From contig CATOTI010000002.1 of the NCBI GenBank assembly GCA_951813295.1, positions 1,736,001 to 1,800,000 of the forward strand: a stretch of DNA of 64,000 bases, written 5' to 3'. The number at the start of each line of letters is the position of its first letter. Position 1 is the stretch's first letter. This DNA comes from an uncultured Pseudomonadales bacterium. Its GTDB lineage: Bacteria > Pseudomonadota > Gammaproteobacteria > Pseudomonadales > Azotimanducaceae. The notes beneath the pieces were generated by a model, which saw only the letters and a program-made list of their open reading frames with translations, did not search any database and was not told the DNA's origin. The position numbers were made by a program, and so were the translations under genes. This document shows, one piece after another, positions 1 to 64,000 of this stretch.

Positions 1-1
1 A

Positions 2-202
2 AACGAATCGGTGATCTACTTCACGGTCGACGACATCGACGCCTCGTACAGCGGCCTGATCGATCGCGGCGCCTCGTTCGTCTCCGCGCCGCACCTGATC
101 CATCGACACGAGGACGGCGTCGAGGAATGGATGGCGTTCTTCGAGGATCCCGAGGCGCGACTCCTCGGCCTCATGAGCCGTCGTAAGCGTTCGGCCGACT
201 AG
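2..202 (+). CDS. VOC-family (glyoxalase/bleomycin-resistance fold) protein, C-terminal fragment
   Basis: The reading frame is open from the first bases of the window, so the gene starts outside it; 66 codons are visible. The sequence IYFTVDDIDA, then a region with HRHEDG, then WMAFFEDPEARLLGL, matches the closing beta-strand and the F-x-DPEG-N-x-like end of vicinal oxygen chelate proteins. These bind a metal and act as lyases, dioxygenases or drug-binding proteins; which one cannot be told from a fragment. Its stop codon overlaps the end of the convergent lipase gene by four bases. Confidence 0.7.
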   Translation, partial: NESVIYFTVDDIDASYSGLIDRGASFVSAPHLIHRHEDGVEEWMAFFEDPEARLLGLMSRRKRSAD

Positions 203-1029
203 CCTTTCCCCTCCGCGGAGTGACCCTCGGCTGCGTTTCGAATCGCCGCGATGTAACGATCGATATCGTGATCCTCGATGCCTTCGAGCTGCCGATCTCC
301 AATGTTCGAGAGGATGTCGGTAGTCGTATCGAGGAACCGATACCACCATTTCATGTCGGTCGAGATGTCGCCGTCCTGATCGATGTAATGGAGGCTGCCG
401 ACATGGCTGTACCCCATGATCCGCGCGGGTACGCGCGAGACGATGTCGGATGCGTTCTGGAACCGGAAATAGCGCGCCTTGGCCTCGACATTGAACGTCC
501 GCGCAAACTCCCGAGATCCGGCGCGCGGTTGGCCGAACGTATAAACGCCGTAGAGCACCTCGTCACGTTCGATGAGCCGTGCCGCGGCAATCGTCGCCAT
601 CGCACCGCCCAAGCTGTGCCCGGTCAGCCAGAGCCCCAGGTGTTCGCCAGACCGCGCCGCGCGGACCTCGCCGATGCGTGACTCCATGTCCGGAAAGACG
701 TCGAGCATCGACTCGTAGAACCCGCGGTGGACCTTGCCGAGCGGCCCGTCGGTCGGAAAGGCATTGAGGTTGTCGAACCAGTCACGTCCCTCGTCGGTGC
801 CGCGAAACGCACCGATCAGATAGTCGTCGTGCTCGACGAGCATCGCCTGGGCGCTGTCTTTGTTGTACACGCGAACGCTGCGAAACCCCGGCCCTAGTGT
901 CTTCAACTGACGCAACATGCCGCGCTGGTTGAATTGCCCGTCGCGGGCGTAGACGAATTTCGACACGCTCGCGAGCCAATACGCGTTCACCGCGTCGTAC
1001 TGCGTCGTGTCGTGATTGAACCGGTCCAT
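199..1029 (-). CDS. Class 3 lipase family protein
   Basis: A 276-residue alpha/beta hydrolase of the fungal-type (class 3) lipase family, expected to hydrolyse acylglycerols or other esters. The nucleophile elbow GHSLGG places the catalytic Ser at about residue 139; the FRGTDE segment near 75-80 is the usual oxyanion region of this family, and the later NASDIVSRVP and GYSHVGSLHY segments supply the likely Asp and His. No clear signal peptide is seen, so it may be cytoplasmic. It lies 29 bp downstream of an enoyl-CoA hydratase on the same strand and is probably co-transcribed with it. A GAGG lies about 10 bases before the ATG. Confidence 0.85.
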   Translation of the reverse strand: MDRFNHDTTQYDAVNAYWLASVSKFVYARDGQFNQRGMLRQLKTLGPGFRSVRVYNKDSAQAMLVEHDDYLIGAFRGTDEGRDWFDNLNAFPTDGPLGKVHRGFYESMLDVFPDMESRIGEVRAARSGEHLGLWLTGHSLGGAMATIAAARLIERDEVLYGVYTFGQPRAGSREFARTFNVEAKARYFRFQNASDIVSRVPARIMGYSHVGSLHYIDQDGDISTDMKWWYRFLDTTTDILSNIGDRQLEGIEDHDIDRYIAAIRNAAEGHSAEGKG

Positions 1030-1058
1030 AGCTGGCCTCGTCGGGAACGCGCAGCGCG

Positions 1059-1808
1059 CTAAAGGTGACTGAAATCCGCCGCGCGTTTCTCTCGAAACGC
1101 GGCGATCGCTTCGCGATTCGCAGGCCCACCCGACAACGCCGCAAGTGCCTGGCTTTCCGCGTCGACCACGGCGAGAAGGCGTTCTTTATAGGGGCCGATG
1201 ATGAGTCGCTTGGCGCTCTTGAGCGAATCACTGGGGAGAGCCGCGAAGGTGGCGGCCCGCGCCTCGACCGACTCGAGAAACCCCTCGTCCGGCAAAACGT
1301 CCAGCACCAGGCCCCATTCCTTGCACTGAGCCGCCGTCATCCACTCCGACGACATGAGCATCCACATCGCACGCTGGCGTCCCATCAAGGCGGGAAACGT
1401 CATCGTGCTCCCAGCTTCCGCAACGAGCCCCAGCGTCGAGAACGGACACCGGAGCCGGGCGCTCTTTGCCATGAAGGCAAAATCGGCAAGCCCGCAGATC
1501 GTCGCGCCGATGCCGACGCCGAGTCCATTGATCGCGAGCAGGAAAGGCTTCTCGAAATCGACGATCGTGCGGATGAGCCCGGCAAAACCATGTTTCGGCG
1601 CTTCTGCCGCGCGCCCGGCGAGATCCGCACCCGCCGAAAAGGCACGACCGTTGCCCGTCAGGACCACCGCTTTGACGCGCCCGTCGTTGCCCGCGTCGAT
1701 CAATGCATCCGCGAGAGCGTCGTACTGCGGGTTGTTGAAAGCATTCAGCGCGTCCGGTCGATTGAGTCCGAGCGTTCTGACACCGTGCGTGTCCGATAGG
1801 GTGACCAC
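1059..1808 (-). CDS. Enoyl-CoA hydratase/isomerase family protein
   Basis: A 249-residue crotonase-fold protein, expected to hydrate or isomerise an acyl-CoA. The oxyanion-hole segment GNGRAFSAGADLAG lies near residues 51-64, and GLGVGIGATICGLADFAF follows near 95-112. The family catalytic Glu position appears kept in VAEAGSTM. The GTG start at 1808 has a strong AGGAGG upstream. It follows the acyl-CoA dehydrogenase gene by 22 bp on the same strand, which suggests a small acyl-CoA degradation operon that ends with the lipase. The substrate cannot be read from sequence. Confidence 0.88.
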   Translation of the reverse strand: MVTLSDTHGVRTLGLNRPDALNAFNNPQYDALADALIDAGNDGRVKAVVLTGNGRAFSAGADLAGRAAEAPKHGFAGLIRTIVDFEKPFLLAINGLGVGIGATICGLADFAFMAKSARLRCPFSTLGLVAEAGSTMTFPALMGRQRAMWMLMSSEWMTAAQCKEWGLVLDVLPDEGFLESVEARAATFAALPSDSLKSAKRLIIGPYKERLLAVVDAESQALAALSGGPANREAIAAFREKRAADFSHL

Positions 1809-1830
1809 GTCTCCTCCTGGGTTCCGCCCG

Positions 1831-3057
1831 CTAGAGCGGCAGTTCGCCGACCGCGCGATTGACGCTGCCGGTCTCGTTGTAACTACGCATCACCATGTCG
1901 GCGATCCGCATCAGGTGTACCTCGTCGGAACCATCGGCGATGCGCGCCCATCGTGCGCTGATCAGCATCTGCGCGAGGGGCGAGTCGTTGGAATAGCCGA
2001 GCGCACCGTGCACCTGCAACGCCCGGTCGACCGTCTTCCAGAGCGTGTTCGCGACATGGTGTTTCGCCATCGAAACCTCGGAGCGGAAATCCATGCCGTT
2101 TTCTATTTTGTAGGCCGCGTGCAGCACCATGAGTTTCGAGGAATACAGCTCGAGCGCACTCTCGGACATCATCCACTGAATGCCCTGCTTCTCGGAGAGC
2201 AGCGACCCATGCGCATAGCGTTTTTGTGCCCGGTCGACGAGCATTTCGAGGGCCTGCTCGATCTGACCGATCCAACGCATGCAATGCGCGAGCCGGGCAG
2301 GGCCCAGGCGCACCTGGCCGAGCTTGTGACCGCCGCCTTGCTCGCCCAGCATGTTTTCCGCGGGAACGCGAACGTCGGTGTAGCGGATCTCGGGATGCCC
2401 GCCACCGCCGCCCATCGTCGACACGTCACGCACGATCTCGAACCCGGACGCGTCGGTCGGCACGATGAACGCGCTGTTACGCGCCTGTGCGATCTCGGCA
2501 TCGGGATCGGTACGCGCGATCACGATCGCGAAGTCCGCACCATGGGCACCCGAGGTGAACCACTTGTGGCCGTTGATCACCCATTCGTCGCCCTCGCGAA
2601 CGGCGGACGTCTGAATCTGCGTCGGATCCGACCCGGCGACCTCCGGTTCCGTCATCGAGAAGCAGCTGCGCATCGTTCCTTCGCAGAGCGGTCGCAGGAA
2701 CTTCTCCTTCTGATCCGCCGTGCCGAAGTGCAGGAGGGTGTGCATGTTGCCTTCGTCCGGCGCCTGGCAGTTGATGAGGTAGGGCCCCATCGGCGTTTTG
2801 ACGGCTTCCGCCGACATCGCGGCGACGGCCGTGATGCCGAGACCCATGCCACCCCACTCCTCGGGCATGTGCGGTGCCCAGAGTCCGCGGTTTTTCGCGA
2901 CATCGCGAAGTTCATAGATGACCTTGCGCCACTCATCACCCGGCGCGCCACGATCACGCAGATCGTCCATCCGGGGCTTCACCGTGTCGGTCATGAACTT
3001 CTTGACCAACATCCGCGCGTCTTCGACGTCATCGGGAAACGTAAAGTCGATCGCCAT
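1831..3057 (-). CDS. Acyl-CoA dehydrogenase family protein
   Basis: A 408-residue FAD-dependent acyl-CoA dehydrogenase. The ATG at 3057 (MAIDFTFPDD) is chosen over an upstream extension because it begins at the normal family N-terminus and the total length is typical. Family segments seen are FSMTEPEVAGSDPTQIQT (FAD/substrate loop), WVINGHKWFTSGA, and the C-terminal ALGYSNDSPLAQM region. It heads a minus-strand operon with the enoyl-CoA hydratase and lipase. Its start codon lies only 34 bp from the divergent enoyl-CoA hydratase at 3092, so the two promoters must overlap coding sequence. Confidence 0.9.
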   Translation of the reverse strand: MAIDFTFPDDVEDARMLVKKFMTDTVKPRMDDLRDRGAPGDEWRKVIYELRDVAKNRGLWAPHMPEEWGGMGLGITAVAAMSAEAVKTPMGPYLINCQAPDEGNMHTLLHFGTADQKEKFLRPLCEGTMRSCFSMTEPEVAGSDPTQIQTSAVREGDEWVINGHKWFTSGAHGADFAIVIARTDPDAEIAQARNSAFIVPTDASGFEIVRDVSTMGGGGGHPEIRYTDVRVPAENMLGEQGGGHKLGQVRLGPARLAHCMRWIGQIEQALEMLVDRAQKRYAHGSLLSEKQGIQWMMSESALELYSSKLMVLHAAYKIENGMDFRSEVSMAKHHVANTLWKTVDRALQVHGALGYSNDSPLAQMLISARWARIADGSDEVHLMRIADMVMRSYNETGSVNRAVGELPL

Positions 3058-3091
3058 AGAATGCTCACTCCCAAGATGAGGGCGAGAATAC

Positions 3092-3883
3092 ATGAGCGAG
3101 GAAGTACTCAAGCTCGAGAATGTCGGCAACGTGGCGGTGATGACGATGAACCGCCCGGAAAAGCTGAATGCGTTGTCGGATGATCTGCGCGACGCGATGC
3201 TCGAGGCACTGATCGAGATCAAGAACGACGACGGCGTTCGCGCGGCCGTCATCACGGGGGCGGGACGTGGTTTCTGCGCCGGCGCGGATCTGACCTCGGG
3301 TGCGAACCCGCCGCCGCCCGGGCAGAACGACCACCTCGACGATCTCGGCTGGGTTGGTCGCCAGGCGCTCACCGTCTACGGCCTCAACAAACCCCTCATC
3401 GCCGCGATGAACGGCGTCGCGGCTGGGGCCGGCATGAGCCTCGCGTGCGGCTGCGATATGCGGATCGGCTCGAGCAACTCGCGCTTCAAGGTCGTCTTCA
3501 TCGAACGCAACCTCTCACCCGACTCAGGCTTGAGCTTCTTCTTGCCACGCATCGTCGGCTATTCCCGCGCGGCGGATCTCATCTACACGAGTCGCGGTGT
3601 CGACGCCGAGGAGGCCTACCGCATTGGCCTCCTCGATCGGCTGGTCGAACCCGGAGAGGAACTCGCGGCCGCCGTCGAAGTGGCGGAGCAGATGGCACAG
3701 TGGCCGCCGCTCGCGCTGCGGATGTCAAAACGGGTCCTGCAACACAACGTCGAGGTGCCGCTGGAGGACGCGGTTCGATACGAACTCACGAGCCTCGCCT
3801 ACGGCAATCGCGCAACGAACGACGCGAAGGAGTCGCGCGCCGCGTTCCTCGAGAAGCGCAAGCCCAGCTACACCGGCACCTGA
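3092..3883 (+). CDS. Enoyl-CoA hydratase/isomerase family protein (PaaG-like)
   Basis: A 263-residue crotonase-fold enzyme. GAGRGFCAGADLTS (about 56-69) and GVAAGAGMSLACGCDMR (about 109-125) form the acyl-CoA oxyanion pocket. The segment SPDSGLSFFLPRIVG, with Asp in place of one of the two hydratase glutamates, is common in PaaG/PaaB-type isomerases and hydratases. It is divergent from the acyl-CoA dehydrogenase and is followed 78 bp later by two SDR genes in the same direction. This suggests a route acting on a ring or branched acyl-CoA, but the substrate is not identified. Confidence 0.88.
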   Translation: MSEEVLKLENVGNVAVMTMNRPEKLNALSDDLRDAMLEALIEIKNDDGVRAAVITGAGRGFCAGADLTSGANPPPPGQNDHLDDLGWVGRQALTVYGLNKPLIAAMNGVAAGAGMSLACGCDMRIGSSNSRFKVVFIERNLSPDSGLSFFLPRIVGYSRAADLIYTSRGVDAEEAYRIGLLDRLVEPGEELAAAVEVAEQMAQWPPLALRMSKRVLQHNVEVPLEDAVRYELTSLAYGNRATNDAKESRAAFLEKRKPSYTGT

Positions 3884-3961
3884 TAGAACAACGTGGTCCA
3901 CGGGCGTCGCACGGGCGCTCGCGAAGCGCTTACACTCGACGCGCACCTATAGTTTCGGGGA

Positions 3962-4774
3962 GTGCCGGTGCTCGAAGAATTACGCCTTGATAGTCGAAAT
4001 ATCGTCGTCACCGGCGCCGGGCGTGGCCTCGGCCGCGCCATGGCGAAAGCCCTCGCCGCCGCGGGCGCCAACGTGCTCGTCGCTGCAAGGACGTCAGAAC
4101 AGGTCGAGCAGACGATCGATGAGATTACCACCGAGGGCGGACGCGCCGAGCCCAGCCTGACCGACGTCACCGATTCTCGACAGGTCGAGGCGATGGTCGA
4201 TAAATGCATCGACACCTTCGGCTCGATCGACGTGATGATCTCCAATGCCGGCGGCGGCGGCGTGCAGGGCAACTGGGATTTCTGGGAGTACCCGGACGAA
4301 GCATTCGAGACCGTGCTCGCGACGAATCTCAAGAGCAATTTCTACTGTGGTCGCGCCGCGGCACGCTACATGGTCGAGTCGGGCGATGGCGGCGTCATCA
4401 TCAACACGAGCTCCGGCACGGCGCTCCGGGGCAACAAGTCGTTCGCCTACCCGACGGCCAAAGGTGGGCAGATCAGTCTGACCAAGAGCATGGCAACCAT
4501 GCTCGGACCGCACGGCATCCGCGTGAACGTCATCATCCCGGGCTTCGTCTCGCAAGCCCCGGCAGAGACGGAACAGGAAATCGAATTGCGCTACCAGCGC
4601 GGGCAAAACATTCCCGTCAGACGCCTCGGCGAATGGTGGGAACTCGGCCCGCTGGCCGTCTTTCTCGCATCCGATGCATCCAAATACGTCACGGGTCAGG
4701 AGTTCATCATCGACGGCGGCGGCCTCGCCGGGGGACTCGGTCCCACCGGTTTCGTGCCATCGAGCGAGGCCTGA
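3962..4774 (+). CDS. SDR-family NAD(P)-dependent oxidoreductase
   Basis: A 270-residue classical short-chain dehydrogenase. The cofactor motif TGAGRGLGRAMA lies near residues 18-29, NAGGGGVQ follows the fourth strand, and the catalytic set is complete: SSGT for Ser and YPTAK for Tyr-x3-Lys. The C-terminus GQEFIIDGGGLAGGLG is the usual dinucleotide-site end. The start is a GTG. The next SDR gene begins one base after its stop codon, so the two are translationally coupled. The substrate is unknown. Confidence 0.88.
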   Translation: MPVLEELRLDSRNIVVTGAGRGLGRAMAKALAAAGANVLVAARTSEQVEQTIDEITTEGGRAEPSLTDVTDSRQVEAMVDKCIDTFGSIDVMISNAGGGGVQGNWDFWEYPDEAFETVLATNLKSNFYCGRAAARYMVESGDGGVIINTSSGTALRGNKSFAYPTAKGGQISLTKSMATMLGPHGIRVNVIIPGFVSQAPAETEQEIELRYQRGQNIPVRRLGEWWELGPLAVFLASDASKYVTGQEFIIDGGGLAGGLGPTGFVPSSEA

Positions 4775-4775
4775 A

Positions 4776-5414
4776 ATGGATCATTTCGAACTAGACGGCA
4801 AAGCCGCGACGATCGTCGGGGCGGATAACCCCGCCGGTAGCGCCATTGCGACGGCCTTGGGCGAAGCCGGCGCCGATGTCACCAGCATCGAGAACGTCGA
4901 CGATATTCGGGGTCCGCTCGATTGCCTCGTGTGCGACCTCGATCACTTTGTCGCCAAACCCATCGAAGCCATCGACGACAACGACCTGGCCGATGTCCTG
5001 AACAAGAACTTCGTCGACGTCTTCCGCGCCGTACGGACCGCGAAGACGAACATGCGCGAGGGCGGAAGAATCGTCATCGTGACGAGCGTTCTGGGCCAGC
5101 GTGGCTTGCCGAACTGTTCCGCCTATTCCGCCGCCCACGGGGCGACGCAGAATTTCATCCGTGCGGCCGCACAGGAACTCGCACCGCTCGCGATCTCGAT
5201 CAACGGGATCGAGCTCGGTTGGATGGATTGGATGGACGACCGCATCGACCCGACCGACGAGAACGCCGAACGGGCGGTGCGCTTCACAATCCTGAAGCGG
5301 CGCGGTCGCGCCGAGGAAGTCGGCGCCCTGGCCGTCTGGCTATCAGGCACCGGCGCCGGCTTCGTCACGGGGCAGATGTTCGCCGTCGACGGCGGACTCA
5401 CCCAACACCTGTAG
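4776..5414 (+). CDS. Degenerate SDR-family protein
   Basis: A 212-residue Rossmann-fold protein starting at the ATG at 4776, one base after the preceding SDR. It is shorter than normal SDRs (about 245-270) and departs from the catalytic consensus. The glycine-rich loop is ATIVGADNPAGSA rather than TGxxxGxG, the NNAG motif is absent, and the Tyr-x3-Lys pair is AYSAAH, with His in place of Lys. The C-terminal GQMFAVDGGLTQ is still SDR-like. Tight coupling to an intact SDR suggests a non-catalytic or heterodimer partner; that role is inference. Confidence 0.8.
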   Translation: MDHFELDGKAATIVGADNPAGSAIATALGEAGADVTSIENVDDIRGPLDCLVCDLDHFVAKPIEAIDDNDLADVLNKNFVDVFRAVRTAKTNMREGGRIVIVTSVLGQRGLPNCSAYSAAHGATQNFIRAAAQELAPLAISINGIELGWMDWMDDRIDPTDENAERAVRFTILKRRGRAEEVGALAVWLSGTGAGFVTGQMFAVDGGLTQHL

Positions 5415-5448
5415 TTTTCTGATTGCGTCTTACTCTGGAGAGATAGTT

Positions 5449-5880
5449 ATGCGCGCTTTTTCCATCACCGCGGTTGCCGCGGCGTTACTCGTCGTCGCCG
5501 TCCCGGCCCAAGCCGACGAAGCGGCCATCGAGTATCGCCAGCACGTGCTGTCGTCCATGGGCGGCCACATGCAGGGCCTCGTCAAGCTCCTGCGCCAGCA
5601 GGTACCACACCAGTCGCACATGCCAGTCCACGTCAACGGTATCGCCACGATCAGCCAGGTCGTCGGTGACATCTTCGCGGCTGAAGCCCCCGGCGGCGAC
5701 GCGCTGGACGGTATCTGGGAGAACCCGGACGACTTCGGCAGCAAGGTGAGCGCACTGCAGGAAGCCGCGGCGAACCTGAAGGCGGCGATGGATTCGGGCG
5801 ACATGGGCGCGTTCGGCGGTGCCGTGCAGGGCGTCGGCCAGGCATGCAAAGGCTGCCACGACAACTACCGAGCCGAATAG
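5449..5880 (+). CDS. Cytochrome c' (class II c-type cytochrome)
   Basis: A 143-residue periplasmic heme protein. An N-terminal signal peptide (MRAFSITAVAAALLVVAVPAQA) is followed by a four-helix-bundle-like sequence. A single CKGCH heme-attachment motif lies eight residues from the C-terminus, the class II layout. GGAGAG-like SD sequence (ctggagagatagtt) precedes the ATG. Members carry electrons or bind NO. A cytochrome b561-type membrane protein is encoded nearby at 7203-7841 on the other strand and could be a redox partner, though the two are not in one operon. Confidence 0.88.
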   Translation: MRAFSITAVAAALLVVAVPAQADEAAIEYRQHVLSSMGGHMQGLVKLLRQQVPHQSHMPVHVNGIATISQVVGDIFAAEAPGGDALDGIWENPDDFGSKVSALQEAAANLKAAMDSGDMGAFGGAVQGVGQACKGCHDNYRAE

Positions 5881-5901
5881 CGCGGCAACGCCCGGCGTGA
5901 G

Positions 5902-7206
5902 ATGAAAGATCACGCCGGCACCATCTCTGGGCTCGCGTCCTGGCAGGCGCGGGTTTCAGAGCGCATCGCACGCCTCGTCGCCGAGACGGGTATCGGCGCT
6001 TTAGCGCTGGCCATCCGCCGCGACGGTGAACTCATCTACGGCGAAGGGTTCGACGACGACGTCTCGATCGATACGCTCTTTCCGAGCTGCTCCGCCGCCA
6101 AACCCATCACCGCGCTCCTGGCATTGCGCTGCGTGGACGACGGTCTTCTCGCACTTGATCGTCCGATCACGGACTACCTGCCACGACTGACCTCCCCGCC
6201 GGGCGGTGACGTACGACGGGTCACGTTGAGACATCTGCTCTCGCATCATTCGGGCCTGTCCTCCGACCCCGACTTCGCAGCGATCTTCTTCGACGATCCC
6301 ACAGTCGCGCTCGAGTGGCATGTCTATGACGAGATTCCGCGTCTGGCGGCCATCGAACCGGGCGCGGCGCCGATCTATTCGAATCCCGGCTTCAACCTCG
6401 CCGGATACCTGGCGGCCGAAGCACGGCGTACCGATTTCGCAACGGTCGTCCGTGACGTTGTACTCGAACCGCTCGGTATGTCGCGTACGACCTACGATCC
6501 CGAGTCCATCCTCGCCGCAGAACCCCTCACAACGTTGCCGCCGGACGTCGAACGCGCCGCGCCCATTCCCTATCCCGCAGGCGGTGCGCTGACGACGGCG
6601 CGCGACATGACCCGTCTCGGCTCGAGCCTCGCCGGTGCGGGTCCGACGATTGTCGGCGCTCGAAGTCGAGCACTCATGCAAGCCGTGCACGTCGACGCCC
6701 GCACGCGCGCACCCCGCTGGTATGGGCTCGGCCTCTCAATCGGTCGCGACAACGAACAGTACGGCGGCTGGCAGCCGTTGATGCACGGCGGCGGCGGTTT
6801 CGGCTGCGGCGCCAGTCTCGTGGTCCTACCGGAACAGAACATCGCCGCCGCAGTGCTCTTCAATCACGCCGCGGGCTACGCGGTGAATCTAATGGATCTG
6901 CTCGTCGACCTGATCGGTCGTGGCGACCGGGCGGTCGAGAGAGAACCCGACGTATTCTTTCCTGGTCGGTACGTCGGCTGCATTCCGTCTGACGGTTTCC
7001 CGGCAAGCCTCGAAGTGCTCGAAGATGGCGACCAACGTTTTCTATCGATCGACGGAGCACAAGCCCTGCTGACGGAAATCAGCGGCAGCGTCTTCACTAC
7101 AGAAGAAGGAACAACGATCGGCTTCGACGGCGCGGGTCGTTTTTCGATGCTCGACCCCTACGGCATCGGACTCGTCAGCGCATTGCCCTTCGAACGCGTG
7201 TCCTAG
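5902..7206 (+). CDS. Serine hydrolase, beta-lactamase/DD-peptidase (class C) family
   Basis: A 434-residue member of the serine beta-lactamase-like family. The catalytic SxxK tetrad is SAAK, in FPSCSAAKPITALLALR near residue 65-75, and the YxN motif is YSN in PIYSNPGFNLAGY near 155. HLLSHHSGL is the family segment after the first motif. No signal peptide is obvious, so it may be a cytoplasmic esterase rather than a cell-wall enzyme. It begins 21 bp after the cytochrome c' gene and overlaps the convergent cytochrome b gene by four bases. The substrate is not known. Confidence 0.85.
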   Translation: MKDHAGTISGLASWQARVSERIARLVAETGIGALALAIRRDGELIYGEGFDDDVSIDTLFPSCSAAKPITALLALRCVDDGLLALDRPITDYLPRLTSPPGGDVRRVTLRHLLSHHSGLSSDPDFAAIFFDDPTVALEWHVYDEIPRLAAIEPGAAPIYSNPGFNLAGYLAAEARRTDFATVVRDVVLEPLGMSRTTYDPESILAAEPLTTLPPDVERAAPIPYPAGGALTTARDMTRLGSSLAGAGPTIVGARSRALMQAVHVDARTRAPRWYGLGLSIGRDNEQYGGWQPLMHGGGGFGCGASLVVLPEQNIAAAVLFNHAAGYAVNLMDLLVDLIGRGDRAVEREPDVFFPGRYVGCIPSDGFPASLEVLEDGDQRFLSIDGAQALLTEISGSVFTTEEGTTIGFDGAGRFSMLDPYGIGLVSALPFERVS

Positions 7207-7841
7207 ATCGCTTCGATCCCGTAAACGACCGCGACCGCCAGGATCGCGGTGACGAGGGCTCGAACAAAAAAGGATTCGGTCGCTTCGAGTTCGAGTGGCT
7301 TCATCCCGGTGATCATCGAACGCGGATGGTGGGGACCACCTCGCACCGCATACACCAGATGCGCCAACAGGTGGACGCCGATCGCGACCAGAATCCCCCA
7401 GAAGACGCGATTGTGGACCCAGGTGAAATCGCGCGCGGTCTCGATTTCCACCGACCGGGTAAGCGGACCCTCCGTGAAAATTTCGTCGGTCGCGAAGAGC
7501 CCGGTAGAGGCCTGAACGAACACCATCGCGACGAGCAGGAGCGCAAGCGCCGCGCCCGGCGGCGTGCGTGGCGTGTCTATCGATGCGTCACCGCGAAAGT
7601 ACGCGAGCATCGCCTTCGGCGACGTCTTGAACCATCCCGCGCGGGCATAACGGCCGCCCCAGATCGCCCAACCAATGCGGAACGCGAGCAGTCCGCAGAT
7701 CGTGAGGCCCGAACGAACGTGCCACTCGAGCCAGCTGATGTCGCCGTCGAGGCCGGTGTAGAGCGAGAAGCCGACACAGATCGCAAACGCCCAGTGCCAG
7801 AGGCGGAGCGGCAGATCCCAGATCGTCTTCGGCTCAGTCAA
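7203..7841 (-). CDS. Cytochrome b561 / Ni,Fe-hydrogenase b-type cytochrome family membrane protein
   Basis: A 212-residue integral membrane diheme cytochrome b. Likely heme-ligand histidines sit in LRLWHWAF near the N-terminus, in WLEWHVRSG, and in WVHNRVFWGILVAIGVHLLAHLVY. About four to five membrane segments are visible, including a final LVTAILAVAVVYGI helix. The family usually takes electrons from quinol or a dehydrogenase and passes them to soluble c-type cytochromes. Its ATG overlaps the stop of the upstream aldo/keto reductase gene by eight bases, so these two are co-translated. Confidence 0.85.
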   Translation of the reverse strand: MTEPKTIWDLPLRLWHWAFAICVGFSLYTGLDGDISWLEWHVRSGLTICGLLAFRIGWAIWGGRYARAGWFKTSPKAMLAYFRGDASIDTPRTPPGAALALLLVAMVFVQASTGLFATDEIFTEGPLTRSVEIETARDFTWVHNRVFWGILVAIGVHLLAHLVYAVRGGPHHPRSMITGMKPLELEATESFFVRALVTAILAVAVVYGIEAI

Positions 7842-8829
7842 TGGCGCGCACCAGGTCGTGTTCTTCGAGGTCCCGCCACAATGCCGGCGGGATCTCGGCG
7901 GCGACGAGTTCGAGGTTCTGTTCGACCTCGGCGACCGAACGCACGCCCGGGATCACGGCCGCGACGGCCGGATGGCGCAGCGGGTACTGAAGCGCTGCCG
8001 CGCGCGGGTCCACACCGTGGGCTTCACACATCCGACGGATTTTTTGCGCCTTCTCGTAGAGCTCATCCGACGACGGTTTGTAGTCGTAGGTCGCGAATCG
8101 GCGGTCATCGGTCGCCAGGATCCCGGAGTTGTAGGGGCCACCGATGATGATCGAGACGTTCCGGTCGACGCATTTCGGCAGGAAGGTGTCGAGGGGCTCC
8201 TGCTCGAGCAAAGTGAACCGACCGGCGAGCAGAAAGCAGTCCACGTCGATCAGATCCATGACGCGGCTGCAGACGAGCCACTCATTGACCCCGAGCCCGA
8301 TCGCTCGGACAACGCCTTGCTCGCGCAGGTCACGCAGCGCCAGCAAAGCACCCTTGATGGCCGTGTCGAAGATTCCCGGCTGGTCGTCGCCATGCGTCCA
8401 AACGTCGATGTCGTGGCAGAGCGCGATATCGATCCGATCGAGGCCCAAGCGCGTGAGGCTTTCATCGATCGATCGTTTAACCGCATCGTAGGAATAGTCG
8501 TAACGCACGGCGACCGGCTCGTCGTCGCGCATCATCTCGTTGCGTTGACCCTCGTCGAGGGGCACCAGCAATCGCCCGATCTTCGAGGACAGGACGAATT
8601 CGTCGCGGTCGAAGCCGCGCAGCACGCTGCCCAAGCGCTTCTCCGATAGCCCATGGCCGTAGAGCGGCGCCGTGTCGAAGTATCGAACGCCGCCGTCATG
8701 CGCGCGCGTCACGATGTTGTCGACGTCATCGTCCGTGATCCTCGAGCCGATCGCCCCCAGCGGCGCACCACCGAAGCCGAGTTCCGTCACTTCGATGTCC
8801 GTGCGACCAATCGTCCTGTTTCCGAGCAT
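7834..8829 (-). CDS. Aldo/keto reductase (L-fucose/D-threo-aldose dehydrogenase-like)
   Basis: A 331-residue TIM-barrel NAD(P)H oxidoreductase. The N-terminal IEVTELGFGGAPLG and YFDTAPLYGHGLSEKRLG carry the catalytic Asp and Tyr of the family. ALQYPLRHPAVAAVIPG near the C-terminus is the cofactor-binding end. Sequence style fits the subgroup that oxidises L-fucose, D-arabinose or galactose. It sits at the head of a minus-strand pair with the cytochrome b gene and follows the FG-GAP gene by 27 bp. The substrate assignment is tentative. Confidence 0.85.
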   Translation of the reverse strand: MLGNRTIGRTDIEVTELGFGGAPLGAIGSRITDDDVDNIVTRAHDGGVRYFDTAPLYGHGLSEKRLGSVLRGFDRDEFVLSSKIGRLLVPLDEGQRNEMMRDDEPVAVRYDYSYDAVKRSIDESLTRLGLDRIDIALCHDIDVWTHGDDQPGIFDTAIKGALLALRDLREQGVVRAIGLGVNEWLVCSRVMDLIDVDCFLLAGRFTLLEQEPLDTFLPKCVDRNVSIIIGGPYNSGILATDDRRFATYDYKPSSDELYEKAQKIRRMCEAHGVDPRAAALQYPLRHPAVAAVIPGVRSVAEVEQNLELVAAEIPPALWRDLEEHDLVRAID

Positions 8830-8856
8830 GCGTTCCTCCGTGTTCTTTCGTCCTTC

Positions 8857-10221
8857 TTACGGCAGCGGGCTCTCGGCACTGTCCGCTTGTCGGTCGGAAC
8901 CGAACACCGCGGATGGCGTCGCGGCACGCCGTTGCTCGAGCCAGATCACCCCATCATAGGGCGCGCTATTGCCCCTTGTGGCGATGAAATCGAGATCGCC
9001 ATCACCGTCGAGGTCGCGTGCCTGGAACTGATCGAACATCCCCCGCCGACGTCGAGAAACATCGTGCCGTTGCCACGTCGCGCGTGGATCGTCACCTTGT
9101 GCGAACCAGGCGATGCGCCCCTGCGGTGTGTCGAGCGGGACGTCACCGTCGGCATCGCGTGGACCCCGGCTGTAAGCCCCCGTCATCACATCGAGGCGCC
9201 CGTCACCGTCGATGTCAGCCATCCGCAGCCCGACGAGCGAATCCGGGATCGTCGATCCGATCACGTGGCGCGTCCACTCGGCACCGGACGTCGCCGGTTG
9301 CTCAAGCCAGACGATACGCCCAGGCCACTCGTTCGCGACGATATCGAGGCGTCCGTCGCCGTCGAGATCGGCGTAGTCCATGTTGAATCCCGTGAGGCCC
9401 TGACGCGCGATGATCGGCCGCGACTCGAAAGCACCCGATCCATCGTTCTCGAGCCAGAAGAGACGTTGCTCCCCGCGAGATCCGCCAACGATATCCGTAT
9501 CGCCGTCGCCATCGAGGTCCACGGGTTCGGCATTGATGGGAATCGACATCGTGGCGAGTACGTGTTCGCGCCAGTCACCCGAAGCGGGTTCCGCGCCGGG
9601 ATCGAACCAACTGATCGGATGGCGCGCTGTCGTGTCGAGCGCCGGATTCTGCTCACCTTTGTTCGCAGCGACGACTTCGAGATCACGATCCCCGTCCAGA
9701 TCGGCGAGAAAGACGCGGATGTAGGAACCGCGATTCTGGGTGATCGGTGGGATGACGGCCCGCCACGGCGCGTCACGCTTGCCCGGATTTTCGAGGTACA
9801 GGAGATGGGCAAGTTCGCAGGCCACGACGATGTCGGGCCACCCGTCGCCGTTGAGATCGCCGATCGCGGCATCTTCCGCGGCACCCGCGAGTTCTCCCTC
9901 GGCAAGCGTCACGTTGTCCCAACGCATCGGATCCGCGCCACCGTAGGCGATCCGCACATATCCGCGCGCGACACCGTCGTAGGTCGTATCCGCCTCATGC
10001 ACCGAGACAATGTCTTCGAAACCATCACGGTCGACGTCCGCCATGACGAAGCCATCGCTGCCCCTGACCGGAACGCCCGTAATCGATTCGTCATCGATCA
10101 GGTGTTCATGCCAGGTAATGAAACGGCCGTCTTGCGCAACGGCACGGCTCGGCGCTTCGCCCACCGGCGTCGCCACGACCCCCGTTGCTCCCACGAGGAT
10201 GACGAGTCCAAACCAACGCAT
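8857..10221 (-). CDS. Secreted FG-GAP/VCBS repeat beta-propeller protein
   Basis: A 454-residue exported protein. The ATG at 10221 is preferred because it directly precedes a hydrophobic signal sequence (MRWFGLVILVGATGVVA). At least seven calcium-binding DxDxDGxxD-type loops repeat along the chain: ADVDRDGFED, GDLNGDGWPD, ADLDGDRDLE, VDLDGDGDTD, ADLDGDGRLD, ADIDGDGRLD and RDLDGDGDLD. This predicts a seven-bladed integrin-like beta-propeller, with a W-x-E-style strand (WLEQP, WLENDGSG) between loops. Such proteins are found at the cell surface or secreted, often without a known enzymatic role. Confidence 0.88.
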   Translation of the reverse strand: MRWFGLVILVGATGVVATPVGEAPSRAVAQDGRFITWHEHLIDDESITGVPVRGSDGFVMADVDRDGFEDIVSVHEADTTYDGVARGYVRIAYGGADPMRWDNVTLAEGELAGAAEDAAIGDLNGDGWPDIVVACELAHLLYLENPGKRDAPWRAVIPPITQNRGSYIRVFLADLDGDRDLEVVAANKGEQNPALDTTARHPISWFDPGAEPASGDWREHVLATMSIPINAEPVDLDGDGDTDIVGGSRGEQRLFWLENDGSGAFESRPIIARQGLTGFNMDYADLDGDGRLDIVANEWPGRIVWLEQPATSGAEWTRHVIGSTIPDSLVGLRMADIDGDGRLDVMTGAYSRGPRDADGDVPLDTPQGRIAWFAQGDDPRATWQRHDVSRRRRGMFDQFQARDLDGDGDLDFIATRGNSAPYDGVIWLEQRRAATPSAVFGSDRQADSAESPLP

Positions 10222-10346
10222 CACGTACCGCCTTTCGGCTAACAGAGCGCAAAGCCTAGCCCGTTTGCCGCACCCTTGAACGCCTCGTTGTGGCCGAACC
10301 ACGTCGTGCGGTTAGATGACGACGCGAGTGGCAACAGAGCCTGACC

Positions 10347-11447
10347 ATGACGACCAGACGGACACACCGAGGTTTCCTGTCGATCTCCTTTGTGTTTTTG
10401 ATCTTCACGCTCGGCGGGTGCGACGCCCCGTCGAACGGCTCCTCGAGCGTCGACAGCGTCGCCATCTCGCCGTTTCCGAGCATCGAGAACCTGCCGCGAG
10501 CGCGCGGCGCCTTCGCGGCGTCGCAAGCCGCCATCACTTTCCTCGACACGCTCTCGTCATCGCAACGCACGATGGCCGTCCTGCCGATCACGAGTGACGC
10601 CCGAGCGCGCTGGTCGAACCTGCCCGCCGGTATCGTCGACTTTGATCACAACGGCGTGCGTATCGGCGATCTCGACGAGACACAACTGCAGTCGTTCTTC
10701 GAGCTCGTGGCGGCGACCTTGAGCGCCGACGGCTACCGTACCGTCGCCGACATCGTGACGGCCGACAAGATCCTGGCCGACAAACTGCTCGCCGGTCCGC
10801 TCGGTTGGACGGATGAAAACTACTGGGTTTCATTTTTCGGCGAACCCGCCGCAAGTGGGCCATGGATGCTGCAACTGAGCGGCCACCACCTCGCCATGAA
10901 CGTCGCGTTCGACGAGACGAAGATCGTCGGTTTCTCGCCGACCTTCCTCGGCGTCGAACCAGCGGCGTACGAATTTGCCGGTACCGAGAGCGCGCCTTTC
11001 ACGAGCGAAATCGCGGCGGTGTTCGAGGTCGTCCGGTCGCTTGATGAGGAACAACTCCTCGCGGCATCCCTCGATGACCTGCCCGACGACGTCGAGACAG
11101 GCGCGGGCCAAGACGGCGTCATCCCTGAAACGAAGGGGATCCCGGCGGCGCGCTTCTCCGGCGAGCAACGCGCGCGATTGCTCGATCTGATCGACGAGTG
11201 GGTCGACGTGCTACCACTCGAAGCGCGCACCGAGCGTCTCGCAGAGATCGAGGCCGATCTCGACAGCACCTATTTCAGTTGGTTCGGCAAGCTGCCCGCC
11301 ACGGGAAAGATCTATTTCCGTGTTCAGGGACCGCGGCTGATCCTCGAGTTTCTCACCGAAAGTAACGTCGGTGCCTACGAAGGGCATTACCACTCGATGT
11401 ATCGCGATCCGACGCGCGAATACGGCGGCTCGCCACGGCCGAACTGA
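10347..11447 (+). CDS. DUF3500 family lipoprotein
   Basis: A 366-residue exported protein. The N-terminus has a signal sequence ending in a lipobox, FTLGGC, so a lipid-anchored Cys near residue 29 is likely. The body contains segments typical of DUF3500: RARWSNLPAGIVDFDHNGVRIGDL, WVSFFGEP and WMLQLSGHHLAMNV, the last with a His-His pair. The function of the family is not established. It ends just before a perfect hairpin at 11451-11478 shared with the convergent beta-barrel gene. Confidence 0.82.
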   Translation: MTTRRTHRGFLSISFVFLIFTLGGCDAPSNGSSSVDSVAISPFPSIENLPRARGAFAASQAAITFLDTLSSSQRTMAVLPITSDARARWSNLPAGIVDFDHNGVRIGDLDETQLQSFFELVAATLSADGYRTVADIVTADKILADKLLAGPLGWTDENYWVSFFGEPAASGPWMLQLSGHHLAMNVAFDETKIVGFSPTFLGVEPAAYEFAGTESAPFTSEIAAVFEVVRSLDEEQLLAASLDDLPDDVETGAGQDGVIPETKGIPAARFSGEQRARLLDLIDEWVDVLPLEARTERLAEIEADLDSTYFSWFGKLPATGKIYFRVQGPRLILEFLTESNVGAYEGHYHSMYRDPTREYGGSPRPN

Positions 11448-11450
11448 GCC

Positions 11451-11478
11451 GATACGCGACGCTCACACGTCGCGTATC
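11451..11478. terminator. Bidirectional hairpin between convergent genes
   Basis: A perfect 11-bp stem, GATACGCGACG and CGTCGCGTATC, encloses a six-base loop. It begins four bases after the DUF3500 stop and lies 14 bases from the stop of the convergent beta-barrel gene. The plus-strand side is followed by a T-rich stretch (gttcttttc). It likely terminates transcription from both sides. Confidence 0.65.
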
Positions 11479-11491
11479 GCACCCGTTCTTT

Positions 11492-12040
11492 TCAAAAGCG
11501 CAGTACGAGCGAAGCGCTCCAGAGATCGAGGTTGGTATCGTCGAAATCGATGCGCGTGAAGTCGCCGCGCAGAGCGAAATGCTCATTGAACGAAACTTCG
11601 ACGCCGCCACCCCACGTGAACTCGTCGGCCTTGCCCGCGATGTCGACACCCTCGGGGAACGTGTGGTTCTGCGATTCGAGCTTGCCGTCGAACCAGCTCC
11701 AACCAAGCCGACCGTAGAGGTCGATGTGGTCGTTGAGCGGCACGATCCGCCGCCAGGCGATCCCGACGATGTCCGCGTCGAGATTCGCCGTCGTATCACC
11801 GAACGATGCGTTCGCGTCGTTCAAGTGAATGACGTCCCCTTCGAATGCCCAGTTCTCCGACATTCGAAAGCCGACGGTTCCGCGCAGGAACTCGGTGTCG
11901 TCGAAATCGAAAACATCAGCGCTGACGTCGTATCCGCCGACACCGGCCCCGATGTAGAAGCTGCCCGCTTCGTCCGCAAAGGATGTCGTCGCAAAACTAC
12001 CCACGAGGGCCGCTCCGACGAGTGCCTTTTTCAAGGTCAT
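11492..12040 (-). CDS. Outer-membrane beta-barrel protein (OmpA/OmpW-like fold)
   Basis: A 182-residue porin-like protein. The ATG at 12040 is chosen because AGGAG lies seven bases upstream and a signal peptide (MTLKKALVGAALVGSFATTSFA) follows at once. Alternating-polarity strands such as FYIGAGVGGYDVS, WAFEGDVIHL and HIDLYGRLGWSWF form an eight-stranded-barrel pattern. The chain ends with LWSASLVLRF; a C-terminal Phe is the outer-membrane insertion signal read by the BAM machinery. A perfect 20-bp palindrome lies 30 bases upstream of the start. Confidence 0.85.
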   Translation of the reverse strand: MTLKKALVGAALVGSFATTSFADEAGSFYIGAGVGGYDVSADVFDFDDTEFLRGTVGFRMSENWAFEGDVIHLNDANASFGDTTANLDADIVGIAWRRIVPLNDHIDLYGRLGWSWFDGKLESQNHTFPEGVDIAGKADEFTWGGGVEVSFNEHFALRGDFTRIDFDDTNLDLWSASLVLRF

Positions 12041-12069
12041 GGTTCTCTCCTGGTCAATCTTTTTTGTAT

Positions 12070-12089
12070 CCACGATGACGTCATCGTGG
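12070..12089. promoter_or_regulatory. Perfect 20-bp palindrome upstream of the beta-barrel gene
   Basis: CCACGATGACGTCATCGTGG is its own reverse complement. It lies 30-49 bases upstream of the beta-barrel start codon, where an operator or 5'-UTR hairpin would be expected. It is not a terminator for the downstream gene, since no T tract follows it in either useful direction before the next gene. The binding protein is unknown. Confidence 0.5.
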
Positions 12090-12151
12090 TGATCTCACGT
12101 TAGGAGCACGTCGATGAACGCATCCTGAACGCGCTGGAGAGCGGACCCCGG

Positions 12152-12820
12152 CTAGTCAACTCGGCGAAGGTAGCCGTCGCCGGAAACGCGCTGGCTGATT
12201 CGAGGGGTGCCGCGGTAACGAACGCGTCCGTCACCGGAAATGGAAACCTTGAGTTGATCCTGCACCTGAATCTCGACATCGCCGTCGCCGCTCACGCGGA
12301 CTTCGGTTTCCCGCGTAGCCAGATCGAGGGCTCGATAGTCGCCATCGCCCGAAATCGAGATGATCTGCCGTCGCACGTCGCCCGAAACTTCGAACCGCGT
12401 GTCACCGGCGTTTTTGATCGTGAGCTCATCCGCCTGGAGCGAGTCGACCTCGAACTCCGCATCGCCCGACGCCGACAGCGAAAGATCACCCGTTTCGAGC
12501 GGCCCGATCGTCACCGTGACGTCGCCGGCCGCCCTGAGACTCTGGAGTTCGATGACGCCCAGCTCAAAATCGACCGTGCCGGGACCTTTGGTCCGGATCG
12601 TGAGCAACGAGCCGTCGACGTCGACCTCGAGACGTTCGAGCGCGCGCGAGCGGCCGGATGCGGTCAGGAATTCACCATCGCCCTGCGTGACGGTCATCGT
12701 TGCGTCGCCGCCCAGGCGCACCGCATCGAAGCCGTCGACATCGAACGATCGGGTGTCGGCTGAAGCCGACGCGGCCACTAGAAGAATCATCGGTGCGGCG
12801 AGAAAAGACTGTCGAACCAT
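12152..12820 (-). CDS. DUF2807 (GIN-domain) exported protein
   Basis: A 222-residue exported protein. The ATG at 12820 begins a signal peptide (MVRQSFLAAPMILLVAASASA) and has GGAG about nine bases upstream. The body is a run of beta-strand repeats of the type G(D)xxxxxSGDGDxxF: SASGDAEFEVDSLQADEL, ISGDGDYRALDL, VRVSGDGDVEIQV, VSISGDGRVRY and VSGDGYLRRVD. This is the parallel beta-helix pattern of DUF2807 putative auto-transporter adhesin head domains. The family function is not established. The 111 bp to the beta-barrel gene on the same strand hold a palindrome. Confidence 0.85.
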   Translation of the reverse strand: MVRQSFLAAPMILLVAASASADTRSFDVDGFDAVRLGGDATMTVTQGDGEFLTASGRSRALERLEVDVDGSLLTIRTKGPGTVDFELGVIELQSLRAAGDVTVTIGPLETGDLSLSASGDAEFEVDSLQADELTIKNAGDTRFEVSGDVRRQIISISGDGDYRALDLATRETEVRVSGDGDVEIQVQDQLKVSISGDGRVRYRGTPRISQRVSGDGYLRRVD

Positions 12821-13047
12821 GGCTTTAGCTCCGTTGTACGTGAGAGCTATGTCGTTGGATGTCAAACGAAAGTTCTTCGCGCAAGCCTCCTCTGGTTTTG
12901 CCGCCCGTGTTCACGGCCATCAATCACAGCTTCGCGCGACCCACCAAAGCCCTGGCGCAGGCGCTGAGCGCTGTCGGTGAGTTAAGGGGGCTTGGCATCA
13001 CGCCGGCCGTCCGCTTAAGTACGAGCGGCAACCGAGGAGGCGGATAC

Positions 13048-14025
13048 ATGGCGAACTTCGACGACGCCGAGATCACACACAAAAGCGAGATCGTCGGCGA
13101 CTAGCGCCTGCATTGGGTCGAGGCGGGCGAGGGCCCGGTCGTGCTGATGGTGCACGGCTTTCCCGAGTCCTGGTATTCCTGGCGCAATCAGATCCCGACG
13201 CTTGCCGCCGCCGGCTATCGCGCCGTCGCGATCGACGTGCGCGGGTACGGCCGTTCGGCGAAACCAACGGATGTCGCAAGCTACCGGATGACGAAGAACG
13301 TCGGCGATATCGTCTCCCTCGCCGGGATTCTCGGTGATGACGTCACGCTGGTCGGGCACGATTGGGGTGCGCCGATCGTGTGGAACTCCGCGCTGTTGCG
13401 CGGCGATCTCTTCCGCGGCGTAGCCGGGCTCTCGGTGCCGTACTCCCCACCCGGCGGCGGTCCCCGCCCAACGACGGGGATGCGCGCGACGGCCGGTACC
13501 GATCACGAGTTCTACGTCGAATACTTCCAGGAAGTCGGTCGTGCCGAGGCGGAAATCGAAGCCGACGTGCGCCAGTGGCTGCTGGGTTTCTACTGGTGCG
13601 CCTCAGGCGATATTCGAAACGGCCCCAATATCGCGCTCGTCCCACGCGGCACCCTCATCAAGGACCTCTTCGAGTACCCCGAGACGATGCCGGACTGGCT
13701 CTCCGCCGCGGATCTCGAGGCCTACACCCGCGAATTCGAGTTTTCCGGCTTCTTCGGCCCACTCTCGCGTTATCGGAACGTCGATCGGGACTGGGAGGAT
13801 CTGCGCGCCTTCAGCGGCCAGCCCATTCAGATCCCCGCACTCTTCGTCGGCGGCGACCGCGACGGACCGACGATCTGGGGACAGGCCGCGATCGACAGAT
13901 TCCCCGAAACGCTACCGCGACTGACGCGCGCCGAGATTCTGCCCGGCTGCGGTCATTGGACGCAGCAGGAACGCGCCGTGGACGTCAACGAACTCCTGCT
14001 CGAGTTCCTCGACGCCATTCATTGA
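13048..14025 (+). pseudogene. Alpha/beta hydrolase (epoxide hydrolase/dehalogenase type) with in-frame amber codon
   Basis: The gene should start at the ATG at 13048, which has a strong GAGGAGG upstream. After 18 codons (ending SEIVGD) an in-frame TAG occurs at 13102-13104. The same frame then continues RLHWVEAGEGPVVLMVHGF and on to 14025, a seamless family N-terminus, so the stop interrupts a real coding frame. The rest is intact: HGFPESW oxyanion segment, GHDWGAP with Asp nucleophile, and GCGHWTQQE with catalytic His. Initiation at the GTG at 13141 would lose the first strand. A TTG-to-TAG change (Leu to stop) would explain it; a sequencing error or readthrough are alternatives. Confidence 0.75.
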
Positions 14026-14076
14026 GCGACGAGAGGCCATGTCTCGCTCTGGATCATCGCCGAACGTCGACAAGGA

Positions 14077-14865
14077 TCATGCTTCCCACACGAGCGGAAA
14101 GTCGTCGCAGGTCATCTCGTCCCCCGGGCTGATGCCGGGATCGCGGGTCGGAATTGCCGTACCGGGGCGCGGGTCGTAGCGTACATCGTCACCCGTCCAG
14201 CGCGTCGCCCAGGCCCGCCGACGTCCCGTCGAACGGTTTCCCGGCGCGCCGATGGCTTGAAAGACGAGGCAATCACCGGGCGACACGGCCCAGGAGAGGA
14301 TCTCGTAGTCCGGATCTGCATCGATATCCGGAAGCTCCGGCAGACCCGTGCCCTCGTACGGGCTATCGTCGATGAAGTGATGCGGGTTGTGGGCTGACCA
14401 CTGATGCGATCCCCGGACAAAGCGAAGCGACGCGCTTTCGGCCACGTCGTCGAGCGGCAGCCAGATCGAGGCGACCTGCCGACCCCGCACGGCCCAATAG
14501 GGTTGGTCTTGGTGCCAGGGCGTCGCTTCCTCGACGCCGGGTTCCTTGACGAGCAACTGGTCGTAGAAGAAGTTGCAGCGACGGCTCTGCATGACTGTCC
14601 CGGCGACTGCCGCGGCACCCGAGCGCATGACGAACTCTCGGAAAGCCGGTATCCGCCGGGCGACGTCGAGATCGCCAAAGAAACGTGCATCGTCACCGTA
14701 CTCTTCGGCGAACGGCCCCGGCTTCGCAAGCGCCTCCTCGGTCGCTGCGCGCAGCCGCTCAATCCACGAATAATCGAAGATCCCGCGAAGCCGGACGACG
14801 CCTTCATGCTGGAACTGATCGACTTCATCCGTCGTGATGTCGCGCAGCGGCGCCGTCCCTGTCAT
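14077..14865 (-). CDS. Phytanoyl-CoA dioxygenase (PhyH) family protein
   Basis: A 262-residue Fe(II)/2-oxoglutarate dioxygenase of the PhyH family. The ATG at 14865 is chosen because GAGGTGGG lies just upstream and the normal family N-terminus follows (EVDQFQHEGVVRLRGIFD). The iron ligands HxD are in WHQDQPYW; a distal His is expected in the C-terminal third, where SPGDCLVFQAIGAPGN stands in place of the usual GD...H...H-x-S segment, and the exact third ligand is unclear. It is divergent from the esterase at 14960. It is one of three PhyH-family genes in the window. Confidence 0.82.
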   Translation of the reverse strand: MTGTAPLRDITTDEVDQFQHEGVVRLRGIFDYSWIERLRAATEEALAKPGPFAEEYGDDARFFGDLDVARRIPAFREFVMRSGAAAVAGTVMQSRRCNFFYDQLLVKEPGVEEATPWHQDQPYWAVRGRQVASIWLPLDDVAESASLRFVRGSHQWSAHNPHHFIDDSPYEGTGLPELPDIDADPDYEILSWAVSPGDCLVFQAIGAPGNRSTGRRRAWATRWTGDDVRYDPRPGTAIPTRDPGISPGDEMTCDDFPLVWEA

Positions 14866-14959
14866 ACCCACCTCGATCGCCACCGTTGGATGATGCCACC
14901 GTGGGCGCTTCGGCCGACGTCCTCTATGCTCGCGCGAACAACAGCGCAGGAGTCGAGCA

Positions 14960-15919
14960 ATGTCGAAGACGATTCTCGGTCTGTGGTTTCTGCTGCTCGT
15001 GGTTGTCAACGTGTCAGCGAGTGACAAACGCATCGGCAGCTTCGAGACGGACTTGGTGCCGGATCCCGTCGAGTACGCCCTCATCGCCCCACAAGGTTTC
15101 GCGGCGTCGAGCGATCTGCCGCTGGTCCTCTACCTGCACGGCGGTGGCGGTAGTCGCGACGCGCTCGACCGGGTCCGACCGATCTTCGAATCACTCTGGA
15201 ACGAAGGCGCGATCCCGCCCGCGATCGTCGCGACCGCCTCGGTCGGCGCACGCAGTTTCTACATGAACTATCACGATGGCAGCGAGCGTTGGGAGGACGT
15301 CGTCAGCGTCGCGTTTCTCGAGCATCTTCGCGCGACCTATCCGGCGACGCGCGACTCGAGACGAACGTTCATCACGGGTATCTCGATGGGTGGCATGGGA
15401 TCACTTCGAATCGCGTTCCGCCATCCCGATCGGTTCGCGGCCGTGGCGGCCCTCGAACCCGGCATCGAACCCATTCTCGCTTTTGGCGACATGCGCCCGA
15501 AGCATCGGTTCTGGCGCGGCGACCGCCTGATGCAGCGCGCTTACGGTAATCCGGTCGACGCGGACTACTGGGCCGACAACAACCCCGCGAGCATGGCCGT
15601 CTCGCGGCGCGACGCGATCCGTGAATCGGGGCTCCAAATCTACCTCGAGGCGGGCGATGAAGATCAATTCTGGCTCTACGAAGGTGCCGAGTTCCTGCAC
15701 CAGACGTTGTGGCGTGAGCGAGTCCGCCATGAATACCACCTCGTTCGTGGTGCCGATCATGTTGGCCCGTCGGTGCTCGACCGACACGAGGAAGCGTTTC
15801 GATTCCTCTTTCGAACCCTTGATCCCTGGCCGATGACCGAACGCATGCGGCAGGTCGACGACATGCTCGATCCGCTGAAGGCGCGGGCGGGCGGCGTCGA
15901 TCATTACAACGAGAAATGA
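14960..15919 (+). CDS. Exported esterase D / PHB-depolymerase-like alpha/beta hydrolase
   Basis: A 319-residue exported hydrolase. The N-terminal MSKTILGLWFLLLVVVNVSA is a signal peptide. LYLHGGGGSRDALD is the oxyanion segment, and FITGISMGGMGSLRIA contains the nucleophile Ser in GISMGG near residue 144. Late GDEDQFW and GADHVGPS segments carry the likely Asp and His. The fold matches feruloyl/acetyl esterases and esterase D. It overlaps the frame of the convergent metallo-hydrolase only beyond that gene's true stop. Confidence 0.85.
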   Translation: MSKTILGLWFLLLVVVNVSASDKRIGSFETDLVPDPVEYALIAPQGFAASSDLPLVLYLHGGGGSRDALDRVRPIFESLWNEGAIPPAIVATASVGARSFYMNYHDGSERWEDVVSVAFLEHLRATYPATRDSRRTFITGISMGGMGSLRIAFRHPDRFAAVAALEPGIEPILAFGDMRPKHRFWRGDRLMQRAYGNPVDADYWADNNPASMAVSRRDAIRESGLQIYLEAGDEDQFWLYEGAEFLHQTLWRERVRHEYHLVRGADHVGPSVLDRHEEAFRFLFRTLDPWPMTERMRQVDDMLDPLKARAGGVDHYNEK

Positions 15920-15949
15920 AGAGGGCCTCGTCGAGGCGGCCGAGTTCTG

Positions 15950-16995
15950 TTATCGAGCTTCCGCTGCGTTCGGACGGAGTTCGGTGGTGCCGCGGGTGTG
16001 CATCCGCGCAAACTGCGCGGCAATACATTCGTCGTAGATCCCGAGCATACGCTCGACGCCCTCCTGGCCGATGACGAGCGGGTTCTGCCCCAGCCCGCGC
16101 CGTTTTTCTCGCATCGCGAAGTTGCCCACACCCAGGGATGGGTACTGATCAGCGCTTCGACACCGCGCTCGCGGGCGATGTCCCAGAACTTGTGCAGGGA
16201 GTTGTGCATCTGGTTCAGCTCGCTGAATCGACCCGGGAGCGCCTGACCGCCCCACATCCCGATCGTCAGCTCCTCACCCTGGTAGCGCACGGTGATGATC
16301 GACGACAGCGTGCCGGCCGTATGGCCCGGGGTGACGACGAAGGTGACGCTGGCGTTACCCATCTCGATCGTCTCGCCGTCCTCGATCACGCGATCGCGGG
16401 TGGGCTGCGTCACGGCCGGATAGCCCGCGCGGAGCGCAAAGGGCAACGCTATGTCGTTCTCGAGCGCGTCCCAATCCGACCCCGACATGGCAATACGCGC
16501 CCCGTACTGCTGGGCCAGATAATCCGAGCCGCCGTAGTGGTCAAAATGCGCGTGCGTGATGACGACGGTGTTCATCGCCGTCGGGTCGAGCCCCAGCTCC
16601 AACATCCCGGGGATCAGGATGTTCCTGGCCTCACCTTCGTTGTTGAGTGCATCAAAGAGGATCAGGCCATCGCCGGTATCGAGGATCCACGATCCGATTG
16701 CATAAAGGCCGACGTAGTAGAAGTTGTCGAACGCCGCAAAAGGCTCGACCCCCGGCGCGTTCGGATCGAGAAAACCGGGAATGTCGCGAATCGCATCGAT
16801 GATCGCGTTGGCGGCCGGGCGACAGACGAAACCGTCCGCCAGAAAATCGAACTCATCGCCCCCGATCTCTTTCGCCCGTGCCACGTGATGGGCGACGGCC
16901 GGGGCGTCCACCTCGGGCACACGCCCCGGGTCCGCCCCGACCGTTCCTGTCGCTAGGCCAACGGCGAGCCATTGCGCGATAGACCGCAACTTCAA
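15950..16995 (-). pseudogene. MBL-fold metallo-hydrolase with C-terminal frameshift
   Basis: An exported metallo-beta-lactamase-fold protein: a signal peptide (MKLRSIAQWLAVGLATGTVGA) and the zinc motif HAHFDHYGG near residue 148 are present, with GHTAGTLSS further on. After STHPWV (near 16130) the first frame runs into low-complexity sequence with no family likeness. Another frame from the same point reads GNFAMREKRRGLGQNPLVIG and continues family-like through ERMLGIYDECIAAQ to a stop at 15950. A loss of one base or a gain of two within tgggtgtgggcaac (16121-16134) explains this. In the unshifted frame the ORF would end at 15904, inside the convergent esterase gene. Confidence 0.72.
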
Positions 16996-17068
16996 AATCG
17001 AGCCCCTCTATACCGACAGCCACGTTAGGCAGATCGACGCCAACCCTCAAGCTCCGACAAGCCCCCGT

Positions 17069-17383
17069 TTACGGTGATTTGGGCGTCGTCAGGTACAGAT
17101 ACGCGGGCAATGCACACGAGAGCCCGATGAAGAGATTGACGATGATGAAAGGAATGGGATTCGGCGCCTCCGCGTCGCGACGACGGCGCGTGTACATCAC
17201 GCCCCAGAACGCGACCGACGAGACCACGACATCGACGCCAATGCCTGCCGCGGCGCCGTTCGCGAAGACCCCGCCGAGGAACGCACCGAGATCGACACCG
17301 CCCTGCTCGCCGAAGAAGACAATGAAGAAGTAGACCGGGACGACCGTGCCGACAACGGTCACGATGAGATAGAACGTTCGCAT
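17069..17383 (-). CDS. DUF2834-type small membrane protein
   Basis: A 104-residue integral membrane protein with three hydrophobic segments: FYLIVTVVGTVVPVYFFIVF at the N-terminus, a central VDVVVSSVAFWGVMY, and FIIVNLFIGLSCALPAYLYL near the C-terminus. The order and lengths match DUF2834, whose function is unknown. AAGGAG lies about eight bases before the ATG. It is divergent from the MmyB-type regulator at 17515, and the 131-bp space between them contains a perfect inverted repeat, so this may be the regulator's target gene. Confidence 0.75.
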   Translation of the reverse strand: MRTFYLIVTVVGTVVPVYFFIVFFGEQGGVDLGAFLGGVFANGAAAGIGVDVVVSSVAFWGVMYTRRRRDAEAPNPIPFIIVNLFIGLSCALPAYLYLTTPKSP

Positions 17384-17438
17384 CACGCGCTCCTTTTCGA
17401 TTGATGAACGTGATCTTGCGCCGCGCCGTCATCAGTGC

Positions 17439-17457
17439 AATTACCCGCCAGGTAATT
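17439..17457. promoter_or_regulatory. Inverted repeat, candidate operator between divergent regulator and DUF2834 genes
   Basis: AATTACC and GGTAATT form a perfect 7-bp inverted repeat around a five-base spacer. It is placed 56 bases upstream of the DUF2834 start and 57 bases upstream of the regulator start, nearly the midpoint. Symmetric sites at such positions are typical for dimeric helix-turn-helix regulators that control themselves and a divergent gene. The assignment to the neighbouring regulator is inference. Confidence 0.5.
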
Positions 17458-17514
17458 CCGACGCGCACCAGAGGTCGTTAGAGTCGCGTTCTCATCAACT
17501 CGAGGATCGAGGAC

Positions 17515-18294
17515 ATGCAGGCGACGTTCGGTCCGGTGCTCAAGAACTGGCGCGAAGGGCGCCGACTCACGCAACTGGCCCTTTCGGGTGAGGTGGGGAT
17601 CTCCCAACGCCACCTGAGTTTCCTCGAGACCGGCCGAGCGCGACCGAGCCGCGCCACCGTCCTGGCACTCGCACGCCAGCTCGATGTTCCTTTGCGCGAA
17701 CGCAACGAATGGCTCGTGCGAGCCGGATTCGCACCGGAATACCCCGGAACCACGATCGACGAGGCGGCGATGGGACCCTTTCGAATGGCATTACAGTCCG
17801 TTCTCGACCACCACGAACCCTACCCCGCGTTCGTGATCGATCGGCGCTGGAATCCGGTGATGGCAAACGCCGCCGCGATGAAGTTCTTTGCGCGCTACGT
17901 CGACGTCGCCGGCCTGCTGAACCCGGACGGCGACTTCCTCATCATTCGGTCCTGCATGGCCGAAGACGGCTTGAAGCCGCATCTGGAGAACTGGTCGGAG
18001 CTCATGGGCGCACTCCTCGACCGCTGCCAACGCGCGCTCCTAATCGATCCGATGAACGAGGGCTTGCGGCGCGTCGTCGAAGACATCCTGAGCCTGCCGG
18101 ACGCACCCTTGAGGCCCGAACACGGTGCGCTGCAACCGGTCATCCCGCTCGTTTTCCGCGACGGCGACGAGCGCTTCGCCTTCTTCACGATGCTCGCCGG
18201 CTTCGGCGCCGCGCAGGATGTCACGCTCGACGAACTCAAGGTCGAGCTGATGTTTCCGGCTGACGACACGACGCGACGCGCGATGGCGCACTGA
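17515..18294 (+). CDS. MmyB-type XRE-family transcriptional regulator
   Basis: A 259-residue regulator. Residues about 5-62 are an XRE helix-turn-helix (LTQLALSGEVGISQRHLSFLE, with the GRARPS and ALARQLDVPLRERNEWL that follow). The C-terminal domain starting near AYPAFVIDRRWNPVMANAAA is the MmyB-like ligand-binding domain, a PAS-like fold. GAGG precedes the ATG. It is divergent from the DUF2834 gene across a symmetric site. Its last three codons (and stop) fall in the first unit of a 15-bp minisatellite. Confidence 0.88.
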   Translation: MQATFGPVLKNWREGRRLTQLALSGEVGISQRHLSFLETGRARPSRATVLALARQLDVPLRERNEWLVRAGFAPEYPGTTIDEAAMGPFRMALQSVLDHHEPYPAFVIDRRWNPVMANAAAMKFFARYVDVAGLLNPDGDFLIIRSCMAEDGLKPHLENWSELMGALLDRCQRALLIDPMNEGLRRVVEDILSLPDAPLRPEHGALQPVIPLVFRDGDERFAFFTMLAGFGAAQDVTLDELKVELMFPADDTTRRAMAH

Positions 18295-18382
18295 GCGATG
18301 GCGCACGGAGCGATGGCGCACGGAGCGATGGCGCACGGAGCGTTGGCACACTGAGCGATAGCGCACGGAGCGATGCGCACGG
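18281..18382 (+). repeat. 15-bp minisatellite (about 6.8 units) overlapping the 3' end of the regulator gene
   Basis: The unit CGATGGCGCACGGAG repeats from 18281: units begin at 18281, 18296, 18311, 18326, 18341, 18356 and 18371, the last one short by three bases. Units 2-4 are identical; units 1 and 5 carry ACTGAG in place of ACGGAG. The unit length keeps the reading frame and would encode Ala-Met-Ala-His-Gly. The TGA in unit 1 is the regulator's stop codon, so gain or loss of that variant unit would change the protein's C-terminus. Confidence 0.9.
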
Positions 18383-18481
18383 ATAGGCGGTATTCAACGC
18401 CGAAACCCAAGCGAGCATCGACGTGGCCGGTCTCTCGCGCATCGAATCGGCGTATCGTCGGCTCATCATCAGGAGGACGCC

Positions 18482-18898
18482 ATGCAGCTCAATACCTACC
18501 TCACCTTCGCCGGCAACTGCCGCGAGGCATTCGAGTTCTATCGCTCTGTCTTCGGCGGCGAATTCGAGACGATGCAGACCTTCGGCGACGGTCCGCCCGA
18601 CATGGGCGTCCCCGAGGAATTGAAGGCGCAAGTCATGCATGTCTCGCTCTCGATCGGCGACTCAACGCTGATGGGCAGCGATACCGGCCCCGGCAGCCCC
18701 GGCGTCGTCATGGGATCGAACTTCCAGATCTCGGTCACTCCGGATTCGCGCGACGAAGCCGACCGACTCTTCGCGGCCCTCTCCGACGGCGGAACCGTCG
18801 GCCAGGCGATGGAGGAGATGTTCTGGGGCGACTACTTCGGTACGTGCGACGACCAGTACGGCATCCGCTGGATGATCAACCACTCCGCAGGAACGTAG
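18482..18898 (+). CDS. PhnB-like VOC-family protein
   Basis: A 138-residue glyoxalase-fold protein of the PhnB/3-demethylubiquinone-methyltransferase-like group. It begins LNTYLTFAGNCREAFEFY, a family hallmark, and ends WGDYFGTCDDQYGIRWMINH, the conserved FWGDxFGxxxDxFG-x-W motif. AGGAGG lies just before the ATG. Structural relatives are metal-binding but the substrate is generally unknown. It is convergent with the DNA polymerase II gene, seven bases away. Confidence 0.88.
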   Translation: MQLNTYLTFAGNCREAFEFYRSVFGGEFETMQTFGDGPPDMGVPEELKAQVMHVSLSIGDSTLMGSDTGPGSPGVVMGSNFQISVTPDSRDEADRLFAALSDGGTVGQAMEEMFWGDYFGTCDDQYGIRWMINHSAGT

Positions 18899-18905
18899 CC
18901 TCTGC

Positions 18906-21275
18906 TCAAAAAAGCGACATCTGCTTGTCGTCACCGACCACCCGCTCGAACGCCTCGCCCAGTACCGCCAGGACCGGTTCGGCAACGGGCCGGACCTGCT
19001 TTTCGAGGTAATGCTCACGATCCGGTTCGTTGACGAGCGCGTCGACGGGTTCGGGGCCGGCCTGGGTCATCACATAAGCGATCACGCGGTTTCGGCTCGT
19101 CGACTTCCGCGCCGCGACGACGTGCGGCGGCGTCGTCGCCGTGTAGTCATCGGCGGATTTCCTCAAGCCCTTGCGGTAGACGAGCAGATGGTCGAGTTCG
19201 CCCCGGCGAAGCGCCGCCGTCGTCTCCGCGAGATAGTCGGCGACGGGTTCGCCCCGAAAGAGGCGCGTGTAGAGGTCGCGCTGGATCACCTTCGCGAGAT
19301 CGGTCCAGTCGCGCCGGACAACCTCCATCCCGACGAATTCGACATCGTCCCGACCGTCGATCAAGCCGGCATAGCGTTTGCGTGCGCCGGCCCCGCCATG
19401 GCGGACCGACGGTAGAAAGAGCTTCTGATAGAGCTTCTCGAATTCGAGCTCCAAGCGACTCTCGACGCGCCATTCATCGCGAATGTAGCGCGCGACGTCG
19501 CGATTGAACTCGGCGACGAGCGCGTTCGCCTGATCCTCGAGCGCAACGCCCGCGCTGCCGAGTCGATCGAGCGCCACGAACACGCTGTCGGTGTCGCCAT
19601 AAAGCACGGCCAGGTCACGCGCCTCGAACCATTCCTTCGACCAGATCAGGAAATGACGCCCCATCGACGTGATCGCATTCGCAATATTGACGTTGTGAAA
19701 GCGGCACGCCGGCGTACCGAGGACGCCGTAGCACGAATTCATCAGAATCTTGATGGCCTGCGAAGCGGTCCGGTCATCCCGCGCTTTGGCGCGCTCGCGT
19801 GCGGCGGTCAGCTCGTCCAGAAGTGACGGCAGGATGGCCGGATCACGCCGAAAGGCAGCCTCTGGGGTCACCCGGATCAGATCCGCCGTCTCGACATCAT
19901 CGAGCGCGTAACCCAACGGGTCGATGTTGAACGTGCGCATGAGGCTCGGATAAAGGCTCTTGTAGTCGAAGACGCCCACCAGATCATGAATGCCCACGGT
20001 CGGCTCGAAGACGTGGCCGCCGGCTTGCCGCTCGCTCACACGCGAATCGCTCGAACGCACAGTCGGTGCCACGATACCTCGCGCGAAGAGACCCGAAAGA
20101 TAGAGAAAATCGAACGAAGCGATGCTGGCCGATACGCGATCCGGCGTCATCCCGGTCAAGCGGCTGCGGGCGATCGCGAGGTCGATGAGCTCGAGTTCGT
20201 CGACGATCTCGAAGGCCAGCCGCGCATCGGTCCGCGCATAGTGGACGAACGCGTCGAGGTCGTGCGTGTAGTTGTCGAGGATCTGCTCGGCCTTGCCTGG
20301 TACGTCGCGTTCGGTCCAGGGCGAACTCAGCTCGACCTTGCCTTCACCGAGGACCTCCCGAGCGACGGTGTCGAGCGCATAGTCATCGAACTTGAGGAAC
20401 GCGCCGCGCACGAGGTCCATCCCGTCGAGCACGACGCGCCCTGGGATGTTCGCCTGACCGCTACCAAAATATCCGCGCGCCGGGCGAATCCGCATGGCGC
20501 CCGTATCGCGGCCGAGTGCGAAGGTGTGGCGGAGCCGTTCGGCAATCTTGCCGAGCACCGATAGGTCGAAGTCGATCACATTCCAGCCGGTCAACACATC
20601 CGGATCGATCCGCGCCACGTAATCGGCGAACCAATCGAGCGCCTGACGCTCGCCGGTTACGCCCACCGCACCTTCCGGCAACGGACGTTGCGTATCGTCC
20701 ACCACGACGACCTCGTCGAAGACCTGGCCCGTTCGATCCCGGCCGTAGACGGAGACCGCCAACAACCGCTCGGCCGAAGGATCGGTCTCGATGTCGAACG
20801 CGAGCATATTCAGCTCGATCGGTACGTCGAGCGGCCCCACGTCGGGGTCGTCGAAGACGAGACCGAGCGCCGCGTCGCGCGTCGCCACGCCTTGGACGCG
20901 GCAAGTTCCACGGACATCCCGGTCGATGAGATAGCGGACGGCAAAGCGCACGTCGGCTTCGAAGGTCGCGATGCCGTGGTCCTGCAGTCGGTCGCGCAGC
21001 GGCGGCGCATCCGCTGGCACCGCGACATCGACCCGAACGACGGACCGGCCATCGAACGTCCGTTGTTCGTCGTGTCGGAGTCTCGACGCACCCAGCCGAC
21101 GCGCGCGGTCGACATCATCGAGCGCGATATAGAAATGCGGCGTTTCGCGATGATCGCGCACCAGAAACGGCGCGCCTTCCTTCGTCACCCCGTAGAGATG
21201 CACGACCGGCGCGCCGCCGTGGATTCGATACGTCGCCTGCAGGATGAAGCCGTCGACCGACATCAACTGCGACAT
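18906..21275 (-). CDS. polB: DNA polymerase II (family B)
   Basis: A 789-residue family B DNA polymerase, the length of E. coli Pol II. The proofreading exonuclease motif FDIETD is near residue 160 and NVIDFDLSVL (motif II) near 235. Polymerase motif A appears as DYKSLYPSL near 435 and motif C as YGDTDSVF near 558. The C-terminus ends QMSLF, a canonical beta-clamp binding motif. Pol II is a damage-inducible replication restart and bypass polymerase, normally under LexA; no clear LexA box was recognised upstream. Confidence 0.93.
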   Translation of the reverse strand: MSQLMSVDGFILQATYRIHGGAPVVHLYGVTKEGAPFLVRDHRETPHFYIALDDVDRARRLGASRLRHDEQRTFDGRSVVRVDVAVPADAPPLRDRLQDHGIATFEADVRFAVRYLIDRDVRGTCRVQGVATRDAALGLVFDDPDVGPLDVPIELNMLAFDIETDPSAERLLAVSVYGRDRTGQVFDEVVVVDDTQRPLPEGAVGVTGERQALDWFADYVARIDPDVLTGWNVIDFDLSVLGKIAERLRHTFALGRDTGAMRIRPARGYFGSGQANIPGRVVLDGMDLVRGAFLKFDDYALDTVAREVLGEGKVELSSPWTERDVPGKAEQILDNYTHDLDAFVHYARTDARLAFEIVDELELIDLAIARSRLTGMTPDRVSASIASFDFLYLSGLFARGIVAPTVRSSDSRVSERQAGGHVFEPTVGIHDLVGVFDYKSLYPSLMRTFNIDPLGYALDDVETADLIRVTPEAAFRRDPAILPSLLDELTAARERAKARDDRTASQAIKILMNSCYGVLGTPACRFHNVNIANAITSMGRHFLIWSKEWFEARDLAVLYGDTDSVFVALDRLGSAGVALEDQANALVAEFNRDVARYIRDEWRVESRLELEFEKLYQKLFLPSVRHGGAGARKRYAGLIDGRDDVEFVGMEVVRRDWTDLAKVIQRDLYTRLFRGEPVADYLAETTAALRRGELDHLLVYRKGLRKSADDYTATTPPHVVAARKSTSRNRVIAYVMTQAGPEPVDALVNEPDREHYLEKQVRPVAEPVLAVLGEAFERVVGDDKQMSLF

Positions 21276-21342
21276 GTCGCCTACCGCGTGGTCCGTGGCC
21301 CGCGACGATCCCGGGACCGCGTCACGCGGGCGGCGTCGCGTC

Positions 21343-22125
21343 TCACCGCCACATGTTGGTCCCGCCGCAGACCGTGAGCGCCTGACCTGTCATGAAAGCG
21401 CTGCCTTGCGAAGCCAGAAAGACCGCAATGCCCTTGAAATCGTCGGCCTCGCCGAGCCGTCGTAGCGGCGTATTGGTTTCGGCGTTCGCCTTCGCTTCGG
21501 GGTTGTCCCAGAGCGCACGGGCAAAATCGGTTTTCACGAGTCCCGGACAGATCGCGTTCACGCGTACGCCGCTCGGTCCGTATTCGAGGGCCAGGTTGCG
21601 CACCAGACCGATGTCGGCGAGTTTCGAAATCGCATAAGTGCCAAGCATTTCGGATGCCGAAAACGCCCCCGTCGACGACGTGATCGCCATTGAACCACTG
21701 CCTTTCGCGACCATGTCCGGTGCGACCATGTGACACAGCCAATGCTGCGATCGCACGTTGGAAGCCATGATCTTGTCGAATGCGTCGTCCGGGATCTCGG
21801 ACATTTTGCCGTAGAACGGATTGACCCCTGCGTTCGCGATCAAGGTATCGATCGGCCCCAGCCGATCGTGGGTCTCATCGACGAGTGCCTGCAGTTGCTC
21901 CTTGTAGCCGATGTTGCAGGCGATCGCGATCGCCGCGCCTTCACCACACTTGTTGTTGATCTCCGCTACCGCCGCTTCGCACTGATCGAGCTTCCGACTC
22001 GAGACCACTACCTTCGCGCCATGCTCCGCCAGGCCCTCGGCCATCGCGTAGCCCATTCCTTTCGATGCGCCCGTCAAGAGCGCAACCTGGCCCGTCAAAT
22101 CAAAAAGCTCGGTCGAAACCGCCAT
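21343..22125 (-). CDS. SDR-family NAD(P)-dependent oxidoreductase
   Basis: A 260-residue classical short-chain dehydrogenase. The ATG at 22125 has GGGGAG upstream and starts the usual N-terminus (LTGQVALLTGASKGMGYAMA). It has IANAGVN, Ser in SSTGAFS, and Tyr-x3-Lys as YAISK. VNAICPGLVKTDFA follows. The C-terminus ALTVCGGTNMWR is a slightly altered V(D)GG end. It precedes polB by 67 bp on the same strand and lies next to the left repeat flank of the IS110 element. Confidence 0.88.
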   Translation of the reverse strand: MAVSTELFDLTGQVALLTGASKGMGYAMAEGLAEHGAKVVVSSRKLDQCEAAVAEINNKCGEGAAIAIACNIGYKEQLQALVDETHDRLGPIDTLIANAGVNPFYGKMSEIPDDAFDKIMASNVRSQHWLCHMVAPDMVAKGSGSMAITSSTGAFSASEMLGTYAISKLADIGLVRNLALEYGPSGVRVNAICPGLVKTDFARALWDNPEAKANAETNTPLRRLGEADDFKGIAVFLASQGSAFMTGQALTVCGGTNMWR

Positions 22126-22189
22126 CTGTCTCCCCTTGGTTTCAAGAAGAATGAAGGGTAGCAATTGTCGGGTTGGGTATGGGCGTAGG

Positions 22190-22287
22190 CGGAAGTTCGG
22201 TTTGGGGAGGACGAACGGGCGCGCTGGGCATGGATCTGGCGGCGCTGGGAAGCTCTGACTAACCGGAGGAGTAGGCTGGGATTCTGT
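22190..22287. repeat. Left host-repeat flank of IS copy 1
   Basis: This stretch shares blocks with the reverse complement of 40359-40495: GGCGGAAGT, a repeated GCTGGGAAG-type word, GGCGCTGGGAAGC, TGACTA, and CCGGAGGAGTAGGC. Similarity is clear but far from complete, unlike the adjoining IS element, whose two copies are identical. It therefore looks like an older host repeat that both IS copies entered at the same position. Confidence 0.65.
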
Positions 22288-22360
22288 TTGCTAATGGGAT
22301 GGTCCACCCCGAGTGGACAATCAGTGTCCCCACACGACGTTCCCTCGAGGAGACCATCCC

Positions 22361-23386
22361 ATGACGCAGATCGTGACCCTAGGTATCGATGTCGGCAAGA
22401 GCACCTTCCACGTGGTCGGTACGACGCACACGGGTAAGCCGGTGTTCCGGCAGCAGTTCAGCCGAGCGAAGCTTGCTGAGTTTGTCGCCACTCACAGCCG
22501 ATGTGTGATCGGCATGGAAGCGTGCGCTGGTTCACAACACCTGGCGCGGCAGTTTGAACGCGACGGTCATGACGTTCGATTGATGGCAGCGCAGTTCGTC
22601 AAGCCGTACGTGAAGACCAACAAGAACGACTTCAACGACGCCTTGGCGATTGCGGAGGCGGTGCGGCGCCCGACCATGCGATATGTGCCGATCAAGACGA
22701 TCGAGCAACACGATCAGCAAGCCCTGCACCGCGTCCGTCAGCAGCTCATGAAGACGCGCACAAGCGTCATCAACGAGATCCGAGCGTTTCTGTTGGAGCG
22801 AGGTATCACGGTGCGCACGAGTCCGACAGCGTTGTCGAAGGCCTTACCGACGATACTGGCGGACGACGAGAGCACATTGTCGCGGCGTCTACGCGCGCTT
22901 TTGGGATTACTGCAACGACAGTGGCGTTACTTAGATGATGAAGTTCGCACGATTACCCGGGAGATCGAGCAGATCGCGCGAGAGCGCGATGACTGCCGGC
23001 GTCTGCAGACGATTCCGGGCATTGGCACGCTGACATCGACGGCGTTGGTGGCGGCGATCGGCAAGGGTGAGCAGTTCACACGCGCCCGAGATGTATCGGC
23101 GTGGCTCGGGGTGGTGCCACGGCAACACTCGACAGGCGGCCGGACGCGATTGCTGGGGATCAGCAAACGCGGCAACCGCTACGTTCGGAGTCTGCTGATA
23201 CACGGCGCGCGCAGCTGCTACTACAACCTGTGCCGGGAGGATCACCGCCTAGGTGTTTGGCTGAATGACCTTGAGGCGCGGGGCTTGCACCCGAACGTGA
23301 TCATCACGGCGTTAGCGAACAAACTGGCGCGCCTGTCATGGGCAGTCCTGCGCAGTGGTGAGGAGTACGATCCAGGGCGCGCGTAG
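22361..23386 (+). CDS. IS110-family transposase (copy 1)
   Basis: A 341-residue DEDD-type recombinase. The ATG at 22361 is preferred: AGGAG lies upstream and GIDVGKSTFHV, the first RuvC-like Asp motif, follows at once. KTNKNDFNDALAIAEAV carries the acidic motif (KTDxxDA type). The C-terminal transposase-20 domain has IPGIGTLTSTALVAAIG, FTRARDVSAWLGVVPRQ and the serine segment GISKRGNRYVRSLLIHGA. These enzymes recombine DNA using a bridge (seek) RNA encoded in the element's own non-coding end. The copy at 39260-40285 has the same protein. Confidence 0.93.
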   Translation: MTQIVTLGIDVGKSTFHVVGTTHTGKPVFRQQFSRAKLAEFVATHSRCVIGMEACAGSQHLARQFERDGHDVRLMAAQFVKPYVKTNKNDFNDALAIAEAVRRPTMRYVPIKTIEQHDQQALHRVRQQLMKTRTSVINEIRAFLLERGITVRTSPTALSKALPTILADDESTLSRRLRALLGLLQRQWRYLDDEVRTITREIEQIARERDDCRRLQTIPGIGTLTSTALVAAIGKGEQFTRARDVSAWLGVVPRQHSTGGRTRLLGISKRGNRYVRSLLIHGARSCYYNLCREDHRLGVWLNDLEARGLHPNVIITALANKLARLSWAVLRSGEEYDPGRA

Positions 23387-23645
23387 CGGCAGTTGTAGGG
23401 AACGGATTTTGGTTGCCCATCGGGCATCTCGTTAGCGGCAGGCTTCATCAGTCGATCCAGCTTCGTCGAAGCTCGGGCAAGAAAAAGGGGTCTACGAACC
23501 CGCCTTGCTAATTGAGCCGACGAGCCGCGGATCCCACTCAGGCCAGGGCGTGAAATAGCCCATTAACAGGCCGGATACATTTGTGCAGACCGACTGATTG
23601 CCAAAGTCGCCAATGACTGTTGCAACGATGGGGTGGCCCATACAT
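23387..23645 (+). ncRNA. Candidate bridge/seek RNA region in the IS right end (copy 1)
   Basis: This 259-bp non-coding right end is kept identical in both IS copies. It contains hairpins TGCCC-ATC-GGGCA at 23414-23426 and AGCTTC-GTC-GAAGCT at 23459-23473, followed by a purine-rich stretch. In IS1111-branch elements the structured guide RNA is encoded in the right end, so this is where it should lie. Exact RNA ends and guide loops were not determined. Confidence 0.4.
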
Positions 23646-24059
23646 CTTTCTTGTGGGGGCTCTGCCCCCACGCCCCCGCCGGACCGGCGCTGAGTCTGAG
23701 TTGGCGGATGGGGGAATCTCGCCGCGCGCCCTGCGGCGCGGAATCGCTGCGGGTGGTTCCCCCCTTGGCGCGCTTTGCGCCGGGGACCCCGGTGGTAGGC
23801 GTTTTCGCCGGAAGGCGTCGGTCGAGATCGAGCGGGATTTGTAGGATGTGCTGGGACGCGTTTTGCAGGATCCTGCAGCTCCCATCGCTGGAAATCCTGG
23901 AAAGAATTTGCAGGCTGATCGGTTCGCTACAGACTTCCTAAGGGCAAATTAGCTCGGAAGCCGGCAAACCCCAATCAGCGAAATCGATGACTTCGAGCCC
24001 GGCGCGGCTTCGCCGCGACGCAGGGGGGTCCTAGGGGGGACCCGGAGGGTCCCCCCTAG
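23646..24059. repeat. Right host-repeat flank of IS copy 1, GC-rich and palindromic
   Basis: About 410 bp with no credible gene; the short ORFs in it are arginine-rich and lack family likeness. It is homologous, with many differences, to the reverse complement of 38559-39000. Shared landmarks are a GTGGGGGC-TCT-GCCCCCAC hairpin, TTGGCGGATGGGGGAATCTCGCCGCG, GGACCCCGGTGGT, GCCGGAAGGCGTCGGT, TTTGCAGGCTGATCGGTTCG, CTTCCTAAGGGCAAATTAG and a terminal palindrome. It fills the gap up to the yejA promoter at about 24160. Confidence 0.75.
24031..24059. repeat. Terminal GC palindrome of the repeat (copy 1 side)
   Basis: CTAGGGGGGACCC and GGGTCCCCCCTAG form a perfect 13-bp stem around a GGA loop. The counterpart at 38559-38588 has the same arms with one extra C. 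The pair therefore marks the inner ends of the two inverted repeats. No T tract follows, so it is not a textbook terminator. Confidence 0.85.
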
Positions 24060-24182
24060 AAGAAAAAGCCACGAAATTTCAGCCTCAAACTGCCGCCGGA
24101 TCGACGGTTTCCAGATCGCGATATCTCCGTTCCCACACAACCAAAATCCGCCGCACTTTCCAGCACAGCCCGCAAAAGGATC

Positions 24183-24188
24183 TATTAT
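24183..24188 (+). promoter_or_regulatory. Possible -10 element for yejA
   Basis: TATTAT lies 23 bases before the yejA start codon and would place transcription start about 16 bases upstream of the ATG. The -35 match (TTTCCA at 24157-24162) is weak and its spacing is long, so this is only a candidate. Confidence 0.3.
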
Positions 24189-24210
24189 CGTGTTCGAGGG
24201 GGCTGGATCT

Positions 24211-26130
24211 ATGCGGCAAGTCATCGCGCGGACACGAGCGCTCGTTGCGAGCGTTGGGCTCGCGACGTCGGCGGCTGTACTTGCCGCGCCGCCCGACCTC
24301 ACGAGCGAAGCGACGCGCGACACACCGTGTGGGCAGCCGGAATATCAGCACGGCATCTCGTATGTCGTGCCGCTCAAGTACGACGCCGATTTCGAGCATT
24401 TCACCTATGCCAATCCCGACGCGCCGAAGGCGGGGCGGATCCGGTTTCCGGTCATGGGCACTTTCGACAGCTTCAACAACATCCTGGAGAAAGGCCGCTT
24501 GGCGGCGGGCACGCCGTACGGCGGGACACAGCAACTGCTTTTCGAGCGTTTGCTCGAGACAGCGGCGGACGAGCCCGCGAGCGCATACGGGCGCCTCGCC
24601 GAAGGTGTGGCGGTCGATCCCGACTATCGATGGGTGGCGTTCAAACTTCGCGCTAACGCGCGCTGGCACGACGGCGAGCCGCTGACCATCGATGACGTCG
24701 TCTTCTCCTTCGAGTCGTTCAAGGAGCATGGTTCGGTCGCGCTCAAGACCGCGCTGTTGGATCTCGAGCGCGTCGAGCCAATGGGCGATCGCGAGCTTTG
24801 CTTCGTGACCCGCGAGGGAGCGGAAACCAATCCGATCATGCCGTTCGCCTACGGCGCCGCGCCGATTCACGCGGCGCATTACTGGCGCGAGCGGGATATC
24901 TCGAAGACGACCCTCGAACCGCCGCTCGGCGCGGGGCCGTATCGGCTACAGACCTACGATCTCGGCCGGAAGCTCACCTACGAGCGTGTGCCGGACTACT
25001 GGGGGAAGGGAATTCCCGTCAATCGGGGGCGCTACAACTTCGACGTCATCAAGTTCGACTACTTCCGAGACGAGCACATCATGCTCGAGGCGCACAAGGC
25101 CGACGTGATCGATCTCCGCGAAGAGACGGTCTCGAAAAACTGGACGACCGAGTACGAGTTCCCAGCCGTCGAGGCCGGCATGTTCAAGCGCGAACTCCGC
25201 TACATCACCCGCGTCTGGGGATTGTGGTGGCCGATATTCTGGAACCAGAGCCGCGAACGATTCCAAGATCCACGCGTGCGCGAAGCGCTCTATCTCCTGT
25301 ACGACTTCCCGTTCATCAACCGCGTCATCCTGTTCGGCTTCTACGACTACGGCGTCTCGTTTTTTCACAACTCGCCCATGGCACAGAGCGGTTTGCCGAC
25401 ACCCGGGGAACTCGAGCTCCTCGAACCTTTTCGTGATCAACTACCCGCGCGGCTCTTCACCGACGTCTTCACGCCACCGTATTCCGCGGGGGAAGGCTTC
25501 GATCGGTCGCGGACCGAACGTGCCCTCGAACTCTTCGCCGAAGCCGGTTGGCAGATCCAGGACGGGCGGCTCATCCACGACGAGACGGGCGAGGCCTTCC
25601 ACATCGATTTTGTTTTCGTCGCGGCGACCTTACGGCGCGCGATGATGCCGTACATCCGCATACTCAACCGGATGGGCATCACGACGTCGGCGCGCGCGCC
25701 CGAGAATTCGCACTGGCTGCATCGCATGCGAACGGGTTCGTTCGACGGCGGCGCCTATCTCTATATTCCCGACAACACACCGGGTCTTGCGCTTCGGAAC
25801 CGGTTCGGCAGCGCCGCCGCGGATGTCGAGTACAGCCAGAACTGGGCGAAGGTCAAAGATCCCGTGCTCGATCACCTCATCGACGAGGCGATCCAGGCGC
25901 GCAACGCAGACGATCTTTACGCGGCAACCCGCGCTTTCGATCGTGTCATGCTGTGGCGCTATTACTTCATCCCCGGGATGGCGCAGCCCGGCTATCGGCT
26001 CGTGCATTGGGACAAGTTCGGCGAGGTCGAAACCGAGCCGCTCTCGCGCGTTCCCGCACTCGACGCCTGGTGGTGGGACGAAGAAAAGGCCGAGCGCGTC
26101 GCCACCTGGCTGGACGCCGCCCCCAAATAG
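24211..26130 (+). CDS. yejA: Periplasmic peptide/microcin-type ABC substrate-binding protein (YejA-like)
   Basis: A 639-residue extracellular solute-binding protein of family 5. The ATG at 24211 follows a GAGGGGG and precedes a signal sequence (MRQVIARTRALVASVGLA). Family 5 landmarks include HGISYVVPLKYDADFEHFTY, ARWHDGEPLTIDDVVFSFE and GAGPYRLQTYD, and the later YDFPFINRVILFGFY with SFFHNSPMA matches YejA-type proteins. It binds oligopeptides or peptide-like antibiotics for import. The permeases YejB and YejE follow at once; an ATPase gene does not. Confidence 0.88.
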   Translation: MRQVIARTRALVASVGLATSAAVLAAPPDLTSEATRDTPCGQPEYQHGISYVVPLKYDADFEHFTYANPDAPKAGRIRFPVMGTFDSFNNILEKGRLAAGTPYGGTQQLLFERLLETAADEPASAYGRLAEGVAVDPDYRWVAFKLRANARWHDGEPLTIDDVVFSFESFKEHGSVALKTALLDLERVEPMGDRELCFVTREGAETNPIMPFAYGAAPIHAAHYWRERDISKTTLEPPLGAGPYRLQTYDLGRKLTYERVPDYWGKGIPVNRGRYNFDVIKFDYFRDEHIMLEAHKADVIDLREETVSKNWTTEYEFPAVEAGMFKRELRYITRVWGLWWPIFWNQSRERFQDPRVREALYLLYDFPFINRVILFGFYDYGVSFFHNSPMAQSGLPTPGELELLEPFRDQLPARLFTDVFTPPYSAGEGFDRSRTERALELFAEAGWQIQDGRLIHDETGEAFHIDFVFVAATLRRAMMPYIRILNRMGITTSARAPENSHWLHRMRTGSFDGGAYLYIPDNTPGLALRNRFGSAAADVEYSQNWAKVKDPVLDHLIDEAIQARNADDLYAATRAFDRVMLWRYYFIPGMAQPGYRLVHWDKFGEVETEPLSRVPALDAWWWDEEKAERVATWLDAAPK

Positions 26131-26145
26131 CAAGAGACTCAACGC

Positions 26146-27234
26146 ATGGGCGCTTATCTCGTTCGCCGGATTCTACTGATCATCCCGACCCTGCTCGGGA
26201 TCATCCTGATCAATTTCACGATCGTGCAGTTCGCGCCCGGCGGACCGATCGAGCAGATCATCGCGAAGGCGACCATGGGCCAGACGTCCACCACCTCGTT
26301 CAACTCGGGCGGCGATACGGGCATGAGTTCGCAGGCCATGGAGATGGCGGCCAGCGGCCAGAATCCGGCGACCTATGGGCTCGATCCGGAACTCATCGCT
26401 GATCTCGAACGCCAGTTCGGCTTCGATAAGCCCGTGCACGAGCGCTTCTTCACGATGGTCGCGAACTACCTGACGTTCGATTTCGGCGATTCGTACTTTC
26501 AGGATCGCCCGGTGGTCGATCTCGTCATCGAGCGCTTGCCCGTGTCGATTTCGCTCGGCTTCTGGTCGCTGATTCTGATTTACGGTGTCTCGATCCCGTT
26601 GGGCGTCGCCAAGGCCGTCCGTGACGGCACCCGCTTCGACGTCTGGACAAGCACCGCGATCTTCGTCGGCTATGCGATCCCCGGGTTCATCTTCGCGATT
26701 CTCTTGATCGTCGTGTTCGCGGGCGGCAACTATTTCGACATCTTCCCCTTGCGCGGGCTCGTCTCGGAAAACTTCGACGAGCTCAGTTGGTGGGGCAAGA
26801 TCACGGACTATTTCTGGCATCTGGCCCTGCCGCTCACCGCCCTCACGATCGGCGGGTTCGCGACGCTCACGATGCTGACGAAGAACTCGTTTTTAGAGGA
26901 GATTTCGAAGCAGTTCGTCCTGACCGCGCGGGCCAAAGGGTTGACCGAAAAACGTGTGCTCTACGGTCATGTATTCCGTAATGCCATGCTGATCGTGATC
27001 GCCGGATTTCCGGCCGCGTTCGTCGGGATTCTCTTTACAGGCTCCGTCCTGATCGAGGTGATCTTCTCCCTCGAGGGGATGGGTCTTCTGTCGTACGAGG
27101 CGATCATCAAGCGCGACTACCCCATCCTCTTCGGCACGGTGTTCGTCTTCACGCTGATCGGGCTCGTCACCCACCTCATCGGCGACCTGACGTACGTGCT
27201 CGTTGATCCCCGAATCGACTTCGACACGCGCTGA
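26146..27234 (+). CDS. yejB: ABC transporter permease (YejB-like)
   Basis: A 362-residue inner-membrane permease. The N-terminal helix [21 protein letters not shown] is the DppB/OppB/YejB signature, followed by [11 protein letters not shown]. The EAA-type loop appears in [22 protein letters not shown], which contacts the ATPase. Six membrane segments are visible. It starts 15 bp after yejA and is followed two bases later by yejE, so the three form one operon. Confidence 0.9.
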
Positions 27235-27236
27235 TC

Positions 27237-28280
27237 ATGGCTCTTTCTCCCGTCACCCGTCGCCGACTCGCAAACTTCAAGGCGAACCGCCGCGGCTACT
27301 ACTCGATGTGGCTGTTCCTGTTCCTGTTCGTGACGTCGCTCTTCGCCGAATTCATCGCCAACGACAAGCCGATCCTCTTGTCTGTCGACGGCACCTGGTA
27401 CTTCCCGATCTTCGAGCTCGTCACCGAGCAGGACATCGGCGGCGAACTGCCGATCGAGGCGGACTACACCGATCCGTACGTCACGAACCTGATCGAGAGT
27501 CAGGACGGCTGGTCGATCGATCCGATCATTCCGTACAGCTTCGACACGATCGATCTCTACATCGAATCGGCCGCTCCCGCCGCCCCCTCGGCGAAACATT
27601 GGCTCGGCACCGACGACGGCGCAAAAGACACCGTCGCTCGCCTCATCTACGGGTTCAGGCTCTCCGTACTGTTCGGCATTACCTTGACGATCATCAGCTC
27701 CACCATCGGCATCGTCGTCGGGGCGGTGCAGGGCTATTTCGGCGGACTCATCGATCTGATCGGGCAACGGATCGTCGAAATCTGGGCCGGGCTGCCGATC
27801 CTTCTCATCCTGATCATTCTGGCGAGCGTCATTGAGCCGAACGTGTTCTGGCTCCTGGGCATCCTCGCACTCTTCAGTTGGATGGCGCTCGTCTCGGTGG
27901 TCCGCGCGGAGTTCCTGCGTGCACGGAATTTCGATTACGTGCGCGCCGCTCGCTCACTCGGTATCTCGAACGCGACGATCATGCGCCGCCACGTTCTGCC
28001 GAACGCGATGGTGGCGACGTTGACCTTCGTACCGTTTCTCCTGTCGGGCGCCGTGACGACGTTGACCGCACTCGACTTCCTCGGTTTCGGCCTACCCGCC
28101 GGTTCGCCATCGCTCGGCGAACTGCTGGCTCAGGGCAAGGCCAATCTGCACGCGCCGTGGCTGGGGCTCACGGGATTCTTCACGCTCGCGACGCTGCTCG
28201 TGCTCCTGATCTTCGTCGGCGAGGGCGTGCGCGACGCGCTCGATCCGCGGCGCGCGATGGGCGATCCGACGAAAGTCTAG
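27237..28280 (+). CDS. yejE: ABC transporter permease (YejE-like)
   Basis: A 347-residue second permease. The N-terminus with RRLANFKANRRGYYSMWLF and FAEFIANDKPI is characteristic of YejE, as is the large periplasmic insert before the first conserved helix. The EAA loop is VRAARSLGISNATIMRRHVLPNA. LDFLGFGLPAGSPSLGELLAQGK follows. The yej system normally ends in a double-domain ATPase (YejF); here the convergent gene overlaps the yejE stop by four bases and no ATPase gene is present. Confidence 0.9.
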   Translation: MALSPVTRRRLANFKANRRGYYSMWLFLFLFVTSLFAEFIANDKPILLSVDGTWYFPIFELVTEQDIGGELPIEADYTDPYVTNLIESQDGWSIDPIIPYSFDTIDLYIESAAPAAPSAKHWLGTDDGAKDTVARLIYGFRLSVLFGITLTIISSTIGIVVGAVQGYFGGLIDLIGQRIVEIWAGLPILLILIILASVIEPNVFWLLGILALFSWMALVSVVRAEFLRARNFDYVRAARSLGISNATIMRRHVLPNAMVATLTFVPFLLSGAVTTLTALDFLGFGLPAGSPSLGELLAQGKANLHAPWLGLTGFFTLATLLVLLIFVGEGVRDALDPRRAMGDPTKV

Positions 28281-29191
28281 GCGCGCTCCGCTACCCGAAG
28301 ACGCTCGACCGCTTCCTCGATAGGCGTCAGCTCGATCCCGAGCTCGGCCGCCGTCACCGCGGCCGATTCGACCCGGTCATCGTGATCCAGCACGCCGAGC
28401 ATGGCGCGACTCATCGGTGGGTTGGCCATCAGCCGTTCACAGCACGCGGCCACGAACCAGCCGAGACCAAAAGGAATCGAGACCACGCGGGTTCCACGCG
28501 TCGATGCACATTTGATGAGCTCTCGCCGCGTCAGCGAGCGCGGACCCGCGAGCTCGACCACGCCGGTCACGTCGCTCTGAAGCAGTGCGACGACGGTTTC
28601 GATCACATCGCCGGCATAGACGGGCTGCTCGATACTCCCAGCGCGGAATGTGAACGCGACGGCGCTCGCGGCACGGTTCAAGAGCGCACGCGATGCGTAG
28701 TCGCCTTCGCCCAGCACCATCGGAACGCGCAGGATCGCTGCGGGGATCGAGCACTCGAGCAAGGCGTCTTCGGCCCTGCCCTTGGAGGCGAGACAGGCGT
28801 TCGTCGAGTCGGCGCTCGATCCGACGATGCTCATGTAGACGATCTTACGGATGCCGGCACGTTCGGCCGCATTGATCACATGCCGCGTCGTTTCCTCGTG
28901 CGCCACCGAGAACGAGGTATTCGCGTTTTCCTTGATCACGCCGACCAGGTGGACCACCGCGGTGCAGCCGACCATCGCGGCGGCCATGGCGTCTTCGTCC
29001 GCGTAGTCGACGATGACACCGTCGTCGCAGCCGCTCTGTTCGAGCGTCGCCAGGGCACGCGGTGAACGAACGGCGCCGCGCCCGCCGATTCGACCGAGCA
29101 AACGCCGGCCGAGATTACCGTTGGCGCCAGTGACGAACGGCACCACGTCGATGCGGTCTTCTTGCGGGTTTTCGTCTTGTGTATTGGCCAA
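28277..29191 (-). CDS. NAD(P)-binding atypical SDR (NmrA/NDUFA9-like)
   Basis: A 304-residue Rossmann-fold protein. The glycine-rich motif is TGANGNLGRRLLG near residue 21. VVHLVGVIKENANTSF and IRKIVYMSIVGSSADSTN follow the atypical SDR pattern, in which the classical Tyr-Lys pair is not conserved. VPMVLGEGDY and PVYAGDVIETVVALL match the complex I NDUFA9-like or NmrA-like groups. The function is probably NAD(P)-dependent sensing or reduction. It overlaps yejE tail to tail. Confidence 0.82.
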   Translation of the reverse strand: MANTQDENPQEDRIDVVPFVTGANGNLGRRLLGRIGGRGAVRSPRALATLEQSGCDDGVIVDYADEDAMAAAMVGCTAVVHLVGVIKENANTSFSVAHEETTRHVINAAERAGIRKIVYMSIVGSSADSTNACLASKGRAEDALLECSIPAAILRVPMVLGEGDYASRALLNRAASAVAFTFRAGSIEQPVYAGDVIETVVALLQSDVTGVVELAGPRSLTRRELIKCASTRGTRVVSIPFGLGWFVAACCERLMANPPMSRAMLGVLDHDDRVESAAVTAAELGIELTPIEEAVERLRVAERA

Positions 29192-29348
29192 AGCGTCACC
29201 GATCCAGACGAGCGAACGTCGAGTATTTCGGTTTCCCTCCGTCGTCGCCAGGTGCTAAGCGCCTCTCCCGCCATCGGCAGCTCTCTATCCCGCCGTCTGG
29301 TGCCGGGATATTCTTCGCGACTCATCGGCGAAGAGGCTCAAGAGAAGC

Positions 29349-29903
29349 GTGTCAGATTGGATCACCGTCGCCAACGCGCTATCGGTGTCGAGGCTCGTGA
29401 TTGCACCGCTCTCGGCGACCGCCGTGCTTGCCGGCGATTGGGTCCAGGCCGCCGCGTTCTTCGTCTGGGCGGCCGTTTCGGATCTGGCCGACGGCATGAT
29501 TGCCCGGCGCACGAATACCGCCACGCGCATCGGCGGCATCCTCGATCACGCGTCGGACGCCGTCTTTGTCAGCGTCACCCTCTGGGCGGTCGCCCACACG
29601 AGTGTCATCCCCGGCATCCTGCCGTTTCTGATCGTGCTCGCGTTTTTGCAATATGTGATCGATTCGCGTGCGTTCTCCGGCGAACCCCTGCGCACGAGCC
29701 AGCTCGGGCGCTACAACGGCATCGCCTATTTCGTCTTGACCGGCATCGTGGTGATCCGCAACGCCATCGATCTCGAGTGGCTGACGAAGCTCGTTTTCGA
29801 CGATCTGATCTGGAGTCTCGGCATGATCCTGGTGCTGAGCACGTTCGTCTCGATCTTTGAGCGACTGCGCGCTTTCAATAAAGCCTTTAAGGAAAACCAA
29901 TGA
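29349..29903 (+). CDS. CDP-alcohol phosphatidyltransferase family protein
   Basis: A 184-residue membrane enzyme with the complete family motif D-x2-DG-x2-AR-x8-G-x3-D-x3-D, seen as DLADGMIARR then GGILDHASDA near residues 43-68. It joins a phosphatidyl group from a CDP-activated lipid to a small alcohol such as glycerol phosphate, inositol or serine. About five hydrophobic segments surround the motif. The start is GTG. Its stop overlaps the ATG of the next gene (ATGA). The acceptor alcohol is not identified. Confidence 0.88.
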   Translation: MSDWITVANALSVSRLVIAPLSATAVLAGDWVQAAAFFVWAAVSDLADGMIARRTNTATRIGGILDHASDAVFVSVTLWAVAHTSVIPGILPFLIVLAFLQYVIDSRAFSGEPLRTSQLGRYNGIAYFVLTGIVVIRNAIDLEWLTKLVFDDLIWSLGMILVLSTFVSIFERLRAFNKAFKENQ

Positions 29904-30727
29904 AACTTGGACTCTTCGGTGTCGGTTTTGGCGCCTGCGCCGATCCGCAAGTCGCCCGACGAATCGCCCAACATGCCGAAGCCGCCGGGCTCGAATCGCT
30001 TTGGACTGGCGAGCACGTCGTCCTCCCCGAACCGCGCGAGGCCCCCTCGCCAGCCGAGCCCGACACCCCGATGCTACATCCATCGACGAGCCTCGCCTTT
30101 CTCGCCGGCGTGACCGAAATGATCAAGCTCGGTACCGGGATCGTCCTGATCGCGCAACGCAACCCCGTCGTCCTCGCGAAAGAGATGGCGAGTCTCGACG
30201 TCGTGAGCCAAGGCCGCCTGATCCTCGGCGTCGGCGCGGGTTATCTGCACCAGGAATTCGCCGCCCTCGGCGTTCCCTTCGAAGAGCGCGGCGCACGGAC
30301 GGACGAATACATCGCCATTCTGAAGACGCTCTGGAACGAACCATCGCCGAGTTTTGACGGACGTTTCTATCAGTTCGCCAACGTTCAGGCGCAACCGCGG
30401 CCGGTCACCCCGGGCGGCCCACCCATCGTCATCGGCGGCTCGTCACGCGCCGCTCTGCGCCGAACGGTTCGCGACGCCGCCGGCTGGTATGGCTTCGCCA
30501 TGAACGTGGAGCAGACGGCGGCGGTCCTCGAGAACCTCAAAGCCGCGTGTGGCGACGAGCGTGATTATTCGAGCCTCGAGATCAGCGTCACGCCGTCGCT
30601 GCGGATCGACGCGGAGGCTATCGAGGCGTTCCGCGGCATCGGCGTTCACCGGCTGATTTCGCTGATGCCGTCCGGCGAAGATCGCATGCTCGCGCTCGTC
30701 GACCAACTCGCCGCGCTCGACGGCTGA
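29900..30727 (+). CDS. LLM-class F420/flavin-dependent oxidoreductase
   Basis: A 275-residue luciferase-like TIM-barrel monooxygenase or dehydrogenase. ADPQVARRIAQHAEAAGLESLWTGEHVVLP is the family N-terminal region, followed by LGTGIVLIAQRNPVVLAKEMASLDVVSQGRLILGVGAG and later GGPPIVIGGSS. The form resembles the F420-dependent TIGR03619 group. Whether the organism makes F420 is not shown here. It is translationally coupled to the CDP-alcohol phosphatidyltransferase. Confidence 0.85.
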   Translation: MKLGLFGVGFGACADPQVARRIAQHAEAAGLESLWTGEHVVLPEPREAPSPAEPDTPMLHPSTSLAFLAGVTEMIKLGTGIVLIAQRNPVVLAKEMASLDVVSQGRLILGVGAGYLHQEFAALGVPFEERGARTDEYIAILKTLWNEPSPSFDGRFYQFANVQAQPRPVTPGGPPIVIGGSSRAALRRTVRDAAGWYGFAMNVEQTAAVLENLKAACGDERDYSSLEISVTPSLRIDAEAIEAFRGIGVHRLISLMPSGEDRMLALVDQLAALDG

Positions 30728-30743
30728 CGGGCGATCCGATTCG

Positions 30744-31772
30744 TCAGCCGAAGAGTTCCTTGTTCGCCTTGGGCAGGAACAGCACCCCAATCAACGCATT
30801 GAAGATCACGAAGAAGGTGTGCATGACGAGGCTGAAAGCGCCGACTTCCGGATAGTCCGGGAAGAGCACGGTCCAGAGCAGCAAAGCGCCGGCGTGAAAC
30901 GGCAGCGGTAGCGCGGCCGCGAGGAAGATCACCGGCAGGAACGCAAGCATCTGGCCCAGGCTCACTTCAACCTGGAAGAGATCGAGCGCAATCGTGTAGA
31001 CGATCACTGCACCGATGAGATTCGGCGCTTTGAGGAGCACGATCATCAGGTAGTGCTTCGGCTCCGCCAGCCGAAACGCGCGCAGCACGGGCACATTGCG
31101 CACACCCTCGGTCGTGTCCTTCCCCGATCGGAAATACCAGATGTGCAGCGGCAGGTAGATCGCCGCAACGATCAGGACGGCCGGAAAGATGACGTCGAGC
31201 GGCAGAATTTTCGACGCTTCCCTGACCAGCCCGAAATCGAGCGCGATCCCGACCGCCGAGAACGCGAGCAACTGATAAACCTCCATCAAACCCAGGATGA
31301 TCATGCTCGAGAGCGCTTGCCATCCCGGCACTTCGTGACGCTTCAGGAGATAGAGGGACATGGCCCCCTTGCCGACCTGCTCATTGACGAGCGAGAGGAT
31401 GTAGGCGCTGGCGCGGATGGGCAGCATCGACGTGAACTTGAGATCCGGCGCGTTGAACCAGCGGATGATCCGCCAGGTCACATGGCTGTCTACGAGGAAG
31501 AAGAACACCGAGTAAGGCATCATCACGAGAAGCCATATACCCCAGTTCGCACCGGCGAAGAACTCGATCATGTAGTCGAGCGCGGTCAGCCCTTCCCGCG
31601 CCGCCGCTGCTTCGACGCGGCCGTAGACGAGGTAGAAACAGCCGATCGCCAGGATCCAGGTGACGACCTTGAAGATCACCTTGCCGATCGACGACTTCTC
31701 TTTGTCGGCTTGCACCTCGCCCGGTCCTTCTTCCGCGGGCGAAGGTTCTTGTGATTTGTCGAGATCACTCAT
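30744..31772 (-). CDS. Multi-pass membrane protein, possible LPG-synthase-TM/flippase-like
   Basis: A 342-residue protein with a charged N-terminus of about 28 residues (PSPAEEGPGEVQADKEKSS) followed by seven to eight hydrophobic segments. The layout, with NEQVGKGAMSLYLLKR in the middle, is reminiscent of the lysylphosphatidylglycerol synthetase transmembrane (UPF0104-like) proteins. The match is not firm. It overlaps the upstream GNAT gene by four bases, so they are co-translated. The function is unknown. Confidence 0.75.
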   Translation of the reverse strand: MSDLDKSQEPSPAEEGPGEVQADKEKSSIGKVIFKVVTWILAIGCFYLVYGRVEAAAAREGLTALDYMIEFFAGANWGIWLLVMMPYSVFFFLVDSHVTWRIIRWFNAPDLKFTSMLPIRASAYILSLVNEQVGKGAMSLYLLKRHEVPGWQALSSMIILGLMEVYQLLAFSAVGIALDFGLVREASKILPLDVIFPAVLIVAAIYLPLHIWYFRSGKDTTEGVRNVPVLRAFRLAEPKHYLMIVLLKAPNLIGAVIVYTIALDLFQVEVSLGQMLAFLPVIFLAAALPLPFHAGALLLWTVLFPDYPEVGAFSLVMHTFFVIFNALIGVLFLPKANKELFG

Positions 31773-32452
31773 CGGCGCACCATCACCGTCATTTCGCTCT
31801 CCACCCGTTTTTCGAAGCCCAGATTCTGATAAGCCCGGATCGCTTGTGCTTCAGCCGGGCTGCCTGTGCGCACGTGGAGATAAGGCACCGTCTCGGCGGC
31901 ATGTTGGCGCCGGATGATTTCGAGCACCAGGGCTTGCGCATAGCCCCTACCCGTGTGGCCTTCGGCCGTGCAGACCGCGCTCACTTCGCGGAACCCATCG
32001 AAGCACATTCGTTCGCCCGCCATCGCGACGAGTTGATCGTCGACCACGACGCCGATGTAGTCGCCAAGAAGATGGGTCTCCATTTCGAACGGACCGGGGT
32101 CGGTCGCTTTCGCGAGATCGAACATCTGCTTCGCACGGGCTCCATCGAGTTCGATCCATTCGACATCACGCGGCGTGACGTCCGGCATCCTCGGGCAGAT
32201 CCATTGGGAAAGCGCCACCTGCCCGACCACCCGCCAGAGGGCGTCCGGCGGTGGTCGCGCGGTGATCACCGCACAGAAATCGTTCTTCTCGCAAAGGGAG
32301 GCGAGTTCCTCGAAGGATTCCGGGGTCGAATCGGCGATCGCCGCGAGCGGCGAGACGTCGGGACGGTAGCGCGCCGCCCGTTCGCCGACCGTGCCGAATT
32401 CACGCTGTTCGGTGGTGAGCGCGAACCAGGCCGGGTTGTCGAGTCGTTCCAT
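31769..32452 (-). CDS. GNAT-family N-acetyltransferase (FR47-like)
   Basis: A 227-residue acetyltransferase. The acetyl-CoA pyrophosphate loop is GHTGRGYAQAL near residues 168-178, preceded by SAVCTAEG, and the C-terminus IRAYQNLGFEKRVESEM is the usual GNAT end. The N-terminal part is variable and probably binds substrate. The ATG at 32452 follows GAGAGAGG and is chosen over an adjacent TTG. It overlaps the downstream membrane-protein gene by four bases. The substrate is unknown. Confidence 0.85.
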   Translation of the reverse strand: MERLDNPAWFALTTEQREFGTVGERAARYRPDVSPLAAIADSTPESFEELASLCEKNDFCAVITARPPPDALWRVVGQVALSQWICPRMPDVTPRDVEWIELDGARAKQMFDLAKATDPGPFEMETHLLGDYIGVVVDDQLVAMAGERMCFDGFREVSAVCTAEGHTGRGYAQALVLEIIRRQHAAETVPYLHVRTGSPAEAQAIRAYQNLGFEKRVESEMTVMVRR

Positions 32453-32516
32453 CAAACCTCTCTCCGTCCCACCGACCCCCGATTATGCCCGCCGTTTCGC
32501 GGTCGCGCGTGACGTG

Positions 32517-33818
32517 TCAGTCGAGGCGTTCGTAGCCTTTGTCGATCCTGCGCACTTTGTGCAGCGTGAACCAGAGCACCAGGGTGCCGATCACGAGCAG
32601 GAGACCCGAGAGACCCAGTCCGTGATCTACGCCGTGCGCGTCGGCGATGAGGCCGATCGGGAAGACACCGAGGGGCATCAAACCGTGCGACATCATGTCG
32701 ATGCTCATCACGCGACCGCGCATATCGGGCGTCACCTGCAACTGGATGATGCTGCGATTCATCGACATGTTGAACGCCGAGGCGAAGCCGACCAGCGCCA
32801 CGGCGCCAAAGGCCATCACCATCGTGGTCGAATAGCCGACGAGAATCACGACGAGTCCCCACGCGAGACTGCTCGCGAAGAGCCAGACGCCCTTGTGTGA
32901 CAACTCCCCCATTTTGGCGAGCGCGAGTGATCCGATGATCGCACCCACACCCATGCCCGTCATGAGAATGCCGAGATCGTCCGGGCCACCGCTCAGGATG
33001 TCGGTGCTGAAGGCCGGCAGGAACGTATTGATCGCCATACCGAAGAGGAACGGCACGATCGAGAGCAGGATGAGCCCACCCACGACGGGCGAATGCATGA
33101 CGTATCGAAGCCCTTCGCCGACATCACCCAGCGCGCTGCGGGAAGACCCCATCGGCAGACCTTCGTGGCGAATCAGCAGTACCGTGAACGACGAGATGAG
33201 GTAGAGCGCCGACAGGACGAGATAAACGAGACCCACGCCGAAGGTCGAGGTTTTGTTGCCGTCGGCAAAGATAGCAATCATGAGACCGGCAAGCGCCGGC
33301 CCGAGAATACGTGCGAGGTTCCACGACGCCGTGTTGAACGCCATGGCGTTGAACATCAGACGTTCGCCGACGATCTCGGGGATGAAAGCCGTCCGCGCGG
33401 GCATCGAGAGCGCGAGCACCGTGCCGTTCAGCGCACCGACCCACAAGAAATCCCAGAACGTGACGTTGCCCGAGAAGATCACCAGTGCCATCACCAGCGT
33501 CGCGACGCCGTTGAGACTCTGCGATACGAGGATGATGGGCTTCTTCTTGAGCCGATCGGCGATGACGCCGCCCAGCAGCGAAAAAACGACCTGGGGGACG
33601 GTGAAGGCCATCATCACGAGTGCCAGGTTCACCGACGAGGTCGTCATTTCGTAGACGAGCCAGCCCTGCGCCACGAGCTGCATGTTCATGGCGAAAGCCG
33701 AGCCCGCCATGCCGATCCACAGGAACAGGTAGTCGCGATTCTTGAGCGACGCGAACATCGACCGATCGTCGATGTCGTCGGCTTCGGACGGGGCGATGGA
33801 GTCTGCTGTCGTGCTCAC
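32517..33818 (-). CDS. MFS transporter (EntS/DUF894-like)
   Basis: A major facilitator with twelve hydrophobic segments, about 433 residues from the GTG at 33818; an in-frame extension to 33875 and a later ATG (MFASLKNRDY) are possible starts, and none has a strong SD. The family A motif appears as GGVIADRLKKKP between helices 2 and 3. ALNGTVLALSMPARTAFIPEIV fits the exporter subgroup related to enterobactin efflux. The cargo is unknown. It belongs to the minus strand like the GNAT gene but is 64 bp upstream. Confidence 0.85.
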   Translation of the reverse strand: MSTTADSIAPSEADDIDDRSMFASLKNRDYLFLWIGMAGSAFAMNMQLVAQGWLVYEMTTSSVNLALVMMAFTVPQVVFSLLGGVIADRLKKKPIILVSQSLNGVATLVMALVIFSGNVTFWDFLWVGALNGTVLALSMPARTAFIPEIVGERLMFNAMAFNTASWNLARILGPALAGLMIAIFADGNKTSTFGVGLVYLVLSALYLISSFTVLLIRHEGLPMGSSRSALGDVGEGLRYVMHSPVVGGLILLSIVPFLFGMAINTFLPAFSTDILSGGPDDLGILMTGMGVGAIIGSLALAKMGELSHKGVWLFASSLAWGLVVILVGYSTTMVMAFGAVALVGFASAFNMSMNRSIIQLQVTPDMRGRVMSIDMMSHGLMPLGVFPIGLIADAHGVDHGLGLSGLLLVIGTLVLWFTLHKVRRIDKGYERLD

Positions 33819-34002
33819 GGCGGATATGAAACCGGGTAATGGAACCGGCTTCGGCGTCGGGGCGTGAGCCGCCAACCGCTGGTGGGCCGTCAGTGATAGG
33901 AACCGACCATCTTACCACGCGGCTCATGACGGCTCTCTTAAAGGCCCGCGCGCGACGGGGATCGACGCGCTGGTCCGTCAACCGCGGCCGGTTTTACCTC
34001 GC

Positions 34003-34305
34003 TCAGGCGTCGAGAATCGCCTTGAAAGCGCGGCTCGTCTGACTCGCTCGAAAGGCGACGATCTCGAAGTTCGCGAGGCCCCGGCTGACGAACGGATCGA
34101 GCGCCATGATCGCCTCGACGTCGTCGCGAGACGGCGCCTTGGCGAGGATCACGCCACCCGTCCGCGGATCACGACGGCCGGATACGATGAAGACGTCGGC
34201 GGCGTAACATCGGTCGAGAAACGCCATGTGATCCCGCATCGCCGCGTCGATTTCGGCCAGGTCCGCTTCGTACTCGATCAGCACGAGATACAAGCGTTCC
34301 GCCAT
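34003..34305 (-). CDS. YciI-family protein
   Basis: A 100-residue ferredoxin-like-fold protein. YLVLIEYEADLAEIDAAMRDHMAFLDR carries the conserved His of YciI near residue 26, and the later SGRRDPRTGGVILAKA and DPFVSRGLANFEIVAF match family strands. The family has a putative His-Asp active site but no firm biochemical role. It is the last gene of a minus-strand group with the HpcH aldolase and the broken serine hydrolase. Confidence 0.85.
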   Translation of the reverse strand: MAERLYLVLIEYEADLAEIDAAMRDHMAFLDRCYAADVFIVSGRRDPRTGGVILAKAPSRDDVEAIMALDPFVSRGLANFEIVAFRASQTSRAFKAILDA

Positions 34306-34353
34306 CAGGCGCGCACACCTCGACGCGCCAGCGCTGCACGAGAACCCGCCAGT

Positions 34354-35169
34354 TCAGAGATTGGCGCGCGCAAACTCGACCAGTGCCTCGTTACCGGGCG
34401 AAAACCTGACACCTGCATCAAAGCGCTCGCGGAGGTTCGCCTCCGTGACCCCGTCGAGGAAGAAGACCCCGTTGGCCCGGCAGGCGGCGAACACGCGTTC
34501 CCGCGCCGCGGTGAGCTCATCGGGCCACGGATCGGGCATATCACGGTGGCCGAAGGACATGGACATATCCGCCGGTCCCCACTCGGCAAACGCGATGCCG
34601 GGTACGGCCACGCTTTCTTCGACTTTCTGAAGGGCACGCTTGTTTTCGATCTTGAGGCCCAGAAGCAGCTCGCCGTCGGCGGAGAGCGGCCAGGGATCGG
34701 CACGGTCGAGATACTCCGAGGCGGAAAGCCCCCAACGCGCCCCCGCGTAGGCCTGGCTGCCCGCGCCGCGCGTCCCGCCACGAAACGAATAGCGTGTCGC
34801 CGCGACGAACGCGGCAACGGCAGCAGGGTCTTCGGCGTGGCAGAGCAGGAAGCCATGCACACCGAGCGACAAGAGCTGGCGGATGATCCACGCGTTGGAT
34901 TCGACGATGGCGACGGAAGCGCCTTCGAACGGCAGCTCGACGAGCACCGCCGGTTTGTCGCCCGAAGTACTTGCCAGCCCCGCCATGAAATCGTCGAGAC
35001 CGGCAAGATCGAGCGGCCCGTGCTCCATGCCGACGTTGATGTAGTCGGCCCAGGTCGACGCGGCCGCGACGCCGGCCTCGAAGTCGAGCGTCGCGCCCGT
35101 GTGGGCACCGGCGTAGAACACCATCTCGTCGTTCTCGAGCCGCGTGATGACCCGGTTGACGCGCGCCAT
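34354..35169 (-). CDS. HpcH/HpaI-family aldolase
   Basis: A 271-residue TIM-barrel class II aldolase/citrate-lyase-like enzyme. WIIRQLLSLGVHGFLLCHAED and LLLGLKIENKRALQKVEESVAVPGIAFAEWGPADMSMSFG follow the HpcH pattern, the second holding the metal-binding Glu and Asp. Members cleave 2-keto-3-deoxy acids to pyruvate or glyoxylate and an aldehyde. Its ATG overlaps the stop of the upstream serine hydrolase by one base (TGATG). Confidence 0.82.
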   Translation of the reverse strand: MARVNRVITRLENDEMVFYAGAHTGATLDFEAGVAAASTWADYINVGMEHGPLDLAGLDDFMAGLASTSGDKPAVLVELPFEGASVAIVESNAWIIRQLLSLGVHGFLLCHAEDPAAVAAFVAATRYSFRGGTRGAGSQAYAGARWGLSASEYLDRADPWPLSADGELLLGLKIENKRALQKVEESVAVPGIAFAEWGPADMSMSFGHRDMPDPWPDELTAARERVFAACRANGVFFLDGVTEANLRERFDAGVRFSPGNEALVEFARANL

Positions 35170-36373
35170 CAGACCAACGCCTGGTAGACCAGCGTCTTGA
35201 GTTCGCGCCGCACGGGATAAGTCGAGGACGGCAGGAGCTGTGTCATGAAGACGACGATCAGTTCTTCTTGCGGGTCGACCCAGAAATAGGTGCTCGCGGC
35301 CCCACCCCAGGCAAACTCACCCGGTGAGTCGAGCACGTTGGCGGCCGCGGGGTCGAGGACAACGGAGAAGCCGAGACCAAAACCGATGCCGTCGTACGAC
35401 GTTTCGCTGAAGACCGGCTGACCCATCGCCGCCAGATCGACGTTGTCCGGCATCTGGTTGGTCGTCATGTGCTCGACCGTCTTGCGGCCGAGAATATGAG
35501 TGTCATCCAGCGAGCCCTTGCCGAGCAGCATCTTGGCGAACGTATGGTAGTCGTCGATCGTGCCGACCATGCCGCCGCCACCGGAAAAGAAGGCCGGGCG
35601 CTGTCGGTAGTGGGACGTCTCCGGATCGTCCTGCAGGCGATAGGTCGCGGGTGCGACGTATTCGTAGCAGGCCGCCAATCGTTCGGCCGCGGCGTCGTCG
35701 ACATGGAAGCCGGTATCGCTCATACCGAGTGGTCCCGTGATCCGCTCGGCAACGAATTCATCGAGCGCGAGACCGGAAAACTGCTCGACGAGATATCCAC
35801 ACACGTCCGTCGACACGCCGTAGTTCCAGGCCGTACCTGGCGCGAACTTGAGGGGTACACGAGCCAGTTCGCTGATCATATCGTTCAGCGTTCCGGGGCC
35901 TGCACCGGTGATTTTGTTACGGCGGTAGAGTGCGTCGACCGGATGCTCATTCATGAAGCCGTAGGTGAGTCCCGAGGTGTGACTCAAGAGATGCTTGATC
36001 GTCATCGGCGCATCGGCGCATCGGGCGCGTGGGCGACGTAGCGATCCTCATCCCCTTCGCCGAAGACCTCGAGGTCGGCCCAGGACTCGACGTACTTGCC
36101 AACCGGGTCGTCGAGCTGAAAGCGGCCCTCTTCGTAGAGCATCATGAGCGCAACGCTCGTGACCGGTTTCGACATCGAATAGACGCGGAAAATCGTATCT
36201 CGTTCCAAAGATCTGCCGCGCTCGACGTCGCGTAGTCCCGCGCTGTGGAAATACGCCTCTTCGCCGCCGCGCGAGACCAGACACGCAACGCCCGGGAACT
36301 TGCCTTCCTCGACATAGCGTTCGATATGCCTGCCGATGCGTGCCGCCTTCCAATCGATCAGTCCTGCCGCCAT
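35169..36373 (-). pseudogene. Serine hydrolase (class C beta-lactamase family) split by an 8-bp tandem duplication
   Basis: The gene starts at the ATG at 36373, with GGAGG just upstream. The N-terminal part holds the SxxK motif as SMSK near residue 70 and ends VAHAPDAPM, then RR-stop in the first frame. The C-terminal part continues the family from MTIKHLLSHTSGLTYGF and NYGVSTDV to 35169. The break lies in a perfect 8-bp tandem duplication, plus-strand cggcgcat at 36006-36013 and 36014-36021. Removing one unit restores one frame reading APDAPMTIKHL. This is the second class C-type hydrolase here after 5902-7206. Confidence 0.85.
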
Positions 36374-36492
36374 ACGTCCTCCATTGACTGATGCACCGAG
36401 CTTACTGCCATTTGCCGCGAACCTTCGACCGTTCACTCGCGACGCCTTACGTCGCGGTACAGTAGCCGGGACAGTAATGCCGACACGAGGCC

Positions 36493-37338
36493 ATGGCGCC
36501 CAACGCTCTACTCGACCCCGAAACACTCACCTTCGCCCCACTCGCGCTCGACGCGCTCACCGCCCGGATCGCCGAAGACGCGGGCTTTTCGTCCGTCTAC
36601 GTGAGCGGTGGTGCACTCGGTTACGCACACGCCGTCAGCGAAGCGCTGCTGACACTCACCGAACTCGTCGACACCACGGCGCACATCACGAGCCGGTCGA
36701 ACACAGCCGTCATCGTCGACGGCGGCGTCGGCTTTGGCGACGCCGTGCACGTCGATCGCACGATCCGCGCGGTCGAGGCGACGGGTGCCGCGGCCATCGA
36801 GATCGAGGATCAGGTGGCGCCGAAACGCGTGAGCCATCACCGCGGCATCGAACACCTCGTGAGTCAGGCCGAAATGGTCGCCAAGATCGAAGTCGCCGTC
36901 GCGGCAAGACGCTCGGCCGCGTTCAGGATCATCGCGCGCACGGGTGCGGCGAAGAACGAGTCCCTGGAAGCCGCGATCGAGCGCGCCAATGCCTACCGCG
37001 CCGCCGGCGCCGATTACGTGATGCTGATGGCGCCAACGGCCGCCGAGTGGCGAACCGTCGTCGAGCAAGTCGACGCGCCCATCGCGACGATCACCTCGCT
37101 CGACGCCCGGCCACCCGACGAATGGCAACGACTCGGCGTCAAACTCGTCATCGACCCCTTCACCGCCCAGGTGCTCGCGGTCGAAGCCGCGCAAGCCGCT
37201 TATCGGCGGTTCGTGCGCGACGGCCACACGGGCGTCCAGCGCGAAGCACTCTTCGCGACCTATCGAACGCTGCCGCAACTGGCGGGGCTCGAGAACTACT
37301 TTGCTATCGAAGACGAGACCACGGAGCGTGACCAATGA
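36493..37338 (+). CDS. PEP-mutase/isocitrate-lyase superfamily protein lacking the usual Cys
   Basis: A 281-residue TIM-barrel protein of the PEP phosphomutase/isocitrate lyase superfamily. VSGGALGYAHAVSEALLTLTELVDTTAHITS, VIVDGGVGFGDAVHV and AAIEIEDQVAPKR are in family order. The lyase active-site loop normally reads PK(R/K)CGH; here it is PKRVSHH, so the catalytic Cys is missing. It may be a hydrolase or a mutase-like branch enzyme. Its stop overlaps the ATG of the Eis-like gene (ATGA). Confidence 0.82.
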   Translation: MAPNALLDPETLTFAPLALDALTARIAEDAGFSSVYVSGGALGYAHAVSEALLTLTELVDTTAHITSRSNTAVIVDGGVGFGDAVHVDRTIRAVEATGAAAIEIEDQVAPKRVSHHRGIEHLVSQAEMVAKIEVAVAARRSAAFRIIARTGAAKNESLEAAIERANAYRAAGADYVMLMAPTAAEWRTVVEQVDAPIATITSLDARPPDEWQRLGVKLVIDPFTAQVLAVEAAQAAYRRFVRDGHTGVQREALFATYRTLPQLAGLENYFAIEDETTERDQ

Positions 37339-38555
37339 ACGTTGAAATCAGATCGGCGACCGCTGAAGAAATGGGCGAAATGGGCATCCTCGGCGGTTAC
37401 GTCTACGGCGGGAGTTTCGGCGACGGCCCCGACAACACCGTCGCCACCGCCAACCTGCCGGAGTGGACGTTGTGCGCTTTCGTCGACGGCCAGATGGCGT
37501 CGATGTTTACCAACATTCCGTTCACGATGCGCGCCCAAGGCAACCCGATGCGGCTCGCCGGCGTCTCGACGATCGGCACGCAACCCGAATTCCGTCGCCG
37601 CGGCCTCGTCCGCCGGATTCACACCGAGGCCTTCGCCAGCATGCGCGACGCCGGTCAACCGATGGCGGCGTTGTGGGCGTCACAAGCCGCGATCTACCAA
37701 CGCTACGGCTACGCGATCGCCAGCATGCAGCGCCACTACACGATCGATACGGCCGACATCGGTTTCTTCGACGGCAACGACGGCAGCTACGACGTTCGCC
37801 GCGTCAGCGCCACTGACGCCTACGACGTCGCGAAGAGGCTCTACATCGAATTCATCGACGAGCGCATGTGCTATCTGCACCGCGCGAAAGCGCTTTGGAC
37901 GCAGAACGCCTTCGAAGAGAATGAAGCCGATGGCCCGATCTGGACCGCGGTCGCCTACGACGACGCCGGCACCCCGCGCGGCTACGTGATCTACACGCTA
38001 CGCGCCGGCAAGGTCAGCCATCGCGCCCGCGCGCAAGAGATCCGAATCCGCGATCTCGTCTGGCTCGACCAGGAGGCCTATCGATCGATCTGGTCGTTCA
38101 TCAAATCACACGATCTGGTAGGTCGCGTCTTCTGGCACGCCGCCCCCGTCGACGATCCCGCATACGAACTCTTCGTCGAGCCGCGCATGCTGCACAGCGA
38201 AGACGCCGAAGGCACCTGGTTCCGCTTAGTCGACATCCCCGCCGCCCTCGCCGGACGCGGCTACCACCACGAAGGCAGCCTCGACATCACCATCGGCGGC
38301 GACGACATCGCCGACTGGAACAACGGCCATTTCCGCCTGGACGTCTCACCCGACGGCGCCGAAGTGCACCCGATCGACCAACCGCGCGACGGCATCACCT
38401 TGGCACCGAAGGCTTTGACGTCGCTCTTCACGGGATTCAGAACAGCGCGGCAAATGCGGGCCTGGGGATTCGTCGACGGCAGCCACGACGCGATCAATCG
38501 CGCCACCCAACTCTTCGAGACCTTGCACGCGCCGCACTGTCCGGATCACTTTTGA
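37335..38555 (+). CDS. Eis-like GNAT-family N-acetyltransferase with SCP2-type C-terminal domain
   Basis: A 406-residue enhanced-intracellular-survival-type acetyltransferase. An N-terminal GNAT domain contains GVSTIGTQPEFRRRGLVRRI, the acetyl-CoA loop, near residues 76-95. A second GNAT-like domain and a C-terminal sterol-carrier-like fold (GSLDITIGGDDIADWNNG, then ALTSLFTGFRTARQM) follow. The last residue is Phe, which in Eis proteins takes part in catalysis. The palindromic IS repeat starts four bases after the stop. Confidence 0.87.
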   Translation: MNVEIRSATAEEMGEMGILGGYVYGGSFGDGPDNTVATANLPEWTLCAFVDGQMASMFTNIPFTMRAQGNPMRLAGVSTIGTQPEFRRRGLVRRIHTEAFASMRDAGQPMAALWASQAAIYQRYGYAIASMQRHYTIDTADIGFFDGNDGSYDVRRVSATDAYDVAKRLYIEFIDERMCYLHRAKALWTQNAFEENEADGPIWTAVAYDDAGTPRGYVIYTLRAGKVSHRARAQEIRIRDLVWLDQEAYRSIWSFIKSHDLVGRVFWHAAPVDDPAYELFVEPRMLHSEDAEGTWFRLVDIPAALAGRGYHHEGSLDITIGGDDIADWNNGHFRLDVSPDGAEVHPIDQPRDGITLAPKALTSLFTGFRTARQMRAWGFVDGSHDAINRATQLFETLHAPHCPDHF

Positions 38556-38558
38556 CTT

Positions 38559-38588
38559 CTAGGGGGGACCCGCCGGGTCCCCCCCTAG
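38559..38588. repeat. Terminal GC palindrome of the repeat (copy 2 side)
   Basis: CTAGGGGGGACCC and GGGTCCCCCCCTAG flank a GCC loop; the right arm has one extra C relative to the copy at 24031-24059. It sits four bases beyond the Eis-like stop codon and could also slow or stop transcription, though no T tract follows. Confidence 0.8.
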
Positions 38589-38870
38589 GACCCCCCTTCG
38601 GCGCGGCTTTACCGCGCCGGGCTCGAGGTCATCGATTTCGCTGATTGGGGTATGCCGGCTTTAGAACTAATTTGCCCTTAGGAAGGCTGTAGCGAACCGA
38701 TCAGCCTGCAAATCCTGGATATCGAGCGACGGGAGCCGCGGCAAGATCCTGCAAACCCGACTAAAAACCACCTGCGCATCGCGCACGACATCAACCGACG
38801 CCTTCCGGCGAACCCGCCCACCACCGGGACCCCGGCGCGCAACGCGCATCGATAACGCATCTACGCCTCA

Positions 38871-38917
38871 GCAGTTTTTGCATCGCAAAAACTGCCGACG
38901 AGCCGCGAAGCGGCTCG
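38871..38917. repeat. Twin-hairpin REP-like repeat, occurrence 1
   Basis: Two hairpins follow each other. The first is GCAGTTTTTGC-ATC-GCAAAAACTGC at 38871-38895 (11-bp stem). The second is CGAGCCGC-GAA-GCGGCTCG at 38899-38917 (8-bp stem). The same two-stem design with compensating base changes recurs at 43424-43465 and 43497-43544. Confidence 0.85.
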
Positions 38918-39000
38918 CGCGCGCGGCGAGATTCCCCCATCCGCCAACTCAGACTTCGCGCCGGTCCGGCGGGGGCGTGGGGGCGGAGCCCCCGCAAGAA

Positions 39001-39259
39001 ATGTATGGGCCACCCCATCGTTGCAACAGTCATTGGCGACTTTGGCAATCAGTCGGTCTGCACAAATGTATCCGGCCTGTTAATGGGCTATTTCACGCCC
39101 TGGCCTGAGTGGGATCCGCGGCTCGTCGGCTCAATTAGCAAGGCGGGTTCGTAGACCCCTTTTTCTTGCCCGAGCTTCGACGAAGCTGGATCGACTGATG
39201 AAGCCTGCCGCTAACGAGATGCCCGATGGGCAACCAAAATCCGTTCCCTACAACTGCCG
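39001..39259 (-). ncRNA. Candidate bridge/seek RNA region in the IS right end (copy 2)
   Basis: The same 259-bp non-coding right end as copy 1, with the TGCCC/GGGCA and AGCTTC/GAAGCT hairpins. Its guide loops, if any, should be the same, which fits both copies having entered the same host repeat. Exact RNA ends are not determined. Confidence 0.4.
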
Positions 39260-40285
39260 CTACGCGCGCCCTGGATCGTACTCCTCACCACTGCGCAGGA
39301 CTGCCCATGACAGGCGCGCCAGTTTGTTCGCTAACGCCGTGATGATCACGTTCGGGTGCAAGCCCCGCGCCTCAAGGTCATTCAGCCAAACACCTAGGCG
39401 GTGATCCTCCCGGCACAGGTTGTAGTAGCAGCTGCGCGCGCCGTGTATCAGCAGACTCCGAACGTAGCGGTTGCCGCGTTTGCTGATCCCCAGCAATCGC
39501 GTCCGGCCGCCTGTCGAGTGTTGCCGTGGCACCACCCCGAGCCACGCCGATACATCTCGGGCGCGTGTGAACTGCTCACCCTTGCCGATCGCCGCCACCA
39601 ACGCCGTCGATGTCAGCGTGCCAATGCCCGGAATCGTCTGCAGACGCCGGCAGTCATCGCGCTCTCGCGCGATCTGCTCGATCTCCCGGGTAATCGTGCG
39701 AACTTCATCATCTAAGTAACGCCACTGTCGTTGCAGTAATCCCAAAAGCGCGCGTAGACGCCGCGACAATGTGCTCTCGTCGTCCGCCAGTATCGTCGGT
39801 AAGGCCTTCGACAACGCTGTCGGACTCGTGCGCACCGTGATACCTCGCTCCAACAGAAACGCTCGGATCTCGTTGATGACGCTTGTGCGCGTCTTCATGA
39901 GCTGCTGACGGACGCGGTGCAGGGCTTGCTGATCGTGTTGCTCGATCGTCTTGATCGGCACATATCGCATGGTCGGGCGCCGCACCGCCTCCGCAATCGC
40001 CAAGGCGTCGTTGAAGTCGTTCTTGTTGGTCTTCACGTACGGCTTGACGAACTGCGCTGCCATCAATCGAACGTCATGACCGTCGCGTTCAAACTGCCGC
40101 GCCAGGTGTTGTGAACCAGCGCACGCTTCCATGCCGATCACACATCGGCTGTGAGTGGCGACAAACTCAGCAAGCTTCGCTCGGCTGAACTGCTGCCGGA
40201 ACACCGGCTTACCCGTGTGCGTCGTACCGACCACGTGGAAGGTGCTCTTGCCGACATCGATACCTAGGGTCACGATCTGCGTCAT
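39260..40285 (-). CDS. IS110-family transposase (copy 2)
   Basis: The 341-residue protein is the same as that at 22361-23386, with the same start context (ATG at 40285 after AGGAG). It has both the RuvC-like DEDD region and the C-terminal serine domain (GISKRGNRY), so it appears functional. Being intact in both copies, either could drive movement or inversion of the intervening segment by homologous recombination. Confidence 0.93.
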   Translation of the reverse strand: MTQIVTLGIDVGKSTFHVVGTTHTGKPVFRQQFSRAKLAEFVATHSRCVIGMEACAGSQHLARQFERDGHDVRLMAAQFVKPYVKTNKNDFNDALAIAEAVRRPTMRYVPIKTIEQHDQQALHRVRQQLMKTRTSVINEIRAFLLERGITVRTSPTALSKALPTILADDESTLSRRLRALLGLLQRQWRYLDDEVRTITREIEQIARERDDCRRLQTIPGIGTLTSTALVAAIGKGEQFTRARDVSAWLGVVPRQHSTGGRTRLLGISKRGNRYVRSLLIHGARSCYYNLCREDHRLGVWLNDLEARGLHPNVIITALANKLARLSWAVLRSGEEYDPGRA

Positions 40286-40358
40286 GGGATGGTCTCCTCG
40301 AGGGAACGTCGTGTGGGGACACTGATTGTCCACTCGGGGTGGACCATCCCATTAGCAA

Positions 40359-40495
40359 GCCGCAATCCGGCCTACTCCTCCGGCTAGTCAACGCTTCCCA
40401 GCGCCGCAAACCCCAATTCCCAGCCCACCAAATCAGCGCTTTCCAGATCATCGAACGACACTTCCCAGCCCCGCGAGAACCATACTTCCGCCCCC
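40359..40495. repeat. Left host-repeat flank of IS copy 2
   Basis: Read on the minus strand it contains three GCTGGGAA words spaced about 35-45 bases, then GGCGCTGGGAAGC, TGACTA and CCGGAGGAGTAGGC, matching 22190-22287 imperfectly. It begins directly after the stop codon of the DUF2461 gene. A GCGCTGGGAATGG word also occurs at 44649-44661 without the IS. Confidence 0.6.
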
Positions 40496-41182
40496 CTAAA
40501 ACTCCAGCCCCATCGCCTCGCACAGAAACTTCATATAAGCCTTGCCCGCGACGAACAGGTCCGCGACGTCGTCGGCGAAGCTCGCCTTCGCCGCGTCGCG
40601 GACCGACAGCGTCTTCACCGCAATATGGTCCTTACGTTTGAGGTCTTCGATGAAGCGGTGATCGTCGGCGTAGCCTTTTGGGGGGCGCTTCAGACTCTCG
40701 CCGCCGAGATCGAAGACGGCGCGGAACTTCGCCCCGTCGCGCACACGCTTCCAGGTCGATCCCTTTTCGTCGATCGCCTCGCGAATGGCGGCTAATGCGT
40801 CTCGTTCCGGGCGCCAGAGCCCAACCCCGAGAAAGCACTCGTTCTTGTCGTAGTGCACGTAGTACCCCGGCGCGTGCACGTCCTTGCCGCGTTCGTGACG
40901 GAACTGAATGCCGATATTCGTCTTGTAGGGCGTCTTGTCCTTCGAGAACCGGGTGTCGCGGTAGACGCGCATGAGCGATCCGCCGGATTTCTTCGGCATC
41001 GCGACGAAGTGCGGCGATATCTCGGGCAGGCGTTCGCCGATTTCCGAGATGAACGCGAAGGCCGGTTCCATCACTGTTTCGTCGTAGCGTTCCTTGTTCG
41101 CCTGGAACCACTCGCGGTTGTTGTTGGCTTCGAGATCTTTGAGAAACGTAAGCGTCGCTTTGTTGAACACAGCACTCGCCAT
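40496..41182 (-). CDS. DUF2461 family protein
   Basis: A 228-residue protein. FLKDLEANNNREWFQANKERYDE and MRVYRDTRFSKDKTPYKTNIGIQF are the hallmark segments of DUF2461 (TIGR02453), a widespread family with no proven function. GGAAGG precedes the ATG at 41182; a GTG two codons upstream is an alternative. Its stop abuts the IS repeat flank, so any terminator has been replaced by repeat sequence. Confidence 0.87.
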   Translation of the reverse strand: MASAVFNKATLTFLKDLEANNNREWFQANKERYDETVMEPAFAFISEIGERLPEISPHFVAMPKKSGGSLMRVYRDTRFSKDKTPYKTNIGIQFRHERGKDVHAPGYYVHYDKNECFLGVGLWRPERDALAAIREAIDEKGSTWKRVRDGAKFRAVFDLGGESLKRPPKGYADDHRFIEDLKRKDHIAVKTLSVRDAAKASFADDVADLFVAGKAYMKFLCEAMGLEF

Positions 41183-41310
41183 GGGCACCTTCCGAATCGT
41201 TGGTTCGCACGACGATTCAACACGAGCCGTCGGCGGTTGAACACCGTCGCTGATCCGTTGAAGGGTAGGCGACGACCAGCGGCGTCGTGCGCCTCGACCG
41301 TCACGCGTTG

Positions 41311-41733
41311 TCAGTCGTCGGCGCGGACACGACCGCGCAGCGACTTCACCTGGCCGCGTTTTTTCTTTTCCTCGCGCCGTTTCCGCTTGGCATTCCGTGT
41401 CGGCCGCGTGGCGATCCGGTGTTTTTCCGTTTGTGCAGCTCGTTCGAGGAGGTCCCCGAGCCGCGCCTCGGCGTCGTCGCGGTTGCGTGCCTGGGTGCGG
41501 TGGGAATCGGCAAAGATCACGATCTCCCCGGCCTGATTCAGCCGCGAGCCCGCGAGGCGCTCGAGACGATGCCGGAAGGCGAGGGGCAGACCCGCCTGAT
41601 CCAGCACGAGGCGAAGCTCGACGGCCGTCGATACCTTGTTGACGTTCTGACCACCCGGTCCGCGCGCCCGCATGAACTTGAACCGGAGCGCTTCGTCCGG
41701 AATTCGTCGGCCACCGATCAACCGCACGCCCAT
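41311..41733 (-). CDS. arfB: Peptidyl-tRNA hydrolase ArfB (YaeJ), ribosome rescue factor
   Basis: A 140-residue release-factor-like protein. The ATG at 41733 gives the normal N-terminus. The GGQ motif lies in FMRARGPGGQNVNKVSTAVE near residues 20-40 and catalyses peptidyl-tRNA hydrolysis on stalled ribosomes. The lysine/arginine-rich tail (KRKRREEKKKRGQVKSLRGR) is the part that enters the empty mRNA channel. It lacks the codon-recognition domain of RF1/RF2, as expected for ArfB. Confidence 0.9.
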   Translation of the reverse strand: MGVRLIGGRRIPDEALRFKFMRARGPGGQNVNKVSTAVELRLVLDQAGLPLAFRHRLERLAGSRLNQAGEIVIFADSHRTQARNRDDAEARLGDLLERAAQTEKHRIATRPTRNAKRKRREEKKKRGQVKSLRGRVRADD

Positions 41734-41821
41734 GGAACTACTGTCCGCGTATTGCTGGCGCGGCACCTTGCTACGCCCGTTCCGGCTACGCAACCATGGG
41801 GAGATTCGAGGAGGTGACGCT

Positions 41822-43375
41822 ATGAGCTGGGAGAACGAAGTCCGCGAGATCGAGGCGAGGCGGACCTATCGCCGCGAGATGGGCGGCGAGGAGGGGGTCG
41901 CGCGTCAGCGCGCTCGCGGCAAGCTGACCGTTCGCGAACGGATCGATACGTTCGTCGACCCGGATTCGTTCCGCGAGTTCTATTCACTCGCCGGTAGCGG
42001 GCGCTATGAGAACAACGAGCTCGCCTCGTTCACGCCACGCGCGTCGGTCGACGGTTTCGCCCGTCTCGACCGGCGCAAAGTCGTCGTCGCGGCGGGTGAC
42101 TTCACCGTGCGGGGAGGTTCCGGGGGCGATGGCGGCGGCCTCGGGCTCGAACTCCCACCCAATGAACGCGCGCGCGAGTGGCGCCTGCCTTTCGTCCGGT
42201 TGCTCGACGCCGCGGGCGGTAGCGTGAAGAGCTTCGAGGATATCGGGCGCACGTATCTGCCGGACGGCAACATCTGGTCGCAGATCGACGTCGACATCCT
42301 CTCGAAAATCCCCGTGGTCTCGGCCGTGATGGGATCGGTGGCGGGGCTACCCGCCATCAATGCCTGCCTCGCACATTTCAACGTGATGGTGAAGGACACC
42401 AGCCAACTCTTCCCGGGCGGTCCGCCGGTTGTAAAAGCGGCACTTGGCTACGACATCTCGAAGGAAGACCTCGGCGGCTATCACATCCATACGCGGCAAA
42501 GCGGCTCCGTCGACAATCTCGCAAACACCGAAGAAGAAGCGTTCGAGATGATTCGCCGCTTCCTGAGCTACTTGCCGTCGAACGTTTGGGAAATGGCGCC
42601 CCGCGGTGCCCACGACGACGATCCGGCACGCGCGGACGAGTCGCTGCTCGAACTCATTCCGCGAAACCGGCGCGCCGTGTACAACGCCCGACGGATGATC
42701 GAGTCCGTGCTCGATCACGATTCCTTTTTCGAGATCGCGCCGCGCTACGGCCGCGCGCGCATCACGGGGCTGGGCCGGTTACACGGCTATCCCGTCGGTG
42801 TGATGGCCAACGATCCCCGCCAGAAAGGCGGATCGACGGACGTCGCGGCCGGCAACAAGGTGATGCGTTTGCTCAAACTCTGCGACACGTTCCATCTACC
42901 GATCATCTCGTTCGCGGACGAGCCCGGTTTTATGGTCGGGCTCGAATCCGAGAAGCAGGGGATCGAACGGGCGGGTGCCGCGCTCGTCGCAACGACATGC
43001 CAGTCGCGGATGCCCTGGCTCACGGTGGTCGTCGGCCGGCTTTATGGTGTGGCCGGTCAATGCCAACACCGACCAACCGGCATGTTCCGCCGCTATGCCT
43101 GGCCGTCCGCCAGTTGGGGGTCGATGCATATCGCGGGCGGCGCGTCGGCCGCGTATCGACGCGAGATCGACTCCGCGGACGATCCCGAGGCCAAGCGCCA
43201 GGAGATCGAGGCGCGCTTGAACGCCATCGCCTCGCCCTTCCGCACGGCCGAGGCGACGGGCCAGGACATCATCGATCCGCGAGAGACCCGGGCACGCGCC
43301 GTCGAGTTCGTCGAAGACGCGCAGCGCGTCCTCAGCCAACAACTCGGCGAACCGACGATTCCGTACTGTCCTTGA
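41822..43375 (+). CDS. Acyl-CoA carboxylase, carboxyltransferase (beta) subunit
   Basis: A 517-residue biotin-dependent carboxyltransferase of the propionyl/methylcrotonyl-CoA type. The ATG at 41822 has AGGAGGTGA just upstream. RQRARGKLTVRERIDTFVDPDSF is the family N-terminus. The first carboxyltransferase half holds GSGGDGGGLGLELP and the second half GFMVGLESEKQGIERAGAAL. It transfers carboxyl from biotin to an acyl-CoA. No biotin carboxylase or carrier gene is adjacent, so its partner must be elsewhere. Its substrate cannot be assigned. Confidence 0.87.
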   Translation: MSWENEVREIEARRTYRREMGGEEGVARQRARGKLTVRERIDTFVDPDSFREFYSLAGSGRYENNELASFTPRASVDGFARLDRRKVVVAAGDFTVRGGSGGDGGGLGLELPPNERAREWRLPFVRLLDAAGGSVKSFEDIGRTYLPDGNIWSQIDVDILSKIPVVSAVMGSVAGLPAINACLAHFNVMVKDTSQLFPGGPPVVKAALGYDISKEDLGGYHIHTRQSGSVDNLANTEEEAFEMIRRFLSYLPSNVWEMAPRGAHDDDPARADESLLELIPRNRRAVYNARRMIESVLDHDSFFEIAPRYGRARITGLGRLHGYPVGVMANDPRQKGGSTDVAAGNKVMRLLKLCDTFHLPIISFADEPGFMVGLESEKQGIERAGAALVATTCQSRMPWLTVVVGRLYGVAGQCQHRPTGMFRRYAWPSASWGSMHIAGGASAAYRREIDSADDPEAKRQEIEARLNAIASPFRTAEATGQDIIDPRETRARAVEFVEDAQRVLSQQLGEPTIPYCP

Positions 43376-43423
43376 GCCACCGCGAACCGCAAAGCGGGTC
43401 GCACTTTCGCTCGGTCACTCCCA

Positions 43424-43465
43424 GCAGTTTCTCGCCACGCGAGAAACTGCAACCGACCGCGAAGC
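43424..43465. repeat. Twin-hairpin REP-like repeat, occurrence 2 (second stem decayed)
   Basis: GCAGTTTCTCGC-CAC-GCGAGAAACTGC at 43424-43450 is a perfect 12-bp stem. It is followed by AA and CCGACCGC-GAA-GCGCCC, where the second stem has lost some pairing relative to occurrence 3. It lies between the convergent carboxylase and rsgA genes. Confidence 0.85.
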
Positions 43466-43496
43466 GCCCCAAGCCTTCCGCTGGCTCGAAACACCG

Positions 43497-43544
43497 GCAG
43501 TTTCTCGCATCGCGAGAAACTGCAACCGACCGCGAAGCGGTCGG
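43497..43544. repeat. Twin-hairpin REP-like repeat, occurrence 3
   Basis: GCAGTTTCTCGC-ATC-GCGAGAAACTGC at 43497-43523 (12-bp stem), then CCGACCGC-GAA-GCGGTCGG at 43526-43544 (8-bp stem). It ends two bases before the rsgA stop codon, so it may double as a 3' mRNA-stabilising or terminating structure for rsgA. Confidence 0.88.
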
Positions 43545-43545
43545 C

Positions 43546-44610
43546 CTAGTGCCGACCCGGAAACATCTTCTCGCGCTGCTTCATCATCGACTTCACCCGT
43601 TTGCTGAACTGGCGGCTCCGGTGATGCTGCTCGGCCAGCGATTCGGTGTGGCGCCGCTCTTCACGCTGCATCTTGTAGTACGCGTTGAGCCGTTCTTCCT
43701 CCAACCGCCCGTCGTCGATCGCGGCTTGAATCGCGCAACCCGGCTCCGTGTCGTGCTGGCAGTTCGAGAAACGACACGTTGCCGCGATCGCTTCGACATC
43801 GTCGTAGAGTTCGTCGAGCCCTTCCTCGAGGGCGACGAGGCCCAGCTCGCGCATGCCCGGCACGTCGAGCACGATCGCGCCGTTCTGAAGCTGATGCAGC
43901 GATCGGTGGGTCGTCGTATGACGGCCACGATCGTCCGCCATGGTGCCGCCGGTGTCCTGCAACTCCTCGCCTGCGAGCGTGTTCAGCAAGGTCGACTTGC
44001 CGACCCCGGATGAGCCGAGCAAGGCTAATGTATCGCCGGCACGCACCCACTCCATGAGCCGCGCGACGTCGTCCTGATCGAGCGCGTTCACCGGTTCGAT
44101 CACCGCGTCGCCCGACACCCGACGGGCGAAATCGGCGTATTCCTCCGGATTGTCCGCGAGGTCCGCCTTGGTCAAAACGACCACCGGTTCGACCGACGCG
44201 TCGCGTGCAAGCGTCAAGTAGCGCTGCAGCCGGTTGGCGTTGAACTCCTCGTTACACGACGTCACCACAAAAACCGTGTCGACGTTCGCACCGATCAACT
44301 GCACGTCCAACTTCGATCCGGCGGCCAGGCGTTTGAAAACGCTTTTGCGCGGAATGACGCGATCGATGCGCGTGAACGCGTGATCGACGACGACGAAGTC
44401 GCCGACCGTCGGGCGCTCCTCGGTGGGCCGCTGATACCAGGCGCCGCCGAGTGGTATCTGGGCTTGCCGCGAATCAGTCGCGACCACATGGCCCGTTCGA
44501 TGAATCGCGACCACCCGGGCAACCGCCGACGATTCGTAGTCTTCAAGCGTTAGGTGTTGGGCATAAACCGGGGACCAGCCCCAAGTCGTCAAGTCCAATG
44601 TTTGCTCCAC
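43546..44610 (-). CDS. rsgA: Ribosome small subunit-dependent GTPase A
   Basis: A 354-residue circularly permuted GTPase acting late in 30S subunit maturation. An N-terminal OB fold is followed by TKAD (G4), GSSGVGKSTLLN (G1) near residue 198, HTTTHR (G2) and DVPGM (G3), the permuted order. The zinc site is C-x4-C-x-H-x5-C in CRFSNCQHDTEPGC. The start codon is GTG. It is convergent with the carboxylase gene across the twin-hairpin repeats. Confidence 0.92.
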   Translation of the reverse strand: MEQTLDLTTWGWSPVYAQHLTLEDYESSAVARVVAIHRTGHVVATDSRQAQIPLGGAWYQRPTEERPTVGDFVVVDHAFTRIDRVIPRKSVFKRLAAGSKLDVQLIGANVDTVFVVTSCNEEFNANRLQRYLTLARDASVEPVVVLTKADLADNPEEYADFARRVSGDAVIEPVNALDQDDVARLMEWVRAGDTLALLGSSGVGKSTLLNTLAGEELQDTGGTMADDRGRHTTTHRSLHQLQNGAIVLDVPGMRELGLVALEEGLDELYDDVEAIAATCRFSNCQHDTEPGCAIQAAIDDGRLEEERLNAYYKMQREERRHTESLAEQHHRSRQFSKRVKSMMKQREKMFPGRH

Positions 44611-44907
44611 GCTCGCCTGACGCGAGCTCCGTTTCTTGAAACGGCGTGGCGCTGGGAATGGATCAGGAAGGGCTGATTCGGGATGGAATCAGCGAAGAAC
44701 CGAACCAGGCGCACGCCGGCTTAGCGCGTCGCGATGGACGCGCTTTTCATTGCTGACAATCATCAAAACGCCTCCTTCTCAGGTTCAGTTCTCGAAGAGC
44801 GGCGGAGCATGCGGAAAAAGTGGCACGCTGGCAAGCACAGACGATGTGCACTTTCGTCGAAGGATTCAGTAGGTTGTGGCTTTGATCAGTCGTGAGGGTG
44901 CAACGAC
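44611..44907. other. Intergenic region between divergent rsgA and PhyH genes
   Basis: No gene is credible here. It contains one GCGCTGGGAATGG word also seen in the IS flanks (44649-44661) and a hairpin AGCGCGTC-GCGATG-GACGCGCT followed by TTTC at 44723-44747, which could be a weak plus-strand terminator or an upstream control element for the PhyH gene. No convincing promoter was identified. Confidence 0.5.
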
Positions 44908-45663
44908 ATGCTGAGCGAAACCGAAGTCGAGCAATATCATCGCGACGGTTACGTCATACCCGACTACCGCCTCGACGGCGCGCTGGTCGAGGAAATCAAA
45001 GACGCGCACGATCGCCTGCTCGCCAAACACCCCGAGTTCAGCGACTACTGTCCGGCGTTATTGGCTTTCGATCGTTCTTTCCTGAACGTTGGCCGACATC
45101 CCGACCTCGTCGCGATGGTGGAGCAGCTCATCGGCGCGAATTTCGCACTCTGGAACTCGAGCTTCTTCGCGAAGCCCGCCCAGGTCGGCACCAAGACCCC
45201 GTTTCATCAGGACGGACGCTACTGGCCGATCGAGCCGCTCGCGTCGTGCTCGATCTGGATCGCGATCGACGCGGCGACGACGGAGAACGGCTGCCTGCGT
45301 TTCATACCGGGCACACACAAGAGCCGGGCGCTCGCGCGCCACGATTTCAACGACGCCGACGGCTTGAGCCTGCCGCTCGAGATCGACGCCGACGCTTACG
45401 ACGAGTCGACGGCGGTCGACGTCGTCCTCGAGCCGGGCCAGATCTCGCTACACGACATCTTTCTCGTGCACGGCTCCGAGGCCAATCGCTCGCAAAAGTC
45501 GCGGCGCGGCATGACGCTGCGCTACATGCCGACGAGTTCCGTCTACCGACGCGATCAGACCGACGGGCGCCGAGCCGGGCCGCTCTCGATGGCGGAGCGA
45601 ACGCTCTATCTGATGCGTGGCGGCGACCTCTCGGGCCAGAACGACTTTGTTGTGCGATACTGA
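44908..45663 (+). CDS. Phytanoyl-CoA dioxygenase (PhyH) family protein
   Basis: A 251-residue Fe(II)/2-oxoglutarate dioxygenase. EVEQYHRDGYVIPDYRL is the family N-terminus. Iron ligands HxD are in PFHQDGRYWPI near residue 99-101, and the distal His in SLHDIFLVHGSEANRS near 188-193, with the family Arg further on at RRGMTLRYMP. The enzyme probably hydroxylates an acyl-CoA or a small metabolite. Its stop codon is four bases before the Met-rich leader ORF of metG, so metG may partly depend on transcription from this gene. Confidence 0.87.
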   Translation: MLSETEVEQYHRDGYVIPDYRLDGALVEEIKDAHDRLLAKHPEFSDYCPALLAFDRSFLNVGRHPDLVAMVEQLIGANFALWNSSFFAKPAQVGTKTPFHQDGRYWPIEPLASCSIWIAIDAATTENGCLRFIPGTHKSRALARHDFNDADGLSLPLEIDADAYDESTAVDVVLEPGQISLHDIFLVHGSEANRSQKSRRGMTLRYMPTSSVYRRDQTDGRRAGPLSMAERTLYLMRGGDLSGQNDFVVRY

Positions 45664-45667
45664 GGCC

Positions 45668-45739
45668 ATGAGCGCCATATTCACGACCGTGATGATGATG
45701 AGCATGACCGTTGCCAAGCGGGGATCGCGCTCGACCTAG
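45668..45739 (+). CDS. Met-rich leader peptide of metG (attenuation sensor)
   Basis: A 23-codon ORF (MSAIFTTVMMMSMTV then AKRGSRST-stop) with codons ATG-ATG-ATG-AGC-ATG at 45692-45706. Besides the start, four of 22 residues are Met, clustered as in control peptides of attenuated operons. A GAGG lies at 45662-45665, close to the start; a -10-like GATACT at 45655-45660 might instead give a near-leaderless mRNA. The stop codon is 19 bases before a strong terminator, and the next gene is methionyl-tRNA synthetase. It resembles in design the PheM leader of pheST, with Met in place of Phe. Slow decoding of the Met codons when Met-tRNA is scarce would favour readthrough. Confidence 0.75.
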   Translation: MSAIFTTVMMMSMTVAKRGSRST

Positions 45740-45775
45740 ATACGAACATTTGAATAAGAGCCGGGCCACCCCGCT
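45717..45775 (+). promoter_or_regulatory. Candidate antiterminator pairing of the metG leader
   Basis: AGCGGGG at 45717-45723, within the leader ORF, is exactly complementary to CCCCGCT at 45769-45775. The latter covers part of the terminator's 5' arm and loop, so the two structures exclude each other. A ribosome halted at the Met codons would leave AGCGGGG free; a ribosome that reaches the stop at 45737 would cover it. Pairing was judged by eye and not by an energy calculation. Confidence 0.55.
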
Positions 45776-45797
45776 AGGGGTCGCCCGGCTTTTTTTT
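45759..45797 (+). terminator. Intrinsic terminator in front of metG (attenuator)
   Basis: Arms AGCCGGGC-C-ACCCC and GGGGT-C-GCCCGGCT pair around a GCTA loop, 13 base pairs with one C-C mismatch, followed by eight T at 45790-45797. The strong stem plus T tract would stop most transcripts 43 bases before the metG start, while there is no upstream gene reason for a terminator at this exact point other than PhyH itself. Confidence 0.9.
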
Positions 45798-45839
45798 GCG
45801 CGGGCGAAAGGTCCCTCGAACATCCAGAGGACTCACGCC

Positions 45840-47279
45840 ATGTCAGATTTTGTTTCCACGACGATTCCCTACGTCAACGGCGCGCCGCACATCGGCCATG
45901 CGCAGGAGTTCGTCATCACCGACACGCTCGCACGCTATCGGCGGCAGCGCGGATCCGTTCACCTGCAATCGGGTTCCGACGAAAACAGCCTGAAGAACGT
46001 CATCGCTGCCGAGGCAATCGACGAACCGACCGCGGTGCTCGTTGCGCACCACGCGGCGAACTTCGAGCACCTTGCGGCGACGCTCGGCCTCGAATGCGAC
46101 GCTTTTGTGCGCACGAGCACCGATGCTGATCATCGCGCGACCGTCGAAGCACTATGGTCGGCGTGCGATGCGCGCGGTGACATCACGAAAGCCGACTACA
46201 TCGGGCGCTACTGCGTCGGTTGCGAGCAGTTCTACCGGGACAATGAGCTCGATGACGGCCGATGTCCGGAACACCTCACCGTCCCCGAAGAGATTCGCGA
46301 GGTGAATTACTTCTTTCGCCTCGATCGTTATCAGCAAGCGCTGATCGAAGCGATCGAGTCGGGCCAACTACGCATCGAACCCCCCGCCAAACGAAACGAG
46401 ATTCTCGGCTTTCTGCGTGAACCGCTGGAACCGCTTTCGATCTCGAGAGACGCGGCGCGTTCTCGTGGGTGGGGGATCCCCGTCCCGGGTGACGAGAGCC
46501 AGGTGATTTATGTCTGGTTCGATGCGCTCGTGAACTACGTCGCAGGGCCTTCGCGCGAAGCCTGGGAACAGTTCGACCGTGTAAGTCACGTCGTCGGCAA
46601 AGGCGTATCGAGGTTTCACGCCGTCTACTGGCCCGCGATGCTCCTCTCCGCGGGATGGCGGCTGCCCGACGAGATCCTGGTGCACAACTACGTCACAGTC
46701 GACGGACAGAAGATCGGGAAATCCCTCGGTAACGCCGTATCACCGTTCGACGTGATCGCCCGTCACGGCGTAGACGCGTTCCGCTACTACCTCTTGCGTC
46801 ACGTAGGCTGTTTCCGCGATGGCGACTTCACCTACGAGCGTTTCGACGCTGTCTACGATGCCGATCTCGCCAATCAGCTCGGCAATCTCGTGGCGCGTCT
46901 GTGCGGACTGGCGCGGGGCATCACGCTGCCAGGGGCTTCGTCATCGCCGGGGTTCGCCGAGGCGCTCAACCGGGGCATCGACGACGCCGTCATTTCCTTT
47001 GCGCTACACCGCGCCGTCGAGCGGATCTGGGATGCGATCGAGACGATCAACCGGGGCTTGAGTCAGAGCGAGCCCTGGCGACGCAAGCCGGCCGAGAAAG
47101 CGAGCATCGTCGCAACGGCACTTGCGGATCTCACGACCATCGCGAAGGCGCTCGAGCCATTCCTGCCCGACACCGCCCGTCGCATTCAGGCCTCGATCGC
47201 GCCGGATGGGCTCGCGACCAAACAGCCGCCGCTCTTTCCGCGAATCGACAAGAATCGGGAACGACCGTGCGTTGCATGA
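45840..47279 (+). CDS. metG: Methionyl-tRNA synthetase, short form
   Basis: A 479-residue class I aminoacyl-tRNA synthetase that charges tRNA-Met. The HIGH motif is at residues 17-20 (PHIGHAQ). A single zinc knuckle is CVGC near 124-127 with CPEH near 143-146. The KMSKS loop reads KIGKS in GQKIGKSLGNAV near 290. The anticodon-binding helix bundle ends the protein; the C-terminal tRNA-binding extension of the ~670-residue enteric enzyme is absent. The ATG at 45840 has AGAGGA upstream and follows the leader peptide and terminator. The shorter form with a changed KMSKS suggests either the lineage's main enzyme or a second, possibly inhibitor-tolerant, copy. Confidence 0.92.
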   Translation: MSDFVSTTIPYVNGAPHIGHAQEFVITDTLARYRRQRGSVHLQSGSDENSLKNVIAAEAIDEPTAVLVAHHAANFEHLAATLGLECDAFVRTSTDADHRATVEALWSACDARGDITKADYIGRYCVGCEQFYRDNELDDGRCPEHLTVPEEIREVNYFFRLDRYQQALIEAIESGQLRIEPPAKRNEILGFLREPLEPLSISRDAARSRGWGIPVPGDESQVIYVWFDALVNYVAGPSREAWEQFDRVSHVVGKGVSRFHAVYWPAMLLSAGWRLPDEILVHNYVTVDGQKIGKSLGNAVSPFDVIARHGVDAFRYYLLRHVGCFRDGDFTYERFDAVYDADLANQLGNLVARLCGLARGITLPGASSSPGFAEALNRGIDDAVISFALHRAVERIWDAIETINRGLSQSEPWRRKPAEKASIVATALADLTTIAKALEPFLPDTARRIQASIAPDGLATKQPPLFPRIDKNRERPCVA

Positions 47280-47306
47280 GCCGATCTCATTGCCGCGATC
47301 TGTCCT

Positions 47307-48134
47307 CTACGACAGCGTTTTCGCGACCGCCGCGGCGAAACCATCGCGCGCGGCGCGTTCGCCGTCGAGCGCGAAGTTCTGCCACGCAGCACCACGTTTC
47401 ATTGCCGGGTTCGCGTAGTCGAAATTGACGAAGTGAAGGCCGACACCCGCGCGGCCCGTGTCCGTCGGATTGGGCCCCGTCGAGTGGGGGGTACCGAAGG
47501 AAAAGAAAACGACACCGCCCGCGGCCAGTTCACACTCGACGGCATCCTGGGCATCGATGTAGGTGCGGATGTGGTGATCGCTGGCCGGGTCACGCTCGTG
47601 CATCAGCGTGTCGTTGAACCGGTCGGGCAGCACCTTGAGCGTGCCATTCGCCTGATCGGCATCGTGAATCGCGATCCACATCGCACAACCGCGAAGGGGT
47701 TCGTTGATCTGGAAGTAGGCGTTATCCGTGTGCCAGCTCGTCCCCATGCCGGTGCCGGGCGGCTTGTAGAACATCTGATCGAGGATCTTGACGACGGGTT
47801 CGCCGAGTAAAGCCGTCACCGCATCGCGGACCTTCCTCGAGAACGGCAGCGCCTTGAAAAGATCGCTGTGCGGGAAAAGCGGGATGAGCTGCAGATTCTC
47901 GTCTTTCTCCGCGATGGCGACGTCACGCGGCAGTCCGCCTTCGATGAACCCCGCAACTTCCCGCTGCAGGGCTTCGGTTTCGTCCGGTTCGAAAAACCCC
48001 GGCACGATGGTATAACCGTGGCGTCGATACTCGGCGACCTGGCCACGGGTCAACGGGCCGTCTGCATCGATCATGTCGGTCGAGTCGGTTGTTACCTCGG
48101 TCGACTGATCCGCGTTGGTCTGATCTGAATTCAT
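47307..48134 (-). CDS. Phytanoyl-CoA dioxygenase (PhyH) family protein
   Basis: A 275-residue Fe(II)/2-oxoglutarate dioxygenase. TRGQVAEYRRHGYTIVPGFFEPDE is the family N-terminus, preceded by a polar stretch rich in Thr, Asp and Ser. HxD is in TSWHTDNAYFQ near 140-142; the distal His is in SFGTPHSTGPNPTD and the 2-oxoglutarate Arg in GRAGVGLHFV. The ATG at 48134 lacks a clear SD. It is convergent with metG and divergent, over only 50 bp, from the SDR at 48185. Confidence 0.87.
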   Translation of the reverse strand: MNSDQTNADQSTEVTTDSTDMIDADGPLTRGQVAEYRRHGYTIVPGFFEPDETEALQREVAGFIEGGLPRDVAIAEKDENLQLIPLFPHSDLFKALPFSRKVRDAVTALLGEPVVKILDQMFYKPPGTGMGTSWHTDNAYFQINEPLRGCAMWIAIHDADQANGTLKVLPDRFNDTLMHERDPASDHHIRTYIDAQDAVECELAAGGVVFFSFGTPHSTGPNPTDTGRAGVGLHFVNFDYANPAMKRGAAWQNFALDGERAARDGFAAAVAKTLS

Positions 48135-48184
48135 GGGCGAGATGGGCGGTTGAACCGCCCGAAATTGTACGAGCAAGGGGAAAC

Positions 48185-49069
48185 ATGAGCGAATTCGAAG
48201 GGAAAGTAGCCGTCATCACCGGCGCGGGTGGAGGGATTGGTCGTTGCCACGCGATCGAGTTCGCGAAGCGGGGCGCCAAAGTGGTCGTCAACGACCTCGG
48301 CGGCAGCGTCGATGGCACCGGCGCCAGCGATGCGGCGGATCAGGTGGTCGACGAGCTGAAGGCCATGGGCGCGGAGGCGATCGCGAACAAGGCATCGGTT
48401 GCCGATCGCGACGGTGCCAAGTCGATCATCGACGATGCCGTCAACGCGTTTGGTCGCGTCGACATCCTCGTCAACAACGCTGGCATCCTGCGCGACAAAA
48501 CGTTCAAGAAAATGTCGCTTGATGAGTTCGACCTCGTGATGCAGGTGCACCTGACCGGTTCCGCCTACGTCACGCACGCGGCGTGGCAGCACATGTACGA
48601 GCAGCGCTACGGGCGCATCGTCCTGACGAGCTCGGGATCGGGCATCTTCGGCAACTTCGGTCAGTCGAACTACGGTGCCGCGAAGATGGCGATGCTAGGT
48701 CTCGCGAACGTGCTCGCGCTCGAAGGCGCGAACCGCAACGTGCGTGTGAATTGCCTGGGACCGGGCGCCGCCACGCGGATGACCAACACCGTGCCGGGAC
48801 GAGACGAAGATCTGTCCGAGCCGGATCCCGAGCGCCATCCGTCACTGGTGAGCCCGGCGGTGCTTTTTATGTGCAGCGAAGATGCGCCGAACGGGGCCGT
48901 CATCCATGCTTCCGGCGGTAGCTATTTCCGAAGCGAAGTATGGGTCAACGATTCCGTCGACCTGGGTTCCGAGGCGACCTTCGAAGACCTTCTCGAGCAC
49001 ACGGACAAGCTGCTCGACATGTCGGCGGCACATCCGCGAGCACCGCGCGCGCCGCGACCCCGGAGCTGA
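48185..49069 (+). CDS. SDR-family oxidoreductase (MFE-2/hydroxyacyl-CoA dehydrogenase-like)
   Basis: A 294-residue classical SDR. KVAVITGAGGGIGRCHAIEFAKRGAKVVVNDLGG is typical of the peroxisomal multifunctional enzyme 2 type, which oxidises 3-hydroxyacyl-CoA. NNAG, Ser in SSGSGIFGNFGQ and Tyr-x3-Lys as YGAAK are all present. The ATG at 48185 has AGGGGA upstream. It extends about 30 residues past the usual end with a proline-rich tail. Its divergence from a PhyH gene suggests a joint role in branched acyl-CoA oxidation, which is inference. Confidence 0.86.
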   Translation: MSEFEGKVAVITGAGGGIGRCHAIEFAKRGAKVVVNDLGGSVDGTGASDAADQVVDELKAMGAEAIANKASVADRDGAKSIIDDAVNAFGRVDILVNNAGILRDKTFKKMSLDEFDLVMQVHLTGSAYVTHAAWQHMYEQRYGRIVLTSSGSGIFGNFGQSNYGAAKMAMLGLANVLALEGANRNVRVNCLGPGAATRMTNTVPGRDEDLSEPDPERHPSLVSPAVLFMCSEDAPNGAVIHASGGSYFRSEVWVNDSVDLGSEATFEDLLEHTDKLLDMSAAHPRAPRAPRPRS

Positions 49070-49103
49070 GGCTGGGTGCGTCGAGCCTCGGCTCGGCGTG
49101 CCT

Positions 49104-49162
49104 AAAAAAGCCGGCGTCACCCCTTGATGTCCCGCCAAGAACGATCGAAGGGGGACGCCGGC
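49104..49162 (-). terminator. Intrinsic terminator downstream of the M56-TonB gene
   Basis: On the minus strand GCCGGCGTC with CCCCTT and the partner AAGGGG with GACGCCGGC form a long stem, followed by six T (plus-strand AAAAAA at 49104-49109). It starts 11 bases beyond the metallopeptidase stop codon. Read from the plus strand it lacks a T tract, so it serves mainly the minus-strand operon. Confidence 0.8.
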
Positions 49163-49173
49163 AGGCCGCTCGG

Positions 49174-50439
49174 TCAGCGCGTGTCGATGGAAAAGCTGAA
49201 TCGACGGACCAGGGGTTCGGTGCCCCAGCCGCTCGCGCGCGCGTAGACTCGTCTCGACAACGCCCGCAGCGTCGCCGCCTCAAAAACTCCAGCCGGTTGC
49301 GCAGCGACGATGCGCGGGCGCACGACCCGACCATCGACCGCCACGCGGTATTCGACGACGACGGCACCTTCGATGCCGCGCCGTAGCGCGATGCCGGGAT
49401 AGATCGGCTCGACGCCTTCCTGGATTCGCCGCTCGCCGGCAATGACCGTCTCGCGCACGAACGGGTACGTGACGCCGGTAAACGGTAGAGGCGCTTCGAA
49501 TCGCGCATCGGCCGTTGGCCAGGCGAGGGCATTCGCTCGTGGCGTGACCAACTCCACGCTCGTCACCAGCCACACCAGCGCGAACGCCGGCACGACACCC
49601 CAGTACATCCGGCCGACGTCGAAATCGCGCGGCCGCGCCGCGCCGAAGCGCCGAAACCGAGCAACCAGGTCTCCGCCGCCGAGCGCCGTGGCCAGAACGT
49701 ACGGGTCGGCTGTCGACCGGGCCACCTTGAAGACCTCGTCGAGATAGTCGGTCGGTCGATCGAAGAGGTCAGCCGCAAGATCGTCGCAACTCTGCTCCAT
49801 CGCGGAGACGAAATGCTCGCGCAGTGCGCGACGCCACGGCACGAACCAGTACCAATCGAGCACGAGCGTGAGCGCAACGAGAGCGAGATCATCGCGGCGT
49901 TTCAGATGGGTGAGCTCGTGGGCGATGACCGCCGCTGCCGTGGAGCGATCGCCGCGCACCACTTCTCCGCTCATGACGAGGCGAGACCCGGCGAGGCTTG
50001 ATGAACCATTGATGGGCCCGAGATGGAATTGAACCCGTCGGCCGAAGTCCAAACGCCCGGCGAGCGTTTCGGCAAGCTCGCTCACTCGCGGATCTTTCAC
50101 CGTCGGCAGGTTATGTATCGCCTGTCGCGTCAGCCAGACCGAATGCAGCGTCATCACGTTGCGGACGAGCGCGACGGCGACCCATGCGACGGCGAGCGCC
50201 CACGGCACGGTCACCGTGCCCGAGAGTGACAGCGCATCACCTTCGTATGGCACTTCCCAGTACCAACCGCTCGTCACGGCGAGTAGAAACGGCAGCGCGA
50301 CGAAGAGTGCGCCGCTGAAGAGCAGGAAACCGCGCCTGGTCAACGGGTTGTCGCGGAACGCGCCCATCGCCAACGCCGACAACAGCAGGACGGAGAGTGT
50401 CAGCTGCACGGCCCATCGAACGTCGACCTCGATTGCCAT
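49174..50439 (-). CDS. M56-family (BlaR1-like) metallopeptidase fused to a TonB C-terminal domain
   Basis: A 421-residue membrane sensor-protease. Hydrophobic segments near the N-terminus precede the zinc motif HELTH (about residue 174) with a later Glu in MEQSCDDLAAD, as in BlaR1/MecR1. A further helix near residue 285 is followed by a TonB-like domain: VEPIYPGIALRRGIEGAVVVEYRV and the later AAQPAGVFEAATLRALSRRVY. This replaces the penicillin-binding sensor domain. It lies three bases after the BlaI-type repressor gene, which it presumably cleaves or controls. Confidence 0.85.
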   Translation of the reverse strand: MAIEVDVRWAVQLTLSVLLLSALAMGAFRDNPLTRRGFLLFSGALFVALPFLLAVTSGWYWEVPYEGDALSLSGTVTVPWALAVAWVAVALVRNVMTLHSVWLTRQAIHNLPTVKDPRVSELAETLAGRLDFGRRVQFHLGPINGSSSLAGSRLVMSGEVVRGDRSTAAAVIAHELTHLKRRDDLALVALTLVLDWYWFVPWRRALREHFVSAMEQSCDDLAADLFDRPTDYLDEVFKVARSTADPYVLATALGGGDLVARFRRFGAARPRDFDVGRMYWGVVPAFALVWLVTSVELVTPRANALAWPTADARFEAPLPFTGVTYPFVRETVIAGERRIQEGVEPIYPGIALRRGIEGAVVVEYRVAVDGRVVRPRIVAAQPAGVFEAATLRALSRRVYARASGWGTEPLVRRFSFSIDTR

Positions 50440-50442
50440 CGA

Positions 50443-50829
50443 TCAGTCTCGTTTGGCCTTGAGCTCGGCGAGCGCGGCTTCGATATGCGCGATTTCGTCG
50501 TCGCTGACTTCAGACGTACCGAGCATGCCGACCACCGCGCTCGACGTCGAACCGGCGAAAAACGTGCGGACCAACCGATCCATCGCGCGGCGTTTCGCCG
50601 TGCTCTTGTTCATCACCGGGCGGTATACGTAGCGCGGTCCATCGGCACGAAAGCGCACATGGCCTTTGTCCAGAAGCTTTTTCAACAAAGCGCGAACCGC
50701 GGAATAGCTCGGCGCATCCGGGATGCCGCCATGCACATCACCGGCGGATGCTTCGCCGCGCGTATAGAGCACATCCATGATCTGACGTTCCCGCCGCGTG
50801 AGGTGAACGTGGGGCTCGGTCTTGGCCAT
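50443..50829 (-). CDS. blaI: BlaI/MecI/CopY-family transcriptional repressor
   Basis: A 128-residue winged-helix repressor. LTRRERQIMDVLYTRGEASAGDVH and PSYSAVRALLKKLLDKGHVRFRADGPRYVYRPV are the DNA-binding helix and wing. The C-terminal helix dimerises. The usual protease cleavage pair (Asn-Phe in BlaI) is not evident. AGAGG lies before the ATG. It is co-transcribed with the M56 metallopeptidase, and an inverted repeat lies upstream at 50851-50868. Confidence 0.88.
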   Translation of the reverse strand: MAKTEPHVHLTRRERQIMDVLYTRGEASAGDVHGGIPDAPSYSAVRALLKKLLDKGHVRFRADGPRYVYRPVMNKSTAKRRAMDRLVRTFFAGSTSSAVVGMLGTSEVSDDEIAHIEAALAELKAKRD

Positions 50830-50850
50830 TGCGGGTGACCTCTTCGATAA

Positions 50851-50868
50851 CTGCTATTTTTTTAGCAG
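50851..50868. promoter_or_regulatory. Candidate BlaI-type operator
   Basis: CTGCTA and TAGCAG form a perfect 6-bp inverted repeat around six T, 22 bases upstream of the repressor start codon. BlaI-type repressors bind dyads of similar length at their own promoters. The exact sequence differs from staphylococcal mec/bla operators, and binding is inferred from position only. Confidence 0.45.
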
Positions 50869-50881
50869 GCGCCCGCGCCGG

Positions 50882-50990
50882 GGGGAAGGAAAAGCTTAGA
50901 ACTCTTCGCGATGAATTTGGTGCTACTTATGCAGCAAGGCAGACGCCTTCACCAAATGGGGAAGGAAATGATTAGAACTCGTCGTGATCG
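50882..50990. repeat. Imperfect direct repeat in the blaI-aceE gap
   Basis: GGAAGGAAAAGCTTAGAACT at about 50884 and GGAAGGAAATGATTAGAACT at about 50960 start two roughly 30-base direct repeats that differ at a few positions (followed by CTTCGCGAT and CGTCGTGAT). Between them AATTTGGTG and CACCAAAT form an inverted repeat. No gene is seen in this 180-bp gap. The role is unknown. Confidence 0.6.
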
Positions 50991-51009
50991 ATCTCGTCGT
51001 GTTGGCGGT

Positions 51010-52749
51010 TCAGCCGATCGACAATCCCGCTTCGGTAGCGAAACGAAATGCCTCGTCGGCCGCGGCGCGGTTCGCCTGCGCTTCGGTCGAGAGGGCGGCG
51101 TAGACGATCCACTCCTTTGATACTTCGAAATGATCACGCAGGTCTTCGCGGGATTCGGAGAGGCCGTAACCGTCGGTGCCGAGCGCCGTCAACGGTCCCG
51201 GTAACCATCGTTCGATCGACAACGGCCAGGACTTCATGTAGTCGGAGGCGGCAACAAAAACGCCTTCTTCGCCAGCCATGAGTTCGGCGACGTAGGGTCG
51301 TTCCTCCGAGCCCCCAGCGGTTTTCATCTGCGCGCGTTCCGCGGCGATCCCCTGGCGGGCGAGTTCCGTATAGCTCGTGACGCTGAAAACGTTCACTCGC
51401 CGCCCGAGCGCGCGTAGCGTTTCGGCCGCCGCGAGAACTTCGACCATGATCGCGCCGCTGCCGAGCAGATTGACGTCGGCCTGGTCCTCGCGCTCGAACG
51501 CGTACATCCCGGCAAGAATCCCGTCAGTCGCACCTTCCGGCATGACCGGCATCGGGTAGTTCTGGTTGGTGAGCGTCAGGTAATAGAAGACGTCCTCCTG
51601 ATCACCGTACATCCGCCGAATGCCGTCCCGGACGATGACGGCGAGTTCGAACGCGAACGCCGGGTCGTAACTCACGAGGTTCGGGATCGTCGCCGCGATG
51701 ACGTGAGAATGACCGTCTTGGTGCTGCACACCTTCGCCGTTCAATGTCGTCCGCCCGGACGTGCCGCCCAAGAGAAAGCCTTTGCACATCATGTCGCCGC
51801 AGGCCCAGATCATGTCGCCGACGCGCTGGAAGCCGAACATCGAGTAGAAGATGTAGAAAGGAATCATCGGCAGGGCGTAGTTCGCGTACGCCGTCCCGGC
51901 GGCAAGAAACGACGCCATGGCTCCCGTCTCGCAGATTCCTTCCTGCAGGATCTGGCCGTCTTCGGCTTCGCGGTAGGGCGCAATCGTGCCGGCGTCGACC
52001 GGCTGGTAATGCTGGCCTTCGGGCGCGTAGATACCGGCCTGCGGGAAGAGGCCGTCCATCCCGAAGGTGCGCGCCTCATCCGGCACGATCGGCACGATGA
52101 ACTTGCCGAGGTCCGGGTCGCGCAAGAGCTTCTGTAGCAGGCGCACCATCACCATGGTCGTCGACACGGGCCGCCCGCGCGATCCCTCCAGCATGTCGTC
52201 GAAGAACTCGAGCGGCGGCGGCGGCAGACGCTGCGCGACGACGCGCCGTTCCGGAATCGATCCGCCGAGCGCCGCTCGGTGCGCCGTCAGGTATTTGATC
52301 TCCGGCGATGTATGCGCTTGAAAGTGAACCTGATCGCCGCCGTAGTCCTTCGACGGCGCGCGGAAGATGTGATGGAGGCCCACCTCCATCATCGTCGACG
52401 CGGAGAGATACGTCGCGATATGTCCGCCGACACCCGCGCCGCTGTCGTAAGCCTTCAGCACCATCGCCGCCGCGTTCCACCGGAGAATATTCTCGATTTT
52501 CATCTCGAGTTCGATGTCGCCCGGATACGCCGGCTGTTCGGCGAGCGGGATCGTATTCTTGTAGGGCGTGTTGAGGGCCGCGTCGGTCAGCACGACGCCC
52601 GCGCGGGAAACTTCCTGGTGCAGGCGGTTGATCAACGCCCGCGCACCCTCGGCGCCGCGTTCCGCGACGACATCCGCGAGCGCATCGACCCACTCCTGCT
52701 GCTCGAGCGCCCATTCCGTTTCCGTATCCATCATTTGCGATCCGGCCAT
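51010..52749 (-). pseudogene. aceE: Pyruvate dehydrogenase E1 (AceE-type) with internal deletion of the thiamine-binding region
   Basis: A 579-residue ORF against about 885 for homodimeric E1. N-terminal segments are clear (NTIPLAEQPAYPGDIELEMKI, GGHIATYLSAS, YGGDQVHFQAH). After HTSP near residue 153 (about 52305) the sequence jumps to SPEIKYLTAHRAALGG, which in full-length enzymes lies some 300 residues later. The lost part contains the GDGEMDE...N thiamine-diphosphate motif and the active-site loops. The rest is collinear: DEARTFGMDGLFPQAGIY, GFLLGGTSGRTTLNGEG, LGTDGYGLSESREDLR. The frame stays open. Without that part decarboxylation should not occur. It is eight bases after xylA. Confidence 0.8.
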
Positions 52750-52757
52750 GACGTCCT

Positions 52758-54071
52758 CTAACGAATGAACCGAGAAACGACGTTCTCGAGATACTCCTGC
52801 CGACCACTGACCGGCGGCAGGTCCTTCTCGTTCGACCGAACATGCTCGGCGAGTCCCGCGAGGGTTGCCTCGCGGTTCAGAACCGATTGACCGAAGGTCG
52901 CGTCCCAGCCCGCGTATCGTTCCGTGACGTGGCGCGCGAGAGCCCCCGACTCCCACAGATTCGCGGCGTTCAAGAGTCCCCGCGCGAGCGTGTCCATGCC
53001 GCCGACGTGACCGTAGAAGAGATCTTCCCGCGCAACGCTCTGACGTCGGAGCTTCGCGTCGAAATTGAACCCACCCGTGCTGAAACCTCCGGCCCGAAGG
53101 ATCTCGTAGAGCACGAGCGTTGCTTCTTCCACGTTGGTCGGGAACTGATCGGTATCCCAGCCATTCTGTGCATCACCCCGGTTAGCATCGACGCTACCGA
53201 AGATCCCGTTCGCCGCGGCGTACGCCACTTCATGCTGAAACGTATGCCCCGCCAGGGTCGCGTGGTTGGCCTCGATGTTGAGCTTGAATTCGTCCTCGAG
53301 GCCGAATTTCTGCAGGAAGGCATAACACGCGGCCGCGTCGTAGTCGTACTGGTGCTTCGTCGGTTCGCAGGGCTTGGGTTCGATCAGGAGCGTCCCGGCA
53401 AAACCGAGCTTGTGCTTGTGCTCGACGACCATTTGCATGAAGCGTCCGAGCTGTTCGGCCTCGCGCTTGAGGTTCGTGTTGAGCAACGTGTCGTAACCCT
53501 CGCGCCCACCCCACAGGACGTAGTTTTCACCACCGAGCTCGTGGGTGAGTTCGAGCACCAATGAGACCTGCGCCGCGGCGTAGGCGAAGACGTCTGGATT
53601 CGGGTTGGTCGCCGCACCGGCCGCGTAGCGAGGGTGGCCGAAGAGATTGGCCGTCCCCCAGAGGAGCTTGACGCCGGTGCGCTCCATCGCCGCCGCGAGG
53701 TCTTCACCGATCGTTTTGAGGTTCGCCTCCGACTCGGCAAAGGTCGAGCCTTCCGGCGCGACATCACGATCATGAAAACAGAAATATGGCACCGTGAGCT
53801 TTTCGAAGAACTCGAACGCGGCATCGAGTTTCTGCCGCGCCGCGGGCATCGCGTCGTTGCGGCCATTCCAGGGACGATCCCACGTTCCGTCACCAAAAAC
53901 GTCGTTACCCGGCGCGTCGAACGAGTGCCAGTAGCAGACGGCAAACCGCAGGTGATCGGCCATCCGTTTGCCGAGCACTTCCCGATCCGCGTCGTAGTAG
54001 CGAAAAGAAAGCGGATTGGTCGAATCCACGCCCTCGAACCGGATCGCGCCAATGTCCTCGAAAAAGCTCAT
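52758..54071 (-). CDS. xylA: Xylose isomerase
   Basis: A 437-residue group II xylose isomerase that converts D-xylose to D-xylulose. [15 protein letters not shown] has the catalytic His region; metal ligands are in [33 protein letters not shown] and [37 protein letters not shown] is the conserved loop. The ATG at 54071 is used; an in-frame TTG two codons upstream is unlikely. It follows xylB by 99 bp on the same strand and precedes the truncated aceE by eight bases. No transporter or XylR is nearby. Confidence 0.94.
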
Positions 54072-54170
54072 GCCCAATCATCCAAAGCAAGTCTCGTGGA
54101 AGAGCTTAATACGGAGCGATCCAAGCTACCGACATACCGCAAGTTCGAGTGTGGTCGCGCGCGGACCCAC

Positions 54171-55637
54171 TCAATGCCGGTCGAAGCGGCGCAGTCCAGC
54201 GAACTGATCCGCAAGCGCTCGGTAGAGATTCCGGTAGGCATCGAAACGCTCCGATGCGACGGCTCGATCCTCAGACGTGGCTTCGATCTCGAACTCGATC
54301 GGCGCACGCCGACAAACGTCGTCAATGGCGCCACCGTCACCGATGGCGGCGAGTCGGGCCGCGCCGAGGGCCGGTCCGACGGCCGCATCGCGGCGAAACT
54401 GAAGGGGCCTGCCAAGCACGGCGGCCAGGATCGAACCCCAGAAACGGCTCCGCGATCCGCCACCGATCACGCTCACGTCACCGAACGTCGCGCTCGCCGC
54501 CTCGAGTACCCGTTGGCCGTCGCGAAGCGCGAACGCGACGCCTTCGAGAACGGCGCGGCCGAGATCGGCGCGCGTCGTCTCATGCGTGATGCCGACAAAC
54601 GTGCCAAGCGCATTCGGATCGTTGTGTGGTGTGCGTTCGCCGGAGAGGTACGGCAGGAAGAAGAGCGCCCCGGGTGTCGGGTCCGCCGATTCTATTTCGT
54701 CGATGAGCGCCGCTTCCGACCGAGCGCCTGTCGCGCCCGCAATCCAAGTCAAAGCACTCGCGGCCGAGAGAATGACCGACATCTGATGCCACCGCCCCGG
54801 CAACGCGTGACAGAACGCGTGCACCCCGCCTTCGGGGTTGGCGTGATAGCCGTCGTCCGGCGTGAAGAAAACGCCCGATGTCCCGAGCGATACGAAACTC
54901 TGCCCCGGCGCGATCGCGCCGACTCCGACTGCACCCGCAGCCTGATCGCCGGCGCCACCGACGACGAGAACGGGATCCATGCCCCACGCCTCGGCGACGT
55001 CGGCGCGGAGCGCGCCCGCCGTCACCGTGCCTTCGACGAGTTGCGGCATGTGGTCCCGGCTGAGCGATGTCGCGTCGAGCAGTTCATCCGACCAGGCGCG
55101 CTTCGCGACATCGAGCCAGAGCGTGCCGGACGCATCACTCATGTCGGAGACGAACTCGCCCGTCATTCGAAACCGCAGATAGTCTTTAGGCAGCAACACC
55201 TTCTTCGTCGCCGCGAAGGTCGCGGGCTCGTGCGTCTTTACCCACGCGAGCTTCGGCGCCGTAAAACCCGGCATGGCCCGGTTACCCGCGATACCGCGTA
55301 CGTCGAGGGATTCTTCCAGCGCCGCACACTCGGCATCCGCCCGGCCGTCGTTCCAGAGGATCGCCGGGCGGAGCGACTCGCCGCCCGCGTCGAGCAGCAC
55401 GGCGCCGTGCATCTGACCGGAAAGACCGACGGTGCGGATGCGTCGACGCAAATCCGCGGGGAGCCGACCGACGGCGCGCTCGGTCGCGGTCCACCAGTCG
55501 GCAGGATTCTGCTCACTCCATTTCGGAGAAGGACGGGAAACCTCGAGGGATTCAGCCGCCTCGGCGACGACGTCGCCGTCGGTGGCCATCACCACGACTT
55601 TGACGCTGGAGGTGCCGAGATCGATTCCTAGGTACAT
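54171..55637 (-). CDS. xylB: Xylulokinase
   Basis: A 488-residue FGGY-family sugar kinase that phosphorylates D-xylulose. GIDLGTSSVKVVVM is the phosphate-1 ATP motif, GLSGQMHGAVLLD the sugar region with the family QMHG, and VIGGGSRSRFWGSILAAVLG the adenosine motif near residue 420. LPYLSGERTPHNDPNALGTFVG is characteristic. The ATG at 55637 is the normal start; a TTG six codons upstream is possible. It heads the xylB-xylA-aceE' operon. Confidence 0.93.
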   Translation of the reverse strand: MYLGIDLGTSSVKVVVMATDGDVVAEAAESLEVSRPSPKWSEQNPADWWTATERAVGRLPADLRRRIRTVGLSGQMHGAVLLDAGGESLRPAILWNDGRADAECAALEESLDVRGIAGNRAMPGFTAPKLAWVKTHEPATFAATKKVLLPKDYLRFRMTGEFVSDMSDASGTLWLDVAKRAWSDELLDATSLSRDHMPQLVEGTVTAGALRADVAEAWGMDPVLVVGGAGDQAAGAVGVGAIAPGQSFVSLGTSGVFFTPDDGYHANPEGGVHAFCHALPGRWHQMSVILSAASALTWIAGATGARSEAALIDEIESADPTPGALFFLPYLSGERTPHNDPNALGTFVGITHETTRADLGRAVLEGVAFALRDGQRVLEAASATFGDVSVIGGGSRSRFWGSILAAVLGRPLQFRRDAAVGPALGAARLAAIGDGGAIDDVCRRAPIEFEIEATSEDRAVASERFDAYRNLYRALADQFAGLRRFDRH

Positions 55638-55703
55638 GGCCGACGTCCATGCCAATCAGACGGCAGGACGATACACAAAGCTCGCGTTCGAGGACCCGGG
55701 CGG

Positions 55704-56357
55704 CTATTCCGCTTCGGCGCTCAGGCGTTGGCGTTCCTTGGCGACGACAAAATCGACGACTTCGAGCATGGCCTCGTCGACGCCAGCGCCTTCGACCGTG
55801 ATCCGATAGCGCCCGTTGACGACCATGGCCGGCACACCGTCGATCTGATAGCCGGTCAGGACCAGCCCTTGCGCGTTTCGCAGCGCCTTGTCGACATCGA
55901 AGGACTCGAGCTCCGCCACCGTCTTCTCCTCTTCGACACCGGCATAGGCATTGAAGAGGGCGGCGATTCTTTCCGGCCGACGCATGTCGATTCGCTCGTC
56001 GTGAATCGCGCGGAACATCGGTTCGTGAATCGCTTCCAGCACGCCGAGGTTCTCGGCGACGAAGTACGGTGCAGCCACTTTCTTCCACGCGTCGGAGAAA
56101 ACAGCGGGGACACGGCGGAATTGAACATCGTTATCGATGCCTTCGGCCCACCGGTTCAGCACGGGATCGAAGTTCTTGCAGTGGATGCAGGCGTAGGAGA
56201 ACACCTCCACGACCTCGATCCTGCTCGGATCCGCAGTCTCCACTGGTGCGGCGAGCGCAAAATAATGAACACCCTCGCGAAAACGCTCGGCCGCCAGACT
56301 CGACATCGCGCCGACGAGCAAAGCTACAACGAGGAAGGTACGCAAAGGACTGGCCAT
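55704..56357 (-). CDS. dsbA: Thiol:disulfide interchange protein DsbA
   Basis: A 217-residue periplasmic thiol oxidase. A signal peptide (MASPLRTFLVVALLVGAMSSLA) is followed by the thioredoxin fold; the active site is CIHC at residues 57-60 rather than the CPHC of E. coli, within FSYACIHCKNFDP. The cis-Pro loop is DGVPAMVVNGRY. The ATG at 56357 is chosen over an upstream TTG. It follows the cytochrome c4 gene by 83 bp on the same strand, the usual gammaproteobacterial order. Confidence 0.92.
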   Translation of the reverse strand: MASPLRTFLVVALLVGAMSSLAAERFREGVHYFALAAPVETADPSRIEVVEVFSYACIHCKNFDPVLNRWAEGIDNDVQFRRVPAVFSDAWKKVAAPYFVAENLGVLEAIHEPMFRAIHDERIDMRRPERIAALFNAYAGVEEEKTVAELESFDVDKALRNAQGLVLTGYQIDGVPAMVVNGRYRITVEGAGVDEAMLEVVDFVVAKERQRLSAEAE

Positions 56358-56440
56358 AAGATTCAACCGATTGTTGTCCGCGATGACCGGCTTTAGACCC
56401 GTGATCGGCGATTAAGTGCGGGGTGGATGCGGCGCCGCTG

Positions 56441-57052
56441 CTAGCGAAGGCCCTTCGCGTAGTTGGCGACCGCGGCGATCTCGCCGTCCGTCAGACCAAT
56501 CGCGATCTGGCGCATGACGCCACCGAGGTACTCGTCGGTCAAGCGCTGACCTTCGCGATACGCTGTCATCTGGTTGATGAAATATTCCGACTCCTGACCC
56601 GCGATCCGCGGAAATCCGGCCGGTGCATTGCCCGCGCCCGATGGCCCATGGCAGGCGGCACAGGCAGCCACGCCTTTGTCGAGAATCCCCGCCCGGTAGA
56701 TGCGCTCACCGAGTTCGAGATCGGCATCCGCCGCGACGTCGCGCTTCGGCGCTTGGCTCTCATAGTAGGCAGCCAGATCCATGAGATCCTGGTCGGTCTT
56801 GTTGTCGAGCTGGCCGATCATCAGGGGTGCCGGGCGCTCGCCATCGCGAATAAGCTGCATCTGGCGAAAGAGGTACTTGAAGTTCTGCCCGGCGATGTGG
56901 GGGTTATTCGGCAACATACTATTGCCCGTTTCACCATGGCAGGCCGCGCATACGGCAGCCTGCGCGGCGCCGGCGTCGGCGGACCCCTGGTGGTTATCGG
57001 CGAAAACCGCGAAGGCGGGGAACAGTAAAAGGAGCGCGGCGACTACTCGCAT
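56441..57052 (-). CDS. Cytochrome c4 (diheme)
   Basis: A 203-residue periplasmic diheme cytochrome. A signal peptide (MRVVAALLLLFPAFAVFA) is followed by two class I heme domains, each with CAACHG (C35-H39 and C131-H135). Methionine ligands are expected in PLMIGQLDNKT and GGVMRQIAIGLTD. The domains are a tandem duplication of about 95 residues. It carries electrons to terminal oxidases. Order next to engB and dsbA is as in Pseudomonas-like genomes. Confidence 0.92.
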   Translation of the reverse strand: MRVVAALLLLFPAFAVFADNHQGSADAGAAQAAVCAACHGETGNSMLPNNPHIAGQNFKYLFRQMQLIRDGERPAPLMIGQLDNKTDQDLMDLAAYYESQAPKRDVAADADLELGERIYRAGILDKGVAACAACHGPSGAGNAPAGFPRIAGQESEYFINQMTAYREGQRLTDEYLGGVMRQIAIGLTDGEIAAVANYAKGLR

Positions 57053-57231
57053 GATTCCATCCGGTATCTTTTTCGATTCGTTGTGATCAGTTCGGGCTCA
57101 TGTGTTGCGACTGGGCTCACCGGGCCGACTGACGTCGCCCTCGATCATTCTCGACGAACGAAACGCCAAGGGCTTGGTTAGACTGACACCTCGCTTTTTC
57201 GGAGCACGCGAGCGGCGCGGATTTTAGAACG

Positions 57232-57846
57232 GTGGCTAGGCGCGAGGCAAAGGTCGCTCAGGCGGCGGAAATCAACTGTCAGTTCGAAACGAGCGCGGCA
57301 CGCTATACCGACTGCCCCGAGCCGGGCGGGCCGGAAGTCGCGTTCGTCGGTCGATCGAACGCGGGCAAGTCGAGCACACTGAACCGCATCGCGCGGGCGC
57401 GGGTCGCCCGCGTCAGCAAAACACCCGGGCGCACGCAGCTCATCAACTTCTTCGCGGTGCCCGGCGGCGGCCGCCTCGTCGACCTGCCGGGCTACGGATA
57501 TGCCAGGACCGCCAAGTCGAAACGTGCCTCGTGGGGGAGTGCGATCGATGCCTATCTCAACGGCCGAGAGGTGCTCACGCTCGCCGTCATCGTGATGGAT
57601 ATGCGCCATCCCCTGATGCCGCACGACGAAGCGATGATCGACTGGTGCACGGCGAGCGGTACCGCGGCGCTCGTCATTCTCAACAAAGCCGACAAGCTCA
57701 AACAGGGCGAGCGCGCGAAGACCCTCCGAGCCGTCTCGACCGCCCTTGAGGAGCGTGCGACGGTGCTACCGTTCTCCGCGCAGACCGGCTTTGGTTCGAA
57801 CCGGGTCCTCGAAGTGATCAGAACCGCGCTCGCGACCGAGGTGTAA
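57232..57846 (+). CDS. engB: Ribosome-biogenesis GTPase EngB (YsxC/YihA)
   Basis: A 204-residue essential GTPase for 50S subunit assembly. G1 is GRSNAGKSS (residues 40-48), G2 TPGRT, G3 DLPGYGYA, and G4 NKAD. The start is GTG, 179 bp from the divergent cytochrome c4 gene. It is convergent with polA, the stop codons separated by 42 bp, matching the conserved polA-engB neighbourhood. Confidence 0.93.
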   Translation: MARREAKVAQAAEINCQFETSAARYTDCPEPGGPEVAFVGRSNAGKSSTLNRIARARVARVSKTPGRTQLINFFAVPGGGRLVDLPGYGYARTAKSKRASWGSAIDAYLNGREVLTLAVIVMDMRHPLMPHDEAMIDWCTASGTAALVILNKADKLKQGERAKTLRAVSTALEERATVLPFSAQTGFGSNRVLEVIRTALATEV

Positions 57847-57888
57847 GCGCTTACTTACGCCAGAGCCCCTGTTTGATCACCTCGTCTG

Positions 57889-60570
57889 TCAATGTGCCTC
57901 ATCCCAGTTCATCCCGACACCGGTGTCGACCACCAGCTCGACCGTGAGATCGGCGGCCGAACGCATGCGTTTCGTGACGCCATCGACGACCGCTTCGACA
58001 TCGTTTTCGGCGACCTCGAAAACCAACTCGTCATGCACCTGCATGACCATGTCGACATCGAGATCACTGGCTTCGATCCAATCGTCGACCATGATCATCG
58101 CGCGCTTGATGATATCGGCCGCGGTGCCCTGCATCGGCGCGTTGATCGCCGTCCGCTCCGCCGCCTGCCGGCGCGGTGCCTGGCGGGCGTTGATCTCCGG
58201 CAGGTAAAGGCGGCGTCCGAAGACGGTCTCGACGAATCCATCGTCGTGCGCCTGACCGCGCACGGTCTGCATGTAGTCGGCGACGCCCGGAAAACGCTGA
58301 AAGTATCGGTCGATGTATTCCTGGGCGACATTGCGGGTGACGCCGAGCTGTTTCGCGAGACCAAACGCCGACATGCCGTAAATGAGGCCGAAGTTGACGG
58401 CTTTGGCGCTACGACGCTGATCGTCCGTGACCTCGTCGTGGGCCGTTTCGAAGACCTCACCCGCGGTCGCGCGATGTACATCGAGCCCATCGGTGAAAGC
58501 GCGCAGGAGCCCTTCGTCGCGCGACAGGTGCGCCATGATCCGCAGCTCGATCTGCGAGTAATCGGCCGCGACGATTCGCTTGCCGGCCGGTGCGACGAAG
58601 GATTGGCGGATCCGACGACCGTCGGGCGTGCGGATCGGGATGTTCTGCAGATTGGGGTCGGCCGAAGACAAACGCCCGGTCGCCACAACCGCCTGGTTAT
58701 AAGAGGTGTGGATTCGTCCGGTGCGTTGGTTGATCTCGAGCGGAAGTGAATCCGTGTAGGTCGATTTCAGTTTCGAGACGGAACGATAGTCGAGGATGAT
58801 GCGCGGCAGGTCGTAATCGAGCGCGAGTTCCTCCAGCACGTCTTCCGCGGTCGAGCGTTGACCCTTCTGCGTTTTGCGCAGAGCGGGGAGGCCGAGTTTG
58901 TCGAACAGGATCTCCTGCAACTGCTTCGGCGAGCCGAGGTTGAACGGCTCGCCTGCCTCCGCGTAAGCCGCCTCTTGGAGCGCTTCCATCCGCTCGGCAA
59001 GCGACGCGCTCTGCTCCGCCAGGAGCCCGGCGTCGACCAGCGCCCCCGTCGTCTCCACCTTTTTCAGAACGCTCACGAGCGGCAGTTCGATTTCGTCGTA
59101 GACGGATGCCAACCGTCCGGTTTCTTCCAGTCGCGGACGGAGTTTCGAATGGAGCGCCGCCGATGCCGCCGTACCACCGGCCACGTGCCCAGCCACCTGC
59201 TCGATACCGACGGCCTCCAGCGAAAGCTGTTTGGCGCCTTTACCGGCGACATCCTCGAGACGGACGATCGTTTCAGAAAGGTATTTCTGGGCAAGATCGT
59301 CGAGATGGTGACGCCGTGCGCCGACACTATCGAGCACGTAGGACTCGAGCATCGTGTCGCGAGAAAGACCTGCCAGATCGATTCCATATCGACCGAGGAC
59401 GTTACTGACCAGTTTGAGATCGTGGCCGCCCTTGGTCAGCGCCGGATCTTCGAGCACGCCCGAGAGCGTGCCGAGAACGGTGCTCGAGGAGAGCTGTGAT
59501 CCACCTTCGATCAGGTCGTGGGCCACCGGTATGTAGTAGGCGTCGCTACCGTCGATCGAGAGACCGATGCCAACCAGCGCCGCCTCAAAAACGCGGCCCT
59601 TCGAGAGCGCCAGCCCGATCGTGACCTCACCGGCGTCTTTGATCGAATCGACCACCGACGCGAGGGTTGATTCGTCTCGGACGACGACGACTTCTCGTTC
59701 GACGACGGGCGCGGGTGTGCCGCCCAGCTCTTCTATCCAGGGCTTGAACTCGTAGCGCTCGAAGAGCGCGATCAACGCGTCCGTATCGGCATCCTTTGCC
59801 ACGAGATCGCCAATGGCGAAGTCGAGTTCGACATCGCACTTGATCGTCGTGAGTTCGCGCGAGAGCGGCAGGAAATCGAGCGAGTCGCGCAGGTTCTCAC
59901 CCACCTTGCCCTTGATCGCATCCGCGTTCGCCATGACATCGTCGAGCGAACCCCACGCCTTCAGCCATTTCGCCGCGGTTTTGGGACCCACCTTGGGTAC
60001 ACCGGGGATGTTGTCGATCGAGTCGCCCATCAAGGCGAGGTAGTCGATGATGAGTTCCGGCGGCACGCCGAATTTCTCCTCTACCCCGGCACGATCGAGC
60101 GTTCGGTCGTTCATGGTGTCGACGATCGTGACGAACGGGCTCACGAGCTGGGCCATGTCCTTGTCACCCGTTGAGATGACCGTCGGGCGCGATGTCGCTG
60201 TCGCCTGGTGCGCGAGCGTACCGATGACGTCATCCGCTTCGACGCCCGCCTCGATGATCAGCGGCAAACCCATCGCCTTGACGATGTCGAAGATCGGCTC
60301 GATCTGCACACGTAGATCGTCGGCCATCTTGGCGCGATTGGCTTTGTATTCGGGATACAGATCGTCGCGGAAGGTTTTGCCTTTGGAATCGAAAACGACC
60401 GCGACGGGGCTACCTTCGAAGTCGTTCTGGAGCTTCTTCAACATCCCGATCACGCCACGGACAGCGCCCGTCGGGAAACCATCGAGGGTTCTCAGATCCG
60501 GTAACGCGTGGAACGCACGGAAGAGATAAGACGAACCGTCGACGAGCAATAACGGTTTTTCGGATGCCAT
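57889..60570 (-). CDS. polA: DNA polymerase I with inactive proofreading domain
   Basis: An 893-residue family A polymerase for Okazaki fragment processing and repair. The ATG at 60570 gives the normal N-terminus. The 5' nuclease (residues 1-290) is complete: LLLVDGSSYLFRAFHAL, EADDVIGTLA, TGDKDMAQLV, GDSIDNIPGVPKVGPKTA. The polymerase has motif A DYSQIELRIMAHLSRD, motif B KAVNFGLIYGMSAFGLA and motif C QVHDELVFEV. In the middle domain the exonuclease carboxylates are gone: DTE is replaced in VTIGLALSKGR (about 317), the Asp of NLKYD becomes DLKLV, and the Y-x3-D segment becomes VAGGTAASAAL. Confidence 0.93.
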   Translation of the reverse strand: MASEKPLLLVDGSSYLFRAFHALPDLRTLDGFPTGAVRGVIGMLKKLQNDFEGSPVAVVFDSKGKTFRDDLYPEYKANRAKMADDLRVQIEPIFDIVKAMGLPLIIEAGVEADDVIGTLAHQATATSRPTVISTGDKDMAQLVSPFVTIVDTMNDRTLDRAGVEEKFGVPPELIIDYLALMGDSIDNIPGVPKVGPKTAAKWLKAWGSLDDVMANADAIKGKVGENLRDSLDFLPLSRELTTIKCDVELDFAIGDLVAKDADTDALIALFERYEFKPWIEELGGTPAPVVEREVVVVRDESTLASVVDSIKDAGEVTIGLALSKGRVFEAALVGIGLSIDGSDAYYIPVAHDLIEGGSQLSSSTVLGTLSGVLEDPALTKGGHDLKLVSNVLGRYGIDLAGLSRDTMLESYVLDSVGARRHHLDDLAQKYLSETIVRLEDVAGKGAKQLSLEAVGIEQVAGHVAGGTAASAALHSKLRPRLEETGRLASVYDEIELPLVSVLKKVETTGALVDAGLLAEQSASLAERMEALQEAAYAEAGEPFNLGSPKQLQEILFDKLGLPALRKTQKGQRSTAEDVLEELALDYDLPRIILDYRSVSKLKSTYTDSLPLEINQRTGRIHTSYNQAVVATGRLSSADPNLQNIPIRTPDGRRIRQSFVAPAGKRIVAADYSQIELRIMAHLSRDEGLLRAFTDGLDVHRATAGEVFETAHDEVTDDQRRSAKAVNFGLIYGMSAFGLAKQLGVTRNVAQEYIDRYFQRFPGVADYMQTVRGQAHDDGFVETVFGRRLYLPEINARQAPRRQAAERTAINAPMQGTAADIIKRAMIMVDDWIEASDLDVDMVMQVHDELVFEVAENDVEAVVDGVTKRMRSAADLTVELVVDTGVGMNWDEAH

Positions 60571-60607
60571 GCTAAATTCCTCCGTCCCGACGTCGTGACA
60601 CGAGTCA

Positions 60608-61012
60608 ATGGGTTCGATCACGAAAAGGCTACGCGCACCGTCGTTGCCCGACCACATTCGCAAGTCGATTTTGGGCTACTGGTTCCACTCGCTCAGAAGC
60701 CCATCGATCAAACGCCATCTCGTCCGGTCGATCAGTATCGGCGCCGTGCTCTCCCAGTTGAGCACCGTCAACGCCGCCGAGCCGGCCGAGGCTCCACCCC
60801 CCGTACAGCTCGAAGGACCGGACATCACGCTGATCGAGGCCGACGATCGAGCCATCTTCGAGTACCGCATGCACGGTCGTCTGACGATGGTCCGCATCGT
60901 GCCGGACATCGGCAACCCTTATTACCTCGTGCCGAAGGATCCGACCCAGGGCTGGGACGATCTGGAACGCGCCGACGGCCTCGTCCCGCAATGGGTGCTC
61001 TTCCGGTTCTAG
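60608..61012 (+). CDS. DUF2782 family protein
   Basis: A 134-residue protein. The C-terminal half, from GPDITLIEADDRAIFEYRMHGRLTMVRIVPDIGNPYYLVP to WVLFRF, is the DUF2782 domain, a small beta-rich module found next to polA in many gammaproteobacteria. Residues 37-58 (HLVRSISIGAVLSQLSTVNA) resemble a signal sequence, so the true start may lie downstream of the ATG at 60608, although no better start codon is seen. It is divergent from polA over 37 bp. Function unknown. Confidence 0.8.
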   Translation: MGSITKRLRAPSLPDHIRKSILGYWFHSLRSPSIKRHLVRSISIGAVLSQLSTVNAAEPAEAPPPVQLEGPDITLIEADDRAIFEYRMHGRLTMVRIVPDIGNPYYLVPKDPTQGWDDLERADGLVPQWVLFRF

Positions 61013-61039
61013 GATGCTCGATCTAAGTCGATGGCGGGA

Positions 61040-62005
61040 TCACCTGGCGCGCGCCAGCAGCACCAGAAAGTAGGCGCGTTCGTCCGTCCATGTCTCGACG
61101 ATCTCGAAACCGCCGCCTTCCACTTTCGCTCGGAACTCATCGACCGAATACTTGTGCGAGTTCTCGGTATGTAAGCGCTCACTTTCTCTGATCCGTACCG
61201 TTTCACCAGCAATCGAGACGACCTGATCGCTCGTCGCCGTCAGATACATCTCGATGCGGCCATCTATTTCGTTGTAGACCGCTTCGTGTGCGTAGGCGTC
61301 GAGATCAAAATCCGAGTCGAGCGCCTGATTGATATGACGAAGGACGTTTTTGTTGAACGCGGCCGTCACGCCGCTCGAGTCGTTGTAGGCCGAATGTAGA
61401 ACGCGCGGGTCTTTCTTGAGATCGGCCCCGATCATGAACCAGCCGCCGGGACCGACCACCCGGGCCACATTGGCGAGAAATACATCGGCCTCGGACGGCG
61501 CAAAATTGCCGATCGACGAACCCGGAAAAAACGCGATCTGGGAAAGCCCGGCGACAGGCTGCGGAAGCTGAAACGGTTTCGTGTAGTCGTCACAGGTCGG
61601 GTACACCGCGAGGTCCGGGAAGTCGACCTGGATCGAACGGGCGGCGCCGACGAGATGCTCCTTCGATATATCGACCGGGACATATGCCGCGGGCCGAACC
61701 GACTCCAAGAGAATCCGAACCTTCATGCTCGAACCGCTGCCGTACTCGACCACCGACTCGGCATCGATCAGGGCACGGAAGTCGGCGCTTCGACGCTCGA
61801 GGATGCCGACCTCGGTACGGGTCGGGTAGTACTCGGGAAGCTCGGTGATGGCATCGAAGAGTTTCGAGCCGGCGGCGTCGTAAAAGTACTTCGGCGGGAT
61901 TCTCTTCTGTTCTTCGCCGAGGCCCGTCAGGATCTCGGAAGACATGGTGGGTAGCGGCGGCTGTCGATCGAAAAGCTCGAACGGTGTCTTGACGATCTCA
62001 CTCAC
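61040..62005 (-). CDS. egtD: L-histidine N-alpha-methyltransferase EgtD
   Basis: A 321-residue SAM-dependent methyltransferase, the length of known EgtD, that makes hercynine in ergothioneine synthesis. The GTG at 62005 overlaps the egtB stop as GTGA. ITELPEYYPTRTEVGIL is the histidine-pocket region, VEYGSGSSMKVRILLE and VPVDISKEHL bind SAM, and SQIAFFPGSSIGNFAP with YNDSSGVTAAFNKNVLRHINQ are signature segments. No ergothioneine cleavage gene (EgtE) or glutamate-cysteine step genes are adjacent. Confidence 0.93.
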   Translation of the reverse strand: MSEIVKTPFELFDRQPPLPTMSSEILTGLGEEQKRIPPKYFYDAAGSKLFDAITELPEYYPTRTEVGILERRSADFRALIDAESVVEYGSGSSMKVRILLESVRPAAYVPVDISKEHLVGAARSIQVDFPDLAVYPTCDDYTKPFQLPQPVAGLSQIAFFPGSSIGNFAPSEADVFLANVARVVGPGGWFMIGADLKKDPRVLHSAYNDSSGVTAAFNKNVLRHINQALDSDFDLDAYAHEAVYNEIDGRIEMYLTATSDQVVSIAGETVRIRESERLHTENSHKYSVDEFRAKVEGGGFEIVETWTDERAYFLVLLARAR

Positions 62006-63336
62006 GTACGGGTCCTCGATGCCGCGTCCTTGGCCAGCCGAATGCCGGTGAACTGCCAACGATCCTTCGGATAGAAGAAGTTCCGATACGTCGCCCGAAT
62101 ATGATCGGCCGGCGTCGCACACGATCCGCCGCGCAGGACCTGCTGGCTCGCCATGAACTTACCGTTGTACTCGCCGAGCGCACCCTCGATCGGGCGATAA
62201 CCGGGATACGGCGAGTAGGCGCTCTGCGTCCATTCCCAACAGTCTCCGAATAGCTGGTGAATGACCTCGTCCGACGAGTCGGACGCAGCGCACGTCGAAC
62301 TCGGCCGCGGATGAAAACGCTGTGCATCGACGAAACCGTCGCGATCGACGCCACGACGACGCGACGCCACCGTTTCCCATTCGACCTCGGTCGGCAGGCG
62401 CATTCCCGTCCATCGCGCGAAAGCATCCGCCTCGAAATAGCTGACGTGCGTCACGGGTGAATGCGGATCGAGCGCGGCTTCGCCGCCCGAGAGACGGTAC
62501 TCCATCCACCCACCTGATCGATCTCTGCGCCAATACATGGGGGCTCCTATGTCGAATGTCTGGAGCCAACTCCACCCCTCCGAGAGCCACAGGAGCGGTT
62601 CGCGATAGCCACCCTCGTCGATGAACTCGAGGTATTCGGCATTCGTGATCGGCCGGTTTGCGAGGTCGAAATCGTCGAGATAAACCCGGTGGCGCGGGCC
62701 TTCGTTGTCGAACATGAACTCGTGGAAGTCGGTTCCGCCAGACTCGTCCCGACCCATCTCGACGAGTCCACCGACCTGTGAACGCATCTCGAGCGGTACA
62801 TCAAGCGCCGCGGCATGAACCCCCGCGGGCACGTCCCGGTAAGCCGGTCGGAGCGGGTTCAGCCCGAGGTTCACCTTGAGGTCGGTGACGAGCAGCTCCT
62901 GGTGCTGCTGCTCGTGATGAAGCCCCAGGACGACGCGCGAAACGACTTCGGCGCGACCGTTTCCCTCCCGATCGAGCAGTTCTTCGATGCCTTCGTCCAC
63001 GTGGCGCCGGTAGGCCATGACCTCATCAACCGTCGGCCGCGACAGCGTGCCGCGCAGCGGCCGGGGAAACTGTTCGCCCACGCCGTTGTAGTAAGAGTTG
63101 AACAGGTACGCGAATGCCTCGTCGAACGCCCGGTAGCCGTCGAGGTAGGGCGTGAGGAGGAAGGTCTCGAAGAACCACGTCGTGTGCGCGAGATGCCACT
63201 TGGGCGGACTCGCGTCTTCGATCGGCTGGACCCCGTAGTCTTCGATCGCGAGCGGCTCACAAAGATCTTCGGATCGAGCGCGGACACGTCGGAAATGATC
63301 AGCGAGCAAGCCCGCTTGCAACGCATTTTCGGCCAT
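62002..63336 (-). CDS. egtB: Ergothioneine biosynthesis sulfoxide synthase EgtB
   Basis: A 444-residue non-heme iron enzyme that joins hercynine to a thiol with oxygen. The DinB-like N-terminal domain has iron ligands H51 (HLAHTTWFFE), H140 and H144 (HHEQQHQE). The FGE-sulfatase-like C-terminal domain carries NRPITNAEYLEFI, MRLPTEVEWE and LFGDCWEWTQSAYSPYPGYRP. The ATG at 63336 has GGGGAG upstream; egtD is co-translated at its end. Which thiol (gamma-Glu-Cys or Cys) it uses cannot be read with confidence. Confidence 0.93.
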   Translation of the reverse strand: MAENALQAGLLADHFRRVRARSEDLCEPLAIEDYGVQPIEDASPPKWHLAHTTWFFETFLLTPYLDGYRAFDEAFAYLFNSYYNGVGEQFPRPLRGTLSRPTVDEVMAYRRHVDEGIEELLDREGNGRAEVVSRVVLGLHHEQQHQELLVTDLKVNLGLNPLRPAYRDVPAGVHAAALDVPLEMRSQVGGLVEMGRDESGGTDFHEFMFDNEGPRHRVYLDDFDLANRPITNAEYLEFIDEGGYREPLLWLSEGWSWLQTFDIGAPMYWRRDRSGGWMEYRLSGGEAALDPHSPVTHVSYFEADAFARWTGMRLPTEVEWETVASRRRGVDRDGFVDAQRFHPRPSSTCAASDSSDEVIHQLFGDCWEWTQSAYSPYPGYRPIEGALGEYNGKFMASQQVLRGGSCATPADHIRATYRNFFYPKDRWQFTGIRLAKDAASRTRT

Positions 63337-63379
63337 GGACTCCCCGGGCGAATCAGAACTCCAGGGAAGAAGCCGCCGT

Positions 63380-63967
63380 TCAGACACCTTCGGCCAAAGA
63401 GCCAAGAATGATGCTTAGTTTAGCGGGTTCGAACGGCGGGCGTATAAACCCGTGGAAAGCGCCGGTCGGATCGACCACGGCGAGGTGGCCGGAATGATCG
63501 ACGAGATAGCCTTCTGTCACGTCGACACCGCGCGCGAAGCTCGCACCAAGAGACAGCGCAAACGCCTCGAGCGCGCCCTGATCGCCCGTGACGCCGACAA
63601 AATCGCGACGGAAGTGACCAAGATAAGTCGTCAAGGCCGCTTCGGTATCGCGCACCGGATCGACGGTCACGAACACCATCTGGAAATCGTCGACGCCGCG
63701 TACCTGATTCAGGAGGGACAAGGTGACCGGACAGATGTCCGGGCAGCTTGTGTAGCCGAAGAAAAAGATGCTCCAGCGACCATCGAGCGCATCGTTCGTG
63801 AAGGTGCCGCCTTCGTGGTTCGTCAGGCTGAACGCCGGCACCGCCTGCGGCTCGGGAATCGCGCGATAGCCATACGCCGTCGGATCATCGGGTAGATACA
63901 GCCTGTAGCCGATGATGATCACCACGCAGACGCCGAGACCGACCAGCACGCCATGAACTCTACCCAT
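63380..63967 (-). CDS. SCO-family copper chaperone/thioredoxin-like protein
   Basis: A 195-residue membrane-anchored SCO1/SenC protein for cytochrome oxidase copper-site assembly. The N-terminal helix VLVGLGVCVVIIIGYRLYL anchors it. The copper-binding CxxxC is CPDIC in FFFGYTSCPDICPVTL near residue 75, and the distal His in VDHSGHLAVVDP. It starts close to the window edge, and egtB follows 43 bp later on the same strand. Upstream sequence is too short to interpret. Confidence 0.9.
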   Translation of the reverse strand: MGRVHGVLVGLGVCVVIIIGYRLYLPDDPTAYGYRAIPEPQAVPAFSLTNHEGGTFTNDALDGRWSIFFFGYTSCPDICPVTLSLLNQVRGVDDFQMVFVTVDPVRDTEAALTTYLGHFRRDFVGVTGDQGALEAFALSLGASFARGVDVTEGYLVDHSGHLAVVDPTGAFHGFIRPPFEPAKLSIILGSLAEGV

Positions 63968-64000
63968 CGATACGCCCCTAGCCCGCCATACTCGGCCGCC

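Follow-up and report, generated by a model that had tools for sequence, protein, structure and literature searches.

The DNA window analysed here, a stretch of 64,000 nucleotides from an uncultured bacterium of the Azotimanducaceae (Pseudomonadales), belongs to a genome of 5.97 Mb, in which its contig measures 4.36 Mb. The 16S rRNA of this genome shares 85.4% identity with the E. coli one, as fits a gammaproteobacterium. The gene under study, metG, codes for a methionyl-tRNA synthetase (MetRS) of 479 amino acids, the best solved-structure matches of which are MetRS chains. It is located between two PhyH-family genes, at 44908-45663 (+) and 47307-48176 (-), and an IS110-type transposase gene at 39260-40333 (-) precedes the leader by some 5-6 kb. 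Another MetRS is encoded in the same genome by a 667-aa frame, with no Met cluster (at least two ATG within five codons) upstream.

A short leader precedes metG (Table 1). The sequence-only reading of this DNA had described a 23-codon ORF with ATG-ATG-ATG-AGC-ATG (45668-45739), a strong intrinsic terminator with eight T (45759-45797), then metG at 45840, and exact complementarity between AGCGGGG (45717-45723) and CCCCGCT (45769-45775). All these parts are present, their coordinates are right, and the observation was confirmed base for base. The pattern ATGATGATGNNNATG has a single occurrence in the window and none in 100 shuffles. The leader fold has a z of -3.5 versus chance, a value in which the strong terminator is counted.

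Table 1. Features of the metG locus (window positions) and SAM-II-like elements found near metG in relatives (positions within the named loci).
Feature	Position	Strand	Remarks
PhyH-family gene upstream	44908..45663	+	Outside the leader-metG unit; end overlaps the predicted promoter
Predicted (presumably extended) -10 element TGC GATACT	45653..45661	+	Overlaps the PhyH gene end; 6-nt spacer between GATACT and the leader ATG
Leader peptide uORF, MSAIFTTVMMMSMTVAKRGSRST*	45668..45739	+	23 codons; predicted transcription start at its own ATG (putatively leaderless)
Regulatory Met codons ATG ATG ATG AGC ATG (putative)	45692..45706	+	Codons 9-11 and 13; Met clusters in relatives
Segment 1, CCGTT	45708..45712	+	Predicted partner of AGCGG 45717-45721 when the ribosome is absent
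Segment 2, AGCGGGGATCGCGCTC, antiterminator 5' half	45717..45732	+	Predicted fold; two double changes between window and L010
Segment 3, GAGC...CCCCGCT	45758..45775	+	Common to antiterminator and terminator (predicted fold)
Intrinsic terminator (segments 3:4), eight T	45758..45797	+	Hairpin about -30 kcal/mol
Shine-Dalgarno-like AGAGGA of metG	45826..45831	+	8 nt upstream of the metG ATG
Second methionyl-tRNA synthetase gene (metG)	45840..47279	+	479 aa, MetRS1-like; HIGH and KIGKS
SAM-II-like aptamers	L014:1244-1316, L016:1287-1362, L151:3000-3078, L152:1150-1226		RF00521, below cut-off

Conservation of the Met run in relatives had been set beforehand as a test of the attenuator reading. MetRS genes were placed by tblastn, and the 260 nt upstream were scored for ATG clusters inside short ORFs; L048 and L148, with no usable upstream stretch, were excluded. 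All six loci of the nearest set (window included) have two or more clustered ATG, and in four of them the count is three or higher. In the same family, a second group of MetRS has three or more in 6/7 loci, and among relatives from named genomes the counts are 43/79 (two or more) and 23/79 (three or more). The controls gave low values: two clustered ATG were found in 3/29 alphaproteobacterial housekeeping MetRS loci, in 1/27 from Actinomycetota and in 1/22 canonical MetRS loci of the window's family and order, with three or more in none of these three sets. Canonical MetRS genes from the same genomes (30 loci, a set that partly repeats the relatives' loci) yielded one case with two Met and none with three. 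Among the 36 relatives without a Met cluster, 20 are recorded under names of candidate-phylum groups such as Parcubacteria, Uhrbacteria and Patescibacteria.

In a tree of 118 rows (FastTree, midpoint root), the Met leaders are concentrated in a MetRS clade of 44 rows (support 97), in which 38 members have two or more clustered ATG and 17 have three or more; among the relatives from named genomes, four with a Met cluster lie outside it (L054, L074, L102, L117). The second Met-leader lineage forms a separate group of 6 (support 100), with L153 outside. Six of the 44 clade members have no Met cluster (L055, L045, L085, L066, L068 and L044). The absence from L068 (Kutzneria) was looked at more closely, and that from L066 by eye; in L068, long ORFs on the metG strand stop 11-33 nt short of metG, which may therefore be part of an operon there. 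When clusters of each of the 61 sense codons were counted in the clade, ATG ranked first (38/44), followed by CCG and GCG with 12 each; in 56 housekeeping loci ATG comes 32nd. A count by amino acid gives a smaller contrast (Met 38/44, Arg 36/44, Ala 30/44); Arg and Ala have many codons, and frequent clusters of them are to be expected where the DNA is GC-rich. Of 85 upstream regions, 26 have three ATG within five codons versus 0.08 expected in shuffles, in a set that includes near-copies, for example the Frankia loci, and L014 scored on the wrong strand.

Leader-bearing members are recorded under the names Rhizobium, Methylocapsa, Frankia, Crossiella, Nocardiopsis, Gaiella, Polyangiaceae, Kofleriaceae and Chloroflexi, which we take to represent at least four phyla. 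That the device is not confined to proteobacteria was something the sequence-only reading had not seen. The leader sequences have diverged, while the Met run and the hairpins recur.

The same loci bear on a simpler explanation, namely that the hairpin is an ordinary terminator of the PhyH gene, the short ORF occurs by chance and the metG promoter lies after the terminator. Such terminators are common, the same-strand PhyH gene stops at 45663, with 95 nt between it and the hairpin, and the longest upstream ORF is on the metG strand in 7/16 loci, the window included. However, the unit recurs in the other 9/16 loci (4/6 of the nearest ones included), where the longest ORF upstream, within the stretch retrieved, runs opposite to metG. 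Five of six such opposite-strand ORFs, from both Met-leader lineages, were scanned against Pfam, and all five matched a family. The gap from the T run to metG is only 42 nt, with no promoter listed within it, and Met clustering exceeds both shuffles and controls. We therefore rejected a plain PhyH terminator on account of the opposite-strand loci, and give the whole explanation a very slim chance of being right.

The element preceding the leader ORF, which we take to be an extended -10, has no -35 match; a simple sigma-70 scan listed no promoter within 44000-48500, probably because of the missing -35. To place such boxes in relatives, the leader start was defined as the nearest in-frame ATG or GTG at least six codons before the cluster, and a -10-like hexamer as 4 of 6 matches to TATAAT, with A at position 2 and T at position 6. 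Fifty leaders were obtained from 59 loci, after dropping six without a cluster and three near-copies. In 23 of them such a hexamer is separated from the leader start by 6 or 7 nt, with 6 hits over the other 29 spacings (0 to 30); Frankia accounts for 9 of the 23, so that the independent cases are fewer, and the start rule is doubtful for some loci (a GTG inside the leader in L060, which is among the 23, and a different ORF in L015). With starts chosen by hand, the box is found at 6-7 nt in 15/35. A spacing of 6-7 nt between the -10 and the start codon would mean a leaderless mRNA. The position of the -10-like box hence suggests that the leader ORF has its own promoter and is leaderless.

We then considered the RNA. 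Segment 2 begins 10 nt past the last Met codon of the run, and the edge of a ribosome footprint lies about 15 nt beyond the P site. Growing transcripts were folded with the RNA free from 45717, that is, with a ribosome stalled on the Met run. The predicted antiterminator pairing continues beyond AGCGGGG:CCCCGCT, with GCTC (45729-45732) pairing with GAGC (45758-45761). For transcripts ending at 45777 and 45783 the antiterminator is the minimum free energy structure (-21.0 kcal/mol), and from 45790 onwards the terminator beats it; at 45797 the values are -36.3 kcal/mol for the terminator versus -25.6 kcal/mol with the antiterminator enforced. With the terminator favoured by about 10 kcal/mol, an attenuator switch must, in this model, be kinetic. 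For the RNA without a ribosome, the predicted fold pairs GAGCGC, near the 5' end, with segment 2 (GCGCTC) and contains the terminator. The predicted fold agrees with the earlier proposal of an antiterminator that competes for the terminator arm. A simple terminator scan did not list the window hairpin, probably because of an interior mismatch in its stem.

Pairing was compared with shuffles in two ways. The test restricted to the terminator arm covered 22 loci with T-run terminators, or with a hand-set hairpin in the case of L011, and its Met-run anchors were placed by hand. The window antiterminator duplex has p 0.007 here versus a z of only -0.18 in the unrestricted pairing test. In the restricted test 14/22 loci fall below 0.05 and 8/22 miss it; values for the nearest set are 0.007, 0.126, 0.004, 0.029, 0.025 and 0.045, five of six below 0.05, with L149 at 0.126. 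The reversed sequence pairs better in 4/22 loci (L013, L188, L015 and L016). The unrestricted test, applied to 31 loci, gave a Stouffer value of -4.55 versus -1.18 for the control region, with z below -1 in 12/31 loci and above 0 in 10/31.

The check for the AGCGGGG:CCCCGCT pairing in relatives likewise spoke for the attenuator reading. L010 keeps all seven pairs, and two of them are changed on both sides relative to the window (A-T to T-A and C-G to T-A); for L149 to keep seven, the register must shift by two bases and two of the pairs must be G-U. Alphaproteobacterial loci display a textbook pattern, ATGATGATG CCGCTCTCC...GAAGCGG...GCCGCTTC...GAGGCGGC TTTTTT. The RNAalifold covariation terms are small, and the pairs of the alphaproteobacterial set hardly vary.

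It could also be argued that the leader peptide acts on metG translation, or through Rho, and not via a terminator. Judged by eye, the leaders of Frankia, Crossiella and Thermoleophilia have no T tract, and because of this the outcome may be translational in these actinobacterial loci; in addition, G-rich stretches near the metG Shine-Dalgarno sequence could, again by eye, pair with segment 3. As a general explanation we consider this quite unlikely, since a T run continues the hairpin in the window, in 5/6 nearest loci and in those alphaproteobacterial loci that were inspected; L011 has a T run separated from its hairpin.

The second Met-leader lineage has a different architecture. In L014, L150, L015, L016, L151 and L152, RNAalifold gives a hairpin at the Met codons, then a second hairpin and then the terminator; a T run is present in 5/6 and absent from L151. 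In the five T-run loci pairing is possible between the terminator arm and the 3' side of the second hairpin, with p < 0.05 in two (L150 and L152). The Met leader of L016 (2919-3055, - strand) matches the Rfam family His_leader (RF00514) with 37.4 bits (E 0.006, cut-off 49) over its whole three-hairpin plan, and that of L152 (2818-2931, - strand) with 27.9 bits against the same cut-off; the window's own leader has no His_leader match. Unlike His_leader, the L016 leader has Met codons instead of His codons and precedes metG, not a his operon. From their sequences, the L016 and L152 leaders look as if a histidine attenuator had been recoded for Met.

In 4/6 loci of this architecture a cystathionine gamma-synthase family gene follows metG, and SAM-II-like aptamers (30.6-35.9 bits, cut-off 36) precede such genes; the fetched stretches of L150 and L015 have no SAM-II-like element. 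Since methionine genes elsewhere use SAM riboswitches, and such an element lies beside metG in four relatives, though before the neighbouring gene, the leader might be thought to bind a small molecule such as SAM, or a protein, the Met-rich ORF being incidental. This is contradicted by the Rfam search, which at gathering score returned no leader in the window or in 20 loci, and a single tRNA in the 20, and by the divergence of the sequences apart from Met run and hairpins; the position of the -10 box, moreover, fits leaderless translation. A binding leader of this kind is, in our opinion, extremely improbable. No covariance-model match to a SAM riboswitch or a T-box was found, the window region giving only three sub-threshold sRNA matches, and a known RNA family was ruled out as the identity of the leader, as no Rfam leader family reached the cut-off.

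A Met-codon leader ORF, an intrinsic terminator (in the T-run loci) and, in the predicted fold, a mutually exclusive antiterminator are thus found together, and the comparison with relatives supports the earlier interpretation of leader and terminator as an attenuator. We consider it highly probable that the second MetRS gene is controlled by its leader through ribosome-mediated transcription attenuation, with charged elongator Met-tRNA as the signal sensed. Transcription would start at the leader ATG. With ample Met-tRNA, the ribosome would reach the leader stop codon and cover segment 2, so that the 3:4 terminator forms and metG is not transcribed. With Met-tRNA scarce, a ribosome stalled on the Met run would leave segment 2 free to pair with segment 3 before segment 4 is made; the terminator would come late and polymerase would enter metG. 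With no ribosome at all, the 5' end would sequester segment 2, and formation of the terminator would follow. The gene is thus probably turned on when charged methionine tRNA is low, and the second MetRS would be a conditional enzyme for Met-tRNA shortage. Because a Met-starved cell is also without initiator fMet-tRNA, translation of the leader may come to a halt under deep starvation, with termination as the result.

A second MetRS beside a housekeeping copy is true of the window genome and not universal in the clade: two or more MetRS are listed in 23/30 clade genomes searched and one in 7/30 (three Frankia, Crossiella L041, L040, L055 and L084), in a count that includes several incomplete assemblies and leaves weak matches outside the listing. 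As the attenuated gene is the only MetRS among the matches listed in the three Frankia genomes, a back-up enzyme cannot be the whole story. Among genomes of the window's family, a relative of the window metG (E 1e-60) was found in 13/206, the window's own included, and in 0/15 of the same genus; the gene was therefore probably acquired, or else lost from relatives. In the protein, clade members have L for the housekeeping MetRS1 Y at position 22 (34/44), N for H at position 49 (36/44) and G for D at position 255 (41/44); the window MetRS has Q, N and G, and N49 is also present in 12/20 candidate-phylum MetRS. These residues make an altered active site possible in the attenuated group, and we would guess at resistance to a natural inhibitor.

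Methionine is usually sensed by SAM riboswitches, T-boxes or MetJ/MetR. The proposed mechanism would work like trp/his attenuation, and most like that of the auxiliary trpRS1. In 2010, Vecchione and Sello (J Bacteriol 192:3565) reportedly described an auxiliary tryptophanyl-tRNA synthetase gene with a ribosome-mediated attenuator; this is presumably the Streptomyces trpRS1 associated with indolmycin. Both cases share a second synthetase copy and attenuation through leader translation; unlike trpRS1, the metG device would sense Met instead of Trp, extends over several phyla, is probably leaderless and has no antibiotic linked to it. Two MetRS genes in one cell are also said, in work by Gentry from 2003, to occur in S. 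pneumoniae, with variable sensitivity to MetRS inhibitors.

Proteobacterial attenuators of the trp/his/pheST class have regulatory codons, segments 1-2-3-4 and a terminator (PMC1183508, PMC1262725), as does the metG leader, which differs from them in a predicted transcription start that coincides with the start codon and in its Met specificity. The portions of these two papers that were available describe no Met version. For Actinobacteria, the available part of a survey gives classical attenuators before trpS and leuS in Streptomyces, which the metG leaders resemble as classical attenuation of synthetase genes in that group, and finds no conserved RNA structure upstream of methionine operons (PMC1262725). 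Titles and abstract openings of the papers listed by the literature searches contained no Met-codon metG attenuator, the survey of Lopatovskaya 2010 being outside this coverage. The metG attenuator is, on these comparisons, a real, widespread and apparently undescribed variant of a known mechanism.

We lean towards the view that leaderless Met-codon attenuators define a broad regulatory class for MetRS genes, in which one lineage extends across at least four phyla with its RNA rewritten, and which recurs in another lineage, perhaps via a recoded histidine leader, the attenuated gene being in Frankia the sole MetRS seen. The finding is broader than the sequence-only reading supposed, in that it concerns a second copy, is probably leaderless and reaches beyond proteobacteria. 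A translation-based sensor of Met is paradoxical, as translation itself begins with Met; if the mechanism is true, discrimination between shortage of elongator and of initiator Met-tRNA becomes testable. The metG leader would be a natural reporter for Met-tRNA charging, and for soil bacteria, among them Rhizobium and Frankia, it points towards a conditional MetRS.
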